DNA of 64,000 bases from the NCBI RefSeq assembly GCF_001687565.2, contig NZ_CP016534.2, positions 2,794,501 to 2,858,500 of the forward strand, given 5' to 3'. Below are positions 1 through 64,000 of the stretch, in pieces; the first letter of the stretch is position 1; each line of letters starts with the position of its first letter. Source of the stretch: Planococcus antarcticus DSM 14505. Its GTDB lineage: Bacteria > Bacillota > Bacilli > Bacillales_A > Planococcaceae. The notes under the pieces were generated by a model that had not been told where the DNA came from, searched no databases, and was given only the letters and a program-made list of their open reading frames with translations. Position numbers and translations under genes: made by a program.

Positions 1-130
1 ATTCGTATTATTTAGAAAATAATAGTTAATTTACAAAAACTTAATAATAAATTATCGTTTCTACTAATTTCCTAATATAATAATAACAATTTTAGAAAGA
101 TTCTAGCTAATGACAAGACGAGCTAGAAAA

Positions 131-165
131 AAATCCCTTGAGCACACAAATTGCTCAAGGGATTT
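131..165 (-). terminator. Terminator of galE
   Basis: A 13-bp stem (AAATCCCTTGAGC / GCTCAAGGGATTT) with a 9-nt loop lies 10 bases past the galE stop. Read on the minus strand it runs into a T-rich tract. Confidence 0.85.
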
Positions 166-175
166 CATCTTTCTT

Positions 176-1141
176 TTATTTTGAATGCCATGCCCACGCA
201 CTGCCAATAATGGCCTGTAAATCATACACGGGCGTCCAGCCCAATGCATCCGTAATTTTATTGGAAGATGCGACCAAAGTAGCCGGATCTCCTGCGCGGC
301 GAGGAGCATATTCGACGGTTGCTTGTTTGCCAGATACCTGTTGGCAAGTATCGATGATCTCATTCACCGAATAGCCTGCCCCGTTTCCAAGATTATAGGT
401 TTTGTTGGCGATTTTTCCATTGGCCATACCTTCGTAAGACAGGATATGCGCTCGTGCCAGATCCGTGATATGGATGTAATCCCGTACGCAAGTTCCATCT
501 GAGGTGTTATAGTCTGTCCCAAATACTGAAATCTTATCGCGCTGGCCCATAAGATGCTGCAAAACGATAGGGATTAAATGCGATTCGGGATCGTGGCTTT
601 CGCCGATTTCTCCCGATTCATGTGCACCCGCTGCGTTGAAATAGCGAAGCACAATATATTGGAAATCATGAACGCACGCAATGTCAGCCAAAATCTGTTC
701 GATCATCAATTTTGAACGGCCATAGGGATTGATTGGATTTGTCGATGTCTCTTCCGTGATCACGTCCGTATCCGGTATGCCGTAAGTGGCAGCTGTTGAT
801 GAAAAGATAAAGCGCTTGACGCCGTGCTCAATCATTTTCTCTAGCAGCACCAAAGTTGCGCTGACATTATTGCGGTAATATTTCAGCGGATTTTCAACTG
901 ATTCGCCCACCAAGCTATTGGCTGCGAAATGGAAGACCGCATCTATGCTGTGCGTAGTAAAAATTTCATCTAGAATTGCGCGGTCACCTAAGTCACCTTT
1001 CACAAAATCCGCCCGCTCATCAATTAAATGCTCGAAACCGGTCGTCAAATTGTCTAACACCACTACCTCGTATGTACTCACTAGCTCCTTAACTGTGTGA
1101 CTGCCGATATACCCCGCACCGCCGCAAACTAAAATTGCCAT
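176..1141 (-). CDS. galE: UDP-glucose 4-epimerase
   Basis: Cytoplasmic NAD-dependent enzyme interconverting UDP-glucose and UDP-galactose for envelope polysaccharides. The 321-residue product has the N-terminal Rossmann motif GGAGYIGS (residues 7-14), the catalytic Ser in SSTAATYG (about 114-115) and the Tyr140-x3-Lys144 pair in PYGRSK, so the short-chain dehydrogenase catalytic set is complete. It is slightly shorter than typical 330-340 residue GalE proteins. The ATG is preceded by GAGGAGG at 9-nt spacing. A 12-bp palindrome overlaps the probable -10 box upstream, suggesting repressor control. It is followed by a good terminator, so it is probably monocistronic. The later galU makes UDP-glucose, the substrate. 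Confidence 0.96.
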   Translation of the reverse strand: MAILVCGGAGYIGSHTVKELVSTYEVVVLDNLTTGFEHLIDERADFVKGDLGDRAILDEIFTTHSIDAVFHFAANSLVGESVENPLKYYRNNVSATLVLLEKMIEHGVKRFIFSSTAATYGIPDTDVITEETSTNPINPYGRSKLMIEQILADIACVHDFQYIVLRYFNAAGAHESGEIGESHDPESHLIPIVLQHLMGQRDKISVFGTDYNTSDGTCVRDYIHITDLARAHILSYEGMANGKIANKTYNLGNGAGYSVNEIIDTCQQVSGKQATVEYAPRRAGDPATLVASSNKITDALGWTPVYDLQAIIGSAWAWHSK

Positions 1142-1170
1142 AAATTTTTTCCTCCTCTGCCCATAAAAGA

Positions 1171-1213
1171 TGCTAATGGTATCGATTATACCATTAGCAG
1201 AAAATTTTCAAGA
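1171..1213 (-). promoter_or_regulatory. galE promoter overlapped by a palindromic operator
   Basis: On the minus strand a TATAAT -10 box (plus 1185-1190) lies inside a palindrome with perfect 12-bp arms TGCTAATGGTAT / ATACCATTAGCA (1171-1182 and 1188-1199). A TTGAAA-like -35 lies 15-16 bp upstream. There is no T-run after the palindrome, so an operator is a better reading than a terminator. Confidence 0.55.
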
Positions 1214-1238
1214 GGATTTATTTCAATAAAATAGACTG

Positions 1239-1373
1239 ACCACACTTTATTTGATCACGACCGCACCCCATATGACGTTAACCGCATCTGGATCTGTTAA
1301 GACCGCACCTCGCAGGGTAAAAACCGCACCTCAACAGGCGATTTCCACACCTCAATTCGTTAAGACCGCACCT
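1239..1373 (-). repeat. Phased 21-bp array A (core GAGGTGCGGT on minus strand)
   Basis: Seven copies of a degenerate core ACCGCACCT (plus-strand sense) start at 1239, 1260, 1281, 1302, 1323, 1344 and 1365, every step exactly 21 bp. The 11-12 bp between cores are not conserved. The array begins directly after the terminator of the beta-helix gene (minus direction) and ends before the galE promoter. No protein is implied: the open frame across it is a by-product of a 21-nt period. Confidence 0.85.
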
Positions 1374-1393
1374 CGTTCACAAAAAACAAAAAA

Positions 1394-1433
1394 ACGTTTC
1401 CACGGAGCCTTTGACGACCCCAGCAGGAAACGT
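1394..1433 (-). terminator. Terminator of the beta-helix gene
   Basis: Stem ACGTTTCC / GGAAACGT with a long loop. On the minus strand it is followed by T-rich sequence (plus A-run 1380-1393). It lies immediately after the stop at 1436. Confidence 0.7.
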
Positions 1434-1435
1434 GT

Positions 1436-2563
1436 CTATTCTTCTTCTTCCGGTACAAAATAGTTTTGGCTTTCGTAGACTTCCAAGTCCTTCTCAGGCA
1501 TGATGAGGTTGCCGATATTTAAGGTGTTGCCAATGACGACATGCCCATCCCCCGCCCCCACATAAATGCCGTAAGAGGATTTATCTCGCGGATCAACGAC
1601 CAAATTGTTTAGAATCTGGGTGTTGTAGCTGGGCAGTTCGAGGTTTTTGCCACCATCTCCTCCCCTTACAGCGATGTTGTATTCATTGTTGAAGGCAATA
1701 TTCGATTCGATGATATTTGACTCTGAAGCATTTTTAACATCGATGCCGTAATAAAATCCACTAACTGTATTATTTTCGATCAGGCTGCTGGTTTCACTTT
1801 CTACGGTAATTCCCTGCTGATCGTCATAACCTGGCCGGTCTTCCGTAACCATGCAATTGACCACATGATTATCTTCGCCACCTCCATACAAAGATACATG
1901 ACCGTCGCCAGAATTTCGCACTACACACGAATCAATGACATTATGGTTGGAATCAAAATTGATGATTCCCGATCCGTAATTAAATTCCGAAGTGACTTTC
2001 CGAACAATATTATCATCTGAATGATTAAGATGGACACCTTGTGAATAGTTCTTCATATAAGTACCTTCGATCGAGCTATTGTCCGTATAGAGAAACAAAA
2101 TGGCGATATGGGAAGTCAAAGAGCCATCTTCTGGCAAACGCTCCCCCATCAAAACGCCGCCTTTAAGGTGGACATCTTCTGTTTCATTGACCCAAAACAC
2201 TCCATATTCTTCTTCCGTATCCGTCTGGAATATAACCTCTTCCATTAAAATGGTGATCGGCCTTGAGATCTTCAAAGCAAAATAGCTGTCCCCATATCCC
2301 GTGACTGCTTTAAGCTCAGGGTTTTTGCTAAGCTTATAGACGCCTGGTGGTATTTCTAGAGTGCCTCCGGCTGGCGTTTCGTCAATGGCTGCTTGAATTT
2401 CTTCCGTTTTATCGACGGCTTCGTCCAGATTAGCATTATAACTTTCAACACCACTTTCGGCATCGTCTCCTTGTGTCATTTTTTCAACCATCAAAAAGAA
2501 ATAGCCAAATCCTACAATTCCCAAAAGTACCAGCAGGGCAGATCCAACTTTTTTTACTGTCAT
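1436..2563 (-). CDS. Membrane-anchored right-handed beta-helix repeat protein
   Basis: A 375-residue protein with an N-terminal hydrophobic segment (about residues 6-25) and then a long body of repeated Asn/Gly/Ile-rich turns (for example SGDGHVSLYGGGEDNHVV, IENNTVSGFYYGIDVKN) typical of parallel beta-helix proteins of the NosD / pectate-lyase-like superfamily. It is probably an extracytoplasmic protein tethered to the membrane and acting on or binding polysaccharide. No substrate can be named. The start at 2563 is preferred because AAGGAGGTGATTGGC precedes that ATG; a GTG nine bases upstream lies within the ribosome binding site. The C-terminus ends in an acidic PEEEE tail. The context is an envelope gene block. 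Confidence 0.75.
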   Translation of the reverse strand: MTVKKVGSALLVLLGIVGFGYFFLMVEKMTQGDDAESGVESYNANLDEAVDKTEEIQAAIDETPAGGTLEIPPGVYKLSKNPELKAVTGYGDSYFALKISRPITILMEEVIFQTDTEEEYGVFWVNETEDVHLKGGVLMGERLPEDGSLTSHIAILFLYTDNSSIEGTYMKNYSQGVHLNHSDDNIVRKVTSEFNYGSGIINFDSNHNVIDSCVVRNSGDGHVSLYGGGEDNHVVNCMVTEDRPGYDDQQGITVESETSSLIENNTVSGFYYGIDVKNASESNIIESNIAFNNEYNIAVRGGDGGKNLELPSYNTQILNNLVVDPRDKSSYGIYVGAGDGHVVIGNTLNIGNLIMPEKDLEVYESQNYFVPEEEE

Positions 2564-2687
2564 GCCAATCACCTCCTTTGTTGCGAAATCTCTTACTAAT
2601 CATCATACAGAATACAGGCCAAAAATAACAGTTTGATATCTGAAAATTCAAATATAAATTTTTATTTGGTAAAAAAGAACTAAAAAA

Positions 2688-2724
2688 CACCACATCCATC
2701 AGAGTTGCTCCGATGGATGTGGTG
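2688..2724 (-). terminator. Terminator overlapping the stop of the small membrane gene
   Basis: Perfect 13-bp stem CACCACATCCATC / GATGGATGTGGTG. On the minus strand it is followed by TTTTTTA. The stem includes the stop codon at 2699-2701. Confidence 0.85.
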
Positions 2725-2932
2725 TTTTGTTTTCTTTATGTGATGTTGGCTGTTCGATCGGTTGAGTGTGGCGAGTTTCAATAACTTTTTTTTCTGCTGT
2801 ACTATCCTTGCTGCGAGCCAGCAATTCTTCGCGGTGGCTGTCAGCGGCCTCTTCTCTCTTTGAACTTGCTTTACCCAAAGAAAAAATAATGGCCGTTACG
2901 AACATAAAACCTCCTGCAATTAATGCCCACAT
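2699..2932 (-). CDS. Small single-pass membrane protein, unknown function
   Basis: A 77-residue protein: one N-terminal transmembrane segment (WALIAGGFMFVTAIIFSLG, residues 2-20) followed by a hydrophilic, charged tail rich in Glu, Lys, Ser and Thr. I do not recognise a family. The ATG at 2932 is chosen because AGAGGTGG lies 5 nt upstream; a GTG nine bases further upstream overlaps that site. Its end is embedded in a strong terminator hairpin, which supports a real transcript. The neighbours are envelope genes on the same strand. Confidence 0.6.
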   Translation of the reverse strand: MWALIAGGFMFVTAIIFSLGKASSKREEAADSHREELLARSKDSTAEKKVIETRHTQPIEQPTSHKENKTPHPSEQL

Positions 2933-3124
2933 ACAATCCACCTCTTTTTATAAAGACCAGTTGCTGTCATTAACGTCCTACTCCTTACAATATCCAATAT
3001 TATTTAACTATATATTAGTTTACGCTAATTTTTTGGTATTTACTAGATTCATATTGACCAGTAAATTGAAACTCACTGTGTCTATTGATCTACATTAGAC
3101 AACTCATTTATGATTATTCTGTTT

Positions 3125-3598
3125 TTATCTGCTGTTTGCTGCACTCTTTCCTCTCAATCTCCACAGCTCGTCTGTAATGATGTAAACTACCATGCCCAAA
3201 CTGGCGCCCGCACTATCAATTAAAACGTCTCTGGCTTCGCCGCTCCGGCCATCGATAAACAATTGATGGAATTCATCAGTCGTTGCAAACAAAACACACA
3301 TGCCTAAACCTAGCAGCAACTGCTTCAGCCCACGAAAACCGCTACTTCTCCAAGCATTGAAACTCAGCAGGCTTAGTAGGAAATAAGCAAAAAAATGAGC
3401 GTTTTTCCGAACAAAAGTGTGAAAGCTATCAATGTCAAATTCCAAATTCGGCGCCACTTGCTCGACAAAGTTCAAAAGTGCTACTACGACACCCGAACTC
3501 AAATCACTTGAAGCTGAACCTGGCTGGTGAGAAAGATAAAAAATCACAGCCATCCAAGAAATAGCCGCTATCCATGAAATACTTTTATATGCTGTCAT
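3125..3598 (-). CDS. VanZ-like family membrane protein
   Basis: A 157-residue integral membrane protein with about four hydrophobic segments. The conserved VanZ-family blocks are visible: a SHQPG segment after the first helix, RKNAHFFAYF in the middle, and TDEFHQLFIDGRSGEARDVL followed by a Gly/Ala-rich helix. VanZ confers low-level teicoplanin resistance in the vanA cluster, but most chromosomal homologues have no established role. Here there are no van genes, so only a general envelope role can be inferred. A second, divergent member is at 37245-37721. The start is ATG with AAAGGA upstream. Confidence 0.8.
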   Translation of the reverse strand: MTAYKSISWIAAISWMAVIFYLSHQPGSASSDLSSGVVVALLNFVEQVAPNLEFDIDSFHTFVRKNAHFFAYFLLSLLSFNAWRSSGFRGLKQLLLGLGMCVLFATTDEFHQLFIDGRSGEARDVLIDSAGASLGMVVYIITDELWRLRGKSAANSR

Positions 3599-3767
3599 AT
3601 GACAAATCCTTTACCATTAAAATCAGATGTTATCCGTAAACTACATTATATCACCTGACACAAAAAGCGAAAGCTAGCTTTTCGCTCGCTTCTCCTTTCT
3701 GCCAGATAAGCAAAGCAAGCTTCCAGCATATGAACTTGCTTTTCAGACTTTATCAGTAAAAATAAAA

Positions 3768-3793
3768 AAAGTCTGCGTAAATCGGCAGACTTT
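3768..3793 (-). terminator. Terminator of FemAB-like gene 1
   Basis: Stem AAAGTCTGC / GCAGACTTT with an 8-nt loop. On the minus strand it is followed by a T-run (plus 3764-3770). It sits just after the stop at 3807. Confidence 0.85.
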
Positions 3794-3806
3794 CCTTTTC
3801 CAAAAT

Positions 3807-4826
3807 TTAACGATTGGTAATGCTCAACTGTTCACGCACTGCTGCAAGAGACCGGTATGCAGGAAATGAGTCGCTCTCGTTTTCGACTCCGACCGTTTTG
3901 CATAGCAAACAGTAAATCTTGCGGTTCCATATTTTACGGCTGACGTAATACTCGAACTCTGTATTTTTGCCGAACTGCTTTTTAAAAAGGTACAAGGGAT
4001 CGTCTATCTCACTTGTGACACCTCCACCTTCGTGAATCAGATCCATTCCATGTTCTTTCCCCCACTCTACGAGCGAATACCGCATAACGAAAGACGCTGA
4101 TAGCCGGTGGTATTCCTCTAAGGTTCCAGACAAATGAATGTGGATGATTTTGTCGTAAACCAGGTTCAGTCCCATCGCAATTACTTTTCCCTCATAAAGC
4201 ACTTCCGACAAGAGGATGTTCTTGCCAAACGACTTTAAAAGCTCTTCAAAATAAGCGTCAGTGAAATAGTAGATGGCCGCGGCACTCTTTCTTTTCATGG
4301 TTGAGTAATAAATCTGCTTGAATGCTTCCAGGCTAGCCGGATTTTTTGTCACGCGATATTCAACACCGGCATCGAGTGCTTTGCGGATGCTTTTTTGCTT
4401 TGACTTAGAAAACTCCGATTTCACAGGGTTTTCGTAATCCTTTAAATTGGTTCCTGTTGTATAGCGGCGAAACGTCAATTCGTAGCAGTTTTGGAAGTCC
4501 TGGGCATTCGTGAATAAGGGATGAAAACGGACAAACTCACAGACAATATTCTCTTTTTGGCAATATACCTCAAACTTATCGTGGAAAGCTTGGACCACCT
4601 GGCATTTGTGTGTTTCTTGGCATTCGGTGATTAGTGGCCCCCCATAGCCGTAGGGTGTGCTTATATCAAAATAAGACTCTTCGTTGATGCACACAGGAAT
4701 AGGGCGTTTAATAAACAAATGCCTGACTTTCCCCAAGGGATGCTCGAACTCAAAAACCTCACATATTCCCTGTTCAATTTGTTCATACAAACGTCCGTAA
4801 TCCCGTTCAAAATAGATGTCACTCAC
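3807..4826 (-). CDS. FemAB-like GNAT acyltransferase (paralogue 1)
   Basis: A 339-residue cytoplasmic protein with two tandem GNAT-like halves, of the FemAB / peptidoglycan-bridge aminoacyltransferase-like superfamily, acyltransferase branch. The first half has the conserved YFDISTPYGYGGPL segment. The second has KSIRKALDAGVEYRV, then HLSGTLEEYHRLSASF and a C-terminal LYLFKKQFG. This layout is shared with paralogues at 5014-6006 and 19748-20752. FemAB proteins add amino acids to lipid II; this branch also occurs in exopolysaccharide clusters, so the substrate is unknown. GTG at 4826 is chosen because GAAGGAGG lies 10 nt upstream and the resulting N-terminus (VSDIYFERDYGRLYE) aligns with the paralogues. 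Confidence 0.75.
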   Translation of the reverse strand: MSDIYFERDYGRLYEQIEQGICEVFEFEHPLGKVRHLFIKRPIPVCINEESYFDISTPYGYGGPLITECQETHKCQVVQAFHDKFEVYCQKENIVCEFVRFHPLFTNAQDFQNCYELTFRRYTTGTNLKDYENPVKSEFSKSKQKSIRKALDAGVEYRVTKNPASLEAFKQIYYSTMKRKSAAAIYYFTDAYFEELLKSFGKNILLSEVLYEGKVIAMGLNLVYDKIIHIHLSGTLEEYHRLSASFVMRYSLVEWGKEHGMDLIHEGGGVTSEIDDPLYLFKKQFGKNTEFEYYVSRKIWNRKIYCLLCKTVGVENESDSFPAYRSLAAVREQLSITNR

Positions 4827-5013
4827 CTTGAATCTGCCTCCTTCTGCCAAAGCTTTTTTGTAAGCAAAGACAGCTAATCGAGTGAAAATTACCATCTGTT
4901 TACAATTTCCGCTCTTTATTTAGATAGTTTAACATACCCCTACAATTTATCCATCAAAAATACAGATTTTTTTGATAATTCTATTTAATTCGAACTAATG
5001 AAAGACATCCTCT

Positions 5014-6006
5014 CTATCCTCGATATAGCGGAAAATAGCCCATCACTTTTATACCTCCATTTTCCATTTTGCGATCGACGAGTTGGTCATATGTTTTCTG
5101 GAGACGTATTTTCTTACCAATTACCAAATCCAAGGCTTTGGTCTTGGTAAATCCTTTTTTAAATCGATGCAAGTTTTCGTATGGAGCCGTCCCACCCAGT
5201 TGAAACTCTTTTTTGTTATTCTCAATTCCCCATCGGCATGCTTCATATTGAATCAAACTATTTGCTGCCAAATGAAAATAGTCTGGATCATTCGCAGTCA
5301 AATGAGAGTGCATATAGTCTCCATAATGCAGGATAAGAGAAGAAGAAATATATTCTCCTTCATATTTTGCATTCAGCAAGAACTGCTTGCCTTTAAAGAT
5401 TTCAAAGGATTTCTGAAAAAACTCCTCGGAAAACAAGTAATAGTCATTGTTTATTCCATTTCTTTTCGCCGTGATGTCATACAGTCGATGAAATTCACCA
5501 ACTGTCTCCCCTGTAAAGTCCAACTCAATCTCTACATTATTTTTTTGTGCTTTTCTCACTTGGGTTCGTGATTTTGGTGAAAACTCATCCATAAAAAAAT
5601 CTTCAACCGTCAAATCAATATAAATCATATCGCCATTATTTCGAAAACTGTAAAGGTGTTCGAAATTCTTAACGTTTTGAATCCACGGATTGAACCTAAC
5701 GTATTCAGTGACAATGTTGTTTTCCTCACAATACTGTTGGAATGCACTGTCGTATTCCGCTACCAATTCTTGGCGCTTCCCTTCCTGGCACTCTAGTACG
5801 ATTGGGCCGCTAAATCCATAAGGCGTGATGATATCGTAATAGGTTATCGCGCCAGTATCAACAGGAACTGGCCTTGCAATAAATTGATAATTGATATGAC
5901 CCAAATCGTTCTTAAATTCGAACATTGTCCATTTCCCTTGTTCTTCTTGGGTTTCAAAATATTTTCCCCATTCAGGTAAAAAATAAATATCTGGTACATT
6001 AGCCAT
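5014..6006 (-). CDS. FemAB-like GNAT acyltransferase (paralogue 2)
   Basis: A 330-residue protein with the same two-part FemAB-like architecture as its neighbour: YYDIITPYGFSGPIVLECQ in the first half, SPKSRTQVRKAQKNNVEIEL linking to the second GNAT half, and LHRFKKGFTKT near the end. It is clearly diverged from paralogue 1, so the pair is not a recent duplication. It sits 187 nt upstream of paralogue 1 on the same strand with no obvious terminator between, so co-transcription is possible. The ATG has AGGAGGAACGATAA directly upstream. The target is probably an envelope sugar or muropeptide, but this is inferred only from family and context. Confidence 0.75.
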   Translation of the reverse strand: MANVPDIYFLPEWGKYFETQEEQGKWTMFEFKNDLGHINYQFIARPVPVDTGAITYYDIITPYGFSGPIVLECQEGKRQELVAEYDSAFQQYCEENNIVTEYVRFNPWIQNVKNFEHLYSFRNNGDMIYIDLTVEDFFMDEFSPKSRTQVRKAQKNNVEIELDFTGETVGEFHRLYDITAKRNGINNDYYLFSEEFFQKSFEIFKGKQFLLNAKYEGEYISSSLILHYGDYMHSHLTANDPDYFHLAANSLIQYEACRWGIENNKKEFQLGGTAPYENLHRFKKGFTKTKALDLVIGKKIRLQKTYDQLVDRKMENGGIKVMGYFPLYRG

Positions 6007-6189
6007 TTATCGTTCCTCCTCGTAAATTATCAGATTAAAAAGAAAACTCAGACTTTTTTTAAAATCATACCATTTTTAAGGGGTCAAAAGAATTAAAAAA
6101 AATAAAAAACAATTATAAATACCTATTTTTTTGTTGACAAGATCTATTTTTTATTTAATACTCGATTTACAGGACTAATTAACTACTAG

Positions 6190-6228
6190 AAAGGATAAAC
6201 CTATATGTTTAATAATTTAGTAAAATGA
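6190..6228 (+). promoter_or_regulatory. Seven-codon leader ORF overlapping the deacetylase start
   Basis: The only good ribosome binding site (AAAGGA, 6190-6195) serves an ATG at 6205, which opens a 7-codon ORF (MFNNLVK) ending in TGA at 6226-6228. That stop overlaps the ATG of the deacetylase (6225) as ATGA. The main gene has no Shine-Dalgarno of its own at proper spacing, so translational coupling is likely. Confidence 0.5.
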
Positions 6229-7442
6229 AAAATAATGGATTTTATTTACGAATATTAATTTTAATAATCCTCTGCCTTTTTTTCTCCAGTGGGTATGTGG
6301 CTACAAGTCCCTCTGTTCAGGTGTATACCGATGGCAATTTAGTGGAATATGATGTTCTGCCTATTATTCAAAATGGACGAACAATGGTGCCAATCCGACA
6401 TACGATTTCCGCATTAGGCGTTTCAATTGTATGGGACAACAAGTCGAAAAAAGTCACGACGAAATCAGGTTCCAATGTCATTATTCTGTCGGTCGGAAAA
6501 AATACAGCTTCAGTTAATGGCAAAACTGTAAAACTAGATACGTCACCAATTATCGTTAAAGGCAGAACACTTATTCCACTGCGATTCATTTCGGAGAATT
6601 ATGGCTTTAAAGTCGAGTGGGACAACCAAGCCAAAATCATTTCCATTACTTCCCCTAAAATCGAACAAGTGAGCAATGAAGTATCAACTGTGGAAGTTCC
6701 CGTCTTGATGTATCATATCCTGATCCCAGGAAAAAACGATTCCGTCAGCATTGATCCAGTGCGTTTCAAAGAACAGATGCTGGCATTAAGATCAGCTGGG
6801 TATACAAGTATTACTGAAAATGATTTATTGAGTCATCTTGAGCAGGGTACCGTTCTCCCGGAAAAACCGGTACTCATCACTTTTGATGATGGCTATATCA
6901 GCAATTACACCGAAGCCTTTCCGGTACTGAAAGAGCTGGACATGAAAGCGAGCATTTACGTTATCGCCAGCCGGATATTTGAAAATGACGGATTCACAGC
7001 AGGAGAATACGAAAAGATTTCCTGGCAGCAAGCACGTGAAATGGCGGGAACGATAAGCATTCAAAGCCATACTTGGGATTCTCATTCGAAGCGTCCGGAC
7101 TATCAGGGACGCAGTAGAGGATTGATTGCTAGCCCCATAGATATTGACACAAAATTAGAAACGCAGAAAGAGTTTGAAGATCGTGTCTATACGGATTTAG
7201 CAGCATCAAAAAAAGCCATTGAAAAGAATGTTGGCACCAAAGTCACAGCTCTTAGCTATCCATATGGAGATTACACAGCTGACACGATCCGCTTAGCGAA
7301 AAAAGCAGGCTATAAAATGGCATTTACTGTTCGCAGTGGTGTGAATTTTTCAAACTCAGCTCCTTTTGAGTTGACGCGCACCACCGCCAATGGGTCATAC
7401 TCCGGCAACCAATTGATTAAATTAATCGAATCGCATAAATAA
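6225..7442 (+). CDS. Exported polysaccharide deacetylase with copper-amine-oxidase-like stalk domain
   Basis: A 405-residue extracytoplasmic enzyme. An N-terminal signal peptide (about residues 8-28) is followed by a two-lobed Cu_amine_oxidN1-like domain, recognisable by the paired GRTMVPIR and GRTLIPLR motifs (about residues 50 and 115). The C-terminal NodB domain starts near residue 155 with VPVLMYH. It carries the metal-binding TFDDGY motif, SHTWDSH and the LSYPYGDY motif, so it should be active on N-acetylated glycans (peptidoglycan, PNAG-type or teichoic polymers). It is one of the few plus-strand genes here. Its start overlaps a 7-codon leader ORF, and a bidirectional terminator follows. 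Confidence 0.9.
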   Translation: MKNNGFYLRILILIILCLFFSSGYVATSPSVQVYTDGNLVEYDVLPIIQNGRTMVPIRHTISALGVSIVWDNKSKKVTTKSGSNVIILSVGKNTASVNGKTVKLDTSPIIVKGRTLIPLRFISENYGFKVEWDNQAKIISITSPKIEQVSNEVSTVEVPVLMYHILIPGKNDSVSIDPVRFKEQMLALRSAGYTSITENDLLSHLEQGTVLPEKPVLITFDDGYISNYTEAFPVLKELDMKASIYVIASRIFENDGFTAGEYEKISWQQAREMAGTISIQSHTWDSHSKRPDYQGRSRGLIASPIDIDTKLETQKEFEDRVYTDLAASKKAIEKNVGTKVTALSYPYGDYTADTIRLAKKAGYKMAFTVRSGVNFSNSAPFELTRTTANGSYSGNQLIKLIESHK

Positions 7443-7476
7443 AAGCAGCGGCCATGAATCAGCGGCCGCTGCTTTT
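7442..7476. terminator. Bidirectional terminator
   Basis: Stem AAAGCAGCGGCC / GGCCGCTGCTTT between the convergent deacetylase and LtaS-like genes, with A-run and T-run on opposite sides. Confidence 0.85.
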
Positions 7477-9601
7477 ATTGTTTGCTCATTTCCACAGTTT
7501 TTTCTATTGAAAATACATCGGTTTGCTTCAAAACAGCTCCTCTTGAATTATAGACGACCACTTGAATCTCAGCGTCTTTCTCTACTTGCTGTTTTGGAAT
7601 GCTAAACACCGCCAAACCTTGCTTGGTAGTCTGCCATTCCGCAGTTGTCGTTTCGCCATCTACGAGAACCTCTGAAAATTTAGGTGCGCCTTCGACATAG
7701 AGATCATACGACTCCGACGTTTCTATCACTTTCTGCGCAGCCATTTCAGCATAAAGACCCAAGTGATAATCCGCAGAAGGCGTTCTGACAAGGTCTGGCA
7801 TCAAGTATTCCGAATAGCGTTTCCCGTGGAGCAAATCGTATTGGACCATTTGCAGGTCTTTCATTTCTTGTGTCTGCTCGCCCATTTGCGCTCGCCACTG
7901 ATTATACGGAATCACCGCATCCCCCTGCTCCCGCATGTCATCGAGAATGGCCGTTACTGCATTGCCCTGGACTCCTGCCATATCAAGCGCCACTGCCCCT
8001 AACTGATTGGGGGTCAAATCCAGCTCAGCGGGTTGATTGTCATCAGATTTCCAGATGAAGTAAGGCATTTTATGAGTAGCGACAAAATCATCGTAATCTC
8101 CCAGCAGGTCGTTGGCCACTTGAGTTCCGCTAGCACCATACACCGCATCGTTGTCTGGGAAGGACGGATAATGGTCACCGAAAAACACCAGAATTGTGGG
8201 TTCGTCACGCGCTTCAATTAGCTCCACCATCCGGCCGAGCTCTGCATCGACGCTATGCATTTTTTCTGTGAAGTTATTCAAATACTGCCGGGTATCATCG
8301 GGCAGCGTGCCTGTATTCAGGAACTCTGATTGCTTGGTCTGGTGGTACGGCATATGTCCTTCAGCCGATACTGCGTGAATAAAATCTAGCCCATCTGTTT
8401 TATCCAAAGTGGCAATGACAGAATCGGTTATATGTTTATCTTTTGGAAAACCTTTTCCAGCATCATTGGAATAATCCAAATCCATAAACTCTCCAGAGAT
8501 AAAGCGGTTAAATCCTAATTGGCGATAAACCGATTCGCGCTGGTAAAACCAACCGTAATAGGAGTGAATTGCCGTGGTGTCGTAATCCGCTTCTCTGAAA
8601 GCATAAGCCGCCGACGGCAAAGGCTGAGTGACATACAATTGATACGGCACAAAATTAGCCGGCATAAACTGCATGCTGAAACCGGTCAAGGCTTCAAATT
8701 CCACATTGGCCGTGCCTCCACCAAATTCTGATGAATACATTCCCCCGTGCAGTGATTCTCCGAACAACCGCCGGAAATTGGGGATTGGATCTTTGGCAAA
8801 ATGCTGCTCGCCGAATGAATAAGGATCGATGAACGATTCGCTCATCAGAAATATAACATTTGGCTTTTCTTCATCCGTATCCTCAGTCGGCTGGTATTCT
8901 CCTGCAATAGTCTTCATAGTCTTGGCTGAAAACCCTTCGGGCGGTTCGATATTGGATTGCTTGGCAAGCATAACGAAATTTCCAAAGACGCCATTGCGTA
9001 TCAGCGCCAGCTCCAACTTCCACCATGTGTTTTCAAATTGCGCTTCATCCATTGGAGAAACAGGCTTATCCGTCCACAGCATTCCCAAGAACAATCCAGA
9101 AATGAGGAAAACACTGATTTTAGCGATCCAGTTTTCCTTCAGCTTCGGTATACCGATGAAAATGACAACTGTCAGCACAATAAAACCCAAACCGATGCCA
9201 ACCAGCAATGCGGTATTTATGACAATCGGCTGCTCCAGCCCGCCCAGTTCCTTCAGCAAGGCAAAATCCCCTACTGAAATCGGAGAACTGCGCAGTTCCA
9301 TTTTAACCTTATTGGCATAAGCGAAGACGATCAATATACCGCTCACTAGCAAACTAGTAAACATAAACCATTTTCTTGGCAGGATGTAGAGCAGATTGAA
9401 TACTGCAATCAGCAGCAGTGCATTGACCGTAAAGCGTTCCGGAAATTCTGTCACCCATTCCCTCAGTGGAAGGGTCAGCACTTCACGGACAAGCTGTTCG
9501 CTGACATAAAGCGTCACGAGCGGCAAGCCAATCATGAAGAAAAGGGTCAGCAGTCCGACCACTATTTTTTTAAATCTCGATTTTTTGTCCATCTTAAACA
9601 C
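7475..9601 (-). CDS. LtaS-family phosphoglycerol transferase / sulfatase-fold membrane protein
   Basis: A 708-residue protein with five N-terminal transmembrane helices (residues 12 to about 175) and an extracellular alkaline-phosphatase/sulfatase-fold domain. The nucleophile Thr is in FGGGTANVEFE (about residue 297). NVIFLMSESF supplies the metal-binding Glu, and VFFGDHYPS is the conserved Asp-His motif. Lipoteichoic acid synthases polymerise glycerophosphate from phosphatidylglycerol. The C-terminal 100 residues after the catalytic domain are longer than in S. aureus LtaS. Which LtaS paralogue class this is (synthase, primase or stress form) cannot be told. The ATG at codon 4 is an alternative start. 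galU directly upstream supplies UDP-glucose, which is used for the glycolipid anchor. Confidence 0.88.
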   Translation of the reverse strand: MFKMDKKSRFKKIVVGLLTLFFMIGLPLVTLYVSEQLVREVLTLPLREWVTEFPERFTVNALLLIAVFNLLYILPRKWFMFTSLLVSGILIVFAYANKVKMELRSSPISVGDFALLKELGGLEQPIVINTALLVGIGLGFIVLTVVIFIGIPKLKENWIAKISVFLISGLFLGMLWTDKPVSPMDEAQFENTWWKLELALIRNGVFGNFVMLAKQSNIEPPEGFSAKTMKTIAGEYQPTEDTDEEKPNVIFLMSESFIDPYSFGEQHFAKDPIPNFRRLFGESLHGGMYSSEFGGGTANVEFEALTGFSMQFMPANFVPYQLYVTQPLPSAAYAFREADYDTTAIHSYYGWFYQRESVYRQLGFNRFISGEFMDLDYSNDAGKGFPKDKHITDSVIATLDKTDGLDFIHAVSAEGHMPYHQTKQSEFLNTGTLPDDTRQYLNNFTEKMHSVDAELGRMVELIEARDEPTILVFFGDHYPSFPDNDAVYGASGTQVANDLLGDYDDFVATHKMPYFIWKSDDNQPAELDLTPNQLGAVALDMAGVQGNAVTAILDDMREQGDAVIPYNQWRAQMGEQTQEMKDLQMVQYDLLHGKRYSEYLMPDLVRTPSADYHLGLYAEMAAQKVIETSESYDLYVEGAPKFSEVLVDGETTTAEWQTTKQGLAVFSIPKQQVEKDAEIQVVVYNSRGAVLKQTDVFSIEKTVEMSKQ

Positions 9602-9761
9602 TCATTTCTTTTATTGGTGATTGCATAATTTGATGTCGATTATGCGGCCTCGAAAGCATCAAACTGAAGCACGCTTTTCTTATTAGAAAGCCAATCCAGA
9701 AGTTTAACCTATACAGTGTATCATTATTTGCCTGTTCTGATAAACTACTAGAAATTGAAAA

Positions 9762-9789
9762 ACCGCTTCGCCTAATTGGCTGAAGCGGT
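9762..9789 (-). terminator. Terminator of galU
   Basis: Stem ACCGCTTC / GAAGCGGT. On the minus strand it is followed by TTTTTC. It lies 22 bases past the galU stop. Confidence 0.85.
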
Positions 9790-9811
9790 CTGATCTTTGG
9801 AATACAAGCAA

Positions 9812-10693
9812 TCACTTTTCCTTGATATATGACTCTTTCAACTTTTCCTCAAAAAGCTTCAGCAGCCGATCTCTCAACTCAGGGCGTTTCAAAGCAAACT
9901 CGATAGTCGTCTCGATAAATCCGAATTTCTCTCCAACATCAAAGCGATGCCCTTCGAATTCATAGGCGTAGACAGATTGAACTTCGTTCAGCATTTGGAT
10001 AGCATCCGTCAATTGAATTTCGCCGCCTGCACCAAGTTGATGCTGGCCTAAAAACTCGAAAATTTCTGGTGTCAGGATATAACGTCCCATAATGGCATAA
10101 TTGGATGGAGCTGTTCCTGCTTCAGGCTTCTCGACAAACTTTTTGACTTTAATCAATTTATCATCAATGGAAACTGGGTCAATGATGCCATAGCGATGGG
10201 TTTCATCTTCCGGTACTTGCTGGACGCCGATGACACTTTTACCGGTCAACTCGTTTTGCTTCATTAGCTGTGCCAAACAAGGCTCTTCATTTTCCACAAT
10301 GTCATCGCCAAGCAGCACGGCAAACGGTTCGTTGCCGATAAAACGACGTGCTGACCAAATCGCATGGCCAAGACCAAGCGGTTCTTTTTGTCGGATATAA
10401 TGAATTTCCACATTGGATGTTTCTAGGACTGAATCCAACATATCGATTTTCCCTTTTTTCAGTAAAGTATCTTCCAACTCAAAAGCGTGATCAAAATGAT
10501 CTTCAATGGCACGTTTGCCTTTACCAGTTACGATGATGATGTCTTCAATGCCAGAAGCGATTGCCTCCTCGACTATGTATTGAATCGTCGGCTTATCAAC
10601 GATGGGCAGCATTTCTTTTGGCATCGCTTTGGTAGCTGGCAGGAATCGCGTTCCAAGACCTGCAGCCGGGATTATCGCTTTTTTGACTTGCAT
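9812..10693 (-). CDS. galU: UTP--glucose-1-phosphate uridylyltransferase
   Basis: A 293-residue cytoplasmic enzyme making UDP-glucose from UTP and glucose-1-phosphate. The nucleotide-binding N-terminus [22 protein letters not shown] (residues 6-27) is intact, as are LLGDDIV and the C-terminal [18 protein letters not shown]. This is full length for the GtaB/GalU family. The ATG is preceded by GAAGGTGAAGAG. Together with galE and the LtaS-like gene it marks a teichoic acid / glycolipid / capsule precursor block. A second partial copy of its last 92 codons is at 61803-62081. Confidence 0.97.
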
Positions 10694-10870
10694 CTCTTCA
10701 CCTTCTTCTTCTTATTTTCTATATGCGTATTGTTTAATACTAACAGTTTTGCAGGATAAAGATAATCCGAGAAAAAATCCTTTTTCCAGATTCCAAAAAA
10801 GATTACACACCCTTATTATATAATAAAATGGGCTAATAGACACTCTCATGTTAACAGAAATTTAAAACTA

Positions 10871-10899
10871 TTAACAAACTTCTATTAAGGTGCTAGAAT
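10871..10899 (+). promoter_or_regulatory. Sigma-A-type promoter of the MHYT-GGDEF-EAL gene
   Basis: TTAACA (10871-10876) and TAGAAT (10894-10899) are separated by 17 bp, about 100 bases before the gene start. The rest of the 10694-10997 intergenic region is AT-rich and shows no gene. Confidence 0.5.
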
Positions 10900-10997
10900 T
10901 AATGAATCATATGTCTACATTTATATTCAATATTTTCTATTTCTTATATTTTATTACCTCTTTTCATTCCGTATTCTATGAAGGATGTGCAAATTAA

Positions 10998-13382
10998 TTG
11001 AACGTTTTACCATTATCTTACGATCCTGTGCTAATTCTTCTGTCAATTGTCGTAGTTCTCGTCTCCGCTTTTATCGCTTTAAATATTAGCGGGATGTTGT
11101 TTGCTACAGTCGGTAAAGCACGTACAAAGTGGATACTCCTAGGAGCCCTCGTTATGGGACTTGGCATCTGGTCGGTGCATTTTATCGGCATGCTTGCTTC
11201 CCATTTGTCCATGGAAGTGACGTACAATACACCATTAGTCGTCGCCTCAATCTTCCCTGCAGTGCTCGCGAGCGGGATAGCCTTTGCCATAACCGGTAGG
11301 CCACAAGTCGGTAAAACCCAGGTTTTAGCTGGTGCGGTTCTAATTACTACAGGCATTGTCGCAATGCACTATACCGGTATGGCCGCAATGCAGATGCAGG
11401 CGACCATACAATACGATCCGCTGCTATGGACTTTATCTGTCGTGGTCGCTTTGGCCGCTTCTCTGCTGGCAATGTTCCTGCTGCACTATTCGCGGAGCCG
11501 CTTAGGTTTTTTCTGGTTGAAAGGGGCCAGTGCCGCATTGATGGCGCTCGGCGTTTCGGGTATGCATTATATCGGCATGGCAGCTGCTTCATTTGAATTA
11601 CCCAATCATCACACAGCCGTAACCAATTCCATAGACAATAGCTATATCGCTTATAATGTCGGCATTGGCATGGCGCTGATTTTGATGATTGCCATCTTGA
11701 GCATCCGCAGTGAGACCAAAGTGAAATCCTTGTCCGATGAATACGATCGCCAATTCCTGTCTGTCATCGAATCCGCTACTGATGGCATCGTGGTCACGGA
11801 CGCGAAAGGATTCGTCATGCAGTGGAATTATGGTGCTGAATGTCTTTTCGGCTATAGCAAAGATGAAATCACTCATCAGGATGTCCAGTTGATCTTTTCT
11901 AAAGCTTATCAAGAGCTGAACCTGTCGACTACCACTACTGATGTCAGCGGAAAGACCATTGAAGTCATGGGATTAAAAAAAGATGGTCGTCAATTTCCAG
12001 TTGAATTATCCACTGGATATTGGGACACGGCCAAAGGCGGCTATTACAGCCTGATCATTCGGGATATCACCGATCGTAGAGCAACCGAAGAGAAAATCAG
12101 CAATCTTGTTTACTTGGATTCGCTGACAGGACTGCCAAACCGCCGTTTGTTTAACGACCGGCTCGAATCCACTATTGGTCAAGCATTGGAAAACGGCTTG
12201 GTTTTGACGGTACTATACCTTGATCTCGACCAATTCAAGCTAGTCAATGACACATACGGCCATACTACCGGCGACCAGCTATTGATGGAAGTGGCTGACC
12301 GCATCAAATCTTGCATCACTAAAACCGATACGCTCGCGCGCCTTGGCGGCGATGAATTCATCCTACTGCTGCCGAGCGCCGATTACACAAAAGCGGGAGC
12401 AATAGCGCAAAAAATTATAGAAGTTCTGAACGACCCCTTCCTATTAAATAACGAATCAGTTTTCACCACACCTTCGATTGGTGTCAGCCTCTATCCGGCT
12501 GATGGTAAAGATTCTGAAATGCTGGTAAAAAATGCCGACATTGCGATGTACCGGGTAAAAGAGGAAGGAAAAAATCATTTCCAATTCTTTACTTCCGAAA
12601 TGAACGAGTTGGTATCCCGAAAATCAACCATTGCCATGAGCATCCGCAAAGGACTGAAACTTGGTGAATTCACGGTTCATTACCAGCCGCAAATCGATAT
12701 CGAAACTGAAAACATTATTGGTGTTGAAGCATTGGTTCGCTGGCACCATCCTAAATTAGGATCTATTTCACCAGCTGAGTTTATTCCAATTGCAGAAGAA
12801 AATGGCATGATTATCCACATCGGTGAATTTGTTCTCCGGACTGCCTGTCAGCAGAACAAAGATTGGCAGGATAGCGGAATGGCGCCATTCCGTGTGGCCG
12901 TCAATATTTCAGCAAAGCAATTTTCGCAGGGCAATATAGCAACGGTAGTAACTTCCGCATTAGAAGATGCCGGATTGGCACCTCATTTTCTCGAGCTGGA
13001 ATTGACGGAAAGTATCATCCAAGGGGCCACTTCTGCCATTTCAAAAATGCAGGAACTAAAAACGATGGGCATTCATTTATCGATTGATGATTTCGGCACC
13101 GGTTATTCTTCACTGAGCTACTTAAAATTATTCCCTGTTGATACCTTAAAAATCGATCAACATTTCACACGTAACATCCACAACGATCCTAAGGATGCAG
13201 CGTTAGTGGCTACCATCATTCAGATGGCTCATAACCTAGAGTTGAACGTCATCGCGGAAGGCGTGGAAACGCTGGAACAATTGGCATTCCTGAAAAACAA
13301 GCGATGTAACCAAGCCCAAGGCTATTATTTCCAAAAACCTCTGCTTCCTGAGAAAATTGAAGAATTATATATGAACACTTAA
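10998..13382 (+). CDS. MHYT-PAS-GGDEF-EAL cyclic-di-GMP regulator
   Basis: A 794-residue membrane sensor. The N-terminal seven-helix MHYT sensor carries three motif copies (VHFIGM, MHYTGM, MHYIGM near residues 56, 122 and 190), proposed in this family to bind metal and sense gas or redox. A PAS domain (about 250-360) follows, then a GGDEF domain with intact GGDEF (about 448) and an EAL domain with EALVRW (about 577), DDFGTGYSSLSYLK and EGVE. Both catalytic domains look competent, so it may both make and degrade c-di-GMP. No RxxD inhibitory site precedes GGDEF. The start is TTG with GAAGGATG upstream. A bidirectional terminator follows. Confidence 0.93.
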   Translation: MNVLPLSYDPVLILLSIVVVLVSAFIALNISGMLFATVGKARTKWILLGALVMGLGIWSVHFIGMLASHLSMEVTYNTPLVVASIFPAVLASGIAFAITGRPQVGKTQVLAGAVLITTGIVAMHYTGMAAMQMQATIQYDPLLWTLSVVVALAASLLAMFLLHYSRSRLGFFWLKGASAALMALGVSGMHYIGMAAASFELPNHHTAVTNSIDNSYIAYNVGIGMALILMIAILSIRSETKVKSLSDEYDRQFLSVIESATDGIVVTDAKGFVMQWNYGAECLFGYSKDEITHQDVQLIFSKAYQELNLSTTTTDVSGKTIEVMGLKKDGRQFPVELSTGYWDTAKGGYYSLIIRDITDRRATEEKISNLVYLDSLTGLPNRRLFNDRLESTIGQALENGLVLTVLYLDLDQFKLVNDTYGHTTGDQLLMEVADRIKSCITKTDTLARLGGDEFILLLPSADYTKAGAIAQKIIEVLNDPFLLNNESVFTTPSIGVSLYPADGKDSEMLVKNADIAMYRVKEEGKNHFQFFTSEMNELVSRKSTIAMSIRKGLKLGEFTVHYQPQIDIETENIIGVEALVRWHHPKLGSISPAEFIPIAEENGMIIHIGEFVLRTACQQNKDWQDSGMAPFRVAVNISAKQFSQGNIATVVTSALEDAGLAPHFLELELTESIIQGATSAISKMQELKTMGIHLSIDDFGTGYSSLSYLKLFPVDTLKIDQHFTRNIHNDPKDAALVATIIQMAHNLELNVIAEGVETLEQLAFLKNKRCNQAQGYYFQKPLLPEKIEELYMNT

Positions 13383-13388
13383 CACAAA

Positions 13389-13425
13389 TGCCCGTGCCGG
13401 AAAGCTTATCTTCCAGCACGGGCAT
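13389..13425. terminator. Bidirectional terminator
   Basis: Stem ATGCCCGTGC / GCACGGGCAT between convergent genes. Confidence 0.85.
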
Positions 13426-13427
13426 TA

Positions 13428-14621
13428 TTATTTACTTTCCAATAGTTTTGAAAGTGGGTGGATGCCAAGACTCTGAATAATAAGCGACAAGATCACCACG
13501 GAAAAGCTGAGAGAAATCAGTTCGTTTGCTGCGTCTCCTTCCGCCATCACTCCCAACTGCAGCAATAGGAACACCGACATCGAACCACGGATACCTGACC
13601 AGGAAATGAGCAGTGACTTTTTCCATATTTCTTCATGCTTTCTCCCAGCCAATAATTTGAAGGTGCTCCCAACAACCAAGAAGCGGATAGCGATGCTGAC
13701 AAATAATATCAGTATGGCTAAAATCCAATTGTTCCACTCCAGATACTCTGTCGCTTCAATGCCAATTAGTAAAAATAGCAGTGACAGCAGCGACGGTTCA
13801 ACTATTCCCCAAAACCCCGACAATGACTCCCGGTAATGGTCTTCTTTATTGGCATGGGAAAATTCCCATGACAGCATGATGCCTGCTGACACCGTCGCCA
13901 AAACACCGGAGAATCCAAAGCTTTCAGCCAACTGGAATGCACCATATGCCAACACGATGCTGAGCATGACCTGGTAATCCCGGTGATGCGTAATATGTAC
14001 AGCTTTGCTCAATAACCAACCGACTGTTAGGCCAACACTTACACCGCCTGCAGAAACATAAATGAACTCCCCTAAAATGGGCAGTACATCAATCGATGCT
14101 GTTTCAAGATACAAGCCGGATAAGACAGTGAACAAAACAATGCTAGTACCGTCATTGATCATGGATTCGCCATCAACAATGTCGGCTATGCTTTTATCAG
14201 GTGCTGATTTTTTTAAAATTGATACGACCGAAGCTGAATCAGTCGGTGCCAGAATCGCAGCAATCACTAACGCCCCAGCCAAAGAGATGGAAAAGAACCA
14301 GCCGCCGACCCAATAAATAACCAGTCCGACAAGCGCAATCGTCAATACGAGCCCCACCGTGCTAAGTAATCCAATAACACTAGCATTCTTCCGAAGAGCC
14401 GCTGTTGAAAACTGATAGGCCGAAACAAATAACAAACCTGGCAAAAATACATCGTAAATTAGCGTTTCTGTTACTTCCACATCATTGAAATAGGGGACAA
14501 ATGACAAACCGATGCCGAGCAGCAACAGCACGACCGGCACAGGGAAATTCTCTTGTTTTTTGTCAATTGTAAACACCAAATAGCCGATGCACAGTAAAAT
14601 CGTCACAAGTGCTGCCGACAT
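13428..14621 (-). CDS. CPA1-family Na+(K+)/H+ antiporter
   Basis: A 397-residue polytopic membrane protein of the NhaP / CPA1 monovalent cation:proton antiporter family, with about 12 hydrophobic segments. The family motifs PTDSASVVSIL (helix 4-5 region) and DGESMINDGTSIVLF, with the transport-site Asn-Asp pair, are present. SGIRGSMSVFLLL fits the late conserved helix. There is no long cytoplasmic C-terminal RCK domain; it stops soon after the last helix, so it is a short form. ATG at 14621 is chosen because GGAGGGG lies 6 nt upstream. The likely role is pH and salt homeostasis, consistent with a halotolerant Planococcus-like host. Confidence 0.88.
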   Translation of the reverse strand: MSAALVTILLCIGYLVFTIDKKQENFPVPVVLLLLGIGLSFVPYFNDVEVTETLIYDVFLPGLLFVSAYQFSTAALRKNASVIGLLSTVGLVLTIALVGLVIYWVGGWFFSISLAGALVIAAILAPTDSASVVSILKKSAPDKSIADIVDGESMINDGTSIVLFTVLSGLYLETASIDVLPILGEFIYVSAGGVSVGLTVGWLLSKAVHITHHRDYQVMLSIVLAYGAFQLAESFGFSGVLATVSAGIMLSWEFSHANKEDHYRESLSGFWGIVEPSLLSLLFLLIGIEATEYLEWNNWILAILILFVSIAIRFLVVGSTFKLLAGRKHEEIWKKSLLISWSGIRGSMSVFLLLQLGVMAEGDAANELISLSFSVVILSLIIQSLGIHPLSKLLESK

Positions 14622-14747
14622 TAAAATCCCCTCCAAAATGCATTAGCTACTCAATATGGAGGTTTTCCCTCTCCAACGCTTTTTTAAACAGAGTCAGGCT
14701 TTGGATATTGTCAAAAGCCACTGAGCAAAAACACTCACAAACGAACA

Positions 14748-14772
14748 GACAGCCCAACGTTTTCAGGCTGTC
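14748..14772 (-). terminator. Terminator of the Xre regulator gene
   Basis: Stem GACAGCC / GGCTGTC with an 11-nt loop, about 50 bases beyond the stop at 14825. The T-tract is weak. Confidence 0.5.
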
Positions 14773-14824
14773 CGTTTTGTTCGCGATTAGTCGAAGATAA
14801 GGTATCACTGAAAGTTGCTGGTTT

Positions 14825-15196
14825 TTAATTTGCAGTTCGATTCTGAATCTGTTGACCTTCCTCTTTGAGCCGACGCTTGACCTGTAAATAAGATGTCACT
14901 TCTGCGAGTTCTTCATCGTTTACAGGCTGGTCATCCACCACAAGTATTACAGAGTTCAAATCAGCCATTTGCGCAATATCCAGTTTGCTGGAAGCTTGAT
15001 CTCGGCCTAGCAAAAAGTCTATAGATACTTTATAATAATCGGCCAGTAATTCCAGATGTGACACGCTCACTTGCTTTTTGCCGCTTTCATAGCCCCAAAT
15101 CACCGTTTTTGCAAACCCCAATGCCAATGCCAAATCGTCCACACTCAACTGGTTCTGCTCTCTCAAATCTTTTAGTTTTTCTCCTATTTGCTTCAC
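14825..15196 (-). CDS. Xre-family helix-turn-helix regulator
   Basis: A 123-residue DNA-binding protein. Residues 1-63 form a Cro/C1 HTH domain (IGEKLKDLREQNQLSVDDLA ... VIWGYESGKKQVSVSHLELLADYYKVSIDFLLG). The second half, about 60 residues, is acidic and likely helical, and may be a dimerisation region; the extended tail resembles SinR-like or phage-type regulators only loosely. The start is GTG with AAAGGAGG upstream. No target is visible, although it is divergent from the SGNH-like gene at 15391 and could regulate it. Confidence 0.85.
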   Translation of the reverse strand: MKQIGEKLKDLREQNQLSVDDLALALGFAKTVIWGYESGKKQVSVSHLELLADYYKVSIDFLLGRDQASSKLDIAQMADLNSVILVVDDQPVNDEELAEVTSYLQVKRRLKEEGQQIQNRTAN

Positions 15197-15390
15197 TTCA
15201 AGCGCCTCCTTTACTTCCGTGGCAGCTATATAATTATTGTATTATTCCCATACATAACTGTTTTAAAACCCGGAAGAAGTCTGTCAGGATGCAGTTAGTG
15301 CTGAATACTCATAAAAATTCTGAAATTTTAGATAAATCCGTTCAATTGTATGGTAACATGTAATTACTTTTAAAATGGAGGGTAGGTATT

Positions 15391-16155
15391 ATGATGCTTA
15401 AAACTTTGATTTTCATACTAGCTTTTGTACTCATTTTCATTATTATTATCGGCGAAAAAAACTTTGAAAAAATTGAAATAACAGAAAAAACTGCGCTGTT
15501 GCCCGAGACGGAAGAACAGCAGGCCGAACCCGTGACGTTTTCTGAAAAGTTGGCGGCCGGAGATCAGGTTACCATCGTTTTTCTTGGCGATTATGTAACG
15601 TCTGCTGATTCTCTACCAGACGGCAATCCAAATCATGTAGCGCTACTGGCCAACTGGTTTGACGACAAATACCCCGACCAAGTCAAGGTTGTTAACGCAG
15701 GCATGAATGCCAATACCGTTTCTCACATGAAGGACCGGGTGGCTAGTGATGTCCTGAACCAAGCTCCTGATTTGGTGGTGATTTCTGCTGGGTTGAATGA
15801 CGCACTCGGCAACTGGAAAATTCCAGTTGAGGAATATAAAAAAAATTACCAATTGATAGTAGATGAAATTACCATTTCCGGCGATACCGAAGTGCTGATC
15901 CGGACGCCGAACCCGACAACTTCGATCAAAGAAAACATAAAAATGCTGTCCTACATGCGGGCAAGCCGCGAGCTAGCAGCAGAAAAAAGCGTTCACTTTT
16001 TTGATTTCTATCAGGTCATGTCCGATGAAGTGCATGCCAAAGAATTTTCCCAAAGTAGCGTGATGCAGAATGCACTGTATCCGAACACCAAAGGACAGGC
16101 TTACCTGTTCGATAAATTCAAGGTGTATTTTACAATGGAGCTGATTGATCAATAA
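15391..16155 (+). CDS. Membrane-anchored SGNH/GDSL-fold protein lacking catalytic Ser and His
   Basis: A 254-residue protein with an N-terminal hydrophobic anchor (residues 3-21) and an SGNH-hydrolase fold. The block I motif, normally GDS, reads FLGDYVTSA, so the nucleophile Ser is Tyr. Block III is intact (SAGLNDAL, with the oxyanion-hole Asn). The block V DxxHPN segment reads NALYPNTKGQ, so the catalytic His is also Tyr. Both losses together suggest a non-hydrolytic binding or regulatory protein, or a changed mechanism, rather than random decay, since the frame is intact. GGAGGGTAGGTATT precedes the ATG. Confidence 0.78.
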   Translation: MMLKTLIFILAFVLIFIIIIGEKNFEKIEITEKTALLPETEEQQAEPVTFSEKLAAGDQVTIVFLGDYVTSADSLPDGNPNHVALLANWFDDKYPDQVKVVNAGMNANTVSHMKDRVASDVLNQAPDLVVISAGLNDALGNWKIPVEEYKKNYQLIVDEITISGDTEVLIRTPNPTTSIKENIKMLSYMRASRELAAEKSVHFFDFYQVMSDEVHAKEFSQSSVMQNALYPNTKGQAYLFDKFKVYFTMELIDQ

Positions 16156-16712
16156 TTGGTTTCTAGATAGGTTGAACTAAGAACTACCTTTTGCACATCA
16201 CTTTAGTCACTTTGGGCTTGGCCTCGCTCCGCATGTAGACGCGTAGCTGGTTCTCGGAATATTAACAGCATCCATTATTATGGATGCTGTATCAATTATT
16301 TATAATAGCAACGATTCTGCTATAGATATTCCGTAAACCAGTTGCTAAGAGCTTGCGCCGAACGAACTAGGGCTGCCTTCCGTGTCACTTACGCTGCTCT
16401 CATAAGAGTCTCCGTTGGCTTGCTCCGTATCCGGATGATTTGTTCCTTAAGGATACTTAGAAGAAAGAGTGTGAGAAGGCGAAGGGCAAAGATGTGCTCC
16501 TGCATCACTGCGCTAGCTTCGTCGCAAAGCCATTGCCTGAACTCCTTTCGTTCATTGACTTTCCTGCTGGGGCAGCAAAGCGACATCCAGGAAATCCCGC
16601 AGGAGCTTGCGGCGAGGAGGCTGGGGTGACGTCCTGTCGCGCTAGTTGCATGACCCACATCCTGTGGGCACAAAGTGTCCGCCTGGAGCGATTTCTTTAG
16701 TTCAACTTATAA
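16156..16712. other. Non-coding block of about 540 bp bounded by 10-bp inverted repeats
   Basis: GTTGAACTAA (16171-16180) and TTAGTTCAAC (16697-16706) are perfect inverted repeats around a stretch richer in G+C than neighbouring spacers. All frames carry overlapping short open stretches but none has a ribosome binding site or a recognisable product. Internal hairpins are visible (for example ACAGCATCC / GGATGCTGT near 16266-16289). It could be a decayed insertion element or a structured RNA; neither is proven. Confidence 0.4.
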
Positions 16713-16764
16713 AAAAAGAGTCTCCCCGGCGAAATCATTGATTTCACTGGAGGAGACTCTTTTT
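16713..16764 (-). terminator. Terminator of the carboxyethylornithine-synthase-like gene
   Basis: Stem AAAAAGAGTCTCC / GGAGACTCTTTTT with inner arms GAAATC / GATTTC, immediately past the stop at 16767. Could act in both directions. Confidence 0.85.
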
Positions 16765-16766
16765 GA

Positions 16767-17741
16767 TTACTTAACCAACAAGTTTCTGGCTTCTCTAAAC
16801 TCTTTAATATGGTGATCGATGATACGGCCGTTTTCAATGACCGTGGAATGGCGGATCATGTCTGTCCAATTGCCTTCGACAAAGTTATCAACCATCGGCG
16901 AAAATCCTTCGCTCAGTACTTTCGTGACGGTGTGAGGGAACATGGCCGGTGTGTTGTCGACCGTGTAATGGATGATGCCATCCACTGTATAGACGGGATC
17001 ATCGATGGTCGATGGACGGGACGTCTCGATCTCCATGTTTGGATCACAGCTGACGTCGACGATCATCGCGCCTTTTTTTAAACGTTTCAAATCTTCTTTG
17101 TAGATGATGCGGTCTGTGCGGGTAGTGTCCCACATTACACAGTTGACCAAAACATCGTAATTGCCCATGTTTTTCATGAACAAAGATTCCAGCTTGCGGC
17201 CGTAAACGTCAACATCAGCGCCTAAACCGTGAAGGATGCGGAGCACCCCTTTGGTCGTGTGGCCATTGCCAAGAACTGCCACTTTTGTTTCGTATGGCAT
17301 TTTGCCGCAATACTGATAAGCTTGGATGATCGCAGCTTCCCCGGCAACTTCCCGGTTGCGGTAGAAGATGTAACGGCCGTCTTCGAACATTTCTTCCCAG
17401 GCAACCACTGTGTGGTCTCCAGCAAGTACTGAGTCGGTAAATTCGATATCTTGAACCGCGTGAGCCCAACCAATCAATAATTTCCCAGGCGTCAATTGAT
17501 CAAAGTAATCCGCATTACCCAGTTTCACATCGACAATCGCATCACATTGCAGTACCTCTTCGCGCGAAACAAATTGAGCACCGGAAACCTCATATTCGGC
17601 ATCCGAAAAACCAAGCGCTTCGCCGTAGCCGACTTCAAAGTACAACTGCTCGATGTTCTTGATGTTCGGCATGTCCTTCGGCAAAAGCGCTCTTCTTTTT
17701 TCATTGTTTTTATGGCTGATGACAAATCCTATTGTGAAAAT
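16767..17741 (-). CDS. N5-(carboxyethyl)ornithine synthase-like dehydrogenase, probable ATT start
   Basis: Resembles N5-(carboxyethyl)ornithine synthase of the alanine dehydrogenase / transhydrogenase superfamily, which condenses pyruvate with an amino acid side chain using NADPH. Visible blocks are NEKRRALLPKDM near the start, a Rossmann segment KVAVLGNGHTTKGVLRILHGLGADVDVYGR, and GAMIVDVSCDPNMEIETS. The first internal start (TTG at 17684) would cut off the conserved first strand (TIGFVISHKNNEKRR). The frame is open upstream to an ATT at 17741 lying 7 nt after GGAGG, giving 324 residues, close to family length. I therefore place the start at ATT. Substrate specificity is uncertain; saccharopine-dehydrogenase-like alternatives exist. 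Confidence 0.65.
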   Translation of the reverse strand: MFTIGFVISHKNNEKRRALLPKDMPNIKNIEQLYFEVGYGEALGFSDAEYEVSGAQFVSREEVLQCDAIVDVKLGNADYFDQLTPGKLLIGWAHAVQDIEFTDSVLAGDHTVVAWEEMFEDGRYIFYRNREVAGEAAIIQAYQYCGKMPYETKVAVLGNGHTTKGVLRILHGLGADVDVYGRKLESLFMKNMGNYDVLVNCVMWDTTRTDRIIYKEDLKRLKKGAMIVDVSCDPNMEIETSRPSTIDDPVYTVDGIIHYTVDNTPAMFPHTVTKVLSEGFSPMVDNFVEGNWTDMIRHSTVIENGRIIDHHIKEFREARNLLVK

Positions 17742-18181
17742 AATAAAACCTCCAATTAATGAATGTTGTTAAATCCTGATCGGCTGATAATAGACATTTC
17801 ATACAGAATAGACCGGACAACCCTCAGAAATTGCCGAGCGAGTTAATATATTAATATCGTTTCCGTATAGCTGATCTATTTTGAATCATAACATATATCG
17901 GAAGCAATATATGTATTTTGTATTAGGTATTTTAAATAAAAAAAGGAAGCGTTCACATACGTTTCACAGCTTTATTGAGAAGGCTTTTGTAAGTAGCAAA
18001 CTCACGGATTCACAGACAAAATTTTGATTTCAGTCTGGTATTTTTAGTCTAGTACAAATTTTGGTAATCATTCTGAAATACTAGACAGGTTTTTCTGCTA
18101 AAGTGTTTCTACAAGTGCTGGATACACAAAATAAGGAAAGCGCAGTTTTGCACTTTCCATTTTTTCTCTTGTGCATCTTTC
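17742..18181. other. AT-rich intergenic region, no gene seen
   Basis: No supported coding frame. It holds only a hairpin near 18135-18158 and scattered A/T tracts. Stop codons occur in all frames. Confidence 0.6.
18135..18158 (-). terminator. Terminator-like hairpin after the VOC gene
   Basis: GGAAAGCGCA / TGCACTTTCC stem (one mismatch) with T-rich flanks on both sides, past the stop at 18182. It resembles the GGAAAGCGCA...TGCGCTTTCC palindromes at 22075, 24181 and 27254. Confidence 0.55.
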
Positions 18182-18565
18182 TCAAATCTGACTTATCCCA
18201 CAAAAAGCACCGGCGGGGTATTCAATAATGGCGTAGCTTCCAGAAGTAATGGCGCCTTCCGGTTGGCGATGAACGATGCCACCGTGATTTCGGCACATTT
18301 CGAGGCTTTGCTTCAGGTCCGCAACAGCAAAATAGACAATCCACAGCTGAGGCAATCCTGCATTGACGCCCACCTGATGGCAAATGCCGGCCACCGGTTT
18401 GCCGTCAGGCGTATTCATCATGTAATCAGCATATTCCCCCATCTGGAAATCACTATGCTGCCAGCCGATCTCTTCCTTATAAAAATCGCGAACTCCTTTT
18501 GCATGATGAACGGTCAAATCTGCCGAAAAGATGGAGCCAGGCTGTCCCTTGCTTTCTTCGGTCAT
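18182..18565 (-). CDS. VOC (glyoxalase/bleomycin-resistance fold) protein
   Basis: A 127-residue single-domain VOC superfamily protein. It has the expected pattern of beta-alpha-beta-beta-beta modules: DLTVHHAKGVRDFYKEEIGW at the start of module 1, and LPQLWIVYFAVADLKQSLEMC plus GGIVHRQPEG in module 2. The first-module His-His is displaced compared with glyoxalase I, so the metal ligands are uncertain. Function is unknown; members range from lyases to antibiotic-binding proteins. GGGAGGGTTTCCA precedes the ATG. Confidence 0.75.
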   Translation of the reverse strand: MTEESKGQPGSIFSADLTVHHAKGVRDFYKEEIGWQHSDFQMGEYADYMMNTPDGKPVAGICHQVGVNAGLPQLWIVYFAVADLKQSLEMCRNHGGIVHRQPEGAITSGSYAIIEYPAGAFCGISQI

Positions 18566-18634
18566 TGGAAACCCTCCCTTTTATTCATTTCCAACATGAT
18601 TCGCTACAAATTTTTCAAAACCCTTTAAATACAA

Positions 18635-18676
18635 AAAAAAGCGTCCCGAAAACCCGTCTGATTCAGGAACACTTTT
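18635..18676 (-). terminator. Imperfect terminator of the PLP-fold gene
   Basis: AAAAAGCGTCCCGAA pairs with TTCAGGAACACTTTTT allowing G-U pairs, just after the stop at 18689. Confidence 0.45.
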
Positions 18677-18688
18677 TACGTGTTGGCT

Positions 18689-19642
18689 TCAGACTAGCTG
18701 CTTTTTTAACACATCCACCAAGTACTCCATATCTTCTAAACTATAGCGCTGGTCGCAAGGCAATGGCAGGATATTTGCGGCATACTGGTATTCAATGCTA
18801 TCTTCTGGACAGTCGGCAAGGACGTTCGGCCACAGCAGCGGAATATAGATGTCCTGCTCCGCCAGCTGTTTTCTGATTGATTGGCCATTCTCCACTAAAA
18901 TTGGATAAGCAAAAGCCCCTTGCGGCGTGGTCAGCTTTAAGGGATTGTTAGCGCCCAGCTGCTTGTCCAAATAAGCGTAGTTTTCATTTCTTGTCTTTTG
19001 TGCCCGGTCATAATCGATAGCGCCCATCAGATTGTGTGTCAGTTTCGACATCGTTCGGAGCGGTGTTGCGTCTAGGACATCGTCATTTCGCTGAAAATCA
19101 GAATAGTAGCTGCTGGCAGTTCCCTCATAGCGGCCAATTATGTGCTTCATGCGTTCTGAAGACACGTCCTGTTCGAGCTTCTCGGGCAGGATAGCATCGG
19201 TCGCCAAATAAGCGCCGTCCGGCACACCAAAGAATTTGCGACAGGAATAAATGGTATCGATGCCTTCTAGTGGTTCCTGGAAAAATGCGTGGCTGTGATC
19301 AAGAATTACCTGTCCAACATGTTGCTTTAACATCAGCGTCTGCTGTTTCGTAAGCTGTCCAAACAAATTAACGATATACAAGTATTCTCCCTGCTCCAGC
19401 TGTTTATCGAAAATCGGCTGAAACTCCTGATCGATGTAATAGTATTCAAAACGATATCCATGCTCTACCAGCAGCGTACTGACCGAGTCGCATAAATAAT
19501 AAGGGATATGCAGTTTCGTGATATTCCGTGCTTTCATCAAATAAAGCAATGTATTCCGTCCAGTATTGAGCGCAATCAATCGATCATAGAATTCATTGCT
19601 GACCAGATTGTCCAACCCAAAATATCCGCCTATCTCTTTCAT
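18689..19642 (-). CDS. DegT/DnrJ-like PLP-fold aminotransferase-related protein
   Basis: A 317-residue protein, shorter than usual DegT/DnrJ/EryC1/StrS sugar aminotransferases (about 370-400). The large-domain landmarks are present: GRNTLLYLMKARNI (start of the PLP domain), an Asp in ILDHSHAFFQEP that would contact the pyridine nitrogen, and SCRKFFGVPDGAYLAT with a candidate Schiff-base Lys. It therefore probably binds PLP, although a non-catalytic role is possible given its size. It lies just downstream of the third FemAB-like gene on the same strand. The pair may act together on an envelope glycan, for example amino-sugar synthesis followed by acylation. GGGGGG lies upstream of the ATG. Confidence 0.65.
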   Translation of the reverse strand: MKEIGGYFGLDNLVSNEFYDRLIALNTGRNTLLYLMKARNITKLHIPYYLCDSVSTLLVEHGYRFEYYYIDQEFQPIFDKQLEQGEYLYIVNLFGQLTKQQTLMLKQHVGQVILDHSHAFFQEPLEGIDTIYSCRKFFGVPDGAYLATDAILPEKLEQDVSSERMKHIIGRYEGTASSYYSDFQRNDDVLDATPLRTMSKLTHNLMGAIDYDRAQKTRNENYAYLDKQLGANNPLKLTTPQGAFAYPILVENGQSIRKQLAEQDIYIPLLWPNVLADCPEDSIEYQYAANILPLPCDQRYSLEDMEYLVDVLKKQLV

Positions 19643-19689
19643 ATCAAAATTCCCCCAATTTTACGAATTGTCGCCGGTAAACGACTGGC

Positions 19690-19752
19690 CGTATCTTAAT
19701 CAGCTTTTACTGCACCTCAAAGACTCAGAATCGCACCTCGCTGTACCTCAGT
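19690..19752 (-). repeat. Short phased array E, starting on a stop codon
   Basis: On the minus strand GAGGTAC, GAGGTGC and GAGGTGC occur with spacings of 10 and 21 bp (core G on plus at 19743, 19733 and 19712), and a weaker fourth copy lies 21 bp further (19690). The core is the same as in array A. The TGA stop of the FemAB-like gene (19748-19750) is part of the first unit. Confidence 0.55.
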
Positions 19753-20752
19753 TTATCGATACAGGAGATTCACGGGTGCGGTATGCCGGAAATCGCTCGG
19801 CATCAGTTGGTGTATTTGCGGCCTGGCACAGCAATTCATAGATTGCCGAGTTCCAGATTTTTTTGCCTGTAAAATACTCCAATTCTTCATTGCGCCCAAA
19901 TTTTTTCTTAAAAAGATAGAGCTTATCGTCCGGCTCTCCAGTCCGACCACCGCCGTGATGGATCAATTGCTTGCCTTGATCTTTCCCCCACAGCGCGAGG
20001 GCATATTGCAGAATATAAGCAGCCGAAAGCTGATGAAACTCCCGAAGTGTTCCGGTAAGATGGACGTGGACAAAGTCGCCGCAGACAAAGTTTAGACTCA
20101 TGCCAATGATGTTGCCTTCATAAGTCACTTCCACGACTACTAAATAGTCGCCAAGCCAATCAATGCAATTTTGAAAGTATGAATCGCCGAAATAATAAAC
20201 TGCCTCAGCATCATTACGCTGCATGGTGGAAGTATAAAGTTTCTTGAAGTCCTCTAGATCCTGCGGGTGATCGGTGATCCGGTATTCCACACCGGCTTTC
20301 AAGCCATGCCGGATATCTCTTCTGCACGAAGCCGAATATTCTGTGAGAATGGGGTCGTCTACATCCGAGAGTCTGGTCTGGATCGTCTTGCGCTTGAAAC
20401 TCAAGTCGTAGCAGGAACTGAAATCCAAGTGATTTTTGATGACCGGATGAAAACGGACAAGTTCGGATACAATGCCTTTTTCGAGGCAATACTCACCGAA
20501 CGCCTGCTGGAAAGAGGCCACCAACTCCGCTCTGTCCTCGTCCATACCGCTGACAATTCGCGGACCGCCATATCCATAAGGCGTCACCAGGTCATAAAAA
20601 CCTTCACCATCCAGCTTGATTGGAATTTCACGTTTGATGAATAAATGCCGGACTGTTCCTAACTCATGCTTGAAAATAAATTCCTCACATTTGCCATTTT
20701 CAATTTTTTCGTACAAACGCCCATAGTCTATCTCAAAGTAAATATCTTTCAT
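19748..20752 (-). CDS. FemAB-like GNAT acyltransferase (paralogue 3)
   Basis: A 334-residue protein that matches paralogue 1 (3807-4826) along its whole length: MKDIYFEIDYGRLYEKIENG at the start, YDLVTPYGYGGPRIV in the first GNAT half, RRDIRHGLKAGVEYRITD, HVHLTGTLREFHQLSAAY and KLYLFKKKFGRNEELEYF near the end. It is clearly closer to paralogue 1 than to paralogue 2. ATG at 20752 is chosen because AAGAGGT lies about 8 nt upstream and the N-terminus then matches the paralogue; seven further codons upstream are open. Its stop codon is embedded in array E. Likely role: acylation of an envelope precursor, substrate unknown. Confidence 0.75.
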   Translation of the reverse strand: MKDIYFEIDYGRLYEKIENGKCEEFIFKHELGTVRHLFIKREIPIKLDGEGFYDLVTPYGYGGPRIVSGMDEDRAELVASFQQAFGEYCLEKGIVSELVRFHPVIKNHLDFSSCYDLSFKRKTIQTRLSDVDDPILTEYSASCRRDIRHGLKAGVEYRITDHPQDLEDFKKLYTSTMQRNDAEAVYYFGDSYFQNCIDWLGDYLVVVEVTYEGNIIGMSLNFVCGDFVHVHLTGTLREFHQLSAAYILQYALALWGKDQGKQLIHHGGGRTGEPDDKLYLFKKKFGRNEELEYFTGKKIWNSAIYELLCQAANTPTDAERFPAYRTRESPVSIN

Positions 20753-20898
20753 CCAGAGGACCTCTTCCCTCACAAGATTGTTTTAAGGATTGATTTCTTT
20801 ATTGCTCATACTTGCGAACCTGCTACTATTTTATCATTCCATTCTCAAAAAATACAGATAATTAAGATATCTTTCGCGTATAAGTAAGAGTAAGCCGA

Positions 20899-20930
20899 AA
20901 AAAACGCTGCCGAATTCGGCAGCGTTTTTT
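20899..20930. terminator. Perfectly palindromic terminator
   Basis: A 32-bp perfect palindrome with a GCTGCCGAATTCGGCAGC centre and A6/T6 ends, just past the stop of the formamidase-like gene. Confidence 0.9.
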
Positions 20931-20934
20931 CTCT

Positions 20935-21876
20935 TTATTCATTTTCCTGAAACACTGCGAGCGGCAATAATGCGCTTACGATATACTGGCCAGCGTCAAC
21001 GATTTCGGAAATTTTGAGGTCAACGCACAGGCTGCATAACAGATAGGCATCTTTTGGTTCAAGGCCATAATTCTCAGAGATGTGGTCCACCATAGAGCGG
21101 ATGGCGTCGCGCGCTGATGCCATCAAATCTGGCCCTACGCCGGTCGTGCCGTAAAAGCCTTTATGGTCGACTTGCGGCGTCAGTGCGCCGGCTGTTTGGA
21201 ACTGAGGCGCTGGAATCTTTTTGCCTTTGATGAGACGGAATTTCAGCGACGCCTGCATCGAACATTCGAGCGCAGTCACACAAACTTCGCCGTCCCCTTG
21301 TGCAGCGTGGCCATCACCGCAGCTGAACATCGCACCTGCGACTTGCACCGGCAGATAAAGCTTCGTGCCGGTAGTTAAGTGGCGTGTGTCCATATTGCCG
21401 CCAAATGTCCCAGGCGGCATGACGACTTGCCCTTCAGCATTTGCCGGACCAACGCCCATCGTGCCAAAGAACGGTGTGATCGGTACTTTAATGTTGTCAT
21501 TGAAATGGATAAAATGGCCATCGCTTAAATCGAAGGTTCTTAAGTATGCATCCGGAAACTCATCCGGTAAAAGTCCTAGCCCCGGCAAAATCGCCATCCA
21601 CCCCCAGCTTCCCGGCTTCAGGCTCAGTATTTCCACTTCCAATGTATCTCCCGGCTCTGCGCCTCGAACTTCTACTGGACCTGCGAGCGGATAAACTTTC
21701 GCCCAGTCAAGTGTCGCGATATCTTCTGTCACAGAATCTTTATTGAATTGATCGTCCGCCACTTCGCGTGTAGAAAAATCTACTTGATCGCCGCTGTCGA
21801 TCGTCAGCACCGGCTGCGGATCTTTGTCCCACGTGTAATGCACGTGGTCTTCCGGAAATTGATGTGTGTTGGTCAT
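20935..21876 (-). CDS. Acetamidase/formamidase family protein
   Basis: A 313-residue cytoplasmic amidohydrolase of the FmdA/AmdA family, which release ammonia from small amides. Conserved features are the N-terminal beta-rich half with VEVRGAEPGDTLEVEILSL, a central MPPGTFGGNMDTRHLTTG with metal-binding-type His, and LYLPVQVAGAMFSCGDGHAAQGDGEV, the family signature. It lies upstream-to-downstream in the same direction as the amidase gene at 22205 but is separated by 328 bp containing array B, so it is probably a separate transcript. AAAGGATATCCTAC precedes the ATG. Together these suggest use of amides as nitrogen source. Confidence 0.9.
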   Translation of the reverse strand: MTNTHQFPEDHVHYTWDKDPQPVLTIDSGDQVDFSTREVADDQFNKDSVTEDIATLDWAKVYPLAGPVEVRGAEPGDTLEVEILSLKPGSWGWMAILPGLGLLPDEFPDAYLRTFDLSDGHFIHFNDNIKVPITPFFGTMGVGPANAEGQVVMPPGTFGGNMDTRHLTTGTKLYLPVQVAGAMFSCGDGHAAQGDGEVCVTALECSMQASLKFRLIKGKKIPAPQFQTAGALTPQVDHKGFYGTTGVGPDLMASARDAIRSMVDHISENYGLEPKDAYLLCSLCVDLKISEIVDAGQYIVSALLPLAVFQENE

Positions 21877-21902
21877 GTAGGATATCCTTTCTTTGTTGAA
21901 AA

Positions 21903-22041
21903 GTCGTATTTTGAGCGTCTTAGAGCACGTTTTTATTATTTAAAGTCGTATTTTTTCCAGTTAAATGGATATACGGTCCAAGTCGAATGATATACTGTCC
22001 AAATCACTCTGAATACTGTCCATTAAACGAAAATACTGTCC
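21903..22041 (-). repeat. Phased 21-bp array B (core GGACAGTAT on minus strand)
   Basis: ATACGGTCC/ATACTGTCC cores (plus sense) start at 21971, 21992, 22013 and 22033 (steps 21, 21, 20). Immediately beside them GTCGTATTTT-type cores begin at 21903, 21924 and 21945 (steps 21, 21). The leader TGGATATAC is shared with arrays C and D. The region is otherwise non-coding between the amidase and formamidase-like genes. Confidence 0.8.
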
Positions 22042-22074
22042 AAAGCCCCAAAACCCGTTTAATTACCTACAAAA

Positions 22075-22100
22075 CGGAAAGCGCAAGCCTGCGATTTCCG
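22075..22100 (-). repeat. GGAAAGCGCA hairpin associated with array B
   Basis: CGGAAAGCGCAAGCCTGCGATTTCCG, a near-perfect palindrome (one mismatch). It is linked to the array by AAAACCCGT...AAAAC, a spacer also seen at 24156-24180 and 27226-27253. It may also act as the amidase terminator. Confidence 0.6.
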
Positions 22101-22204
22101 CTTTACATTGAAATTCGCTGGGGTGTAAATTACTTTTTATGCATAATGGATTCTATTTCATGCGCAGAAGATTGTTCTATCTACAACGACATAGAATTTC
22201 GCAC

Positions 22205-23623
22205 TTAATTAATCACTTTCAAATTGGGCTTCTGGCCTTTCATCAGCTCCAGCTTTTCGAGTGCATAGGCGACGTTGAGAACTTTTTCCTCTTGAAACGC
22301 GGGTCCCATGATTTGCAGGCCGATCGGCAATCCGTCGCGGACGCCGCACGGAATGCTGAGTGCCGGCAGTCCTGTGAGATTGCCTGGTCCCGTAAAGCGG
22401 ATAACTTCATCTAAGAAACTCAGTGACTTACCGTTTATGTCGACGGTGCTGTCGCCGATTGACGGCGGTAGAAACGGTAGTGTCGGAGAAATGAGTACAT
22501 CCACTTTTTCAAAAGCCGCCGCAAAATCGAGATTTAGCTTGCGGCGAATTTGCTGGGACTGCACGTAATCGACGCCCGACATCAGCTCGCCCACTTCCAA
22601 TAAGAAGCGAACGTCTTCGCCAAATTTCTCCGGCTGTTTGACGAGATTATCATGATGGACGGCGCTCGCTTCGGTCGCAATGGTCACCAGTTCCGCAAAT
22701 TCAGCTTGTGCCAGCGATGGAATCTTCACTACTTCAATCCGTGCTCCGAGCTTTTCGAGTTGTTGCAACGCATTTCGCACAGCTTCATCGACACGGCTGT
22801 CAACATTTTTGAAGAAATAACCTTCTTCGATGCCAATGACCAGCCCTTTAACGTCTTCTTTCAATAACCCCGAATAATGTTGTGTTGGCCGGTCGACTGA
22901 TGTCGGATCTTTTGGATCGTAGCCGCCGAGCACTTCCAAGAGGAGCGCGGCGTCAAAAACGGTTTTTGTCATCGGTCCAATATGATCAAGGCTCCAAGCC
23001 AGCGGAAAACAGCCATACTTGCTGATGCGGCCATGCGTCGGTTTTAAACCGATGATGCCACAGCTCGACGCTGGAATCCGGATAGAACCCCCGGTGTCCG
23101 TCCCGAGTGAAGCAATCGACATGTTTGCCGCTACCGCCGCACCCGAACCACCACTCGAACCGCCTGGAATTTGGTTTAAATCCCACGGGTTTCGGCAAGC
23201 ACCGTAATGCGGATTGTTCGTCGTCGCACCCCAGGCGTACTCATGCATATTGAGCTTGCCATGAAACGTCACACCTGATAGTTTAAGCTTCGACACCACG
23301 GTCGCATCAAAATCAGCAGTAAACCCTTCGTGGATTTTTGAACCCATCGTCGCTGGCTCGTCTTTGAAATACAGTATATCCTTCAGCGCCATTGGAATGC
23401 CATGCAGGAAGCCGCGGTAATTACCGCTTTGAATTTCCTGCTCTGCCTGTCTTGCCGATTCCAATGCCTGCTCTTTTTGGACACGAATAAACGCATTAAT
23501 ATGGCTGTCATAAGCATCCACATTCGACAAAACAGCTTCTGTCAGTTCAACTGGAGAGACTTGTTTGTCGCGCAGCTTTGGTGCCAATTCTCCAATCGAT
23601 TGTGCTGCCAACTCTGTATTCAT
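22205..23623 (-). CDS. Amidase signature family enzyme (GatA/AtzE-like)
   Basis: A 472-residue amidase with the Ser-cisSer-Lys triad: Lys in LHGIPMALKDILYF (about residue 80), cis-Ser and nucleophile in GGSSGGSGAAVA and GTDTGGSIRIPASSCG. It hydrolyses an amide or acts with a GatC-like partner. The preceding 59-residue gene overlaps its ATG by the stop-start sequence ATGA, typical of AtzG/AtzE-type pairs in which the small protein stabilises the amidase. This is not the housekeeping GatA, since gatB and gatC are not present. AGGAGGTGAGCGGCC precedes the ATG. The substrate is unknown. Confidence 0.9.
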   Translation of the reverse strand: MNTELAAQSIGELAPKLRDKQVSPVELTEAVLSNVDAYDSHINAFIRVQKEQALESARQAEQEIQSGNYRGFLHGIPMALKDILYFKDEPATMGSKIHEGFTADFDATVVSKLKLSGVTFHGKLNMHEYAWGATTNNPHYGACRNPWDLNQIPGGSSGGSGAAVAANMSIASLGTDTGGSIRIPASSCGIIGLKPTHGRISKYGCFPLAWSLDHIGPMTKTVFDAALLLEVLGGYDPKDPTSVDRPTQHYSGLLKEDVKGLVIGIEEGYFFKNVDSRVDEAVRNALQQLEKLGARIEVVKIPSLAQAEFAELVTIATEASAVHHDNLVKQPEKFGEDVRFLLEVGELMSGVDYVQSQQIRRKLNLDFAAAFEKVDVLISPTLPFLPPSIGDSTVDINGKSLSFLDEVIRFTGPGNLTGLPALSIPCGVRDGLPIGLQIMGPAFQEEKVLNVAYALEKLELMKGQKPNLKVIN

Positions 23624-23799
23624 GGCCGCTCACCTCCTGGCACATGCGTCAGTGCCATGTCGAAATCCTTCAATTGCGAATTGTCCACCGTTGCCCGCAA
23701 TTGCTGCACTGCCTGCATCTGTTGCGCCAACATTTCTTGATGCGCCTCTGGTACTTGAATTCCCCGTTCCTCTAAAATCGTATGAATGCCCTCTGCCAT
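23620..23799 (-). CDS. Small GatC/AtzG-like partner of the amidase
   Basis: A 59-residue helical protein (MAEGIHTILEERGIQVPEAH...QQLRATVDNSQLKDFDMALTHVPG). Size, predicted helical content and a stop codon overlapping the amidase start by ATGA match the small AtzG/DUF4089-type subunits that wrap around amidases in GatC fashion. Sequence similarity itself is too weak for me to assert the family. GGGGGA is 6 nt upstream of ATG 23799; five upstream codons are open but lack a ribosome binding site. Translation is likely coupled to the amidase. Confidence 0.6.
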   Translation of the reverse strand: MAEGIHTILEERGIQVPEAHQEMLAQQMQAVQQLRATVDNSQLKDFDMALTHVPGGERP

Positions 23800-24056
23800 A
23801 GAAAGTCCCCCCATTTGAATGATTTTAAAACGTCTGAGAATCTGAGCTGTCTATCGATAGTTTAGCATAGTTCGCAGATAGTTCAGAAATTTTAGAGGGG
23901 ATTTTAACAAAATGAAACCCCGTCCGACAAGATGGTGTCTTGGCGAATAGGGGTTATGGGATGAAGAAGCGTGTAAAATAATATTTCGTGTGAGATGGAA
24001 CGCATTTCTATCTCTGTGAGTTGCAATTGCGCCTCATTTATCCCAATAAAATGGAT

Positions 24057-24148
24057 ATACTTTCTGATTCAGGGCAAATACTTTCACTTTTATTACAAAT
24101 ACTTTCTACTTGAGCTCAAATACTTTCTATAAAAAGCAGAATACTTTC
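24057..24148 (-). repeat. Phased 21-bp array C (core GAAAGTAT on minus strand)
   Basis: ATACTTTC cores (plus sense) start at 24057, 24078, 24099, 24120 and 24141: four steps of exactly 21 bp. Spacers differ. It begins with the TGGATATAC leader and is followed by AAAACCCG...CCCAAAACC and the GGAAAGCGCA hairpin. Confidence 0.85.
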
Positions 24149-24180
24149 CAGACCTAAAACCCGCTGGATACCCAAAACCG

Positions 24181-24204
24181 GGAAAGCGCAAGCCTGCGCT
24201 TTCC
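24181..24204 (-). repeat. GGAAAGCGCA hairpin associated with array C
   Basis: Perfect 10-bp arms GGAAAGCGCA / TGCGCTTTCC with a 4-nt loop, 32 bp from the last array unit. It may double as terminator of the broken ABC gene. Confidence 0.65.
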
Positions 24205-24257
24205 GCCAAGCACTTTCGGTCCCAAGCGGGTTTGACTTGGGACCCGCCCTTGTCCAT

Positions 24258-25040
24258 TCAACGTTCTGCTGTCCGGGCCTTTGACAGCAATGGACGTTCG
24301 TTGCTCCAAACAAGGTCTACCGGCAAGCCGAAGAAATCGGAAAGTTGCTCGCTAGTAATCAGCTCGGCGGTATTGCTGGAAGCAAAGACTTTGCCTGCTT
24401 TTAGCAGCAAGGTTTTATGAAACTCCGGCAGGATCTCTTCTATGTGATGCGTTGCGTAAATGATGGTCGGACCGCCCGGCTTTTGTGCGATCTCAGCGAT
24501 CGACTCAAGCAGCTCTTCGCGGGCAATAAAGTTGAGTCCTGCTGTCGGCTCGTCAAGAATGAGCAACTCCGGGTCGGCCATTAAGGCTCGCCCAATCAGC
24601 ACACGTTGCTTTTCTCCTTGCGACAGCGTTTGGTAATCTCCGGTTGGCGTAACCCATGCACCCGAGCTCATAGAGAATGTTGACGCTTTTTTGGTCGATT
24701 GCTTCTGTTGTTTCCTGGTGCAAGCCGAGAGAGGCGAACGCATCGCTCAAAACCACTTCGTTGGCAGCTTCTGCTGAACAGAAGCTGCCACAAAGCCGAT
24801 TTGGCTACGCAGTTTTTCCGCCAGATACGTCTTGCCGAACTCCAGGCAAAGCACTGTGATTTTTCTTTCTGTCGGGAAAAAATAGGCAGTGATCAAATCC
24901 AGTAGTGAAGTTTTACCGGCACCATTCAAACCGTAAAGCACCCAGTGTTCACCTTGTTGAACTTGCCAATCGACTCTGTCCAACAACAAGTTGTCGTCTC
25001 TTCGCCGCGTGACGCCTTCGAGCTCTAAAATCATCCTCAT
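24258..25040 (-). pseudogene. ABC transporter ATP-binding protein, two frameshifts
   Basis: The reading is a complete YlmA-like ABC ATPase split over three frames. Frame 1 (25040 to about 24755) has MRMILELEGVTRRRDDN and Walker A GLNGAGKTSLLD. A middle piece (VVLSDAFASLGLHQETTEA, about 24755-24668) is one base out. The last part (to 24258) has the signature LSQGEKQRVLIGRALMADP, Walker B LLILDEPTAG and ATHHIEEI. One missing base near 24755 and one extra G in GGG near 24668 explain it. All motifs are intact, so the damage is recent or reflects sequencing error. The start overlaps the stop of the upstream trypsin-nuclease gene by ATGA, so the two were an operon. Confidence 0.85.
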
Positions 25041-26761
25041 AGACGGATGTCCTCTCTCCTGCGAACATGGACAAAGGTCCCTCCCGAGAGTGGATCGGCT
25101 TGCCGCAATCCGCCAAAATCAAGATCTGTCAGCTTCTCGATTTGTTCGATTGGCACCTGATATGTCTCAAACTGGCCGTAGACAAATTCCAAGTCGCCAC
25201 CGATCAAATCCTCTTGCGTCTGTAGATAGGCAGTGGCTGACAGGGACGTGCCGTCCTTGATCATCACCGCCACTTTCCAGAACTGATCCGGAATCTTTGC
25301 ATCGCGGTAGCTGACATCATCTTGTCGGAACACCGGGCCTGTAAACACTGAAATCTTCATCCCAAATTCTCGGGCGTTATCCAACAGATAATCCTCCAAG
25401 TCGAGCCACGCTTTCTGGTTAAAATTCTTATGCTGCGGCGAACAATTGGTAAAGTGGAACGTGTGCTCATTGGCCTTGACCGCATCAATTCCCCAGTTCG
25501 GATCGCGGCGACGGACTAAATGGCCGCGGTCGATGTCGTTTGATTGATAAAATTCGGGTCCGATTTGATAGGCTTCCTCAATCCTCGGATCGAAATACCA
25601 CCGGTCGTTGCCGCGTTTGACGTCGACCAACTGATCACCATCGATGTTAACAGCGGTGTAAAATGCCAGACGGCGCGACTTGCTCATGGCAATCGAGAAA
25701 TGCGTATAATCCAGCACGGTTTTGCCATCTACCGTTTGCGCTGTATCTTTTGTCAATGCTTTGCCGAGAACCGGCAATGGCACTTTAAATCCAGCACCCA
25801 GAAATGCGGGGTCGTAACCGGAAACACCTGCATACCAATCAGCTGACAAAATCCCGACTTCCATCGGCGTTGTGGACCTCCCCGGCATAACAACAGCCAG
25901 CAATTTATCCAGCAGCTTGCGCGAGCGTTCATTTTCTAAACCGCTCCGCTTGTCACTGAGATGTTGGATAATCGAACTGATGCGTATGCCTTCATTGGCG
26001 ATCCAACGATTATTATCCGTTGGATCTGGAATGCCTGCATGGTGCAGTGCGACGACCATCCACTGGTCATTGAAAACGGGTGAACCTGATGAGCCCGGTT
26101 CTGTGTCGCTGACGTAATGGATAAAATCGGAGGAGATGAATTTAACTTCATTTTCACGGATGGTAATTGCTTTTGGACCGCCGTTTGGATGCTGGATAAT
26201 GGTCACGTACTCACCCTCCAAAATTTTTCCCGGCTTTGGCAACAGCGGTAAATAGCCAAAATCAGCTAGCGAAACGGCACTCAGATTGTTCTCCTCGACC
26301 GCCACCAGTGTAAAATCCAACGCCTCATCGGTAACAAAAAGCGCCTCCGGATCCAGCCGGAAGCTGATGATTTCGAGTGGCATGAACTGGACATCGTCCT
26401 CGTAGTTGAATTCTGCCACCGCATACATCGCAGCTTCAGCCGTTTCCAATACGTGGTTATTTGTCAGCAGCAAGTTCGGCGCCACCAGAAATCCAGTACC
26501 GTAACCTTCTAACTGCCCTGAGCGACCGCGGATTGAAATGCGGCAAACAGCTTTGCTGACATTGAGACCTGCTTGTAGGTGCGCTATCGGAAACAAATCA
26601 CTTTTGTTAATGATCCGCTCCATCGCTAAATTGTCATGATGATTAATGATGCTCGACCGCGTTATCATCTTCTCCGTCGACGTGACCTGACGATTCTCCG
26701 CATTGTGCTCTTTCTCAAAAGCCAAATACCGTTTCAACGCCTCTTGTTGAATCTGTCCCAT
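25037..26761 (-). CDS. Trypsin-like serine protease fused to DNA/RNA non-specific endonuclease
   Basis: A 574-residue two-enzyme protein. Residues 60-270 form a trypsin-like protease: His in LLTNNHVLE, Asp in EALDFTLVAVE, Ser in EPGSSGSPVFN. The C-terminal 250 residues form a NUC (beta-beta-alpha metal) endonuclease with DIDRGHLVRRRDPNWG as the catalytic DRGH motif and FTNCSPQHKNFNQKAWLDLE with the metal-binding Asn. There is no signal peptide, so it should act in the cytoplasm, which would be dangerous unless controlled. Such protease-nuclease architectures are known from predicted conflict or programmed-death systems. It is coupled to the ABC ATPase gene. ATG 26761 follows GGAAAGGATGG; another ATG lies four codons upstream. 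Confidence 0.85.
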   Translation of the reverse strand: MGQIQQEALKRYLAFEKEHNAENRQVTSTEKMITRSSIINHHDNLAMERIINKSDLFPIAHLQAGLNVSKAVCRISIRGRSGQLEGYGTGFLVAPNLLLTNNHVLETAEAAMYAVAEFNYEDDVQFMPLEIISFRLDPEALFVTDEALDFTLVAVEENNLSAVSLADFGYLPLLPKPGKILEGEYVTIIQHPNGGPKAITIRENEVKFISSDFIHYVSDTEPGSSGSPVFNDQWMVVALHHAGIPDPTDNNRWIANEGIRISSIIQHLSDKRSGLENERSRKLLDKLLAVVMPGRSTTPMEVGILSADWYAGVSGYDPAFLGAGFKVPLPVLGKALTKDTAQTVDGKTVLDYTHFSIAMSKSRRLAFYTAVNIDGDQLVDVKRGNDRWYFDPRIEEAYQIGPEFYQSNDIDRGHLVRRRDPNWGIDAVKANEHTFHFTNCSPQHKNFNQKAWLDLEDYLLDNAREFGMKISVFTGPVFRQDDVSYRDAKIPDQFWKVAVMIKDGTSLSATAYLQTQEDLIGGDLEFVYGQFETYQVPIEQIEKLTDLDFGGLRQADPLSGGTFVHVRRREDIRL

Positions 26762-26873
26762 TTTGTTGACCATCCTTTCCCAGCCCCTTCCGGCGAATAA
26801 ACATTATTTTTCAATAAAAAATTTAATATTCTATTAATTTACTTTAAAAAAAGTTTATCACAAATAGATACAG

Positions 26874-26904
26874 AAAACCCATTCCGCTATTCGGAATGGG
26901 TTTT
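26874..26904. terminator. Bidirectional terminator
   Basis: Stem AAAACCCATTCCG / CGGAATGGGTTTT, just past the stop of the 65-residue gene at 26926. Confidence 0.85.
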
Positions 26905-26925
26905 CGATGATCCGCTTAAACTCAA

Positions 26926-27123
26926 TCATTTCTTGTTGTCATTCTTCACAAATGTCTCTTCGCCGGTTTTCGGATCGCGTGTACTGTTTTTGCCGGCAGA
27001 TTCCCAGCCTTCGTCGCTGCCGCTCAGCATCTCGCTGGTCTTCTTAACAACTTTATCGAATGTCGATTTCTCTGCATCTCCATTGTTTTCAGGATTTCTT
27101 CCTTGTGCGTCGTTTTTAGTCAT
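26926..27123 (-). CDS. Small hydrophilic protein, unknown function
   Basis: A 65-residue, highly charged, Asp/Glu/Lys/Asn/Gly-rich protein without hydrophobic segments. Its composition resembles small general-stress or hydrophilin-like proteins, but I cannot name a family. A GGAGGG site 7 nt before the ATG and a clean terminator after the stop support a real gene. It stands alone on the minus strand. Confidence 0.6.
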   Translation of the reverse strand: MTKNDAQGRNPENNGDAEKSTFDKVVKKTSEMLSGSDEGWESAGKNSTRDPKTGEETFVKNDNKK

Positions 27124-27253
27124 GTTGCATCCCTCCAGAATCTGTAGTCGTTGTACTTTACCCGCTGGTGGCTAAAATAATCCCATCTTGTGAGAGGAGG
27201 CACCTGGTAAAACTAGTCCAGTAGAATAAAACTTCCTGAATGCCCAAAACCAT

Positions 27254-27277
27254 GGAAAGCGCAGGCCTGCGCTTTCC
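27254..27277. repeat. GGAAAGCGCA perfect palindrome
   Basis: A 24-bp perfect palindrome, GGAAAGCGCAGG and its complement. The flank AAAACTTCCTGAATGCCCAAAACC matches the spacer between array and hairpin at array C, but here the array lies 160 bp away on the other side. Confidence 0.6.
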
Positions 27278-27436
27278 GCTTGAAAATCGCGTTTCTGTTG
27301 CCGCGGACAGTAGTTGGTATATATTGCAACGGCAACGGACAGTAGTTGGTGTATAACCGACTGTATATTGTGCATAATGGATTGCATTTCGTTGATTGGG
27401 CTAAATCTATGCATGATTTATTCCACTTAATTGGAT

Positions 27437-27528
27437 ATACTTTCTAATTTGAGGCAAATACTTTCCGTTTGCCCCCAAATACTTTCCGTTACGACTAGAA
27501 TACTTTCCATTACGATCAGAATACTTTC
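27437..27528 (-). repeat. Phased 21-bp array D (core GGAAAGTAT on minus strand)
   Basis: ATACTTTC(C) cores (plus sense) start at 27437, 27458, 27479, 27500 and 27521, all steps exactly 21 bp. Leader TGGATATAC and the core are shared with array C; most spacer bases are not. Confidence 0.85.
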
Positions 27529-27829
27529 TGCACCACAAAAAAACCAACGCCAGGCTCAAAAAAGCTCGTCGCTGGCTTTATTCTTCCTCTAAATGGCTTG
27601 GTCTCTTTTAGGGCGCATCTAGGGGATGCCATCGACCTTTCAGTAGTTGCCATACTTGTCGCACACCAATTCTATCTCGGCAATTTTTTTCCATGCGGAT
27701 AGCTTTCATCACCTTTCCCAAGGCTACTTCGACGACAAACGACCGATTCATTACAAAAAATGCTTAGAGTTCCGAACTAATGGGTATACACTGAATCTAA
27801 CCAAATTAAGACAAAAGGAGAAATGCTAC

Positions 27830-28654
27830 ATGGACTTTATTACATTGAACAACGGGAAAAAAATGCCGCAGCTGGGCTTTGGTGTCTGGCAGGTTGAAGA
27901 CGATCAGGCAACTGCATCGGTTGCGAAAGCACTCGAGACAGGTTATACGTCGATCGATACCGCGATGATTTATAAGAATGAAAAAGGCGTCGGCAAAGCA
28001 TTGAAGGAAACTTCCGTGCCGCGCGAAGACCTGTTCATCACGACGAAAGTCTGGAACAGCGACCAAGGCTACGAAAATACCTTGACTGCATTTGATGAAA
28101 GCCTCGAGCGCCTCGGCCTCGATTATGTTGACCTGTATTTGATCCACTGGCCAACTCCGGAATTTGATACTTATATCGATACGTATAAAGCATTGGAAAA
28201 GCTGTACAAAGATGGCCGCGTCAAATCAATTGGCGTCTGCAACTTTGAAGTCGAGCACTTAGAGCGTCTGCTTGCTGAATGCGTCGTTCCACCGGTCTTG
28301 AACCAGGTCGAATGCCATCCGTACTTGGCACAAAACGATTTGAAAGAATTCTGCGCCAAGCATAATATTTTCGTTGAAGCTTGGAGCCCGCTTGATCAGG
28401 GCGGAGAAGTGCTGAAGGATGAGTCTATCCAGAAAATCGCTGAAGCCAAAGGCAAGTCACCGGCTCAGATCGTCTTGCGCTGGCATTTGCAAAGCGACAC
28501 GATTGTTATTCCGAAATCCGTCACGCCGTCACGCATCGAGAAAAACTTCAATGTCTTCGATTTCGAATTGACGGAAGCCGAGATGAATGAAATCCATGCT
28601 TTGAATAAAGACCGTCGCAAAGGCGCTCACCCAAATGAAATGAATGTACGTTAA
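27830..28654 (+). CDS. Aldo/keto reductase
   Basis: A 274-residue NADPH-dependent TIM-barrel reductase of the AKR5-like group (YvgN/YtbE, 2,5-diketogluconate reductase type). The catalytic tetrad is visible: Asp and Tyr in SIDTAMIYKNE (about residues 44-49), Lys in TTKVWNS and His in LIHWP. The C-terminal cofactor segment VIPKSVTPSRIEKN is present. It probably reduces reactive aldehydes such as methylglyoxal. ATG 27830 is preceded by AAAAGGAG at 9 nt and gives standard length; an open frame further upstream has no support. A strong terminator follows. Confidence 0.93.
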   Translation: MDFITLNNGKKMPQLGFGVWQVEDDQATASVAKALETGYTSIDTAMIYKNEKGVGKALKETSVPREDLFITTKVWNSDQGYENTLTAFDESLERLGLDYVDLYLIHWPTPEFDTYIDTYKALEKLYKDGRVKSIGVCNFEVEHLERLLAECVVPPVLNQVECHPYLAQNDLKEFCAKHNIFVEAWSPLDQGGEVLKDESIQKIAEAKGKSPAQIVLRWHLQSDTIVIPKSVTPSRIEKNFNVFDFELTEAEMNEIHALNKDRRKGAHPNEMNVR

Positions 28655-28660
28655 TTGGTT

Positions 28661-28697
28661 AAAAGCCGCCTCTTTAGAAGTAGAAGAGGCGGCTTTT
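28661..28697 (+). terminator. Terminator of the aldo/keto reductase
   Basis: Stem AAAAGCCGCCTCTT / AAGAGGCGGCTTTT. Confidence 0.9.
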
Positions 28698-28781
28698 CCT
28701 GTTATTTTCAATTTCCGGCATAACTCCCGCTGAAAACGGGTAAATTCCACTTAATAGAACTTATTAGAGGAGGAGAAGCCG

Positions 28782-29183
28782 TTGAGACATCTACTTGCAC
28801 TTGCTATTAAATTCGTTATGGTGACCGTTGTCCTTTTAATTGTCCTGACTTTGTCCTTTGACGTATCGTTCGTCAATACCCTGCTGATCAGCCTGGCGCT
28901 GACGGCATTGTCCTATGCGGTGGGCGACATCATGATTTTCCTGAATGCGGGAAGCCCGGAAAACCAGTCGGCGCGCAATACCGTTGCGACCCTTGTCGAT
29001 TTCGTCATGGCATTCCTAGTCATCTGGCTGATTGGTTGGCTGTTGACTGGTGAAAATTTCGCAATGGCTACACCAGCGCTGCTTTCCGCATTGGTCATAG
29101 CGGGCGGGGAATGGTTCTTCCATTTATACGTCGATCGCTCCGTGGTGCCTGAGTACAACAATTATAAGTCGGCTAAAGGATGA
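28782..29183 (+). CDS. YndM-like (DUF2512) membrane protein
   Basis: A 133-residue integral membrane protein with four hydrophobic helices and short loops (RHLLALAIKFVMVTVVLLIV; LGDIMIFL-like second helix; VDFVMAFLVIWLIGWLL; AGGEWFFHLYVDRSVVP). The pattern and conserved C-terminal motif match the DUF2512/YndM family found in Bacillaceae, function unknown. The start is TTG, 8 nt after AGGAGG. It has its own terminator. Confidence 0.8.
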   Translation: MRHLLALAIKFVMVTVVLLIVLTLSFDVSFVNTLLISLALTALSYAVGDIMIFLNAGSPENQSARNTVATLVDFVMAFLVIWLIGWLLTGENFAMATPALLSALVIAGGEWFFHLYVDRSVVPEYNNYKSAKG

Positions 29184-29201
29184 GTAGAACCTAGCCATCA
29201 G

Positions 29202-29242
29202 AAAAGGCAGTTCCTAATCTTTTAGATTAGGAACTGCCTTTT
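29202..29242 (+). terminator. Terminator of the YndM-like gene
   Basis: Long perfect stem AAAAGGCAGTTCCTAATCT / AGATTAGGAACTGCCTTTT. Confidence 0.9.
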
Positions 29243-29266
29243 CTCTGTGGGTACTGTTTTCTTCAC

Positions 29267-29383
29267 CTACTGCTTTAGCACCCCAATAACTCTTCCGTTA
29301 ATGTAGACATCTTCACTTCGCATGATGATTGGTTCATAGCTCGTGTTTTCTGAGACTAGAATAATTTCACTGCCCATTGGCAT
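29267..29383 (-). pseudogene. Detached C-terminal piece of the helicase S24 domain
   Basis: In-frame continuation of the helicase gene beyond its TAA (29384-29386): 38 residues, MPMGSEIILVSENTSYEPI then a strand ending INGRVIGVLKQ. This is the normal end of a LexA/S24 peptidase fold. It begins with ATG directly after the stop (TAAATG), so reinitiation is conceivable. Confidence 0.7.
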
Positions 29384-31699
29384 TTATTTTTTCATGGTCG
29401 CTTCGCCGTCGATGACCGCAATAACAATATCGCCATTGGAAGCGGTGTTTTGTTGGTGAACAATAACAATGTCGCCTTTATCGATTCCAGCACCATTCAT
29501 GCTGTCACCAGTAACTGTCAGAGAGAAAGTTTCACTAGGAGATACCACCCATTCACGCGGCAAGGTATGAATCGTCTCATAGGCTTCGGTTGCCAGTGTT
29601 GGCAGTCCGGCAGCAACATTGCCGATCAGTGGAACTGTTACTGTCTCGTGGACCTGCACGAGAACTTCCTGTCCCGCTTCTCTCACTTCTATCTGATCGC
29701 TTTCATCCCGATCTTCTGCGTAGTCGTAATACCGACCATTTTTGAGATTCATATAGACACGCCGGCTTTTTGTATCCGGCAGAAACTGAGCCTGGCATTT
29801 TGGCAGATCCTGTACTTCGTCTCCCTTGCGATCGATAATTTTGACTTCAAGCCCGTCAGTTGCGATTCCGTAAAATGCCTGGCTGTCCGCTTCCATATAG
29901 CTTTTCAGTTGCAAGACAGCATCCTCGATACCACTCCCAAAGCGCTTTACTTCCGCAATAATATACGGTCTCGCTTTCTCAGCCATATAGACTTGAACTG
30001 CAATATCACAATAGCCTTTTTTCGAAAACTGCTGTACTGGAAACTCCAGTTCCATCAGTTCGTATGGATAGCCATAGGTTTCATGAAGTTCACGGACTAG
30101 CCATTGGCGGGTGACTTCTTCTTTGGAATGTAGGTCAACTAATTGATCCGCCAAACGGTATTCAGTCATGCTGATGGATTCGAATGGACGAAGAGAAGCA
30201 TCCTTTTTCATTCGCAAATGATTCCGGTTAATTTCCTTTACAAAGCTGGAAGGCTTTTTCACTGAAGACATATAAAGTAGCTCATTTGCACGTGTCATTC
30301 CGACATACAGCAATTTCCGCTCATCCGATTCGACCGTCTTCTGATCCTCAGCATCCGCATACAAATCCTGAGGGATCAATCCGCTGTTGAGGTCAATCAG
30401 GAAAATGACTTTGAACTCTAGCCCCTTGATCGAATGCATGGTCACTAGTTTCACTTTGTCGGATTCAAAATCCGGATTTGTGCTTTGCAGAATTTCGCAC
30501 GGGATTCCGGCCTTTTCCAGATCGGATGATGCACTTTCAATATTCCGTTTTCCCCTTGCAACAATGCACATCTCTGACAAGGCATAATCATTCTGTAGCC
30601 GGGCAATTTCTTCCGCCAGAAAATGGACTTGTTGCTGCGGCGTCATAAAGAACCGATAAATCGGCGGATGCCCGTGGCGATCGATCAATGCCGGTTTAAC
30701 GAAATCGACATTCGACTGAATGCTTTCATCCGCTTCGATCAAATGAAAAGCCGCCGTCGAGATTTCTGTCGTCGTCCGGTAGTTCTTGCTCAATGTCCGA
30801 GATTTCCCGCTCATATCGTAGCCGATGGTAGTGAACGGCCGCCCTTTGCCAAGCCAGGACTGCGGATAGATGCTCTGCGTATTATCTGCCACAAACATCA
30901 GCGAAGAATAATCCTTCTCTTTATACAGTTCCTTCAGAAACTCCAGCTGGACGCGCGTCAAATCCTGACTTTCGTCGATGATGATATGTGTATATTGCCC
31001 GGCCGCGCTTTTGCGCAATTCTTCTAGAGCGTAGAGATTCATCTGTTTGAATGTGGTGAGCCCTGCTCCTTCAAGCAGCTGCCGAAATACGTTCATGACT
31101 TCGTAGATAGCTTGACGCGTCTGCGAGTTCTTCAGTAATTTCTGAGGTGTCCCACTATTTCCAGATGCCCTTCCGATTCGGTCGACGGATTGATAGGTTT
31201 CTACATCCACCATTGAACAGGAATGGATCCACTCTATTTCATCCAATAGGAATTTACTGTTTTTCGGTAACAGCAGTTTGACATCTGGATAGGATTTTTT
31301 CACTTCGTGGATGGCTTGAATCATAACTTTGTGGATTTTTTCCACCGAAGCAATTTCGAGTTTTTCTCCAATCCGCTTCTGATACCGCCTGAACTCCTTA
31401 AACATCAGGCTGTCGATTGTTGTAATTTCCACTTCTGCATCCGCAGCGAAAAAGCGTTCCGCTTCCTGCATTTCTTTTTCAGCCATCCGTTCATACTGAT
31501 GCTTTATGTAATGAAGCAAGGTCTTGTTATATGTGACCAGCAAAATCTTGTCATCTTCCTCGTGGCAATAATGATCCAGTAGAAAATGAATTCTGCGAAT
31601 ATCGACAGTTGTCTTGCCTGAACCTGCTACCCCTTTTACGAGCATTGGACCTGATGGTTCCAGTTCAACAATACGGCGTTGTTCCATATTCAACTTCAA
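29384..31699 (-). CDS. UvrD/Rep-like helicase with LexA-like S24 peptidase tail, stop inside the tail
   Basis: A 771-residue protein. The helicase core has Walker A GVAGSGKTT (near residue 22), a Walker B-type IIIDESQDLTRVQ, QSIYPQSW, a motif IV-VI region with TMHSIKGLEFK and LLYVGMTRA. A type I restriction HsdR-N-like segment (YCDIAVQVY...IIAEVKRFG) follows, and then a LexA/S24 domain with the nucleophile in VTGDSMNGAG and the general-base Lys in GEATMKK. TAA falls immediately after that Lys; the remaining 38 residues of the fold are still in frame downstream. TTG 31699 follows GGAGGGG at 8 nt. A role in DNA repair or stress with autocleavage is plausible. Confidence 0.85.
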   Translation of the reverse strand: MKLNMEQRRIVELEPSGPMLVKGVAGSGKTTVDIRRIHFLLDHYCHEEDDKILLVTYNKTLLHYIKHQYERMAEKEMQEAERFFAADAEVEITTIDSLMFKEFRRYQKRIGEKLEIASVEKIHKVMIQAIHEVKKSYPDVKLLLPKNSKFLLDEIEWIHSCSMVDVETYQSVDRIGRASGNSGTPQKLLKNSQTRQAIYEVMNVFRQLLEGAGLTTFKQMNLYALEELRKSAAGQYTHIIIDESQDLTRVQLEFLKELYKEKDYSSLMFVADNTQSIYPQSWLGKGRPFTTIGYDMSGKSRTLSKNYRTTTEISTAAFHLIEADESIQSNVDFVKPALIDRHGHPPIYRFFMTPQQQVHFLAEEIARLQNDYALSEMCIVARGKRNIESASSDLEKAGIPCEILQSTNPDFESDKVKLVTMHSIKGLEFKVIFLIDLNSGLIPQDLYADAEDQKTVESDERKLLYVGMTRANELLYMSSVKKPSSFVKEINRNHLRMKKDASLRPFESISMTEYRLADQLVDLHSKEEVTRQWLVRELHETYGYPYELMELEFPVQQFSKKGYCDIAVQVYMAEKARPYIIAEVKRFGSGIEDAVLQLKSYMEADSQAFYGIATDGLEVKIIDRKGDEVQDLPKCQAQFLPDTKSRRVYMNLKNGRYYDYAEDRDESDQIEVREAGQEVLVQVHETVTVPLIGNVAAGLPTLATEAYETIHTLPREWVVSPSETFSLTVTGDSMNGAGIDKGDIVIVHQQNTASNGDIVIAVIDGEATMKK

Positions 31700-32075
31700 T
31701 GATAACACCCCTCCACATTTACAACTTCTACCTATATTATAAGAATATTGTCGCATAATAGCAAAGTCTAATACTAGTCACGCATTTTTACAGAACTCAA
31801 GGTTAAGCATTGGGTCTGATTTCACTTGAAACCACTTTTGCACTATCGCAAATTTCTTAGAGTCGCTCTTTTTCATTAGAAGTTCCTATGTTTCTCTCCA
31901 TTATGAATCGTTTTATATCACAAGATAAATAAAAGGTTCATTCGAAATCGATTGATTTCGAATGAACCTTTTTCTCTAGCATATTTTACCAACTGAATCG
32001 CTTCATTCACCGGAAATCATCCTATCTAAAACCTGTCCAAAACGAAAAGCCTGACATTTCGCAGACCTTTCTGAC
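31700..32075. other. Intergenic region, terminator only
   Basis: No supported gene. It contains the hairpin at 31931-31972. Confidence 0.6.
31931..31972. terminator. Terminator hairpin with GAAATC/GATTTC top
   Basis: Stem AAAAGGTTCATTCGAAATC / GATTTCGAATGAACCTTTT with a 4-nt loop. It serves the 32076 gene on the minus strand. Confidence 0.85.
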
Positions 32076-32594
32076 TCACCTAAAGTGTTTTTCCACAAAC
32101 TCTTGTTCCTGCTCAGTACTCATCAGCCCGGTCGCACGGCCGACAGTACCATCTTGCCAATCCCAAATAGTGTTGTGAACATGCACGGCATTGGCAAAAT
32201 CGCCTTGTTTCCAATCGGTCAACGCCGACTCATAAAAATCGGCATGTTCATAATGCGTCTGATTGGCTTTGACGATCGTCAGCAAATTGTTGATGTTGTC
32301 AGTTGTCATCTCAACAGCGCCTCTTTTTTTGCTAGCAACGATTTTCTGGTGTGTCATCTGATGAAGGTAGATTTGTAGCTGTCCTTCATCCATATCGGCT
32401 TCTACATTTTTGGCTGTGCTTTTCTCGGTTGTATTTGCTTCGGTCCCGCTATCCTGGCGCCCTTCGATATCTTCCGCTACCTCTGTTATTTCTCCGTCAC
32501 TCGAAGAATGCTGCATGACGAAATAATAACCGGCTGCTGCCAACAATGCCAATACGCCAAAGCTTACTCCGATTGTTTTCAAAATCGATTTCAT
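32076..32594 (-). CDS. Membrane-anchored DUF6241-like protein
   Basis: A 172-residue protein with one N-terminal transmembrane segment (about residues 7-27), a low-complexity acidic linker (SSSDGEITEVAEDIEGRQDS) and a C-terminal domain of about 95 residues: LHQMTHQKIVASKKRGAVEM, HYEHADFYESALTDWKQGDF, HNTIWDWQDGTVGRATG and EQEFVEKHF. This layout fits the DUF6241 family of Bacillales; no function is known. It probably sits outside the membrane. AGGAGTTGCAGAAAA precedes the ATG. Confidence 0.7.
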   Translation of the reverse strand: MKSILKTIGVSFGVLALLAAAGYYFVMQHSSSDGEITEVAEDIEGRQDSGTEANTTEKSTAKNVEADMDEGQLQIYLHQMTHQKIVASKKRGAVEMTTDNINNLLTIVKANQTHYEHADFYESALTDWKQGDFANAVHVHNTIWDWQDGTVGRATGLMSTEQEQEFVEKHFR

Positions 32595-32750
32595 TTTTCT
32601 GCAACTCCTGACATAGATCTTTTTCTGCTGTTCACGACTTTATCCCCATCTTATTATGAAGAACACTCGAATAGGTTTCAACCCTTTTTATGGAAATCAT
32701 GAAATCGTCCGCTGTGAAATACTATAAAACAGTAAGCTTCCCCCAAACTA

Positions 32751-32798
32751 AAAGAACGCCATCTTCGAAATCCATTGATTTCAAAGATGGCGTTCTTT
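32751..32798 (-). terminator. Terminator of the TPR/C39 gene
   Basis: Stem AAAGAACGCCATCTT / AAGATGGCGTTCTTT with inner arms GAAATC / GATTTC. The stem sequence is nearly repeated at 49951 and 57674. Confidence 0.8.
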
Positions 32799-32877
32799 CT
32801 ATTCTATTAGTTGTGATAACCAGCAGCGAGCTGTTCACAGGACCAATTTACTACGGATTCTTTCACCGCATTCGGCC

Positions 32878-35800
32878 CTAAACCCCAACCGCCAACACCT
32901 CATCCAGAATCTCTCTAAACAATTCCTCTTCCACTGCCGCTTCAATAAACTGCTCGCCGCCGTCCTTGTTGAACAGCTTACTGAGAAGTTTTTTGGCTCG
33001 CAGAGATTGGCCATCTATCATGGCAGCACGAGCAAGTTCGTAATCAGTCGGTAAGTAATCGGGGGCGTCTTCTTGGAGCGCAAGCAGTCGCGTGGTCGCT
33101 GCTTCACTATCGCCCATCGTGATGTCACTCATGGCAAGCGACAAACGGATCCATTCGTTGACCCGCAACTCTTCAGGCAGAAGGCTTTCAAAGCGTTCTA
33201 CTTTTTTCGGCCGATGCTCAGCCAGCAGGTGCAGCAAGTGGACATAACTTTCGCTGTGATACGGATTCAAAGCAATCGCCTGCTCGTAATATAATTCGGC
33301 TTGATGGATGTCTTCTTGAATAGCGGCCATATCGCCTTGCCATAAAACAATTTCAAAGTCAGACGGCTCCTCTTTATGGAGGTCTTGTGCTTGCCGAACA
33401 GCTCTTTTTAGCAACTTTTCGGACTGCTTGTTATTGGCTTGTTGCAACGTTGCCTGAAGCAAAGCCTTCGCCGCACCAAAATGTCCGGTGCGCTTGACGA
33501 ACGGCGCCAACTCGTCGGCGGCTTCTTGTGCCATGCCGCGATTTATAAAGAACTCGGCAAGATGCAACACCGGCACTTCGCTGTCTTTGAATTTTTTCGC
33601 CGCGTCCCTGTAAAGCGCAATGGCGTTGGAGAACATCATTATGTGCCGTGATTTTTCGCGCAGTTTTCTGAAAAACCCTGTTGGTTCTGACTCACCTTGC
33701 TCATCCAGCCATTCAGTCAAATGATCGGCGCTGTAGGTTTCAGCCATTGCCAGCTCTTCGCCTTTCAACCGTTTTTTCAAGCGCTTATGAAGATCGCGGC
33801 TTTTACGCATGTCTACCAGCAAACGGACGTATTCTGCATAAAATCCTTCTTCGTCCGGGTGTTCGGTAATTAGCTCTTCCAGCATTCCGACTGCCCGCTC
33901 TAACTCGCCTTGCCGCACAGAAAATTGCATATGCTGATAACGCGAAGGCAGCGCTCCGTTGACTGCTTTTGCCCGGAGGAATAAAGACTCGGCTTCCGCC
34001 ACGTCGCCTTTTTTCTCCGCCATATGTGCCTCGGCCGACAACAGCCATTCTTCCGGCACCTGCGCTGACACTTTCTGCAGCGCGCCCGCCACAGCAGCCA
34101 TCTGTGTTTCATTGTCCACCAGTTCAAATAACTCAGCCAAATCAAGCGGTAACGGCTCGTTTTCCAGCACATGTAAAGCCGCCGTAAATGCCTTGCCCTT
34201 GTCTTCCAGCGCAAGATGAGTCCGCATCAGCCCTTCATGAGATGCTGTAAACCCAGCATCCCTTTCAGCACTTTCTGTATAATGAACAAGAGCTTTGTCC
34301 CATTTCCCTGCTTGCTCGGCAAGCAGCCCCAAATTGTAATGAGCCAAATATAGGCCATTCATTTCCACCGCCTGGCTGTACAGGATTGCTGCAAAGCGCT
34401 GATGGTCCTCGAGTTCATACAAACTCGCTTCGTAGCACAGCAGTAGCGGATCCGCAGCGTTCGAGCGCAATCGCTTGAACGTGTCCAATAAACGGCCGCG
34501 GAACTGCGGCGCTTCGCCGAACTCCGCATATTGCTCAGCCATTTCATGGAGATCAAGTGTTTCCCGTATCATGCCGTTTTCCAACAGATCTAGTGCCAAT
34601 ACTTTGCCAGCGTCGTCCAGCGCTTCTTGCCACAGCATTGCCGCCGTTCGGACAACATAATCCGTGTCTCCAGATTCCGCATGATGCATGACCCACTCCC
34701 TCACGTCCTGGATCTTCTGCTGCTTGAGCAGCGCATGGGCGATGTGCGTCACCGTAAACAAGTCGGACGGATCCAGCTCGAACGATTTGCGGTATTCCGC
34801 TTCCGCTTCTTTGTACTGTTCCTGCTCCATAGCGATATGCCCCAAATACTGATGCAGCAAATCGGTCGTCCCGCAATTGTCGATACCGGCACGGATAACC
34901 GTTTCTGCTTGCTGCCATTCTTTCGCTTCTAAGTGAATTTCAGCAATCCGCAAATACGTGTAAGGTTCCTTAGAGTCAATGTCCCGTGCCCGTTCAAATG
35001 TCGCGATGGCCTCTTTTTCCTCACCAAGCACAAGCAAACAGCGACCAATTTCATAAATGAAATAGCCGTCTTCTGGCTGCTCCGCCGACAGCTCGCGAAA
35101 ACGCGCCAGCGCTTTTTCGTAGGCACCCGATTCGTATTGAATCAGGCTGTGCGTGATCCGGGCAAAGACATCCGACGGCTCCTGCTCGAGCGCGATACTC
35201 GACCATTTGTAGGCCTGATAAGTTTTGCCAGTTTCCAAGTAGCAGCGCGCCAGATGGCTATACGCCATCGGCTGGTAATGGTCCAGCTCGATCGACCGCT
35301 TCAAGAGCGGCACGGCTTTTTGGTGTTCGCTGCGGCTCATCAAAATCGCCGCTTTCAAGAACAGCGCATACGGAGAGTTCTTTTCCTTAACGCGCGCCAA
35401 GTTTTCGAGCGCTTGTGCCGCTTCTTCTTTCTGGTAATGCATATGCGCCGCCAGCAGCGCCACTTCGGCATCTTCTGCCCCCAGATCCTTATAAAGCTTT
35501 TCGAGCCACATCGGATGAAGCGCCTTGGCTTCTTCTGAAAACTGGGTAACGAGCCCGACCACTGCGCCGTAGCGCTCGTCCGGATGCGCTTTCAAAAAGT
35601 CGACCGCCAAGGTTTTCTCTTTGGTCTTTTCTTCCAGGCTCCAGATGGCGAACAATTCATGGAAGAAATCATGTTGTTTGCTGTCCAATAAAGCCAATAA
35701 TCCTAGCTGTTCGGGAGTCACGAACATCATGCTCAACGAATCGCTTAATTTATAAGTGTCCGCAACATCTTGATAAGACAATAAAAACGGACCAAGGTCA

Positions 35801-37038
35801 TTCGGATCCTGGATGATCAGCGCTTGCAGCCGGTCGTCATAGCCGATTACCACCTGGACATGCGCGCTGTTTTCGATCATCATGCTGAGCAGCACCGGAA
35901 CATTGGCATCGATCAGCTGCTTGTAAATGTCAATCGTCCCTTTGAAATAACGTGCCGTGAAGCCAAGCGATTCCATGTATTGCATGGTTTTCTGCAGGTC
36001 TGATCCCGTCACGTCAAAGACATGCTCCGCGATTTCGTCCTGCCCTTTTTCCATACCATAAGCTTCCAACATCAACGCGAGCGACGCCGGGACGCAATAA
36101 TTGAGCTTCTGGATGTTTGGCGTCAACCGCAACTCGCGGCGCTTGGCGTCTTGCCGGATTTCGCCTTTGCCATAGACTGTTTGTCCAAGCTGTTTGTCGT
36201 GCATGCCGACCCAAGCCGCCAGCTCTTCCCAGCGCTCGAGTTTGTATAAACATTCTGCCGTTATGTGGATCCAGGCCGGACGAAAGACATGGTATGGATT
36301 TTCTTCATTATAGTGTGCCATTCCAGCGAGAGTTTTTTCGTAATGTCCTAGGAAAAACGACGTTCGGATAATGTCCGCACGAAAAGTCCAGTTGCTGGAT
36401 TCCAGCTCCTGGCCCTTTTCAAGAACAGCCAGCGACTCCTTTTGCTGGCCGGTCATCGCCAGCACATCTGCATACAACAGCCGCACATAGTCGCTGCGCT
36501 CGGTTACGGTATCGCACAGTTCCTTTTCCAGCACCTGCTCCGCTTCTTGCCATTCACCGCTATGAATAAAATAATAGCCCTCGAGATCCGGCCAGACAAA
36601 GCCTTTCAGCTCTGCGTAACGGCCGAGCTGCGCTTTCGCCTCCGGCAGCCGGTTTAGCTGTGCGAACACGCGCAACAGCAATTGATGCGCCGAAGCCAGC
36701 TCTTCTGCCGAGTCGTTGCCGGACGAAATCCCCTGAAGCCTGCCGACCATGCGTTCTTCCGCTTCCAGGCTGCGCCCCGTTTCCAAGAGGCGCGCGCATT
36801 GCCACGTAAAAGTTCGCAACGTCCCGAAACGTTTATGTGCCTGCGTCGCCAGCAAATGGCTGTACGTATATAAATCCGCTTGATCCGTCAAACGGATCAA
36901 GCGGTAAAAATCATCTTCTGTCTTTAATTCCCCAAGAAATCTGCGCAATCCCTCAATCGAACGCTCTGCCCATAACTGGTGAATTGCCTCGACTGCCTGT
37001 TGCGCTGTCTTTATCTCTGTCGCTGTCATTTCTACCAT
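32878..37038 (-). CDS. Giant TPR protein with embedded C39-like peptidase domain
   Basis: A 1386-residue cytoplasmic protein. Residues 1-295 and 480-1380 are built of TPR-type helical hairpins (for example YSHLARCYLETGKTYQAYKW, GRCLLVLGEEKEAIATFERA). Between them, about residues 305-445, lies a papain-like C39 domain: Cys in KLNYCVPASLALMLEAYG, His in NSAHVQVVIGYDD and Asp/Asn in IQDPNDLGPF. C39 domains trim leader peptides in bacteriocin exporters, but there is no transporter or precursor here, so the substrate is unknown; TPRs probably hold partners. There is no signal peptide. AGGAGAGG lies upstream of ATG 37038. It is the longest gene in the window and appears monocistronic. Confidence 0.85.
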   Translation of the reverse strand: MVEMTATEIKTAQQAVEAIHQLWAERSIEGLRRFLGELKTEDDFYRLIRLTDQADLYTYSHLLATQAHKRFGTLRTFTWQCARLLETGRSLEAEERMVGRLQGISSGNDSAEELASAHQLLLRVFAQLNRLPEAKAQLGRYAELKGFVWPDLEGYYFIHSGEWQEAEQVLEKELCDTVTERSDYVRLLYADVLAMTGQQKESLAVLEKGQELESSNWTFRADIIRTSFFLGHYEKTLAGMAHYNEENPYHVFRPAWIHITAECLYKLERWEELAAWVGMHDKQLGQTVYGKGEIRQDAKRRELRLTPNIQKLNYCVPASLALMLEAYGMEKGQDEIAEHVFDVTGSDLQKTMQYMESLGFTARYFKGTIDIYKQLIDANVPVLLSMMIENSAHVQVVIGYDDRLQALIIQDPNDLGPFLLSYQDVADTYKLSDSLSMMFVTPEQLGLLALLDSKQHDFFHELFAIWSLEEKTKEKTLAVDFLKAHPDERYGAVVGLVTQFSEEAKALHPMWLEKLYKDLGAEDAEVALLAAHMHYQKEEAAQALENLARVKEKNSPYALFLKAAILMSRSEHQKAVPLLKRSIELDHYQPMAYSHLARCYLETGKTYQAYKWSSIALEQEPSDVFARITHSLIQYESGAYEKALARFRELSAEQPEDGYFIYEIGRCLLVLGEEKEAIATFERARDIDSKEPYTYLRIAEIHLEAKEWQQAETVIRAGIDNCGTTDLLHQYLGHIAMEQEQYKEAEAEYRKSFELDPSDLFTVTHIAHALLKQQKIQDVREWVMHHAESGDTDYVVRTAAMLWQEALDDAGKVLALDLLENGMIRETLDLHEMAEQYAEFGEAPQFRGRLLDTFKRLRSNAADPLLLCYEASLYELEDHQRFAAILYSQAVEMNGLYLAHYNLGLLAEQAGKWDKALVHYTESAERDAGFTASHEGLMRTHLALEDKGKAFTAALHVLENEPLPLDLAELFELVDNETQMAAVAGALQKVSAQVPEEWLLSAEAHMAEKKGDVAEAESLFLRAKAVNGALPSRYQHMQFSVRQGELERAVGMLEELITEHPDEEGFYAEYVRLLVDMRKSRDLHKRLKKRLKGEELAMAETYSADHLTEWLDEQGESEPTGFFRKLREKSRHIMMFSNAIALYRDAAKKFKDSEVPVLHLAEFFINRGMAQEAADELAPFVKRTGHFGAAKALLQATLQQANNKQSEKLLKRAVRQAQDLHKEEPSDFEIVLWQGDMAAIQEDIHQAELYYEQAIALNPYHSESYVHLLHLLAEHRPKKVERFESLLPEELRVNEWIRLSLAMSDITMGDSEAATTRLLALQEDAPDYLPTDYELARAAMIDGQSLRAKKLLSKLFNKDGGEQFIEAAVEEELFREILDEVLAVGV

Positions 37039-37191
37039 TCCCGCCTCTCCTATGTCCCATATAAATGTGGTTGATTTATTATATAGTGGGAAATTATAGC
37101 ATGCAATACAATTTTAGGCGTGATTGATTTTTAGTTGAGTTTGTCCCAGAGCCTCTGACTTTACTATACGCTCGCTTTCAACTAACATGAA

Positions 37192-37232
37192 AAAACCGTT
37201 GCCTCTTCGATGATTGAAGAGGCAGCGGTTTT
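37192..37232 (-). terminator. Terminator of the second VanZ-like gene
   Basis: Stem AAAACCGTTGCCTCTTC / GAAGAGGCAGCGGTTTT (one mismatch). Confidence 0.85.
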
Positions 37233-37244
37233 ATTTCGTACGGA

Positions 37245-37721
37245 TCACCGCGGCTTGTCATCCGCTAAAACACCGGCGATTTTCTGCACCGTTTTCCAAA
37301 AGGCGGGGCTCAGTCCTCCCTGCTCCTTGACGTAAATACTCAAGCGGTAGGCGAGATAAACGCCGCCTATATCAATCAAAACATCGGATATTCTCCCACT
37401 TCTTTCAAAAAACAGTTGCAGGACTTCGGTAAAGAAAGCAAACAAGCTGCACAGAATGATGGCCTTGCCGTCGTCGTTGATGGTCTTGGCCACTATCAGA
37501 AACAGGATGCCAAAAGACAAGGCATGCCCGATTTTTTGGAATACATAGGTTTTGCTGTCCAGGTGGATGTCACTGGTGATGAACAGATCTGACAAGTCCG
37601 GAAATAGGCGAATGTGGAAATCTATTTCCTGAGCAAATAACAAGGACTGGAAATTGTAGTTGTTGGTTGCCAGCAGGATGCAAAGTCCCCATAGGATGAC
37701 CGGTATATACTTAGTTTTCAA
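37245..37721 (-). CDS. VanZ-like family membrane protein (second copy)
   Basis: A 158-residue protein with four hydrophobic segments. VanZ-type landmarks are QKIGHALSFGILFLIVAK in the middle and TEVLQLFFERSGRISDVLIDIGGVYL, matching the EFHQLF..GR..e.rDvliD pattern of the family. It is strongly diverged from the copy at 3125. The start is TTG with GAAGGGAAG upstream. Function is unknown; in Gram-positives these proteins often sit in envelope gene contexts. Confidence 0.78.
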   Translation of the reverse strand: MKTKYIPVILWGLCILLATNNYNFQSLLFAQEIDFHIRLFPDLSDLFITSDIHLDSKTYVFQKIGHALSFGILFLIVAKTINDDGKAIILCSLFAFFTEVLQLFFERSGRISDVLIDIGGVYLAYRLSIYVKEQGGLSPAFWKTVQKIAGVLADDKPR

Positions 37722-37992
37722 AACGCTCTTCCCTTCAAATTACGGCTGTGTGTGGATTAGTAGACTTTTTTCTCAAGTTGCTTCTCTCGCTTTGGGCATG
37801 GCTTATGCATGAAACCAGGCAAAAGACGCCTGTCTTCCTGCTTCGCCCTCTTTGGCGTGTGGAAAATTTATGGGGAGATTTTCGTTGAATCTATCAAAAT
37901 TATGTAATTTGAGGAGCTTATGCTTTAATTGCATGAAACTTCCGGTCGATTCTCTTTGCTTATTATAAGTCGGGTGATTACAAATGACTAGT

Positions 37993-38015
37993 GAATTGTT
38001 TGGGTGCCTGGCACC
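37993..38015. repeat. TGCCTGGCA palindromic repeat, half copy
   Basis: GAATTGTTTGGGTGCCTGGCACC: left arm and centre of the family palindrome. The right arm is missing and array F starts about 10 bp later. Confidence 0.7.
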
Positions 38016-38024
38016 GTTCTCAAA

Positions 38025-38132
38025 CGTGCGTATTTTTGTGCCACCGTGCGTAAACTTTCCTGAACGTGCGTATTTCTCCCTGACCGTGCGTAAACTCGGC
38101 TGAACGTGCGTATTCTATTTTTACCGTGCGTA
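38025..38132 (-). repeat. Phased 20-bp array F with alternating units
   Basis: CGTGCGTA (plus sense) starts at 38025, 38045, 38065, 38085, 38105 and 38125: five steps of exactly 20 bp. Units alternate between AACGTGCGTATT and ACCGTGCGTAA, giving a 40-bp super-period. The remaining bases are unrelated. It is positioned after the terminator of the SEC-C gene (minus direction). Confidence 0.88.
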
Positions 38133-38172
38133 ACGCTGGAATCGACTAGACACTAGACATAGTTTGATCGAA

Positions 38173-38211
38173 AAAACCGGTCGATTCGACTTAGTCGAAC
38201 GGACCGGTTTT
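38173..38211 (-). terminator. Terminator of the SEC-C gene
   Basis: AAAACCGGTCGATTCGAC pairs with GTCGAACGGACCGGTTTT (one mismatch). T-run on the minus side. Confidence 0.85.
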
Positions 38212-38226
38212 CGGTCATACTATTTT

Positions 38227-39642
38227 TCAAGCGCCACAGCACTTTTTATGCTTTTTCCCGCTGCCACAGGGACATGGATCGTTGCGGCCGACTTTGTCAC
38301 TGGCGCACCCAATTTCATAAGGCACGGTTGGCAATGGCATCAAGGCTTCTCGCTCAAATAATTCAGCCGGCTGTTTGCCTCGGTTGGCCCAGTGCCGAGA
38401 ATGGTTGGCGAAATTTGAATACAGGCCGACCAACTCGTTCAATTCTCGCTCGCTGTTCATTCCGCTAAGTTCGATCAATATCTGCGCCGCGTGAGTTGTA
38501 GCTGTCTCGACTTGCATAACTAACGAAACTTCTTTTAAAGCTTGCTCCAAACTGACCGGTTTCAATGAATGAAAATGAGGTGCTAGTTTCCGGTACAATG
38601 CCTGATAGGCAGGAGTCGGCTCGATATACAATTCATCCACATACCGCAGCAACTCTTCTTTGCCTGGAATGTACCAGTCTTTGCCGGCACCATTTTCTTC
38701 AATAAAGGCCTTGGCATCTGCTTCCACAACACTTTGATGAATAAAGCTCAAACCACTCTGTCTAACTTGGGACTGCTCCATCCGTTTTTTCCAATCTGCC
38801 TCAGTCATGACTCTGTAAGCATCGCCACTTCTAATATACATTTTGGGATTTTGCCGGTTGAAAATCTCCAATACTTTATCGAGTGGCACAACACCGTACA
38901 GATGGGTGCAAGCCTTGACATATTGCCAGAATAGCTCTGCATCAAAATCTGGAGGTAGCGCTCCCCATTGTGTGTCTTCTTCGACTGGCAAGTATTTATC
39001 CGATAGCACCTGATGGTTCACGTGATCGATTTTATTCCATTCCGTTTTTTTGATTTTCTGGTGGGACAGAGAACTATTGATGCGAGCCCGGTTATAAGGG
39101 TCGAAATGCTGTTCTTTGCTCCACCACAACATGTGTTCAAAATCAGGATGCGTCTCGTCCGCAAGCACGGAAAGCAAATGCTCAAATCCCGGAACTCCCC
39201 CGGCATCTTCCGGTGGCGCGTCACCCGCTCCGTCCAAAACTGCCGGATAACCGAAATGATAATCATCCACCGTTTCCTCTAAGTAGATCGCAAACTGCCA
39301 ATCGTCACCAAAATCATACGTATAGGAAAGGCTGCCGTATTTTTCTAGAAAACCATCAATCTTTAAGGTCTGCGGTTTCCGGACCGTTTGCCCGCTGGCG
39401 CCTTTTTTTCTTTTCTTGAACGCTTCGTAGATCTCAGGCTCGTTGGTAACTAGCATATTTTCTTCTGGCAAGCGGAACTCATGGACATGCAAAGGCCAAT
39501 CCATGTACTCGCTTTGAAAATTCGTCACTTGCTGTATTACGGCATGCAGACGCTGAAACGTCACATCGGCCGGCAGCATGACACGTCGCCATACCGGCGG
39601 CTCGAGTCCAATCATCTCTACTTTCAACTTATATGCTTTCAT
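38227..39642 (-). CDS. pRiA4b ORF-3-like protein with C-terminal SEC-C metal-binding motif
   Basis: A 471-residue protein. The N-terminal 190 residues match the PRiA4_ORF3 / IS1096 passenger-like family ([61 protein letters not shown]). A middle region of about 230 residues is helical and unassigned. The extreme C-terminus is a SEC-C zinc motif, [18 protein letters not shown]. No catalytic activity can be assigned; SEC-C often mediates protein or nucleic-acid contact. GGGTGAGTAG precedes the ATG. Confidence 0.85.
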
Positions 39643-39700
39643 CTACTCACCCATTCGTTTTCTTTTCAGCATATCATATATTAGAAAGTGAATTGTGTGA

Positions 39701-39723
39701 GAATTGTGTGGGTGCCAGGCACC
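39701..39723. repeat. TGCCAGGCA palindromic repeat at an SLH stop codon
   Basis: GAATTGTGTGGGTGCCAGGCACC ends one base before the TAG stop (39725-39727) of the SLH gene. The second arm is replaced by coding sequence. An extra AATTGTGTGA precedes it. Confidence 0.75.
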
Positions 39724-39724
39724 A

Positions 39725-40795
39725 CTATTCCACATCTTTTAACTCCGAATAAATCGTCCCGTCCGCTTGGATCCATTTCACTACTGCAAAGCCTTCTACC
39801 ATATAATACTTTCCGCCGTCATTCGTGGTGATTTCCACGGCGTTGGTAAAGGTCCGGTATTCGGTTTCCACCGTTTGATCCACGCCTGTGATGGTGTAAT
39901 ACACCGCTTCCGGATTATGGGCTGCAACAAAGGTTTTGCCGACTCGAACCGGGTAAGCCAGGTGCGCATTGTGATCTGAATACGGATAGCCGATGGCGAA
40001 TTCCTTGTAAGTTTCGTATTCCAGCTCCGGATAGCGCTCTTCCCCGATCTGGGTTTCCCAAACAAATTGATCTTCTCCACCATCAATTCCCGGTACTTTC
40101 ACAAAACGGTCTACACTTTCTCCTCTGCCATTTCGGAGGTAGGTGTAGGTTTTGGTTTTATCCCGCTTGTAGGAGTCGGCAATGGCCGCTGTGTTCTTGA
40201 ATTCCGGCTCTAATGCCCGGGCCAGGAAAGCGGAGAACTGCCCACGCGTCACTTCGAGTTTCGGCTGGAACCTGCCATCCGGATAGCCGATGGCAATGTT
40301 TGCTGCAATCAAGCGTGTGATGGCGTCGTAATAATAGGCCGCGTCCGGCACATCTTTGATGTCATGGAAATAGATAAAATTCAAATCAAAGACACGCTCG
40401 ATAATCAAGGCCATGTCGCCTCGGGAAACCGCTTGACTTGGCCGGTACGTACCGTCTTTGTAGCCGATAATATAACCGGCTCTAGCTGCTTCTGCAATAG
40501 AACCGCTGGCATATTGCCCAGCCGGTACGTCACTGAATGTCGTCTCTTGCTGGGCTTCAGAAAAGCCTTTGACCCGTCCAATCATCACCGCAGCCTCAGC
40601 GCGTGTCACAACACGATCTGGACGGATGGTACCATCTGGATAGCCAGTCACGACACCTTTATCCATCAAATAAGCGATCTCCTCATAAAACGGATGGCTT
40701 TTCTGAAAATCTCCAGCGGCTTGCGCTGTATTTCCTACAGGAAAAATCAGCAATAAAGACAGCACAATAACCGTAAAATTCACTACTTTTTTCAT
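39725..40795 (-). CDS. Exported S-layer homology domain protein (tandem copy 1)
   Basis: A 356-residue secreted protein. Signal peptide (residues 1-26, ending AQAAG) and then three SLH modules (VVTGYPDGTIRPDRVVTRAE; IIGYKDGTYRPSQAVSRGD; IAIGYPDGRFQPKLEVTRGQ) cover residues 35-205 and should anchor it to secondary wall polymer. The C-terminal 150 residues (DQFVWETQIGEERYPELEYETY, YYMVEGFAVVKWIQADGT) form an unknown beta-rich domain. The next gene upstream encodes a paralogue of the same length. GGAGTGTTGAT precedes the ATG. A REP-type palindrome abuts the stop. Confidence 0.9.
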   Translation of the reverse strand: MKKVVNFTVIVLSLLLIFPVGNTAQAAGDFQKSHPFYEEIAYLMDKGVVTGYPDGTIRPDRVVTRAEAAVMIGRVKGFSEAQQETTFSDVPAGQYASGSIAEAARAGYIIGYKDGTYRPSQAVSRGDMALIIERVFDLNFIYFHDIKDVPDAAYYYDAITRLIAANIAIGYPDGRFQPKLEVTRGQFSAFLARALEPEFKNTAAIADSYKRDKTKTYTYLRNGRGESVDRFVKVPGIDGGEDQFVWETQIGEERYPELEYETYKEFAIGYPYSDHNAHLAYPVRVGKTFVAAHNPEAVYYTITGVDQTVETEYRTFTNAVEITTNDGGKYYMVEGFAVVKWIQADGTIYSELKDVE

Positions 40796-40826
40796 ATCAA
40801 CACTCCTTCACTCCCATCAATACCCT

Positions 40827-41888
40827 CTATTTAACACTCATTAACTCACTTTCTACTCGTCCCTCGGCATTAATAGATTTGATGGTCGAAAAGCCTTCTG
40901 CCATGTAATACTTGAAGCCGTCTGGTGTCGTTACTTCCGTAGCGTTCGTGAATGTTTTGTACGCTGTTTTGACGGTTTTATTGACGCCAGTGATTGTGTG
41001 GATGATCGTTTCGTCCCCCAGACCTGCGTTAAAGGTTTTGCCAAGCCGAACGGGATAAACGAGGGCCACGTCGTACTCGGAATACGGATAGCCAAATGCA
41101 AAGAGCCGGTGATTTTCTAGCTCCAGGTACTCGTAGGTATCGCCGTCCACTTTGACCGTCCACATAAATCCGTAAGTTAAACCACCGCGGTCTGCCACAT
41201 CCGCAAAACGGTGAACAGCCGTTGTTCCGTCTGACATGTTATAGGTATAGGCTTTGGTTTTGTCTTTTTGGTAGGAACGCGGGATAACTGCATCATTTTT
41301 AAATTCCGGCTCCAGTGCCCGTGCCAAGAAAGCCGAGAACTGTCCGCGCGTCACGGCAAGACGCGGCCGGAACGTGTTGTCCGGATAGCCGATGGTGATG
41401 TTCGCCGCCAAGACCTTACTGATGGCCTCTGTGTAATAAGCGTTTTGTGGCACATCCGTGAACGACTGGTTGAATGTGAATGCCAGATCAAAGACCCGCT
41501 CCACAATCAACGCCATATCCCCACGGATGATCGGCGCGTTCGGACGAAATGTCCCGTCTCCATATCCTTTCAAGTACCCGGCTTCGGCAGCTTCGGCGAC
41601 ATAGCCGCTGGCATAATGGCCAGCCGGCACGTCACGAAAAGGTGTTGCTTGTTGCGTGCCATCCAAGCCTTTTAACCGGCCAATCATTATGGCAGCCTGA
41701 GCTCGAGTCACTTGTGCATCCGGCCGGACTGTACCATCCGGATAACCCGTAATCACGCCTTTCTCCATTAAATACGTTATTTCCTCATAAAACGGATGAT
41801 TCTCCGGCAAATCCGGTGCGGCAGCGGTAACAGGCAAGACCAAAAACAATGACAGCAGAACGATAAGCACACCCAACAGCTTTTTCAC
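40827..41888 (-). CDS. Exported S-layer homology domain protein (tandem copy 2)
   Basis: A 353-residue paralogue of the adjacent gene with the same organisation: signal peptide ending VTAAAP, three SLH modules (VITGYPDGTVRPDAQVTRAQ; YLKGYGDGTFRPNAPIIRGD; ITIGYPDNTFRPRLAVTRGQ) and the same C-terminal domain (TYEYLELENHRLFAFGYPYS; YYMAEGFSTIKSINAEGRVE). GTG 41888 is chosen because AGGAGGA lies 7-9 nt upstream and its product aligns with the MKK start of copy 1; a further GTG lies within the ribosome binding site. The copies are 31 bp apart on the same strand, a clear tandem duplication, now well diverged. Confidence 0.88.
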   Translation of the reverse strand: MKKLLGVLIVLLSLFLVLPVTAAAPDLPENHPFYEEITYLMEKGVITGYPDGTVRPDAQVTRAQAAIMIGRLKGLDGTQQATPFRDVPAGHYASGYVAEAAEAGYLKGYGDGTFRPNAPIIRGDMALIVERVFDLAFTFNQSFTDVPQNAYYTEAISKVLAANITIGYPDNTFRPRLAVTRGQFSAFLARALEPEFKNDAVIPRSYQKDKTKAYTYNMSDGTTAVHRFADVADRGGLTYGFMWTVKVDGDTYEYLELENHRLFAFGYPYSEYDVALVYPVRLGKTFNAGLGDETIIHTITGVNKTVKTAYKTFTNATEVTTPDGFKYYMAEGFSTIKSINAEGRVESELMSVK

Positions 41889-41985
41889 AATCGTCACTCC
41901 TCCTTTTGTCTAGCTTCTTGCCCTCAGTCTAACAGTTAAAAGTTATGGTTACATCAATTATTTACTAAAAATTCAGATATCTTTT

Positions 41986-42020
41986 GTGGTGCCTGGCACC
42001 CGCACAATTCCCACACAATT
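41986..42020. repeat. TGCCTGGCA palindromic repeat
   Basis: GTGGTGCCTGGCACCCGCACAATT with a second CCCACACAATT behind it, upstream of the HEPN-like gene. Confidence 0.75.
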
Positions 42021-42134
42021 ATAAAGGATCCACCACGACCAAAAAATCGCCAAAAATTCCGACAACAATAGGTGACCCTTTCCACTCAGTTCGTTACAAT
42101 AAGGAGAGAAGCACCTATCCAAGGAGGAAACCCG

Positions 42135-43505
42135 ATGTCGACATTACACGATATTGCCCAGTCAGACGATTACGGGCAGTTTGATTTGAAGGAAATTTAC
42201 CAAGCTGCACAGCTGTTGCTGCAACAGTTTCAGAAAACACGCACGGAGCCGGAAAAGCTCAACGATATAGTCAGTCATTTGAAAGAACGCCTGGATGGCC
42301 AAACTACCTATCCACTCGCTATCCTTTTGGAGAGCAGCCAGCTGGGCATCCAGCACCAGCTGCAGAAAGATTGGAACAGCCCGATGAAGCAGCGCCAGCT
42401 ATTCTTGTTTGAAAGCCTTTACGCCCAGTTCCGTGCGAAAGTGCCGCCGACTGTCTGGAACCAGATCTGTTTGAATTATGCAGAAGCATTGATCTATGTC
42501 GGTCGGTCGCTCGATGGACTGAACGTACTGGAACAAATGACCGAAACGGAAAACGATCCATCCTACGAACGAAAAGATGCCGAACGTGGCTGGGGACTGT
42601 TGTTTTACTCTACCTTCCTGCGCGACAAAGAACAAAAAGCCGAAGCACTTCATCTGTCGCGTGAGCTGCTCCAGCAAGGCATAGAGAAAATTACCAATAC
42701 CAACGGACGCGCATTATACGCAGATCGCCTGAAGCTTGCCGACAAGATGCTCGAAGAGATCGGACCGATTGACGTCACTGGTAGCTACAAGCCAAACTTT
42801 TTTGAAGGACGCGAGCGGGATTACCGCGACTGGTGCGCGAAGCACCGCCTGCTGCTGAATGATGACAATGAAATCGATCCTGAAGGCACGATGAAAACCG
42901 ATACGCTAAACTACCGCCACCGGGGCGACGACAAGGAACATGGTCTTTTCCTCGAAACGTTTATGGACACCATGGTTTCTGAATTCACCGTACTGCGCTG
43001 GAACCTTTTTGAAGCACTTGAGCGTGAGCCGAGTACAGAACGCAACGAGCAGTTGAAAACCGTTTACCGCCAGTCATTCTCGCTGTTCACAAAAATCGCC
43101 CAATTTATTAGCCATTATTATAAGCTTGATATGAAAGACCCGCGGGCTGGCATGCAGCGCATTTGGTTTGAAGAAGAGCAGCCTAAAAACGCGCTCAAGC
43201 CATTTATCCGCAACACTAAAAACGGCGCATTAAAAGCTTTGTTCTGGCATTCCAAAGAGCTCTTTGGCTACGAGCAATCCCAAACCCAGAACATTGCCAC
43301 TGTCCGTTCATTGATGTTGCGCGACCAGATGGAACGCAGCTTTGTTCAAATCATCACCAAGAAAGAAGAAATCGCTCAAACTGGCGAGCTGCGCAAGCAT
43401 CAAATGACGCAAGTTGAACTGGAACGCATGGCGATGGCCAACACGTTCAAAGTGCGTAATGCGCTGATGTATTTAGGATTTGCGATTAGTTTGGAGAAGA
43501 AATAA
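42135..43505 (+). CDS. Possible LA2681-like HEPN domain protein
   Basis: A 456-residue soluble helical protein. The N-terminal half resembles TPR-like helical hairpins (WNQICLNYAEALIYVGRSLDGL). The segment RERDYRDWCAKHRLLLNDDNEI followed by acidic sequence resembles the conserved start of LA2681-like HEPN domains, and the C-terminus holds RNALMYLGFAISL, where HEPN RNases carry an RN...H/Y motif. There is no His in that position, so RNase activity is doubtful. Assignment is by pattern only. ATG 42135 has AAGGAGGAAACCCG upstream; codons further upstream lack a ribosome binding site. It is followed by a terminator. Confidence 0.55.
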   Translation: MSTLHDIAQSDDYGQFDLKEIYQAAQLLLQQFQKTRTEPEKLNDIVSHLKERLDGQTTYPLAILLESSQLGIQHQLQKDWNSPMKQRQLFLFESLYAQFRAKVPPTVWNQICLNYAEALIYVGRSLDGLNVLEQMTETENDPSYERKDAERGWGLLFYSTFLRDKEQKAEALHLSRELLQQGIEKITNTNGRALYADRLKLADKMLEEIGPIDVTGSYKPNFFEGRERDYRDWCAKHRLLLNDDNEIDPEGTMKTDTLNYRHRGDDKEHGLFLETFMDTMVSEFTVLRWNLFEALEREPSTERNEQLKTVYRQSFSLFTKIAQFISHYYKLDMKDPRAGMQRIWFEEEQPKNALKPFIRNTKNGALKALFWHSKELFGYEQSQTQNIATVRSLMLRDQMERSFVQIITKKEEIAQTGELRKHQMTQVELERMAMANTFKVRNALMYLGFAISLEKK

Positions 43506-43514
43506 TATAAATTG

Positions 43515-43559
43515 AAAAAGCATCCCGGGAAATCATGTGGATTTCCTTGGATGCTTTTT
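43515..43559 (+). terminator. Terminator of the HEPN-like gene
   Basis: Stem AAAAAGCATCC / GGATGCTTTTT with inner GGAAATC / GATTTCC. Confidence 0.85.
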
Positions 43560-43571
43560 CGTTTTTTCTTA

Positions 43572-43645
43572 ACCCGGGTGTTTGCCGGTTGGACCCGGGT
43601 GTTTGCTTTTTACCCGAAAACCGTCTATTTCTATCCGGAAAACCC
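43572..43645 (+). repeat. Short phased array G (core ACCCGGGTG)
   Basis: ACCCGGGTGTTTGC starts at 43572 and 43593 (21 bp); weaker units ACCCGAAAA (43612) and ATCCGGAAAA (43633) follow at 19 and 21 bp. It begins right after the T-run of the preceding terminator. Confidence 0.5.
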
Positions 43646-43861
43646 TAAATTAAGTGGCGGGTGCCCACTAGCGTTGCATAGCTTACGGTTAAAGGATCTG
43701 CTGTAATTAAAATCCAAATTACAGGCTGATAGTTATAAAAAAAAAGCTCCCAACACAGAATGAAACTGACGACTAAATCAGTTTTGACTCTACAGAAAGG
43801 AGCTTCCTTATGAAAAGTGTAGAAGAAAACAAAGTCTTTCGTCAATATTAGTGATGGGTGA

Positions 43862-43886
43862 TTGGTGCCAGGCACCCACACAATTC
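43862..43886. repeat. TGCCAGGCA palindromic repeat at the sortase stop codon
   Basis: TTGGTGCCAGGCACCCACACAATTC directly adjoins the TAA stop (43887-43889) of the sortase gene. Confidence 0.8.
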
Positions 43887-44600
43887 TTAAGAATTCATAT
43901 CCGTTATATTCACAAGTGGCGCTTCAATAATATAACGATCAGGTGCCGCGCCTAGAAAGTTAAACGGATAACAAGTCGTAAGCGTCAGCACCGGTTCGTC
44001 TTTTGCCACGATCACAGTCCGGTCTTCCGCAGCCGTGATCCAACTCTGTTTTATTTTATACTCGTACTGCATGTCTTCAAATTGCACAAACATACTGTCG
44101 CCTTCTTTTAAATTGCCAAGTTCGCGGAAAACGGTGTCCCTGTGACCGGATAAAACCGTGTGGCGCTGCCCATCTGGTGGTGAGGTGAATTTGCCGACAT
44201 GGTAACCGACCCCTTGTGTCAACGTGTCATCATCAGTCCCCCAATATACCGGGTACTTTTTATCGAGGGAAGGAATTAACAGCCAGCCTATTTCTTCACC
44301 ACGATCGTATTCCTCGTAATCTCGCTGTTTTGGTTCTTCGGGTTTTTCAGCTTTTTTTGAAGAAAGGATAGCTTCTTCTTCAAAAAGATCTTCCCCATTT
44401 TTTGATGGCGGGTCTTTCTCGGACTGTACCGAAACGTTACTGCTTCTGCTTTCGGTTTTTCCGATTTCATCAGCTTGTGCAATATCATTTTCGCCGATAG
44501 TTTCCTGCCCTGAAGACATTTCAGAAAGCCACACATAGCCGTTCCAAACGGCGAACAGCAATCCCATCAATAAAAGCATCACTCCTAATATTCTCTTCAT
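43887..44600 (-). CDS. Class D-like sortase
   Basis: A 237-residue membrane-anchored transpeptidase. N-terminal transmembrane helix (residues 4-25), long acidic linker (30-95), then the sortase barrel. The catalytic His is in LSGHRDTVFRELG (about residue 152), Cys in LTLTTCYPFN (about 211) and Arg in APDRYIIEAPL. The TLTTCYPF context and PDRYI resemble class D sortases of bacilli, which recognise LPNTA-type signals. A plausible substrate with an MPTTA signal is encoded divergently at 44886. GGGAGTGAAATAA precedes the ATG. Confidence 0.88.
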   Translation of the reverse strand: MKRILGVMLLLMGLLFAVWNGYVWLSEMSSGQETIGENDIAQADEIGKTESRSSNVSVQSEKDPPSKNGEDLFEEEAILSSKKAEKPEEPKQRDYEEYDRGEEIGWLLIPSLDKKYPVYWGTDDDTLTQGVGYHVGKFTSPPDGQRHTVLSGHRDTVFRELGNLKEGDSMFVQFEDMQYEYKIKQSWITAAEDRTVIVAKDEPVLTLTTCYPFNFLGAAPDRYIIEAPLVNITDMNS

Positions 44601-44885
44601 TTATTTCACTCCCACTAACTTACTGGCATTGAATTCTTTTGTTTATTGCTTGGTCATCAGCGAAATCCAAAGCTCCTGTAGCTATTTATCAATTAATGAA
44701 ACGACAAGTGCAGAAAAGCTTTCTGAGTTTCTACATCTTTACTCTGCATGTTGATAATTGGAAAATAAAGGTTTTATTCAGGGATATAATTAATATTTTA
44801 TCAGAAAATTTGATTGATTAAGAATGTTTTGAGGTATACTTATGTTATCGCCTACTGGCGAAATTTGCAAGAAGGAGACTGATGT

Positions 44886-45473
44886 ATGAAAAAACGCATG
44901 GTTTTACCACTAGTTTCAGTATTGGCAGTCGCAGGATTTGCTGGATCGGTTTTTGCGGCTCACGAAGGACAGGAATTCATGGCGGAATTGACGCCAGACC
45001 AAGAAACGATGGAAGTCGAAAGCACTGCAACAGGAGATGCAAGTGTTGAGTTTAGTGAAGATGGCATGTCCTTGGAGTTCATGGTCAATGCCGATGATTT
45101 GACCAACACGCTTGCAGGACATTTTCACAGTGGTGCTACTGGGGAGAACGGGCCTGTAGAATTGCTGTTGTTTGAAAATGCAGAGCCCATGGATTATAAC
45201 GGTGAAGTCGCGACGGGTACACTGACCGAAGCCGATCTTGCCGGAGATATGAACTGGGAAGAATTCACTGCAGCGATGGTCGCAGGTGATATTTACGTCA
45301 ACCTCCATACAGAGCAGTATCCTGATGGTGAAATTCGCGGGCAAGTTGAAATGGCTGGAGACGAAATGCCAACTACAGCTACAAACGGACCTCTCTACAC
45401 GATGATTGGACTGTTTACGGCGTTAATGGGCGGATTGTTGCTCTTCGGCAGAAAACAGAAGAAAACTGCATAA
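44886..45473 (+). CDS. Secreted CHRD-domain protein with MPTTA sorting signal
   Basis: A 195-residue surface protein. Signal peptide (residues 1-24, AGSVFAA), CHRD domain (residues 28-155: ATGDASVEFSEDGMSLEF, GHFHSGATGENGPVELLLF, IYVNLHTEQYPDGEIRGQV) and a C-terminal cell-wall sorting signal: MPTTATNGP, hydrophobic stretch LYTMIGLFTALMGGLLLFG, tail RKQKKTA. MPTTA is close to the LPNTA-type motif used by class D sortases. A sortase gene is divergently adjacent, so the two probably form an enzyme-substrate pair. AAGAAGGAG is upstream of the ATG. Confidence 0.88.
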   Translation: MKKRMVLPLVSVLAVAGFAGSVFAAHEGQEFMAELTPDQETMEVESTATGDASVEFSEDGMSLEFMVNADDLTNTLAGHFHSGATGENGPVELLLFENAEPMDYNGEVATGTLTEADLAGDMNWEEFTAAMVAGDIYVNLHTEQYPDGEIRGQVEMAGDEMPTTATNGPLYTMIGLFTALMGGLLLFGRKQKKTA

Positions 45474-45484
45474 GCATTTTTTCT

Positions 45485-45543
45485 AAAAAGCTGAACTCCT
45501 ACTTGGTCGGTCACTCATCTATGACAAAAGTTCAGCTTTTTTT
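45485..45543 (+). terminator. Terminator of the CHRD gene
   Basis: AAAAAGCTGAACT pairs with AGTTCAGCTTTTTTT across a long loop. Confidence 0.75.
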
Positions 45544-45552
45544 ATTGTTTGG

Positions 45553-45583
45553 AATTGTGCGGGTGCCTGGTACCCGCACAATT
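45553..45583. repeat. TGCCTGGTA palindromic repeat
   Basis: AATTGTGCGGGTG / TACCCGCACAATT arms around CCTGG. It sits between the terminators of two convergent genes. Confidence 0.8.
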
Positions 45584-45636
45584 AAAAGGGCTATCCTCAA
45601 AAGTCAGTTTACATGACTTTCGGGATAGCCCTTTTT
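45584..45636 (-). terminator. Terminator of proA
   Basis: AAAAGGGCTATCC / GGATAGCCCTTTTT with an inner AAAGTCA / TGACTTT stem. Confidence 0.85.
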
Positions 45637-45708
45637 AAATATCGAGAAATGTTAATCTTTTAAGCAAGAGTGTTTTCCTAGCTAGTCGTTTTCACTTTTC
45701 TTAACCGC

Positions 45709-46986
45709 TTATTTGGTTTGTCCATTTCCTCTGACAATGTACTTAGTTGAAGTGAGTGCGGGCAAGCCCATTGGACCGCGCGCATGAAGTTTTTGCGTGC
45801 TGATGCCGATTTCGGCGCCAAAGCCGAATTCGTATCCATCCGTAAATCGTGTGGAAGCATTGTGATAGACAGCCGCTGCATCGACTTCATTAAAGAACTG
45901 TTCAACGCTTCGAGCATCTGTTGAAATAATGGCTTCTGAATGTTTTGTACCATAGCGATTGATGTGTTGAACAGCTTCGTCGACCGTTTCCACAACTTTG
46001 ATGGCTACTTCATAACCTAGATATTCCTTGGCCCAATCTTCTTCTGTTGCAGGAGAAATAGATGACGACACTTGCTGCACTGCTCCATCTCCGTGGATTT
46101 TCACATCATGTTCCCCTAAAGCAGTGACAAGTTCAGGCAAGTGAGCTGCGGCCCACTCTTTGTGTACAAGAATCGTTTCGCAGGAATTACAGACAGAAGG
46201 ACGTTGCGTTTTCGCATTGATCGCAATATCTAGCGCCATTTTGACGTCCGCTGTTTGATCAATATACAGATGGCAATTTCCCGCTCCTGTCTCCAGAACA
46301 GGCACTGTCGCATTTTGAACGACCGTTTGAATGAGTTTCGCTCCACCACGTGGAATCAAAACATCCAAATAGTCGTTTAGCTTGAACATTTTAGACGCTG
46401 TTTCTCGGCGCGTATCTTCTATCAATTGAACCGCTTCAACCGGCAATTTGGTTTTTTCCAGCGCGCGGCGAATTACTTGGACGATTGCTTTATTTGAGTT
46501 AATTGCTGTTGAGCTCCCTCGTAGGACAATCGCGTTCCCTGTTTTCAGGCACAGGCTTGAGGCATCAACTGTTACGTTAGGACGCGCTTCATAGATCATG
46601 CCGACGACACCGATAGGTACACGGATTTTTGTCATCGACAATCCATTGGGCTGCTGCCATTTTTCGAGGACTTCTCCGATGGGGTCATCCAATCTGGTTA
46701 ATTGGATGAGTGCATCTGCCATATCTTTTAAGCGGGCTGCATCTAGTGTTAAGCGATCTACTAGCGACTCGTCCATCCCGGCTTCGCGTCCGGCCAGTAC
46801 ATCTTTCGCGTTCTCATCCAAAATAAAGGTTTGTTCTTCCAGCAATTGAGCTGAGATAAATTGCAAAGCCTCATTTTTTTCTTGTGTAGTTGCTTTCGCA
46901 AGTCGGAAAGCGGCTTCCTTTGCTTTTTGTGCTTTTACAATCAATTCGGTTTCTGTCATGCGTTCTTCTTTAAGAAGTTCAGTCAT
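45709..46986 (-). CDS. proA: Gamma-glutamyl phosphate reductase
   Basis: A 425-residue cytoplasmic aldehyde-dehydrogenase-fold enzyme, second step of proline synthesis (glutamyl-5-phosphate to the semialdehyde, NADPH). The catalytic Cys is in [14 protein letters not shown], and [23 protein letters not shown] precedes it. The C-terminal [16 protein letters not shown] sequence reads [16 protein letters not shown], as in the family. It lies 18 bp downstream of proB in the same operon. AAAGGGG lies 7 nt before ATG 46986. A terminator and palindromic repeat follow. Confidence 0.97.
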
Positions 46987-47004
46987 TCTGTATCCCCTTT
47001 CGAT

Positions 47005-47790
47005 TTATGAATTTACTAATACTTTGGGTTCGATCAATGCACCAATATACGTGCCGTCGCCTTTTCCTTCAAAAATTTCAACCAGTTTTTCACTGCCTTC
47101 GCCAGATCCGATAAACACTTGGATTTTCGAAGCCAATGCGGTTTTAGCAGCTTCTACTTTTGATTTCATTCCGCCTGTACCGACGCCTGAAGCACCTTCT
47201 GAAGTAGCTGCATTTTCCATTTCTTGATGAATTTCAGTGAGGAATGTATATTTTTCTGCGTTTGGATTTTTCATGGGGTTGTCCCGGTAAATTCCGTTAA
47301 TGTCTGTCAAAATCATTAAGAAGTCTGCGTGTACGAGTCTGCTGACTAAGGCGGACAACATATCATTGTCACCAAACGTCAATTCTTTCACAGCTACGGA
47401 ATCATTTTCATTGATAATGGGCAGTACGTCACGCTCCAATAAATTGGATATTGTGGCATTTGCGTTTTTGTACATATCTTTGGTCAATAGCAATTGTGCT
47501 GCTACGATGCCGTGTTTTTTGCATTCATCTGCATAGGCCTGCAACAACAGCCCTTGCCCGACAGCTGCAGCCGATTGCTTATCGACAACTTTGTCTGGAC
47601 GCGATAAATAGCCAATGCTTTTAAATCCTGCGGCTACTGCTCCTGATGAAACCAAAATGACTTCATGGCCATGTTTTTTCAAGCGCGCCAACGCTTCTAC
47701 ATGTCCGCGCAGTTTGCTGATTGACAATTTCCCATTCGAATCCGTCAACGAGCTACTGCCTATTTTCACTACTATTCGTTTCTTTTCCAC
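47005..47790 (-). CDS. proB: Glutamate 5-kinase, short form without PUA domain
   Basis: A 261-residue amino-acid kinase, first step of proline synthesis. Motifs: [11 protein letters not shown] near the start, [20 protein letters not shown] and [25 protein letters not shown]. The C-terminal PUA domain of E. coli ProB (367 residues) is absent, which is common in several Gram-positives. GTG 47790 is chosen, 9 nt after AGGAGA; an in-frame TTG two codons upstream is too close to it. The leader carries a terminator-like hairpin, suggesting attenuation. It is followed closely by proA. Confidence 0.95.
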
Positions 47791-47812
47791 TAACAATCAT
47801 CTCCTATTTTAA

Positions 47813-47850
47813 ATAAAAAAATTTTTCCTTCTTGTCTTAAGACGGAAAAA
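47813..47850 (-). promoter_or_regulatory. Leader terminator (attenuator candidate) of proBA
   Basis: On the minus strand TTTTTCCGTCTT pairs with AAGAAGGAAAAA and is followed by seven Ts, only about 25 bases before the proB start. A terminator in this place implies control by attenuation. I see no T-box consensus (GGTGGNACCGCG) upstream. Confidence 0.5.
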
Positions 47851-48253
47851 CGTCGATTCCATGGCATGTGTTCCAATTCAAGATTGTCTTCAATCTACCG
47901 ATTAGACTATACGCTGTTACGATTTTTCATTTAACTTCATAGGCTGAGTTAAGCTGGTGAAAAAGAGTTTTATAATTTCAAAAAAATGATGAGCGTATAA
48001 CCTTGCATAGATTTTAAAACCGTTATTGAGGTCTTCTCTTTAAATCTAAGCATTTCCCCACCAGCGCTTGGCCACGTTCGATATTGTTTAACAATCAATT
48101 GTTGATGATCGTTAAACAAAAGAGTAAGTTGCCATGTTAACACACATTCATCCTCTTTCCAAATTTTCTCCAGTTTTTAATAGGATTTTCGAACTGCCAA
48201 AGCCTTGCTTACCTAAGAGCCGTGGTCTTTTCAAATAAGTATTAAAATCTTTT
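47851..48253. other. Leader and intergenic region upstream of proBA, no gene
   Basis: AT-rich. An inverted repeat TTGTTTAAC / GTTAAACAA (48084-48092 and 48111-48119) could be an operator. No supported coding frame. Confidence 0.5.
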
Positions 48254-49129
48254 CTAATCCGGAATTTTTTGGGTGCCTGGCACCCAAACAATTCTGATTT
48301 CCGGGAATGCCGATAACCCTTCTGCAAGTAGCTGCGCCGAGTGATTGGCGCTTCGGGCGTTATCCAGCCACAAGTTTTCTGTTAATAACCGGTCGAATTG
48401 CACCGACAGAAAGCGCATTTTGGACCCCAGTTGCATGCCTTGTTTTCGAATGTATGTGATCTCAGGCGCCAATTCCGGATTAAAACAGACGACTGCTTCT
48501 CCAATCATCAAGCCATTTTTGGTTCCGCCAAACGCCAGCATGTCGATGCCAGCGTCCACTGTCATTTCGGCAAAACTGCAATCGAGATAGGCTGCTGCGT
48601 TGCTTAGTCGTGCTCCGTCCATATGTACATAAAGTCCATTTTCATGGGCATAAGAAGTAATTTCTTTGATTTCATCAATTGTGTAAACCGTTCCGAGTTC
48701 CGTACATTGTGAGATGGAAATGGCTTTTGGTTGGCTTCGCTGCGGATTGCCGATGTGGTGCAATTGCCGCTCAATTTGGCTAATCGTCAGTTTGCCGTCC
48801 GCTGACGGGGAAGTTAGCAGTTTGCCGCCAATAAACCCTTCCGGCGCGCCGCCTTCATCGGAGTTTATATGGGCGCCGTCCGTGCAGATAATTGCCTGGT
48901 GCGAGCGAACCATTGCTTTCAACCCTGTCACATTGGCACCCGTGCCATTAAAAACAAATACCACTTCGCATTCTTCACCGAAATGTTCTTTGAATTTTTG
49001 GATGGCCGCTGCCGTATACGGATCGTTTCCGTAAGCCGGAACATGTCCATCATTCGCTTGTCCCATGGCTTCTAAAATGAGTGGGTGAACTCCTGAATTC
49101 TTATCGCTTGCAAACATTTTCTGTGTCAT
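48254..49129 (-). CDS. Low-specificity threonine aldolase-like enzyme, C-terminus truncated by a REP element
   Basis: A 291-residue PLP enzyme of the beta-eliminating lyase family, which cleaves threonine or allo-threonine to glycine and acetaldehyde. N-terminal FASDKNSGVHPLILEAM, central VHMDGARLSNAAAYL (Asp-Gly-Ala-Arg PLP pocket) and FGGTKNGLMIGEAV with the Schiff-base Lys are intact. Family members are about 340 residues; here the last normal residues are SAFPEIRI and the final WVPGTQKIPD is read from a TGCCTGGCA palindromic repeat (48263-48293). About 45-50 C-terminal residues are lost, part of the small domain, so activity is doubtful. GAAAGGAGGCGAATGCA precedes the ATG. Confidence 0.85.
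   Translation of the reverse strand: MTQKMFASDKNSGVHPLILEAMGQANDGHVPAYGNDPYTAAAIQKFKEHFGEECEVVFVFNGTGANVTGLKAMVRSHQAIICTDGAHINSDEGGAPEGFIGGKLLTSPSADGKLTISQIERQLHHIGNPQRSQPKAISISQCTELGTVYTIDEIKEITSYAHENGLYVHMDGARLSNAAAYLDCSFAEMTVDAGIDMLAFGGTKNGLMIGEAVVCFNPELAPEITYIRKQGMQLGSKMRFLSVQFDRLLTENLWLDNARSANHSAQLLAEGLSAFPEIRIVWVPGTQKIPD
48263..48293. repeat. TGCCTGGCA palindromic repeat inside the threonine aldolase gene
   Basis: AATTTTTTGGGTGCCTGGCACCCAAACAATT; supplies the last 10 codons and near-stop of the truncated gene. Confidence 0.85.
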
Positions 49130-49170
49130 TGCATTCGCCTCCTTTCTTCAGTTTAAAGCAGATTTTCTGG

Positions 49171-49201
49171 AATTGTGTGGGTGCCAGGCACCCACACAAT
49201 T
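49171..49201. repeat. TGCCAGGCA palindromic repeat, perfect copy
   Basis: A 31-bp perfect palindrome with AATTGTGTGGGTG arms, about 40 bp upstream of the threonine aldolase start. Confidence 0.85.
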
Positions 49202-49204
49202 TAA

Positions 49205-49243
49205 AACCGGTGCCAGGAATCGTTGTGATTCCTGGCACCGGTT
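49205..49243. repeat. Hairpin related to the palindromic repeats
   Basis: AACCGGTGCCAGGAATC / GATTCCTGGCACCGGTT, perfect 17-bp arms with a 5-nt loop, 3 bp from the previous palindrome. It shares the GGTGCCAGG half with the family. Confidence 0.7.
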
Positions 49244-49304
49244 ATTCTTTCATGCAATTGATGTGTATAAACTGAATCGTCTCTTACAGGTTCGCCTTAA
49301 ATTC

Positions 49305-49580
49305 TTATCGCTCGCAAGCAATCAAATCTTTATCGCGATCGCTCTTTTTATTCGCATCATACAGAGCTTGGGAAACAAACGGCTTGTATTTCGTTGTGCC
49401 GCCTTTGTTCTTCACTTTTGAAGAGCGGGCAATACCGCCTTTATACTGTTTATTGATTTCTGTACAGTTGGCATAGGTCTTCGCTTTTGCTGCTGCAGCA
49501 TCTGCTGGCATAGGTGCTGCGCTGACTGTGAAACTAATAACCACCATCAAAGACATGATTGCAAAACCAATTTTTTTCAT
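49305..49580 (-). CDS. Secreted excalibur calcium-binding domain protein
   Basis: A 91-residue exported protein: signal peptide (residues 1-22, then PMPADAAAAK) and a single excalibur domain with YANCTEINKQYKGGI and the EF-loop-like DRDKDLIACE at the end. Excalibur domains bind calcium and often accompany extracellular nucleases; none is adjacent. TAGGAGGAATTTAGT precedes the ATG. Confidence 0.88.
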   Translation of the reverse strand: MKKIGFAIMSLMVVISFTVSAAPMPADAAAAKAKTYANCTEINKQYKGGIARSSKVKNKGGTTKYKPFVSQALYDANKKSDRDKDLIACER

Positions 49581-49950
49581 ACTAAATTCCTCCTATTTCC
49601 AACTATTCCCTCTGGAATTATTCGTTGCTAACTTTAACCACAACGAAGTGAAATCATCCAAATATTGTTAGCTAATTCAGTGTACCAGTTATTTGTATCC
49701 ATGACTATAGCCTCAAAAAAATTAGTTTAAAGCCCCTGAAAAATTAGTTGTCTGTGTGCATGGCTACTGAATATATAGTTGCTGTGAGTGAATATAAATA
49801 TTGCTTACATGTAAGGCTAGCATAGTGAATTCGTTGCACTGGCGTTGTGCTAGCCGCGATGCTGGTTGATGTGCTTAGTAGATTTTTCTATAAAAATCAA
49901 ACCTAATCCTAAGAGATGGATTCTTGGAATTGTTTTTTTATGCGCTATAC

Positions 49951-49997
49951 AAAAATGCCATCTTCGGAATCGCTTGATTTCATTTAAGATGGCGTTT
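49951..49997. terminator. Terminator-like hairpin with GAATC/GATTTC top
   Basis: AAAAATGCCATCTT / AAGATGGCGTTTTT; nearly the same stem as at 32751 and 57674. No gene ends nearby, so it may be mobile. Confidence 0.65.
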
Positions 49998-50007
49998 TTT
50001 CTATAGA

Positions 50008-50055
50008 ACTTCTTTGTATAGATTGAATTGTTCCGCTCACAGTGGCGCGATTTTC
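50008..50055. repeat. REP2-type repeat (GCTCACAG core)
   Basis: ACTTCTTTGTATAGATTGAATTG then TTCCGCTCACAGTGGCGCGATTTT; near-identical units at 52984 and 57728. Confidence 0.75.
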
Positions 50056-50354
50056 AATGCTTGTCCTATGTCTCTTTTGTTCTTTAACGATTCATCCCAA
50101 TACAAAAAACCGCCAGCAGAATCAGTTCGATTCCGATGACGGCCATTCACTATTATTGAATACTTAACTTCTGGTTATGCTTCCACTGAGTACATTATAA
50201 TTCGATTCAGGCTGTCCTCAAGCATCTGTTCCAGTGCCGAATAGCTGCCACTTCCATTGCTGGCTTTACTTATCTGTAATCCTAAAAAACCAGGTTCTAT
50301 TCTCTACAAGACATCCCCTTCACCAAAAGGATATAACTTCTCTTATTTCAATTT

Positions 50355-50924
50355 CTATTTTGTTTCTGTCTTCCATTCGACTTCTTTATACGGATCTATT
50401 ATCTCAAGCTTGACCTGAAATCCTTCACAAGCCATCAGCATTTTGCCGATTTCTTCCCATGTATACGATTTACCGTCAACCACCAGCAAAGGCACACCCT
50501 CATCTGTGGGATTGCATTCAACCCGTCCAGCCAGCCGCTGGTTTTTAATCGAATCGTACAATTGACCATTGGGAAACGTGCCCCGCTCCACATAGCGTTC
50601 GCCCATTCCTCGTTCGGCTTTGGCAATCAACTGCAAAAGCAGTTCTCCCTGGTCGCAGTACAAATCTCCTTGCACCTTAAAGTCGTGTCCCGCAGATTTC
50701 AATTCTTCCGCTTCCATGAAAATTCCGATCGGATCCAAGCGTTTTCGCAATTGAAAATGATGGACTTCTCCAAGTCCGTCACGAATGGCTACGCCTTCTG
50801 GATAACTGGTGGCTACAACACCAAACCGCTTTGCCATTCGCCCGTTGTAACAATTCAGGCAGAGCTTTTCCTCACCAAAATGAACAAACACTTCGTTCTG
50901 TAGACAATCCTGACACTTTGACAC
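50355..50924 (-). CDS. Zinc-ribbon protein of unknown function
   Basis: A 189-residue soluble protein. The N-terminus holds two CxxC knuckles (CQDCLQNEVFVHFGEEKLC-LNCYNG), a probable zinc ribbon. The rest is one mixed alpha/beta domain (VVATSYPEGVAIRDGLGEVHHF, LLVVDGKSYTWEEIGKMLMACEGFQVKLEIID) I cannot assign. GTG 50924 is preferred, 7 nt after GAGGTGG. There is no partner on the same strand nearby except the HipA-like pair, separated by a terminator. Confidence 0.65.
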   Translation of the reverse strand: MSKCQDCLQNEVFVHFGEEKLCLNCYNGRMAKRFGVVATSYPEGVAIRDGLGEVHHFQLRKRLDPIGIFMEAEELKSAGHDFKVQGDLYCDQGELLLQLIAKAERGMGERYVERGTFPNGQLYDSIKNQRLAGRVECNPTDEGVPLLVVDGKSYTWEEIGKMLMACEGFQVKLEIIDPYKEVEWKTETK

Positions 50925-51036
50925 CCCGGCCACCTCTTTCGTCTGTTCGATTCTCTCTTAACAATAAAACAAAGAGCCTGCTCTGACAATAATTTTTCTG
51001 TTCACCGAGGCGCGAGTTTTTCGAAATGAAAAATGA

Positions 51037-51072
51037 AAACAGCCACTCCTGCTTTTTTAGGAGTGGCTGTTT
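51037..51072 (-). terminator. Terminator of the HipA/HIRAN operon
   Basis: AAAACAGCCACTCCT / AGGAGTGGCTGTTT stem. Confidence 0.85.
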
Positions 51073-51112
51073 ATTATTTGTCGGAGCTGTATGAACGTTT
51101 CAAAAAAATCAG

Positions 51113-51868
51113 TTAATACATAATCACACGTAACTCATCTTTGTCTTCCAACACTTCTTGAATATCAACTGAGCGATTTACTTCTCCTACAATTGAAATG
51201 CTTACTTTTCGATGATCAACTGCTAAAGGATGAATGGCTTCCACTTTTGCTTCATAGCTGCAATTTTTAGCAATGATTTCGAACATCCACCCGCTATAGA
51301 AAGCAGGAATAAACCCTAGTTTGTCTCCACTTTGAGTATGCACTTCAACTGCTCTATGGTCATGAACATTCTCAGGATCTAAAGTAAATTCAATGCTGTC
51401 ACCCACTTGCAATTGGTTAAGTACCTTATCGCCCTTGTAATAGCGCCAACCGGCCACATAGAAATCATAGTTAAAAGAATTTTGCTCAACCAGGATTGGC
51501 GAAACAAATTCATAAGAATCTGTCGCCAAAATTCCTCCTGTAGCACGTAACATATCCATTTCTGTGCAGTCATTTGAAAGGCCTAACTTTTGAAGGACAT
51601 ATGAATAATCGGGTCTTCGGGAATCTGGCAAACGGCGGGCAAATGGGCCGAAAAGTTTTTGAGAGGTATACGTTTTATTGATTTCTGGAAAGGCTAGATG
51701 CGGACGATAGCCCTGTTCCATAGCTTCTTCCAACCTTCTTCTGTATCCCTGTCGCTCATAAGAAAATGTATAAACCCCATCTTCATGAAATAGCTTTCCA
51801 ATATGGTAACGTTGCCGCGTTTCAACATTTTGCCAAATAAGCCATAACTCAAAAGGTCTCTTTCTCAT
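51113..51868 (-). CDS. HIRAN-domain protein with HipA N-subdomain-like region
   Basis: A 251-residue protein. Residues 1-90 (RPFELWLIWQNVETRQRYHIGKL, SYERQGYRRRLEEA, FGPFARRLPDSRRPDY) resemble the N-subdomain-1 of HipA kinases. Residues 145-250 form a HIRAN domain (FYVAGWRYYKGDKVLNQLQVGD, ENVHDHRAVEVHTQSGDKLGFIP), a fold that binds DNA 3' ends in Rad5-type helicases. ATG 51868 overlaps the upstream kinase stop as ATGA, so the pair is translationally coupled and likely forms one complex in which HipA is split into two polypeptides. Domain calls are by motif only. Confidence 0.7.
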   Translation of the reverse strand: MRKRPFELWLIWQNVETRQRYHIGKLFHEDGVYTFSYERQGYRRRLEEAMEQGYRPHLAFPEINKTYTSQKLFGPFARRLPDSRRPDYSYVLQKLGLSNDCTEMDMLRATGGILATDSYEFVSPILVEQNSFNYDFYVAGWRYYKGDKVLNQLQVGDSIEFTLDPENVHDHRAVEVHTQSGDKLGFIPAFYSGWMFEIIAKNCSYEAKVEAIHPLAVDHRKVSISIVGEVNRSVDIQEVLEDKDELRVIMY

Positions 51869-52719
51869 ACCTTTTCGCTCCCTTCTAACCAACTCAACAT
51901 CCAATTCCTCCGGAAAAGCAGAAGCCGGACTATCCACTCTTTATCTAAATCACTCATTACCTCGTCTGGAATGTTATCCACTATAGCCAATAACATGCCT
52001 TTATGCAGCTGTTCTAATCTGGCTAACTCTATTTCAAGCGCTTTCTCTGAATGGAGACGAAGATAAGCTAACAATTCAAAATGCTTCGGCTTTTTTCTAT
52101 CCGGCAACCCTATGCTGGATTTTCCTCTATTGCAGAAACCTGCTAACATATGATCGTCAGTTAACATCTTCTGTTTTCTTTCGGTTACTTCGTTAAAACC
52201 AAGAGAAGAACCGTTGTCATAAATAGGTGCGAGGCGTATTCCTTTGGGACCACTTAAGACACCCCAGTTATCACAATGCCGATCATTATTGGCTATTAAT
52301 GCGTCATAGACGGGCAATGCAACAAATGTGTTCTCTAAACTATATTCAGAAAGCATCTCGAGAATATGAGGCAATTCGTAATAAGTCAATGAATGGCGAT
52401 CGAAATCTTCGAACCTCGCCATGAACAAATCTCCGCCTTCATACAGCTCTTCTGTCTGATTACGAAAGTTCTTAGAGATTGTCCCTATAGTATTCTGATA
52501 ATTGGATAATTCTATTTCAGCTGTGGGAAATCCTAGCTGTGCTCCCACTTTACTCGCTATATATTCTGCCCAATGACCACCGGTCCCCTCGGTAGGCACC
52601 TTAAAGAGATGTTTCACTGGATCTTCGGGCTTTGTCCCGGGTTCAATCAACCAAAATTTCGTTCGAGTTCCCGAAGCCTGGCTTTTCTCATCTCGTTTCC
52701 AGAGCGACGTATCAACCAT
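51865..52719 (-). CDS. HipA-like Ser/Thr kinase
   Basis: A 284-residue kinase-fold protein. FWLIEPGTKPEDPVKHLFKVP forms the nucleotide-binding N-lobe strands. ALIANNDRHCDNWGVL is the catalytic loop (NNDRH..N) and LAPIYDNGSSLG is the DFG-equivalent, as in HipA toxins and related kinases that phosphorylate GltX or other targets. The usual HipA N-subdomain is missing here but appears on the next gene. No HipB-like antitoxin is next to it; the nearest Xre gene (53040) belongs to a HigBA pair. GGAGCGATGAAAA precedes the ATG. Confidence 0.82.
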   Translation of the reverse strand: MVDTSLWKRDEKSQASGTRTKFWLIEPGTKPEDPVKHLFKVPTEGTGGHWAEYIASKVGAQLGFPTAEIELSNYQNTIGTISKNFRNQTEELYEGGDLFMARFEDFDRHSLTYYELPHILEMLSEYSLENTFVALPVYDALIANNDRHCDNWGVLSGPKGIRLAPIYDNGSSLGFNEVTERKQKMLTDDHMLAGFCNRGKSSIGLPDRKKPKHFELLAYLRLHSEKALEIELARLEQLHKGMLLAIVDNIPDEVMSDLDKEWIVRLLLFRRNWMLSWLEGSEKV

Positions 52720-52865
52720 TTTTCATCGCTCCTTCAACTAAATAGTCAATTCTATAAGTATATAGTTTTAGTAACTATTTGTCACTCAATGAACGATATG
52801 GAGCACTAGCGATTCCTTCACTTCATTCTTCTACTGCTCTGCTCCAGATTTTAAATGGACGCTTA

Positions 52866-52936
52866 CTTCCCAGGGAACCGCACAATTCATGACAATTCCG
52901 CTTCCTGCATAAACTTGTTTCTTTCCCAGGGACGCG
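52866..52936. repeat. REP3-type repeat (CCCAGGGA...CCCAGGGACGCGA)
   Basis: TTCCCAGGGAACCGCACAATT, variable middle, then TTTCTTTCCCAGGGACGCGA. The same unit occurs twice at 62086-62165 and 62195-62280. Confidence 0.7.
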
Positions 52937-52941
52937 ATTTT

Positions 52942-52970
52942 TAATTGTTTGGGTGCCAGGCACCCAAACA
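52942..52970. repeat. TGCCAGGCA palindromic repeat
   Basis: AATTGTTTGGGTGCCAGGCACCCAAACAA, inserted between a REP3 and a REP2 unit. Confidence 0.8.
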
Positions 52971-52983
52971 ACTTTTCCGTTTC

Positions 52984-53031
52984 AACTTCTTTGTATAGAT
53001 TGAATTGTTCCACTCACAGGGGCTCGATTTT
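52984..53031. repeat. REP2-type repeat (ACTCACAG core)
   Basis: ACTTCTTTGTATAGATTGAATTG then TTCCACTCACAGGGGCTCGATTT. Confidence 0.75.
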
Positions 53032-53039
53032 ATGTCACA

Positions 53040-53315
53040 TTAAACTAGAAGTGTATCTCTTCCTCTAACTGTAATATCCATATCGAGCTCTTCTAAAATG
53101 ATTAATAACGTAGTTAACGACGGACTATTCAATCCCGCTTCAATTCTGCCGATTGTTGATTTTTGCAATCCTGTTTTATCCGCTAATTGTTGCTGAGAAT
53201 AACCTAGTTCTTGTCTTCTTACTTTTATTTGGGCTGCTATATAACCTTCTGTTCTAAGTTGTTTCACTTTTTCTTCACCTATTACTTGATTGGCCTTCTC
53301 TAAAAATTCACTCAT
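53040..53315 (-). CDS. Xre-family antitoxin (HigA-like)
   Basis: A 91-residue DNA-binding antitoxin with a helix-turn-helix at residues 27-80 (IKVRRQELGYSQQQLADKTGLQKSTIGRIEAGLNSPSL; one continuous HTH). It follows the toxin gene directly, the reverse order typical of higBA modules. ATG 53315 lies 9 nt after AAAGGAG at the end of the toxin gene. It should neutralise the toxin and repress the promoter through the 26-bp palindrome at 53808. Confidence 0.85.
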   Translation of the reverse strand: MSEFLEKANQVIGEEKVKQLRTEGYIAAQIKVRRQELGYSQQQLADKTGLQKSTIGRIEAGLNSPSLTTLLIILEELDMDITVRGRDTLLV

Positions 53316-53329
53316 GCCATTCTCTCCTT

Positions 53330-53776
53330 TCAAAGGTACTTACTCGGATACTTTTCTAAATACTCTTCATAAATTTTTTCGGCTTTTTCAATATCTTGTC
53401 TTTTGATATCACCGTTATATTGTTTATCAAAAGCATGCAGAAATAATATCTTATGGTAATCGTAAATCAAATAGATAATTCGAAAATTACCTACTTTTTG
53501 AGCTTTTATCCCCCATCTATATAATTGATTCTCATATTTCGGATTTATATTGCGATTGAGAAGCTTGATAGATGGCGGTAACTCGTCTTCGTCAGCGTCC
53601 TCAAACGGATCAGGAACAGGAGCATGAAGAATAATTTCTCTTTGGCGGATATAGATTTTTAAAAAACTTGTCCAAACACTAGACTTTTTTACTTGTTTTT
53701 CCTTCATAGCTTCGCTGATCAATTTATCTTGAAAAACACTCACATTTCCTAGTTCTTCAAAGTCATATTTTTTCAC
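53330..53776 (-). CDS. RelE/HigB-like toxin
   Basis: A 148-residue protein whose C-terminal half has the RelE-fold pattern (YENQLYRWGIKAQKVGNFRIIYLIYDYHKILFLHAFDKQ in two pieces: RIIYLIYDYHKILFLHAFDK and the preceding helix). It matches phage-derived Gp49-like / HigB toxins that cleave mRNA on the ribosome. The N-terminal 70 residues, with an acidic loop EDADEDELPPS, are an extension relative to minimal HigB (about 100 residues). GTG start, GAAGGA upstream. It is the first gene of the toxin-antitoxin operon. Confidence 0.75.
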   Translation of the reverse strand: MKKYDFEELGNVSVFQDKLISEAMKEKQVKKSSVWTSFLKIYIRQREIILHAPVPDPFEDADEDELPPSIKLLNRNINPKYENQLYRWGIKAQKVGNFRIIYLIYDYHKILFLHAFDKQYNGDIKRQDIEKAEKIYEEYLEKYPSKYL

Positions 53777-53807
53777 TCTCTCAAGTCCTTCAAAGATTAT
53801 TTAATGT

Positions 53808-53838
53808 TATGATAGCAAATTTGCTATCATAATTCAAA
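53808..53838 (-). promoter_or_regulatory. Promoter and 26-bp operator palindrome of the higBA-like operon
   Basis: A perfect 26-bp palindrome, arms TTATGATAGCAAA / TTTGCTATCATAA (53808-53833), covers the spacer and -10 box of a minus-strand promoter: TTGAAT (plus 53833-53838), 17-bp spacer, TATCAT (plus 53810-53815). Ideal for autoregulation by the Xre antitoxin. Confidence 0.75.
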
Positions 53839-53964
53839 CAATAAAATTTTAAAGTTCTATCTTTTCGTCATTCTATATAAAAAGTAAATGTGAAAAAGCC
53901 AACTCACAGAATTTTTTAATTCTTCGAGTCAGCTATTCATTCATCTAATTTTTTGATTTGGTTC

Positions 53965-54236
53965 TCATTTTTTCCATTTCGTTCCATCATTTTTTAGGAT
54001 TTCAGCTGAGGTATGCACCAATACATCGGGCTTTATGCTATCTCTCAGTATGTTGCTGACGGTTTCCAAATCGTTTTGAGCATTTGCCAAGCCGACCACC
54101 GTACCATCATCTTCAATTCCTATTAGGATTTCTCCGCCATCTGTATTTGCAAAAGTGATAATTTCTTTTTTTAGTCCTTCCGTTATTTCACGCTTAAGTT
54201 CAAGTTTCGGACTTTCTTCAAACTTTATCTATTTTC
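53965..54236 (-). pseudogene. Fragment of a Schlafen AlbA_2 domain protein
   Basis: A minus-strand open stretch without a start codon reads FEESPKLELKREITEGLKKE, ITFANTDGGEILIGIEDDG, VVGLANAQNDLETVSNILRD and ends at TGA after DGTKWKK. This is the first about 85 residues of an AlbA_2 (Schlafen-like, formerly AAA_4) domain; no proper start is present and the C-terminal part is missing. Probably a relic of a regulator or defence-type gene. Confidence 0.7.
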
Positions 54237-54404
54237 AAATCGATCTATCAACTAATAAAATACGCTTAACCATTAGACATTTATGTACGAATGAAATAGA
54301 TGCGGATGCTACTCCTAGTAGTTAAAGAAATATTTCGACAACTCCCAACTCTTCCCTTACAATAAAATCGTACAGCCAAAACTAAAGAGAAAGAAGGGAT
54401 TTGT

Positions 54405-55926
54405 ATATCTACTTATATTTACAGTGTTGGTATGAGCGGGTTGGCCGGACAGGTCATTCGTGTTGAGGCGACCGTACGGGAAGACAAGGAACAATGTGTC
54501 ATCATTGGCTTGCCAGATGTGTCGATCAAGGAGTCGCGTGAACGGATTTTGAATTGCCTGCACGCCCTGAAAAAAGACATCGATATGAAGAAAATCACCA
54601 TTCACTTGTCGCCTGCCGATGTGAAAAAGCAAGGTGCCTCTTACGACGCGGCGATGCTTTTGGCGGTGTTGCAAGCAATGAATAAGCACCCTATCGACAT
54701 CCCAGATCATACTTGTTTTATTGCCGCGCTAACGTTAAACGGTGAACTGACGACGTTTCACAGTATGATTCCAACCATTCACCAAGCCATTTTACTCGGT
54801 TTTAAACGCATTTACATTCCACCGATTGAAATTTCTCTTTTTGCGCAAGCTGCGGATGTTGAATTGATTCGTATGCCGGACATGCCCTTTTTGCTTTCCC
54901 ACTTAAATGGAAAAAATCCCCTTTTTGATGAGACCTCACTCTTTTAACACCCGAAACGTTCTACGAAGACAATGAAAAAGTTCCTCATGTTTGTTTTTCG
55001 GCCATTCGTGGTCACGACGAAGCGAAACGTGCGCTGTTGCTTGCGGCGGCTGGTGGTCATCATGTGTTGATGAGCGGTCCCCCGGGATGTGGGAAAAGTT
55101 TGCTAGCGAATGCGTTTCATACGATTTTGCCCGACTTGGCACATGACGAGATTTTAGAAGTGTATAGCATTTATCAACTGGCCAAACAAGCGCGTTCACT
55201 GTCGGAGCGTCCACCATTTCGCAGTCCGCATCATTCTTCTTCAGAAGGTGCGATTATTGGCGGTGGACGGTACCCGAAGCCGGGCGAAATGTTGCTGGCG
55301 CATCGCGGAGTGTTATTCTTGGACGAATTAGGCCATTTTCCGCGCCGTGTGATCGATACGTTACGGCAGCCACTCGAAAGCGGGTTTGCCGTGGTTAACC
55401 GCGTTGAAGGATCCGACCAGTTTCCGGCAGCAATTAACTTGATCGCCGCAACGAATCCGTGTCCGTGCGGTTATTACGGCTCACATGAGAAGTATTGCAC
55501 GTGCGGGGACAAAGCTCGCTTGAAGTATATGCAAAAAATCACCGGACCGATTATTGACCGTGTGGATTTTGTGCTGGAGATGAAAAATCAGGGTGTCCAA
55601 CTGCCGTCACGTCCGAAGAACTGCGCAAGCTGACAGCGGCTGCACGTACTCGCCAGCGAATCCGTTACGGCGCTAATTACACCAATGCCATCGTGCCGAT
55701 CAAGTTATTTGAAGACAAAACGGCTTTCACACCTGCACAACTGGCACGTATTGAGAGGGTTAGTTTTCAAGAAAAGCTGAGTAGCCGTGCCACGATGAAA
55801 ATCTTGCGCCTCGCACGAACGATTGCCGATATCGTAGACGAAGACCACGTAACAGATGCGGCAATTGAAGAAGCACTGGACTGGAAGATCAGTGCTTCTC
55901 GAACACATAGTTCGCTGATGAGGTAA
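54405..55926 (+). pseudogene. Broken comM-like Mg-chelatase/AAA+ gene (copy 1)
   Basis: ComM/YifB-family AAA+ helicase, which in competent bacteria promotes branch migration during transformation. Compared with the intact copy at 62686 it has two lesions: a missing A near 54931 (GATGAGACC against GATGAAGACC) and a 10-base deletion near 55603. Three frames therefore carry the N-domain (to 54947), the Walker A GPPGCGKS and ATNPCPCGYYG region (55037-55633) and the C-terminal part (to 55926). The expected start is ATA (54405), 6 nt after AGAAGGG. The transposase gene follows after 4 bp. Confidence 0.9.
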
Positions 55927-55930
55927 AGCG

Positions 55931-56518
55931 ATGACGCGAAAACGGGCGTTTAATCCCCATTCCTATTACCACGTCATCATGCGTGGCAATAACCGGCAAC
56001 TGATTTTCAAAACGAAAGAAGATATGCTTGAGCTCAAACGGGCATTTCAACATATTTATGTGGATTACCCGTTTAAGATTCTGGCTTATTGTTTTATGAC
56101 CAACCATTATCACATTTTAATCAAAGCCGAGCGTGATCCTTTTCATAAAATCATGGGACTGGTCAATCGCCGGTATTCCATGTCTTATGCCAAGCGTTAT
56201 CGCCACATCGGACGGATTTACCAGAAACGGTATTTCGCGAAGGAAGTCGATTCACGTCTTGGCCTTCTCACCGTCAGCAGTTATATCCACCGGAATCCGA
56301 TTCAAACCAAAAAGCCGATGGTGGAGCGATTGGAGATGTATCCGTATAGTTCGTTTCCACTGTACTGGGACGAGTCGCTTCCTGCTCCCGCTTTTTTAAA
56401 CCGGCAACTGCTGAAAGAATTGCTGCCAGAGCCGTTTCAAAAGAACAACACGGCTTATTGTATGTATTGCCTGACTTATAAGAAGATCAGCATGTGGAGG
56501 ATATGGAGCCGCCGGTGA
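55931..56518 (+). CDS. REP-associated tyrosine transposase (RAYT, Y1/HUH family)
   Basis: A 195-residue single-strand DNA transposase. The metal-binding HUH motif is H59-Y-H61 in FMTNHYHILIKAE. The helix with the catalytic Tyr lies in NRRYSMSYAKRYRHIGRIYQ, and SSYIHRNPIQ follows, as in RAYT proteins. Such enzymes are domesticated relatives of IS200/IS605 transposases that bind and cut REP hairpins and are usually single-copy. GAGGTAAAGCG precedes the ATG, directly behind the comM pseudogene stop. A GCTCACAGG-type repeat lies 55 bp downstream. It likely created the REP families of this genome, though which family is cognate is open. Confidence 0.9.
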   Translation: MTRKRAFNPHSYYHVIMRGNNRQLIFKTKEDMLELKRAFQHIYVDYPFKILAYCFMTNHYHILIKAERDPFHKIMGLVNRRYSMSYAKRYRHIGRIYQKRYFAKEVDSRLGLLTVSSYIHRNPIQTKKPMVERLEMYPYSSFPLYWDESLPAPAFLNRQLLKELLPEPFQKNNTAYCMYCLTYKKISMWRIWSRR

Positions 56519-56572
56519 TGTAGCGGGAGATTTAGGAAAGAGCGATTGCCCTGCATTCTCCATTCTCCCAGC

Positions 56573-56612
56573 AGTTCCCAAATGGTCCCTGTGAGCGGTA
56601 CAATTATATGGA
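56573..56612. repeat. REP2-type repeat downstream of the transposase
   Basis: TTCCCAAATGGTCCCTGTG then AGCGGTACAATTATA, the inverse of the AATTGTTCCGCTCACAGGGA unit. Confidence 0.7.
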
Positions 56613-56655
56613 TTACCACAAAATATGCTATTATATAGAAAAGAGGTGATCGACA

Positions 56656-56877
56656 ATGGAGTCTAAACGTAAGCTGGAAATTGCAAGCATTGCTATGAAG
56701 GAGCGTCGAAATTCTAAGTCGACTCTGCCAGATGATTTCCTGAAAACTTTAGAAGAGAGGACAGGAGAAATTGTTTCTGATTTAAAGCCGGGTAGACAAC
56801 GCCCCCGCTCTAAAGATGAGACAAAAATCCTTCTGATGTTTGAAAAGGAATATGGAAAACAAAACGGAACAATATAG
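56656..56877 (+). CDS. Small protein preceding the nucleotidyltransferase
   Basis: A 73-residue basic, helical protein (MESKRKLEIASIAMKERRNS...GRQRPRSKDETKILLMFEKE). No family recognised. It overlaps the next gene by 26 nt and has AGAGGTGAT upstream, so the two are an operon. The arrangement of a small first gene and a nucleotidyltransferase second resembles AbiE-like or other toxin-antitoxin modules, but the small protein has no visible DNA-binding motif. Confidence 0.6.
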   Translation: MESKRKLEIASIAMKERRNSKSTLPDDFLKTLEERTGEIVSDLKPGRQRPRSKDETKILLMFEKEYGKQNGTI

Positions 56878-57427
56878 AGAAAAATTAGCTAAGTTAAAAG
56901 ACTTGCCCTTGGTAGAAAAGAACATTCGTGTTGCTGGTATTGTGACGGAGTATGTTGAAAGAAAACATCCGAAAATTCAACTCATAGTGGTCGGTGGCCT
57001 CAGCGTTGAGTACTATACGACCGGACAATATGCGACTGTTGATATCGATTTTGTTGCAACTTCACATGAGCAGATTATGGAATCGCTAGTTGAATTGGGT
57101 TTTGAAAGACAAGGCAAAGACAGTTACTTAAAAGAGTTACAGGTCTCTGTCGAAATTCCTGACAATCACCTAGAAGGCAGTTATGAAAAAGTAAGAGATG
57201 TCCTGACTGATGACGGTTGTATCGTTCATATGATTAGTCCTGAAGACATCTTTTGTGATAGGTTAAGAGCACTTGTTCATTGGAAGGAAAAAGAGCAATT
57301 GAAATGGATGACAAAGTTATACGAAGGAAATGAGTTGGATCAGGACTATATTTATTCCCGCTTAATAGGGATCAAAAGAAAAAGAAGTAGCCGATGTGTT
57401 CTTCAATACCATCAAAGAGCAAAATAA
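56852..57427 (+). CDS. Nucleotidyltransferase-fold protein with probable C-terminal frameshift
   Basis: A 191-residue protein with the polymerase-beta-like active site LIVVGGLSVEYYTTGQY followed by ATVDIDFVA (GG-S and DxD). It resembles AbiEii-type or DUF6036-type nucleotidyltransferases. VHMISPEDIFCDRLRALVHW fits the conserved second half. The last 24 residues are basic and unlike the rest; one base out of frame the DNA reads GSKEKEVADVFFNTIKEQNK and stop, a natural-looking helix, so an extra G near 57371 probably shifted the end. ATG 56852 follows AAAAGGA. The module is flanked on both sides by REP2 repeats. Confidence 0.72.
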   Translation: MENKTEQYREKLAKLKDLPLVEKNIRVAGIVTEYVERKHPKIQLIVVGGLSVEYYTTGQYATVDIDFVATSHEQIMESLVELGFERQGKDSYLKELQVSVEIPDNHLEGSYEKVRDVLTDDGCIVHMISPEDIFCDRLRALVHWKEKEQLKWMTKLYEGNELDQDYIYSRLIGIKRKRSSRCVLQYHQRAK

Positions 57428-57609
57428 GTAAATCAACAAAATTGAACGGGTGCTCCCTTAATTTTTTCACTATTGGTTTTCTTCAGTACAATGAAGGTAA
57501 GCACTATCTGATTCGCCTATTTTATTCCGTTTTCTCTTACTATTTTCTGGGGAATTTCCGATTATGTCGCTTTGATTCATGGTGACTCTCATGGCGATTC
57601 TTTTCCAAC

Positions 57610-57650
57610 TGTTTCTAAATGATCCTTGTGAGCGGTTCAATTATAACTAT
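57610..57650. repeat. REP2-type repeat, inverse orientation
   Basis: TTTCTAAATGATCCTTGTG then AGCGGTTCAATTATAAC; direct repeat of the unit at 56573, bracketing the nucleotidyltransferase module. Confidence 0.65.
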
Positions 57651-57673
57651 TTATCGACATCACTAATTATACG

Positions 57674-57716
57674 GATGCCACCTTCGAAATCAATTGATTT
57701 CACCGAAGATGGCATT
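57674..57716. terminator. Terminator-like hairpin with GAAATC/GATTTC top
   Basis: GATGCCACCTTCGAAATC / GATTTCACCGAAGATGGCAT (imperfect), followed by a T-run on plus. Confidence 0.65.
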
Positions 57717-57727
57717 TTTTCTATGCA

Positions 57728-57775
57728 AATTCTTTGTATAGAGTGAATTGTTCTGCTCACAGGGACGCGTTTTTC
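57728..57775. repeat. REP2-type repeat (GCTCACAGGGACGCG)
   Basis: ATTCTTTGTATAGAGTGAATTG then TTCTGCTCACAGGGACGCGTTTTT. Confidence 0.75.
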
Positions 57776-57790
57776 CGAATAAAAAACGCC

Positions 57791-57905
57791 TTTTGAGGCG
57801 CATTCTTCTATGTTATAATGAGAGACGATTATCATATTTTTTTGGAAGACGTCTCCCATCGAGCTACTAGTAATAGTCGATACTATGGGAGGCGTCTTTT
57901 CCTTT
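57791..57905 (+). ncRNA. Candidate small RNA with its own promoter and terminator
   Basis: TTTTGA (57791-57796) and TATAAT (57814-57819) with exactly 17 bp spacing predict a start near 57826. About 20-75 bases later comes a long hairpin, AGACGTCTCCCAT / ATGGGAGGCGTCTT (57847-57859, 57885-57898; one mismatch), ending in TTTTCC. No ribosome binding site or credible protein lies between, so a transcript of about 75-80 nt is plausible. A 62-residue frame starting at 57818 overlaps the -10 box and is rejected. Confidence 0.5.
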
Positions 57906-58100
57906 CTCCAGGGTTATTAAGGACATTATATCCATCAATTCCTGGACAGACAATACCATCAACTTTTAGACATTATGAAATAGCATTAACACGTTGTGTA
58001 GACTGAGTCATTTTAGTTACAGGTGCAAGATTCTAATAAAAATCAATAATTATTATCTCTAATGAATATCCACATCATTTTTTTATTTACCATAGCTTTA

Positions 58101-58132
58101 AAAAAGCCCATTCCAATTACGGAATGGGCTTT
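58101..58132 (-). terminator. Terminator of the SLH subtilase
   Basis: AAAGCCCATTCC / GGAATGGGCTTT, 24 bases past the stop. Confidence 0.9.
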
Positions 58133-58155
58133 CTTCTATTTCTTTTCAAATCATA

Positions 58156-61100
58156 TTAACGAAAATCTTCATTCATCGCACGTGCTAAGAACACGGAATA
58201 CTCTGCTCTCGTCGTTGGCTCACCAGGATGGAATGTCTTATCTGGATATCCGGTGGTAATGCCATTCTCATATAATCCTGAGATATAGCCTTTTGCCCAA
58301 TGACCTGCTTTGACATCACTGAAATGATTTTTGTCGCTGGCATTCAGTTTGTAAGCAATACTGATAACCTTGGCCATTTCAGCACGCTTCAGCACATCGT
58401 TTGGTGCAAACGTACCATCCGGATTACCGGTAAACAAGCCTGCTTTAGAAACTGCTGCAATGTAGTCTTTGCCCCAGTGTTTGTTCGAAACATCTTTGTA
58501 GCCAGATGGAACGTCTTTAACTGGTAAGTCGAGTGCCAAAGCTAACATTTTTGCTGCTTCTGCGCGTGTCGTGTTCTTTTCGGGTTGGAAACTACCGTTC
58601 GGGTAGCCACCAATGATTTGATCATCCGCTAGGTACATGATTTTATCTAGTGCCCAGTGTGTCAGCTTCAAATCAGGATAGTTGCCATCTACTACTGTGA
58701 CTGGAATCGCTTTACTGCTATTTCCAGCAGCATCTGTTGCAGTTATGGAAATTTTTGTTCCGATCTTTTGTTTAGCAATGGTCACTTCATACGTACCTTT
58801 TGCATCCGTCGTTGCGGTTCCGATAGATTTCGTACCCGCTTTGACTTCAATTTTAGCATCCGCTTCCGCTGTACCAATAATGCGTGTGGAATAGTGCGTT
58901 ACTTTATTCTTCAGTTTAAGCGCTGGTGCGGTGCCATCGACAACGATGACTTCTTTTGCTTCACTAGTATTTCCTTCTTTATCCACGGCAGTAATCGCTA
59001 TGACAGTGCCAGCTTTTTGTTTCGAAATATCTGCTGAATACGTTCCGACTGCACTTGCTGTAGTTGTACCGACTTGTTTACTTCCTACTTTAACTATAAT
59101 TTTGGAAGTCGCTTCCGCTGTTCCTGTTACAACAGTAGATTGATCTGTTACTTTGTTTACTGTCGGCATGTCAGGAGCAGCTGCTTCAAGAACCACTGTT
59201 TCTTTAACAGAACTAATATTGCCCCCAACATCCATTGATGTCACTTGGATTTTGGTTCCGGCTTTTTGTGCGGCTATAGCTACTTTGTATTTGCCATCTC
59301 CGTCTACTGTTCCAGCTCCCAATTCTTTACCTTCCGATTTAATGGAAATAAAAGAAGCTATTTCACCAGTTCCGGTAACGGCTATCGATTTGTCTGTCAC
59401 TTTGTCGACTGTTGGAATTAAGGGTGCTGTTGCATCCAATACAGTGACGTCTTTTGACGGGCTAACATTTCCTGATGCATCTGTAGCAGTTACGCTTAAT
59501 TTGGTTCCCGCTTTTTGTTTTGCAATCGTCGTTGCAAAGCCTCCATCAGCATTCGCTTTTGCTTTGCCAATCTCAGTAGCTCCAGCTTTCACAACAATAA
59601 TAGAACCTGCTTCTGCAGTACCTTTTACAGTTGTTGATTTGTCTGTTACTTCTGCTACTGTCGGTAAAGCAGGTGCAGTGGTATCTTTCACCTTGATTTC
59701 TGTCGTTTCACTAACATTTCCTGACTGATCAGTAGAATTAATTGCTAACAGAGTTCCAGCTTTTTGCTTTACAATCACAACAGAATAACTGCCATTTGCT
59801 GCAGTTGTAGCTTCCCCCAATAAAACACCTTTCACTTTTACTGTTACGAGTGAATTTGCTTCTGCAGTTCCAGTTACTTTAACCGCGTTTTCTGTTACTC
59901 CATTTACTTTTGGTTTTGCAGGGGCTGTTGCATCTTTCACTATAAGATCTGCGGGTTCACTAATATTCCCAGCGTCATCCATCACATTAAGTGAAAGTTT
60001 TGTACCCGCTGCAAATGGAACGATCGGTCTTTCAAAATTTCCGTTTCCGTCTACCCAAGCAGTATCAATGATGCTATCATTTGCTAAAACTGTTAATACA
60101 GTGTTCGGTTCAGCCGATCCTATAATGGATGTTGATTGATCTGTTACTTCATGGACTTCCGGTTTTTCTGGAGCTGTATTATCCGAAACAATGACTTCTA
60201 GCGCTTCACTTTCATTATTGTATGAATCTACCACAGATATATATAATTTAGTTCCGGCAGTTTGTTTCGAAATTGGTACTTCAAAAACAGAATAACTTGA
60301 GTATCCCTCTGCTGAACCAATGACATTTCCTGACTCGTTACGAATCATTATCTTTCCATTATCAATATAAAACGGAAGAAAACCACGAACGGTAGTTGCG
60401 TAATCTTGAATAGGATCAACTACTGGTGCAGGAATATCTATAACTTTCACCGCTTGTTTAGCATTCACTAAACCATTTCCGTAAATGTAATCTCTACCGT
60501 AGTCTCCTAAGTCTTTTGCAGTGGAAAGCAATCGATCGACTACTTCAGTATTCGTCAAATTGGGCTCATTGGCCATAACCAATGCTGCTACACCAGCAAC
60601 GACTGGTGAGGCCATTGAGGTCCCACTCATCCAACCGCCAGAACCATAAGGAAGTATCGAATAGATGGAACTTCCCGGTGCTACAACATCAACGTCATAT
60701 CCATAGTTTGAGAAATAAGACTGATAATCTGAAGAGTCGGTTGATCCCACCGAAATGACATTGTCATAAGCAGATGGATAATGAGTACGACTAGTCGCAT
60801 CATTTCCTGCAGAAGCTATGATAACTAATCCACTTTGATAAGCATACTGAATGGCATTATTGTATTGAGTACTATAATTGTAGCTGCCTAAGCTCATATT
60901 AATGATATCGGCCCCCGCCCACACAGCTTGGTAAATGCCTTCAATCACATCTGACGTATAGGCAGTTTCTCCAACAAAAACATCGATTGGCATAATGCTC
61001 GTTTTTGGAGCTACTCCAGCACCGAACTCGTAATTGTCAATTGAGCTGCCAATTATGCCAGCAACATGTGTGCCATGATCATCTACACTAAAACCCGAAT

Positions 61101-61602
61101 CTGCCGTAGTATGCGGCTTGACAATCTGCTCCTTAAGATCTGGATGATTAATATCAAAACCTGAATCCAATACCGCAACAACGACATCCGAAGATCCCAT
61201 CGTTTTATCCCAAGCTCTTTCAGTCTCTATATTTTTATGATGATATTGATAATAGTTGAAATAAGGATCGTTTGGTGTGTATGTTAGCTGAACCAAGTGA
61301 TCAGGTTCTACACTTTCAATATCTTTTCTTGCTTCTAATTCTTCTATATACGTGTTAACCGTTTCTCCCTCTGGAACTTTTAAAGTTGCGATTTCCTCGG
61401 TGTCTACAGTTTTTACGCTCACCACATCCAAGTCAGTCATTTCACTTGTCGTGTCTTCTTTAAACGTGACGATCACTTGGTCTGTTTCTACTTCTTGCGT
61501 GACAAGCGGCTTTTCTTCTTCAGCGTATACAGTTGTCCCCAATGTACTGGACAACAATACAACGCTCAGTAACACAGATGAAACCTTCATGCTCTTTTTC
61601 AT
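58156..61602 (-). CDS. S8 subtilase with six Ig-like repeats and SLH anchor
   Basis: A 1148-residue cell-surface protease. Signal peptide (1-27, VYAEE), inhibitor-like propeptide (about 40-105), subtilisin domain with Asp146 in VAVLDSGFD, His176 in DDHGTHVAG and Ser (about residue 330) in MSGTSMASP. From about residue 500 six repeats of about 83 residues follow, each with AP..P.V..VTD.ST, TGTAEA, KQKAGT and D.SGN..E (Big-type adhesin repeats). Three SLH modules at the end (GGYPNGSFQPEKNTTRAE; GNPDGTFAPNDVLKRAE; GYPDKTFHPGEPTTRAE) attach it to the wall. All catalytic residues are present. It would process proteins at the surface. Confidence 0.95.
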   Translation of the reverse strand: MKKSMKVSSVLLSVVLLSSTLGTTVYAEEEKPLVTQEVETDQVIVTFKEDTTSEMTDLDVVSVKTVDTEEIATLKVPEGETVNTYIEELEARKDIESVEPDHLVQLTYTPNDPYFNYYQYHHKNIETERAWDKTMGSSDVVVAVLDSGFDINHPDLKEQIVKPHTTADSGFSVDDHGTHVAGIIGSSIDNYEFGAGVAPKTSIMPIDVFVGETAYTSDVIEGIYQAVWAGADIINMSLGSYNYSTQYNNAIQYAYQSGLVIIASAGNDATSRTHYPSAYDNVISVGSTDSSDYQSYFSNYGYDVDVVAPGSSIYSILPYGSGGWMSGTSMASPVVAGVAALVMANEPNLTNTEVVDRLLSTAKDLGDYGRDYIYGNGLVNAKQAVKVIDIPAPVVDPIQDYATTVRGFLPFYIDNGKIMIRNESGNVIGSAEGYSSYSVFEVPISKQTAGTKLYISVVDSYNNESEALEVIVSDNTAPEKPEVHEVTDQSTSIIGSAEPNTVLTVLANDSIIDTAWVDGNGNFERPIVPFAAGTKLSLNVMDDAGNISEPADLIVKDATAPAKPKVNGVTENAVKVTGTAEANSLVTVKVKGVLLGEATTAANGSYSVVIVKQKAGTLLAINSTDQSGNVSETTEIKVKDTTAPALPTVAEVTDKSTTVKGTAEAGSIIVVKAGATEIGKAKANADGGFATTIAKQKAGTKLSVTATDASGNVSPSKDVTVLDATAPLIPTVDKVTDKSIAVTGTGEIASFISIKSEGKELGAGTVDGDGKYKVAIAAQKAGTKIQVTSMDVGGNISSVKETVVLEAAAPDMPTVNKVTDQSTVVTGTAEATSKIIVKVGSKQVGTTTASAVGTYSADISKQKAGTVIAITAVDKEGNTSEAKEVIVVDGTAPALKLKNKVTHYSTRIIGTAEADAKIEVKAGTKSIGTATTDAKGTYEVTIAKQKIGTKISITATDAAGNSSKAIPVTVVDGNYPDLKLTHWALDKIMYLADDQIIGGYPNGSFQPEKNTTRAEAAKMLALALDLPVKDVPSGYKDVSNKHWGKDYIAAVSKAGLFTGNPDGTFAPNDVLKRAEMAKVISIAYKLNASDKNHFSDVKAGHWAKGYISGLYENGITTGYPDKTFHPGEPTTRAEYSVFLARAMNEDFR

Positions 61603-61802
61603 TTAACTATCTCCCTTGGGTTATCAAATAAGTCTTACTGTTTTATATTTCCTTAGATATTATACTTTGTGCCTACAAATAAGTATATAGCGTAATTAAA
61701 AAGGTTTACAAAATAATAAAATACATATTTTTATCAAATAAAAAAACAAGTAAATGAGGAATTTTGAATTCCAAATCGACTTGTTCATATATTGAACGTA
61801 TT

Positions 61803-62081
61803 TTACTTAGTCAAAACTTTTTGTTCCAGCAATTTCTTTTCAAACAACTCCAGCAACTGATCTCTCAGCTCTGGACGCTTCAAAGCAAACTCAATCGTCG
61901 TCTCAATAAAGCCGAACTTCTCGCCCACATCAAACCGCTGTCCTTCAAACTCATAAGCATAAACAGACTGCACTTCGTTGAGTTTCTGAATCGCATCCGT
62001 CAACTGGATTTCTCCACCTGCACCTAGTTGATGCTCTCCTAAATAGTCAAAGATTTCTGGAGTCAGAATATAACGGCCCAT
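61803..62081 (-). pseudogene. 3' fragment of a second galU gene
   Basis: Encodes 92 residues matching the C-terminal third of GalU ([20 protein letters not shown] ... [20 protein letters not shown]) with only scattered changes from the full copy at 9812. The nucleotide-binding N-terminal two thirds are absent. The sequence changes abruptly into a REP3-type repeat at about 62086. It is a truncated duplicate; the short open frame is unlikely to be functional. Confidence 0.85.
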
Positions 62082-62085
62082 TAAT

Positions 62086-62165
62086 GCCTGTTCCCAGGGA
62101 ACCGCACAATTATTGTCGTGAATTGTCAGAATTCTGTAGAATTGTTTCTTTTCCAGGGACGCGAA
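62086..62165. repeat. REP3-type repeat abutting the galU fragment
   Basis: TTCCCAGGGAACCGCACAATT, then AATTGTCAGAATTCTGTAGA and TTTCTTTTCCAGGGACGCGA. Confidence 0.7.
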
Positions 62166-62685
62166 CTATGAATTATAATTATGAATTATTGGGTTCACGG
62201 GAATGGAGTTTCTTTGTCATGCAATTGTCGTGAAATGTCAAAATCATGTAGAATTTTTTCTTTTCCTGGGACGCGATTTATTCTCTTAACAATAAAACAT
62301 GTAGCCTGTTCTGACAATTGTATAAGCAGAGAAGTTTGATTTTGCAAAAACGAGTGCAGAGCATTGCAAAGCTTTATTCATAGCTAGTACAGACTTCAAG
62401 TTAATTTGACATGGAGCCTATACGATTATGACTCACGAGCTGAGAAGCCAGTCTTTTTAAAGTTTCGCCTTTGCCCAAGCAGGCTATCACGCTCGCCTCT
62501 CCATGTATAATCATGGCTAAACCGTTATGTATTTTTTTTTGCAAACCGTTGTTGTATGTGGTGCATTTATATATATTGTTATTTTGTAATAGAGAGAAAT
62601 TTAATTAATAAAATATTTCGACAACTACTTCGCTTTCCTCTACACTGGTATTGCTGGATAATTTATTTAGAAGAGAGGGATTTGT
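62166..62685. other. Intergenic region before comM copy 2
   Basis: A second REP3 unit lies at 62195-62280. Then a CTCTTAACAATAAAACA segment (62282-62298) also found at 50955-50972. Around 62409-62506 an 8-bp inverted repeat ACATGGAG / CTCCATGT encloses 82 bases with further short stems, possibly a structured RNA. No gene is seen. Confidence 0.45.
62195..62280. repeat. REP3-type repeat, second copy
   Basis: GGGTTCACGGGAATGGAG, a variable middle with CAATTGTCGTGAAATGTCA, and TTTCTTTTCCTGGGACGCGA. Confidence 0.65.
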
Positions 62686-64000
62686 ATATCAAACTATATT
62701 TACAGTGTCGGCATGAGCGGCCTCTCCGGCCAAGTGATCCGGGTCGAGGCGACCGTGCGGGAAGACAAAGAACAATGCATCATCATCGGCTTGCCAGATG
62801 TGTCGATCAAGGAGTCACGCGAACGGATTCTGAATTGCCTACATGCACTAAAAAAAGACATCGACATGAAGAAAATCACCATTCACTTATCCCCTGCCGA
62901 TGTTAAAAAGCAAGGCACTTCGTATGACGCGGCGATGCTTTTGGCGGTGTTGCAAGCGATGACGAAAAAACCGTTGGAGATACCGGAAAAGACCTGCTTT
63001 ATTGCCGCATTGACGTTGAACGGCGAACTGACGACGTTCCACAGTATGATTCCAACGATTCACCAAGCCATTTTACTCGGTTTTAAACGCATCTACATTC
63101 CACCTATTGAAATCTCCCTGTTTGCGCAAGCTGCGGATGTTGAATTGATTCGTATGCCGGACATGCCCTCTTTACTTTCCCACTTAAGCGGAAAACCTTC
63201 CTTGTTTGATGAAGACCTCACGCTATTAACACCCGAAACATTTTACGAAGATCATGAAAAAGTTCCTCATGTGTGTTTCTCTGCGATTCGCGGTCACGAC
63301 GAGGCGAAACGCGCGCTATTGCTTGCGGCGGCTGGTGGTCATCACGTATTGATGAGCGGTCCACCGGGATGTGGGAAAAGTTTGCTAGCGAATGCGTTTC
63401 ATACGATTTTGCCCGACTTGGCACATGACGAGATTTTAGAAGTGTATAGCATTTATCAACTGGCTAAACAAGCACGGTCGTTATCCGAGCGTCCACCGTT
63501 TCGCAGTCCGCATCATTCTTCTTCAGAAGGTGCGATTATTGGCGGTGGACGGTACCCGAAGCCGGGCGAAATGTCGCTGGCGCATCGCGGAGTGTTATTC
63601 TTGGACGAATTAGGCCATTTTCCGCGGCGCGTTATCGATACGTTACGGCAGCCACTCGAAAGCGGGTTTGCCGTGGTTAACCGCGTTGAAGGATCTGACC
63701 AGTTTCCGGCAGCAATTAACTTGATCGCCGCGACCAACCCGTGTCCGTGCGGCTATTACGGCTCTCATGAAAAATATTGCACGTGCGGGGACAAAGTACG
63801 GTTGAAGTACATGCAGAAAATCACCGGCCCCATCATCGACCGGGTGGATTTTGTGCTGGAGATGAAAAATCAGGGTGTGTTGGCACAACCAACTGCCGTC
63901 ACGTCCGAAGAACTGCGCAAGCTGACAGCGGCTGCACGTACTCGCCAGCGAATCCGTTACGGCGCCAATTACACCAATGCCATTGTGCCGATTAAGCTGT
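62686..64000 (+). CDS. comM: comM-like Mg-chelatase/AAA+ ATPase (copy 2), 5' part
   Basis: An open frame running off the window end. The ChlI-like N-domain (SVGMSGLSGQVIRVEATVRE, CIIIGLPDVSIKESRERI) is followed by Walker A in LMSGPPGCGKSLLANAF, Walker B in VLFLDELGHFPRRVID, and the zinc-like CPCGYYGSHEKYCTCG. About 438 of roughly 500 residues are visible, uninterrupted. It belongs to the ComM/YifB family, a hexameric helicase aiding DNA integration in transformation. The family N-terminus would place the start at ATA 62686 (6 nt after GAGAGGG); the first ATG (62713) lacks a ribosome binding site. The same odd start occurs in the broken copy. Confidence 0.88.
   Translation, partial: MSNYIYSVGMSGLSGQVIRVEATVREDKEQCIIIGLPDVSIKESRERILNCLHALKKDIDMKKITIHLSPADVKKQGTSYDAAMLLAVLQAMTKKPLEIPEKTCFIAALTLNGELTTFHSMIPTIHQAILLGFKRIYIPPIEISLFAQAADVELIRMPDMPSLLSHLSGKPSLFDEDLTLLTPETFYEDHEKVPHVCFSAIRGHDEAKRALLLAAAGGHHVLMSGPPGCGKSLLANAFHTILPDLAHDEILEVYSIYQLAKQARSLSERPPFRSPHHSSSEGAIIGGGRYPKPGEMSLAHRGVLFLDELGHFPRRVIDTLRQPLESGFAVVNRVEGSDQFPAAINLIAATNPCPCGYYGSHEKYCTCGDKVRLKYMQKITGPIIDRVDFVLEMKNQGVLAQPTAVTSEELRKLTAAARTRQRIRYGANYTNAIVPIKL

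Follow-up and report, generated by a model that had tools for sequence, protein, structure and literature searches.

What is a row of seven short words, set exactly 21 bp apart and divided by dissimilar spacers, doing between two bacterial genes, and does it stand alone? The row, array A, lies near the start of the 64-kb stretch of DNA analysed here (the window; positions 2794501-2858500 of contig C1 in the source genome G000, 3.8 Mb). Its cores start at 1239, 1260, 1281, 1302, 1323, 1344 and 1365, every step being 21 bp, and all of these positions and steps, first reported in a sequence-only reading of the window, were reproduced. Each core has 0-2 mismatches to ACCGCACCT, and the same core was found by pattern search at three other loci of the chromosome. 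The array starts directly past the terminator (hairpin and T-run) of the upstream NosD-like gene. Six further arrays had been listed in the window; those at 24057, 27437 and 38025 and the right part of that at 21903 stood up, whereas the ones at 19690 and 43572 hold two copies each (Table 1). In the four-core array ATACGGTCC/ATACTGTCC recurs at 21971, 21992, 22013 and 22033, and to its left GTCGTATTTT is present only twice, at 21903 and 21945, 42 bp apart. The core family of the array at 38025 recurs at step 20 at another locus of the same genome (L324) and at one of genome G035 (L144).

Table 1. Phased arrays, core pairs and the terminator next to array A (window coordinates)
Feature	Position	Strand	Remarks
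Array A	1239..1373	minus	seven cores, step 21 bp; AGGTGCGGT on minus, equal to ACCGCACCT on plus
Hairpin and T-run at the end of the NosD-like gene (1436-2572, minus)	1385..1436	minus	read by eye
GCACCTC pair, starts 19712 and 19733	19711..19740	minus	21 bp apart; too few for an array
Four-core array ATACKGTCC (GGACMGTAT on minus)	21971..22041	minus	steps 21, 21, 20
Five ATACTTTC cores (GAAAGTAT on minus)	24057..24148	minus	step 21
Five ATACTTTC cores (GAAAGTAT on minus)	27437..27528	minus	step 21
Six CGTGCGTA cores	38025..38132	plus	step 20
ACCCGGGTGTTTGC pair	43572..43606	plus	21 bp apart; not an array

The number of such arrays exceeds chance, and the excess is tied to the step. We counted start positions at which an exact 7-mer occurs three times at one step in 464 kb of partly chosen stretches of G000. 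There were 53 of them at step 21, 8 at step 20 and 5 at step 22; the other steps gave 5 (step 12), 13 (24), 11 (40), 4 (41), 19 (42) and 185 (48), and one Markov shuffle of the 464 kb gave 0 at every step. Scanning the same sample for 8-mer cores whose neighbours differ at one base at most, we found 13 arrays of at least four cores at steps 20-22, versus 0 in one shuffle; at central steps of 9, 12, 15, 18, 24, 27, 30, 33, 36 and 42 there was one array each at 12 and 24 only. An evenly spread sample (40 pieces of 20 kb, 800 kb) yielded 14 arrays of at least four cores at steps 20-22 and 0 at five control steps (15, 18, 24, 27 and 31). Four of the 14 make up one higher-order repeat in locus L324 (positions 18946-19740, where CGTGCRTA arrays of five to six cores are repeated four times at about 222-242 bp) and the sample therefore represents 11 loci. 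None of the 14 lies inside an open reading frame (ORF) of at least 90 residues, though such ORFs cover 81%. Elsewhere, arrays of other periods were seen once each at 15 and 24 in G035 and at 12 and 42 in G009. The phased arrays are a real class: direct repeats that are not palindromic and whose cores are conserved.

Within one genome there are at least four core families, in line with the earlier view of several different cores within one genome-wide class. In G000 the AGGTGCGGT family occupies four loci (by pattern) and the GAAAGTAT family 12 loci with ATACTTTC pairs, with GACAGTAT as a variant; further families have the cores TTGTTTGCRG and CGTGCRTA, the latter at step 20 and also found in G035. 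Arrays contain 4 to 7 cores in G000 and 9 in some related species. In 55 units, the consensus around AGGTGCGGT is GAGGTGCGGT-Y-W-T-B, then bases under loose constraint and, at the end, Y. The step goes with the core family: it is 20 in all six CGTGCRTA arrays (three loci), and 21 for 253 of 265 neighbouring GGTGCG cores, with 11 more explained by one missing unit, in a count that allowed only 20-22 and 41-43. The families also differ in the make-up of their units. Among the 29 GAAAGTAT units of 12 loci, base preferences flank the core on both sides, and six middle positions carry less than 0.25 bit each. Spacer likeness is 0.397 within a locus (31 pairs) and 0.407 between loci (375 pairs); since it is no higher within than between, these units are not recent tandem copies. 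The GGTGCG arrays, on the other hand, do show duplicated units, with a spacer identity of 0.599 within and 0.426 between loci (210 units, 47 arrays), and with units more alike to the next but one (0.612) than to the adjacent one (0.492). The statement that the arrays are not plain minisatellites is thus clear for the GAAAGTAT family and less clear for GGTGCG. At seven loci (L041, L100, L181, L192, L193, L206 and L210) a GGTGCGG array adjoins a TTTAGTTGCGG array in the same orientation, which makes two words per site.

Comparison with relatives separated cores from spacers. Across 51 equal-length pairs of orthologous arrays, differences affect 320 of 3054 core columns and 1212 of 2568 spacer columns, the aligned flanks having 68-95% identity. 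This contrast is somewhat inflated and to be taken as an upper estimate because the cores were part of the search key. Conserved cores with unconserved spacers, as had been described for the window, are therefore also what the pairs display. Downstream of a DUF1028 gene, an array (a chain of three or more cores within 600 bp) is present in 14 of the 18 species with the orthologue and in none of the other four; its cores are of the GGTGCG type in 8, GGTGCGA in 1, GCGTATT/CATATT in 4 and AGTTGCG in 1, and G026 has both a GGTGCG and an AGTTGCG array there. The nadA gene is present in 24 of 36 genomes and followed by an array in at least six (G000, G012, G014, G017, G029 and G030). A core that relatives keep, or exchange for a different word at that position, is indicative of a protein docking site.

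How far the design extends was followed with individual words. Triples of ACCGCACC occur in 11 of 36 genomes of the genus (G000 included) and in 0 of 24 genomes from other genera of the class. Of 200 genomes sampled across the order, 34 have triples of the pattern GAGCGWWW; these genomes belong to a single family and to 8 of 17 genera, and their matches include the genus-typical words GAGCGAATTT, GAGCGATAAA and GAGCGAATAAA; a class-wide draw gave 8 of 299, and outside the family 2 of 271. On these counts, the design with this pattern is family-wide and rare outside. A control pattern with the core reversed matched at 21-bp steps in 7 of the 200 genomes, up to 27 times in one; the matches include G080, G133, G134, G187 and G195, perhaps as arrays with a further core. 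Unsupervised scanning of 200 kb per genome found 2 arrays in G035 and none in G009; across 16 genomes from other genera, 320 kb in total, there were none either. Named genomes were scanned for a pair of GAGGTGCGGT cores at a distance of 21 bp, which gave 40 stretches: 29 are from Planococcus or Planomicrobium, Oceanobacillus halophilus (L173) and Salsuginibacillus halophilus (L180) have 21-bp arrays of near-perfect tandem copies, and the remaining nine look like coding repeats or chance. Together with the kinship data, this assigns the bacterium with genome G000 to the Planococcus group. In genus g38 (G200) the arrays are long and irregular, with step 19 also present. Around the GAGCGAATAAA arrays of five G200 loci (L241, L263, L264, L268 and L269) there are short flank pieces in common, and spacers are dyad-like, which suggests that the arrays of this genome may belong to a larger dispersed repeat.

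Relative to genes, the arrays show a preference for 3' ends and terminators. Loci of the family contributed 128 distinct arrays. Classification excluded 39: an ORF of at least 90 residues ran through 27, 10 were close to an edge and 2 lacked a gene on one flank. The 89 classified arrays, which are not independent since orthologous sites recur across species, lie between converging genes in 36 cases, tandem genes in 48 and diverging genes in 5; for comparison, the complete set of 100-800 bp gaps in the sample of G000 comprises 46 converging, 193 tandem and 74 diverging. In tandem gaps 19 arrays run in the sense of the genes and 29 against it. The even sample alone has 4 converging, 4 tandem and 2 diverging, 10 classifiable arrays being too few to test; because two of these ten are in diverging gaps, placement at 3' ends is only a tendency. 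Terminators are predicted on both sides of 22 of 35 converging sites and on at least one side of 30. In a second count, of 36 converging gaps, the terminator finder reported the right strand 24 times on the left and 29 on the right, and the wrong strand 5 and 19 times, respectively. Where a sense terminator is present, the first core stands 4-11 nt past its T-run in 16 of 33 cases, and in 21 of 42 a distance of 13-18 nt separates the last core from the opposing T-run, both counts including orthologous sites of several species. The earlier claim that most arrays begin after a stop codon or T-run holds as a tendency: these intergenic elements often do. Some arrays (L030, L031, L247 and L249) lie directly before a ribosome-binding site and would therefore be transcribed.

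Taken together, we favour the view, to which we give about an even chance of being right, that the arrays are double-stranded DNA sites for cooperative sequence-specific proteins, most likely serving as a boundary outside transcription units. Each array would be a cluster of asymmetric binding sites; with a spacing of two turns, copies of a sequence-specific protein would line up next to each other along the same face of the DNA, presumably binding cooperatively. Several site languages are used at once (AGGTGCGGT, GAMAGTAT, TTGTTTGCRG and CGTGCRTA), and these would presumably be read by different or paralogous proteins. A protein-coated stretch would border transcription units on the outside, frequently with terminators facing each other on its two sides, and could block read-through or collisions or constrain supercoils. 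The specificity of binding would then change between species. A bolder form of this view, which we hold to be rather unlikely, is that of a fast co-evolving protein-DNA system in Planococcaceae: each array family would delimit transcription units on their outer side and be read by its own cooperative protein, and arrays would be rewritten in place to the new word when the specificity changes in a lineage, the boundary element outliving its sequence. As to the binding partners, the nuclear proteins named in the sequence-only reading are inapplicable, the chromosome being bacterial.

The closest relative in form is the end of an IS21 element, and it is conceivable, although unlikely, that the intergenic arrays represent transposon ends, solitary or domesticated, of the IS21, Tn7 or Mu kind, in which a transposase binds several direct repeats at each end, about two turns apart. 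An IS21-type remnant lies just beyond the window. Its istB-like gene is followed by four GTGGTTCT cores (steps 20/22/22), and a further four adjoin an istA start in inverted sense; another IS21-type copy has steps 22/22/20 at the istA end, and IS21-type copies on Bacillaceae plasmids have similar repeats. G000 contains 14 IstB_IS21 matches, 10 of them below E = 1e-50. According to the published account, the ends of IS21 are direct repeats 23 bp apart, with two GC-rich blocks each, and are engaged by an IstA tetramer (PMC10122671). The arrays share this feature of several direct repeats ~20-23 bp apart: the IstA-binding repeats (L1/L2, R1/R2) are likewise asymmetric, ~two turns apart and bound side by side by one protein, and IS21 ends illustrate the type of protein behind such a DNA design. 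GGTGCG arrays in inverted pairs, about 22-25 kb apart in G000 and G017, 20 kb in G030 and 9.5 kb in G034, keep the transposon reading open; between the pair in G000 there are chromosomal genes (some were read). However, IS21 ends form inverted pairs around istA/istB and use other cores. Those read in G000 are of the GTGGCTCA, GTGGTTCT, AGTTGACC and AAAACTGTTG types (one at a right end only) and three elements on Bacillaceae plasmids have GTGGATCA/GTGGAACA-like ends, none of which is a core of the intergenic arrays at issue (GGTGCGG, GAAAGTAT, GAGCGAAT and CGTGCGTA). In the loci searched by tblastn, istA and istB matched only at L016, L025, L319, L328 and L329, weakly at L166, and adjoined no GGTGCG, GAAAGTAT, TTGTTTGC or CGTGCGTA array. 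Within loci of 3 kb and 8 kb an array is either single or has neighbouring arrays that point the same way, and the arrays persist at the same site across species. By analogy, they may work like a multi-site transposase or initiator platform, and we do not file them as IS21 ends. The earlier remark that no named element has this form needs amending to this extent: IS21 ends are similar in form, but the arrays fail as such ends on the features tested.

Other explanations dispense with a DNA-binding protein. If the arrays were neutral or selfish 21-bp minisatellites, expanded by slippage and then decaying, the near-perfect tandem copies in the two halophilus species, the duplicated GGTGCG units and the fourfold repeat in L324 would all be natural; we nevertheless regard this as distinctly unlikely, as cores are conserved and spacers free across species, GAAAGTAT units are equally unlike within and between loci, and arrays of this kind are nearly confined to steps 20-22. 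It is very unlikely that the arrays act as RNA, their transcripts being bound by an RNA-binding protein or serving as a sponge. Such a role would suit the arrays in probable leaders, right before a ribosome-binding site. It agrees poorly with the many arrays that start just past a T-run, with the terminators predicted on both sides of 22 of 35 converging sites and with the use of both orientations relative to tandem genes. Nor is there excess structure: 21 folds (five from the window and both strands of eight sampled arrays) were less structured than mononucleotide shuffles, with a mean z of +0.82. Rfam gave no match in the window at the gathering score and no tRNA was found. The proposal of a DNA rather than an RNA level thus gains weight, since there is no excess of RNA structure and many arrays lie past T-runs. 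A guide-RNA array with very short spacers, CRISPR-like or TIGR-Tas-like, has hardly any probability in our view. Conserved repeats with variable spacers and the 42-bp two-unit alternation in GGTGCG arrays would recall one; what speaks against it is that a single genome has many short arrays, dispersed and differing in their cores. A TIGR-Tas array was rejected, as a Nop-domain (PF01798) protein above the cut-off was found in 0 of 10 array-bearing genomes (G200 has one sub-threshold match). CRISPR had been discounted from the outset, and this was borne out by the core of ~9 bp, the step of 20-22 bp and the lack of a cas domain in 20 window proteins (Pfam).

Several further identities were tried. 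Coding repeats do not account for the arrays: the best frame has a stop in 12 of 47 GGTGCG arrays, and steps 20 and 21 mix within arrays. Phage cargo was dismissed after scans of viral contigs with three core patterns, which gave 0, 1 and 2 stretches, two inside an ORF and one (L286) between ORFs of an unrelated contig. A replication-polarity signal of the Chi or KOPS type fits G200, where 17 of 18 loci of contig C1 (grouped by hand) are co-oriented with the skew, but not G000, with 4 of 11 loci of the even sample (read by hand). A larger dispersed element around the G000 arrays was rejected on comparing the flanks of 22 loci, which, besides the IS21 region, have in common only hairpin pieces of 24-28 bp near three window arrays. 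These near-identical REP-like hairpins, GGAAAGCGCARGCCTGCGCTTTCC, lie at 24181-24204, 27254-27277 and about 22071-22096, next to the three arrays, and a pattern scan of the G000 stretches returned two full copies. A link with RAYT (Y1) transposases was weighed too: Y1_Tnp is found in 9 of 11 genomes, but is absent from the array-rich G017 and present in G009, where the 200 kb scanned had no array at steps 20-22.

Plasmid iterons and parC repeats are direct repeats as well (about 20-22 bp); they serve as sites for initiator or partition proteins, with one array per replicon. Here, there are many arrays on a chromosome, with several cores. REP/BIME elements lie near 3' ends. They resemble the arrays in being extragenic, species-specific and of several classes per genome, and differ in being palindromes, alternating in orientation within BIMEs, against non-palindromic cores in one orientation. 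Membership in REP/BIME was rejected, as the cores are not palindromic and show no excess folding. STAR elements of Staphylococcus are likewise direct repeats scattered between genes, with a conserved motif and spacers particular to each locus. They have one 14-bp motif, spacers of at least 40 bp and a tandem period of about 50 nt, with a variable copy number and an unknown function (PMC3532100). The arrays have several cores at 20-22 bp, and since both cores and steps differ, we do not count them as STAR. The bacterial intergenic repeats compared here are thus palindromes or lack helical phasing, whereas the arrays are non-palindromic and phased; among the matches listed in the open-licence literature there was no description of such arrays in Planococcaceae. 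Helix-phased arrays whose word varies while the site stays would offer a route to an unknown DNA-binding factor, and a test of whether bacteria mark the boundaries of transcription units at the DNA level. If called as genes, they would be expected to give spurious short ORFs with a period of 7 residues.

The window and its surroundings have other features. At G000:C1:2859618-2866500 (L329, L016), three or more IS21-type elements whose ends carry different words form a nest; for one of these kinds the genome has five istB copies with nearly the same score. At 55931-56518 (plus strand), a RAYT-like Y1 transposase (PF01797), with no array alongside, directly follows a gene that we take to be ComM/YifB-like. 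A second ComM/YifB-like and RAYT pair extends across and beyond the window end (C1:2857213-2859319). One ORF at 29384-31756 (minus strand) joins UvrD-type helicase, HsdR N-terminal and S24 peptidase domains, a seemingly unusual mix, and at 24258-25040 (minus strand) an ABC-transporter ATPase domain is divided between two neighbouring ORFs.
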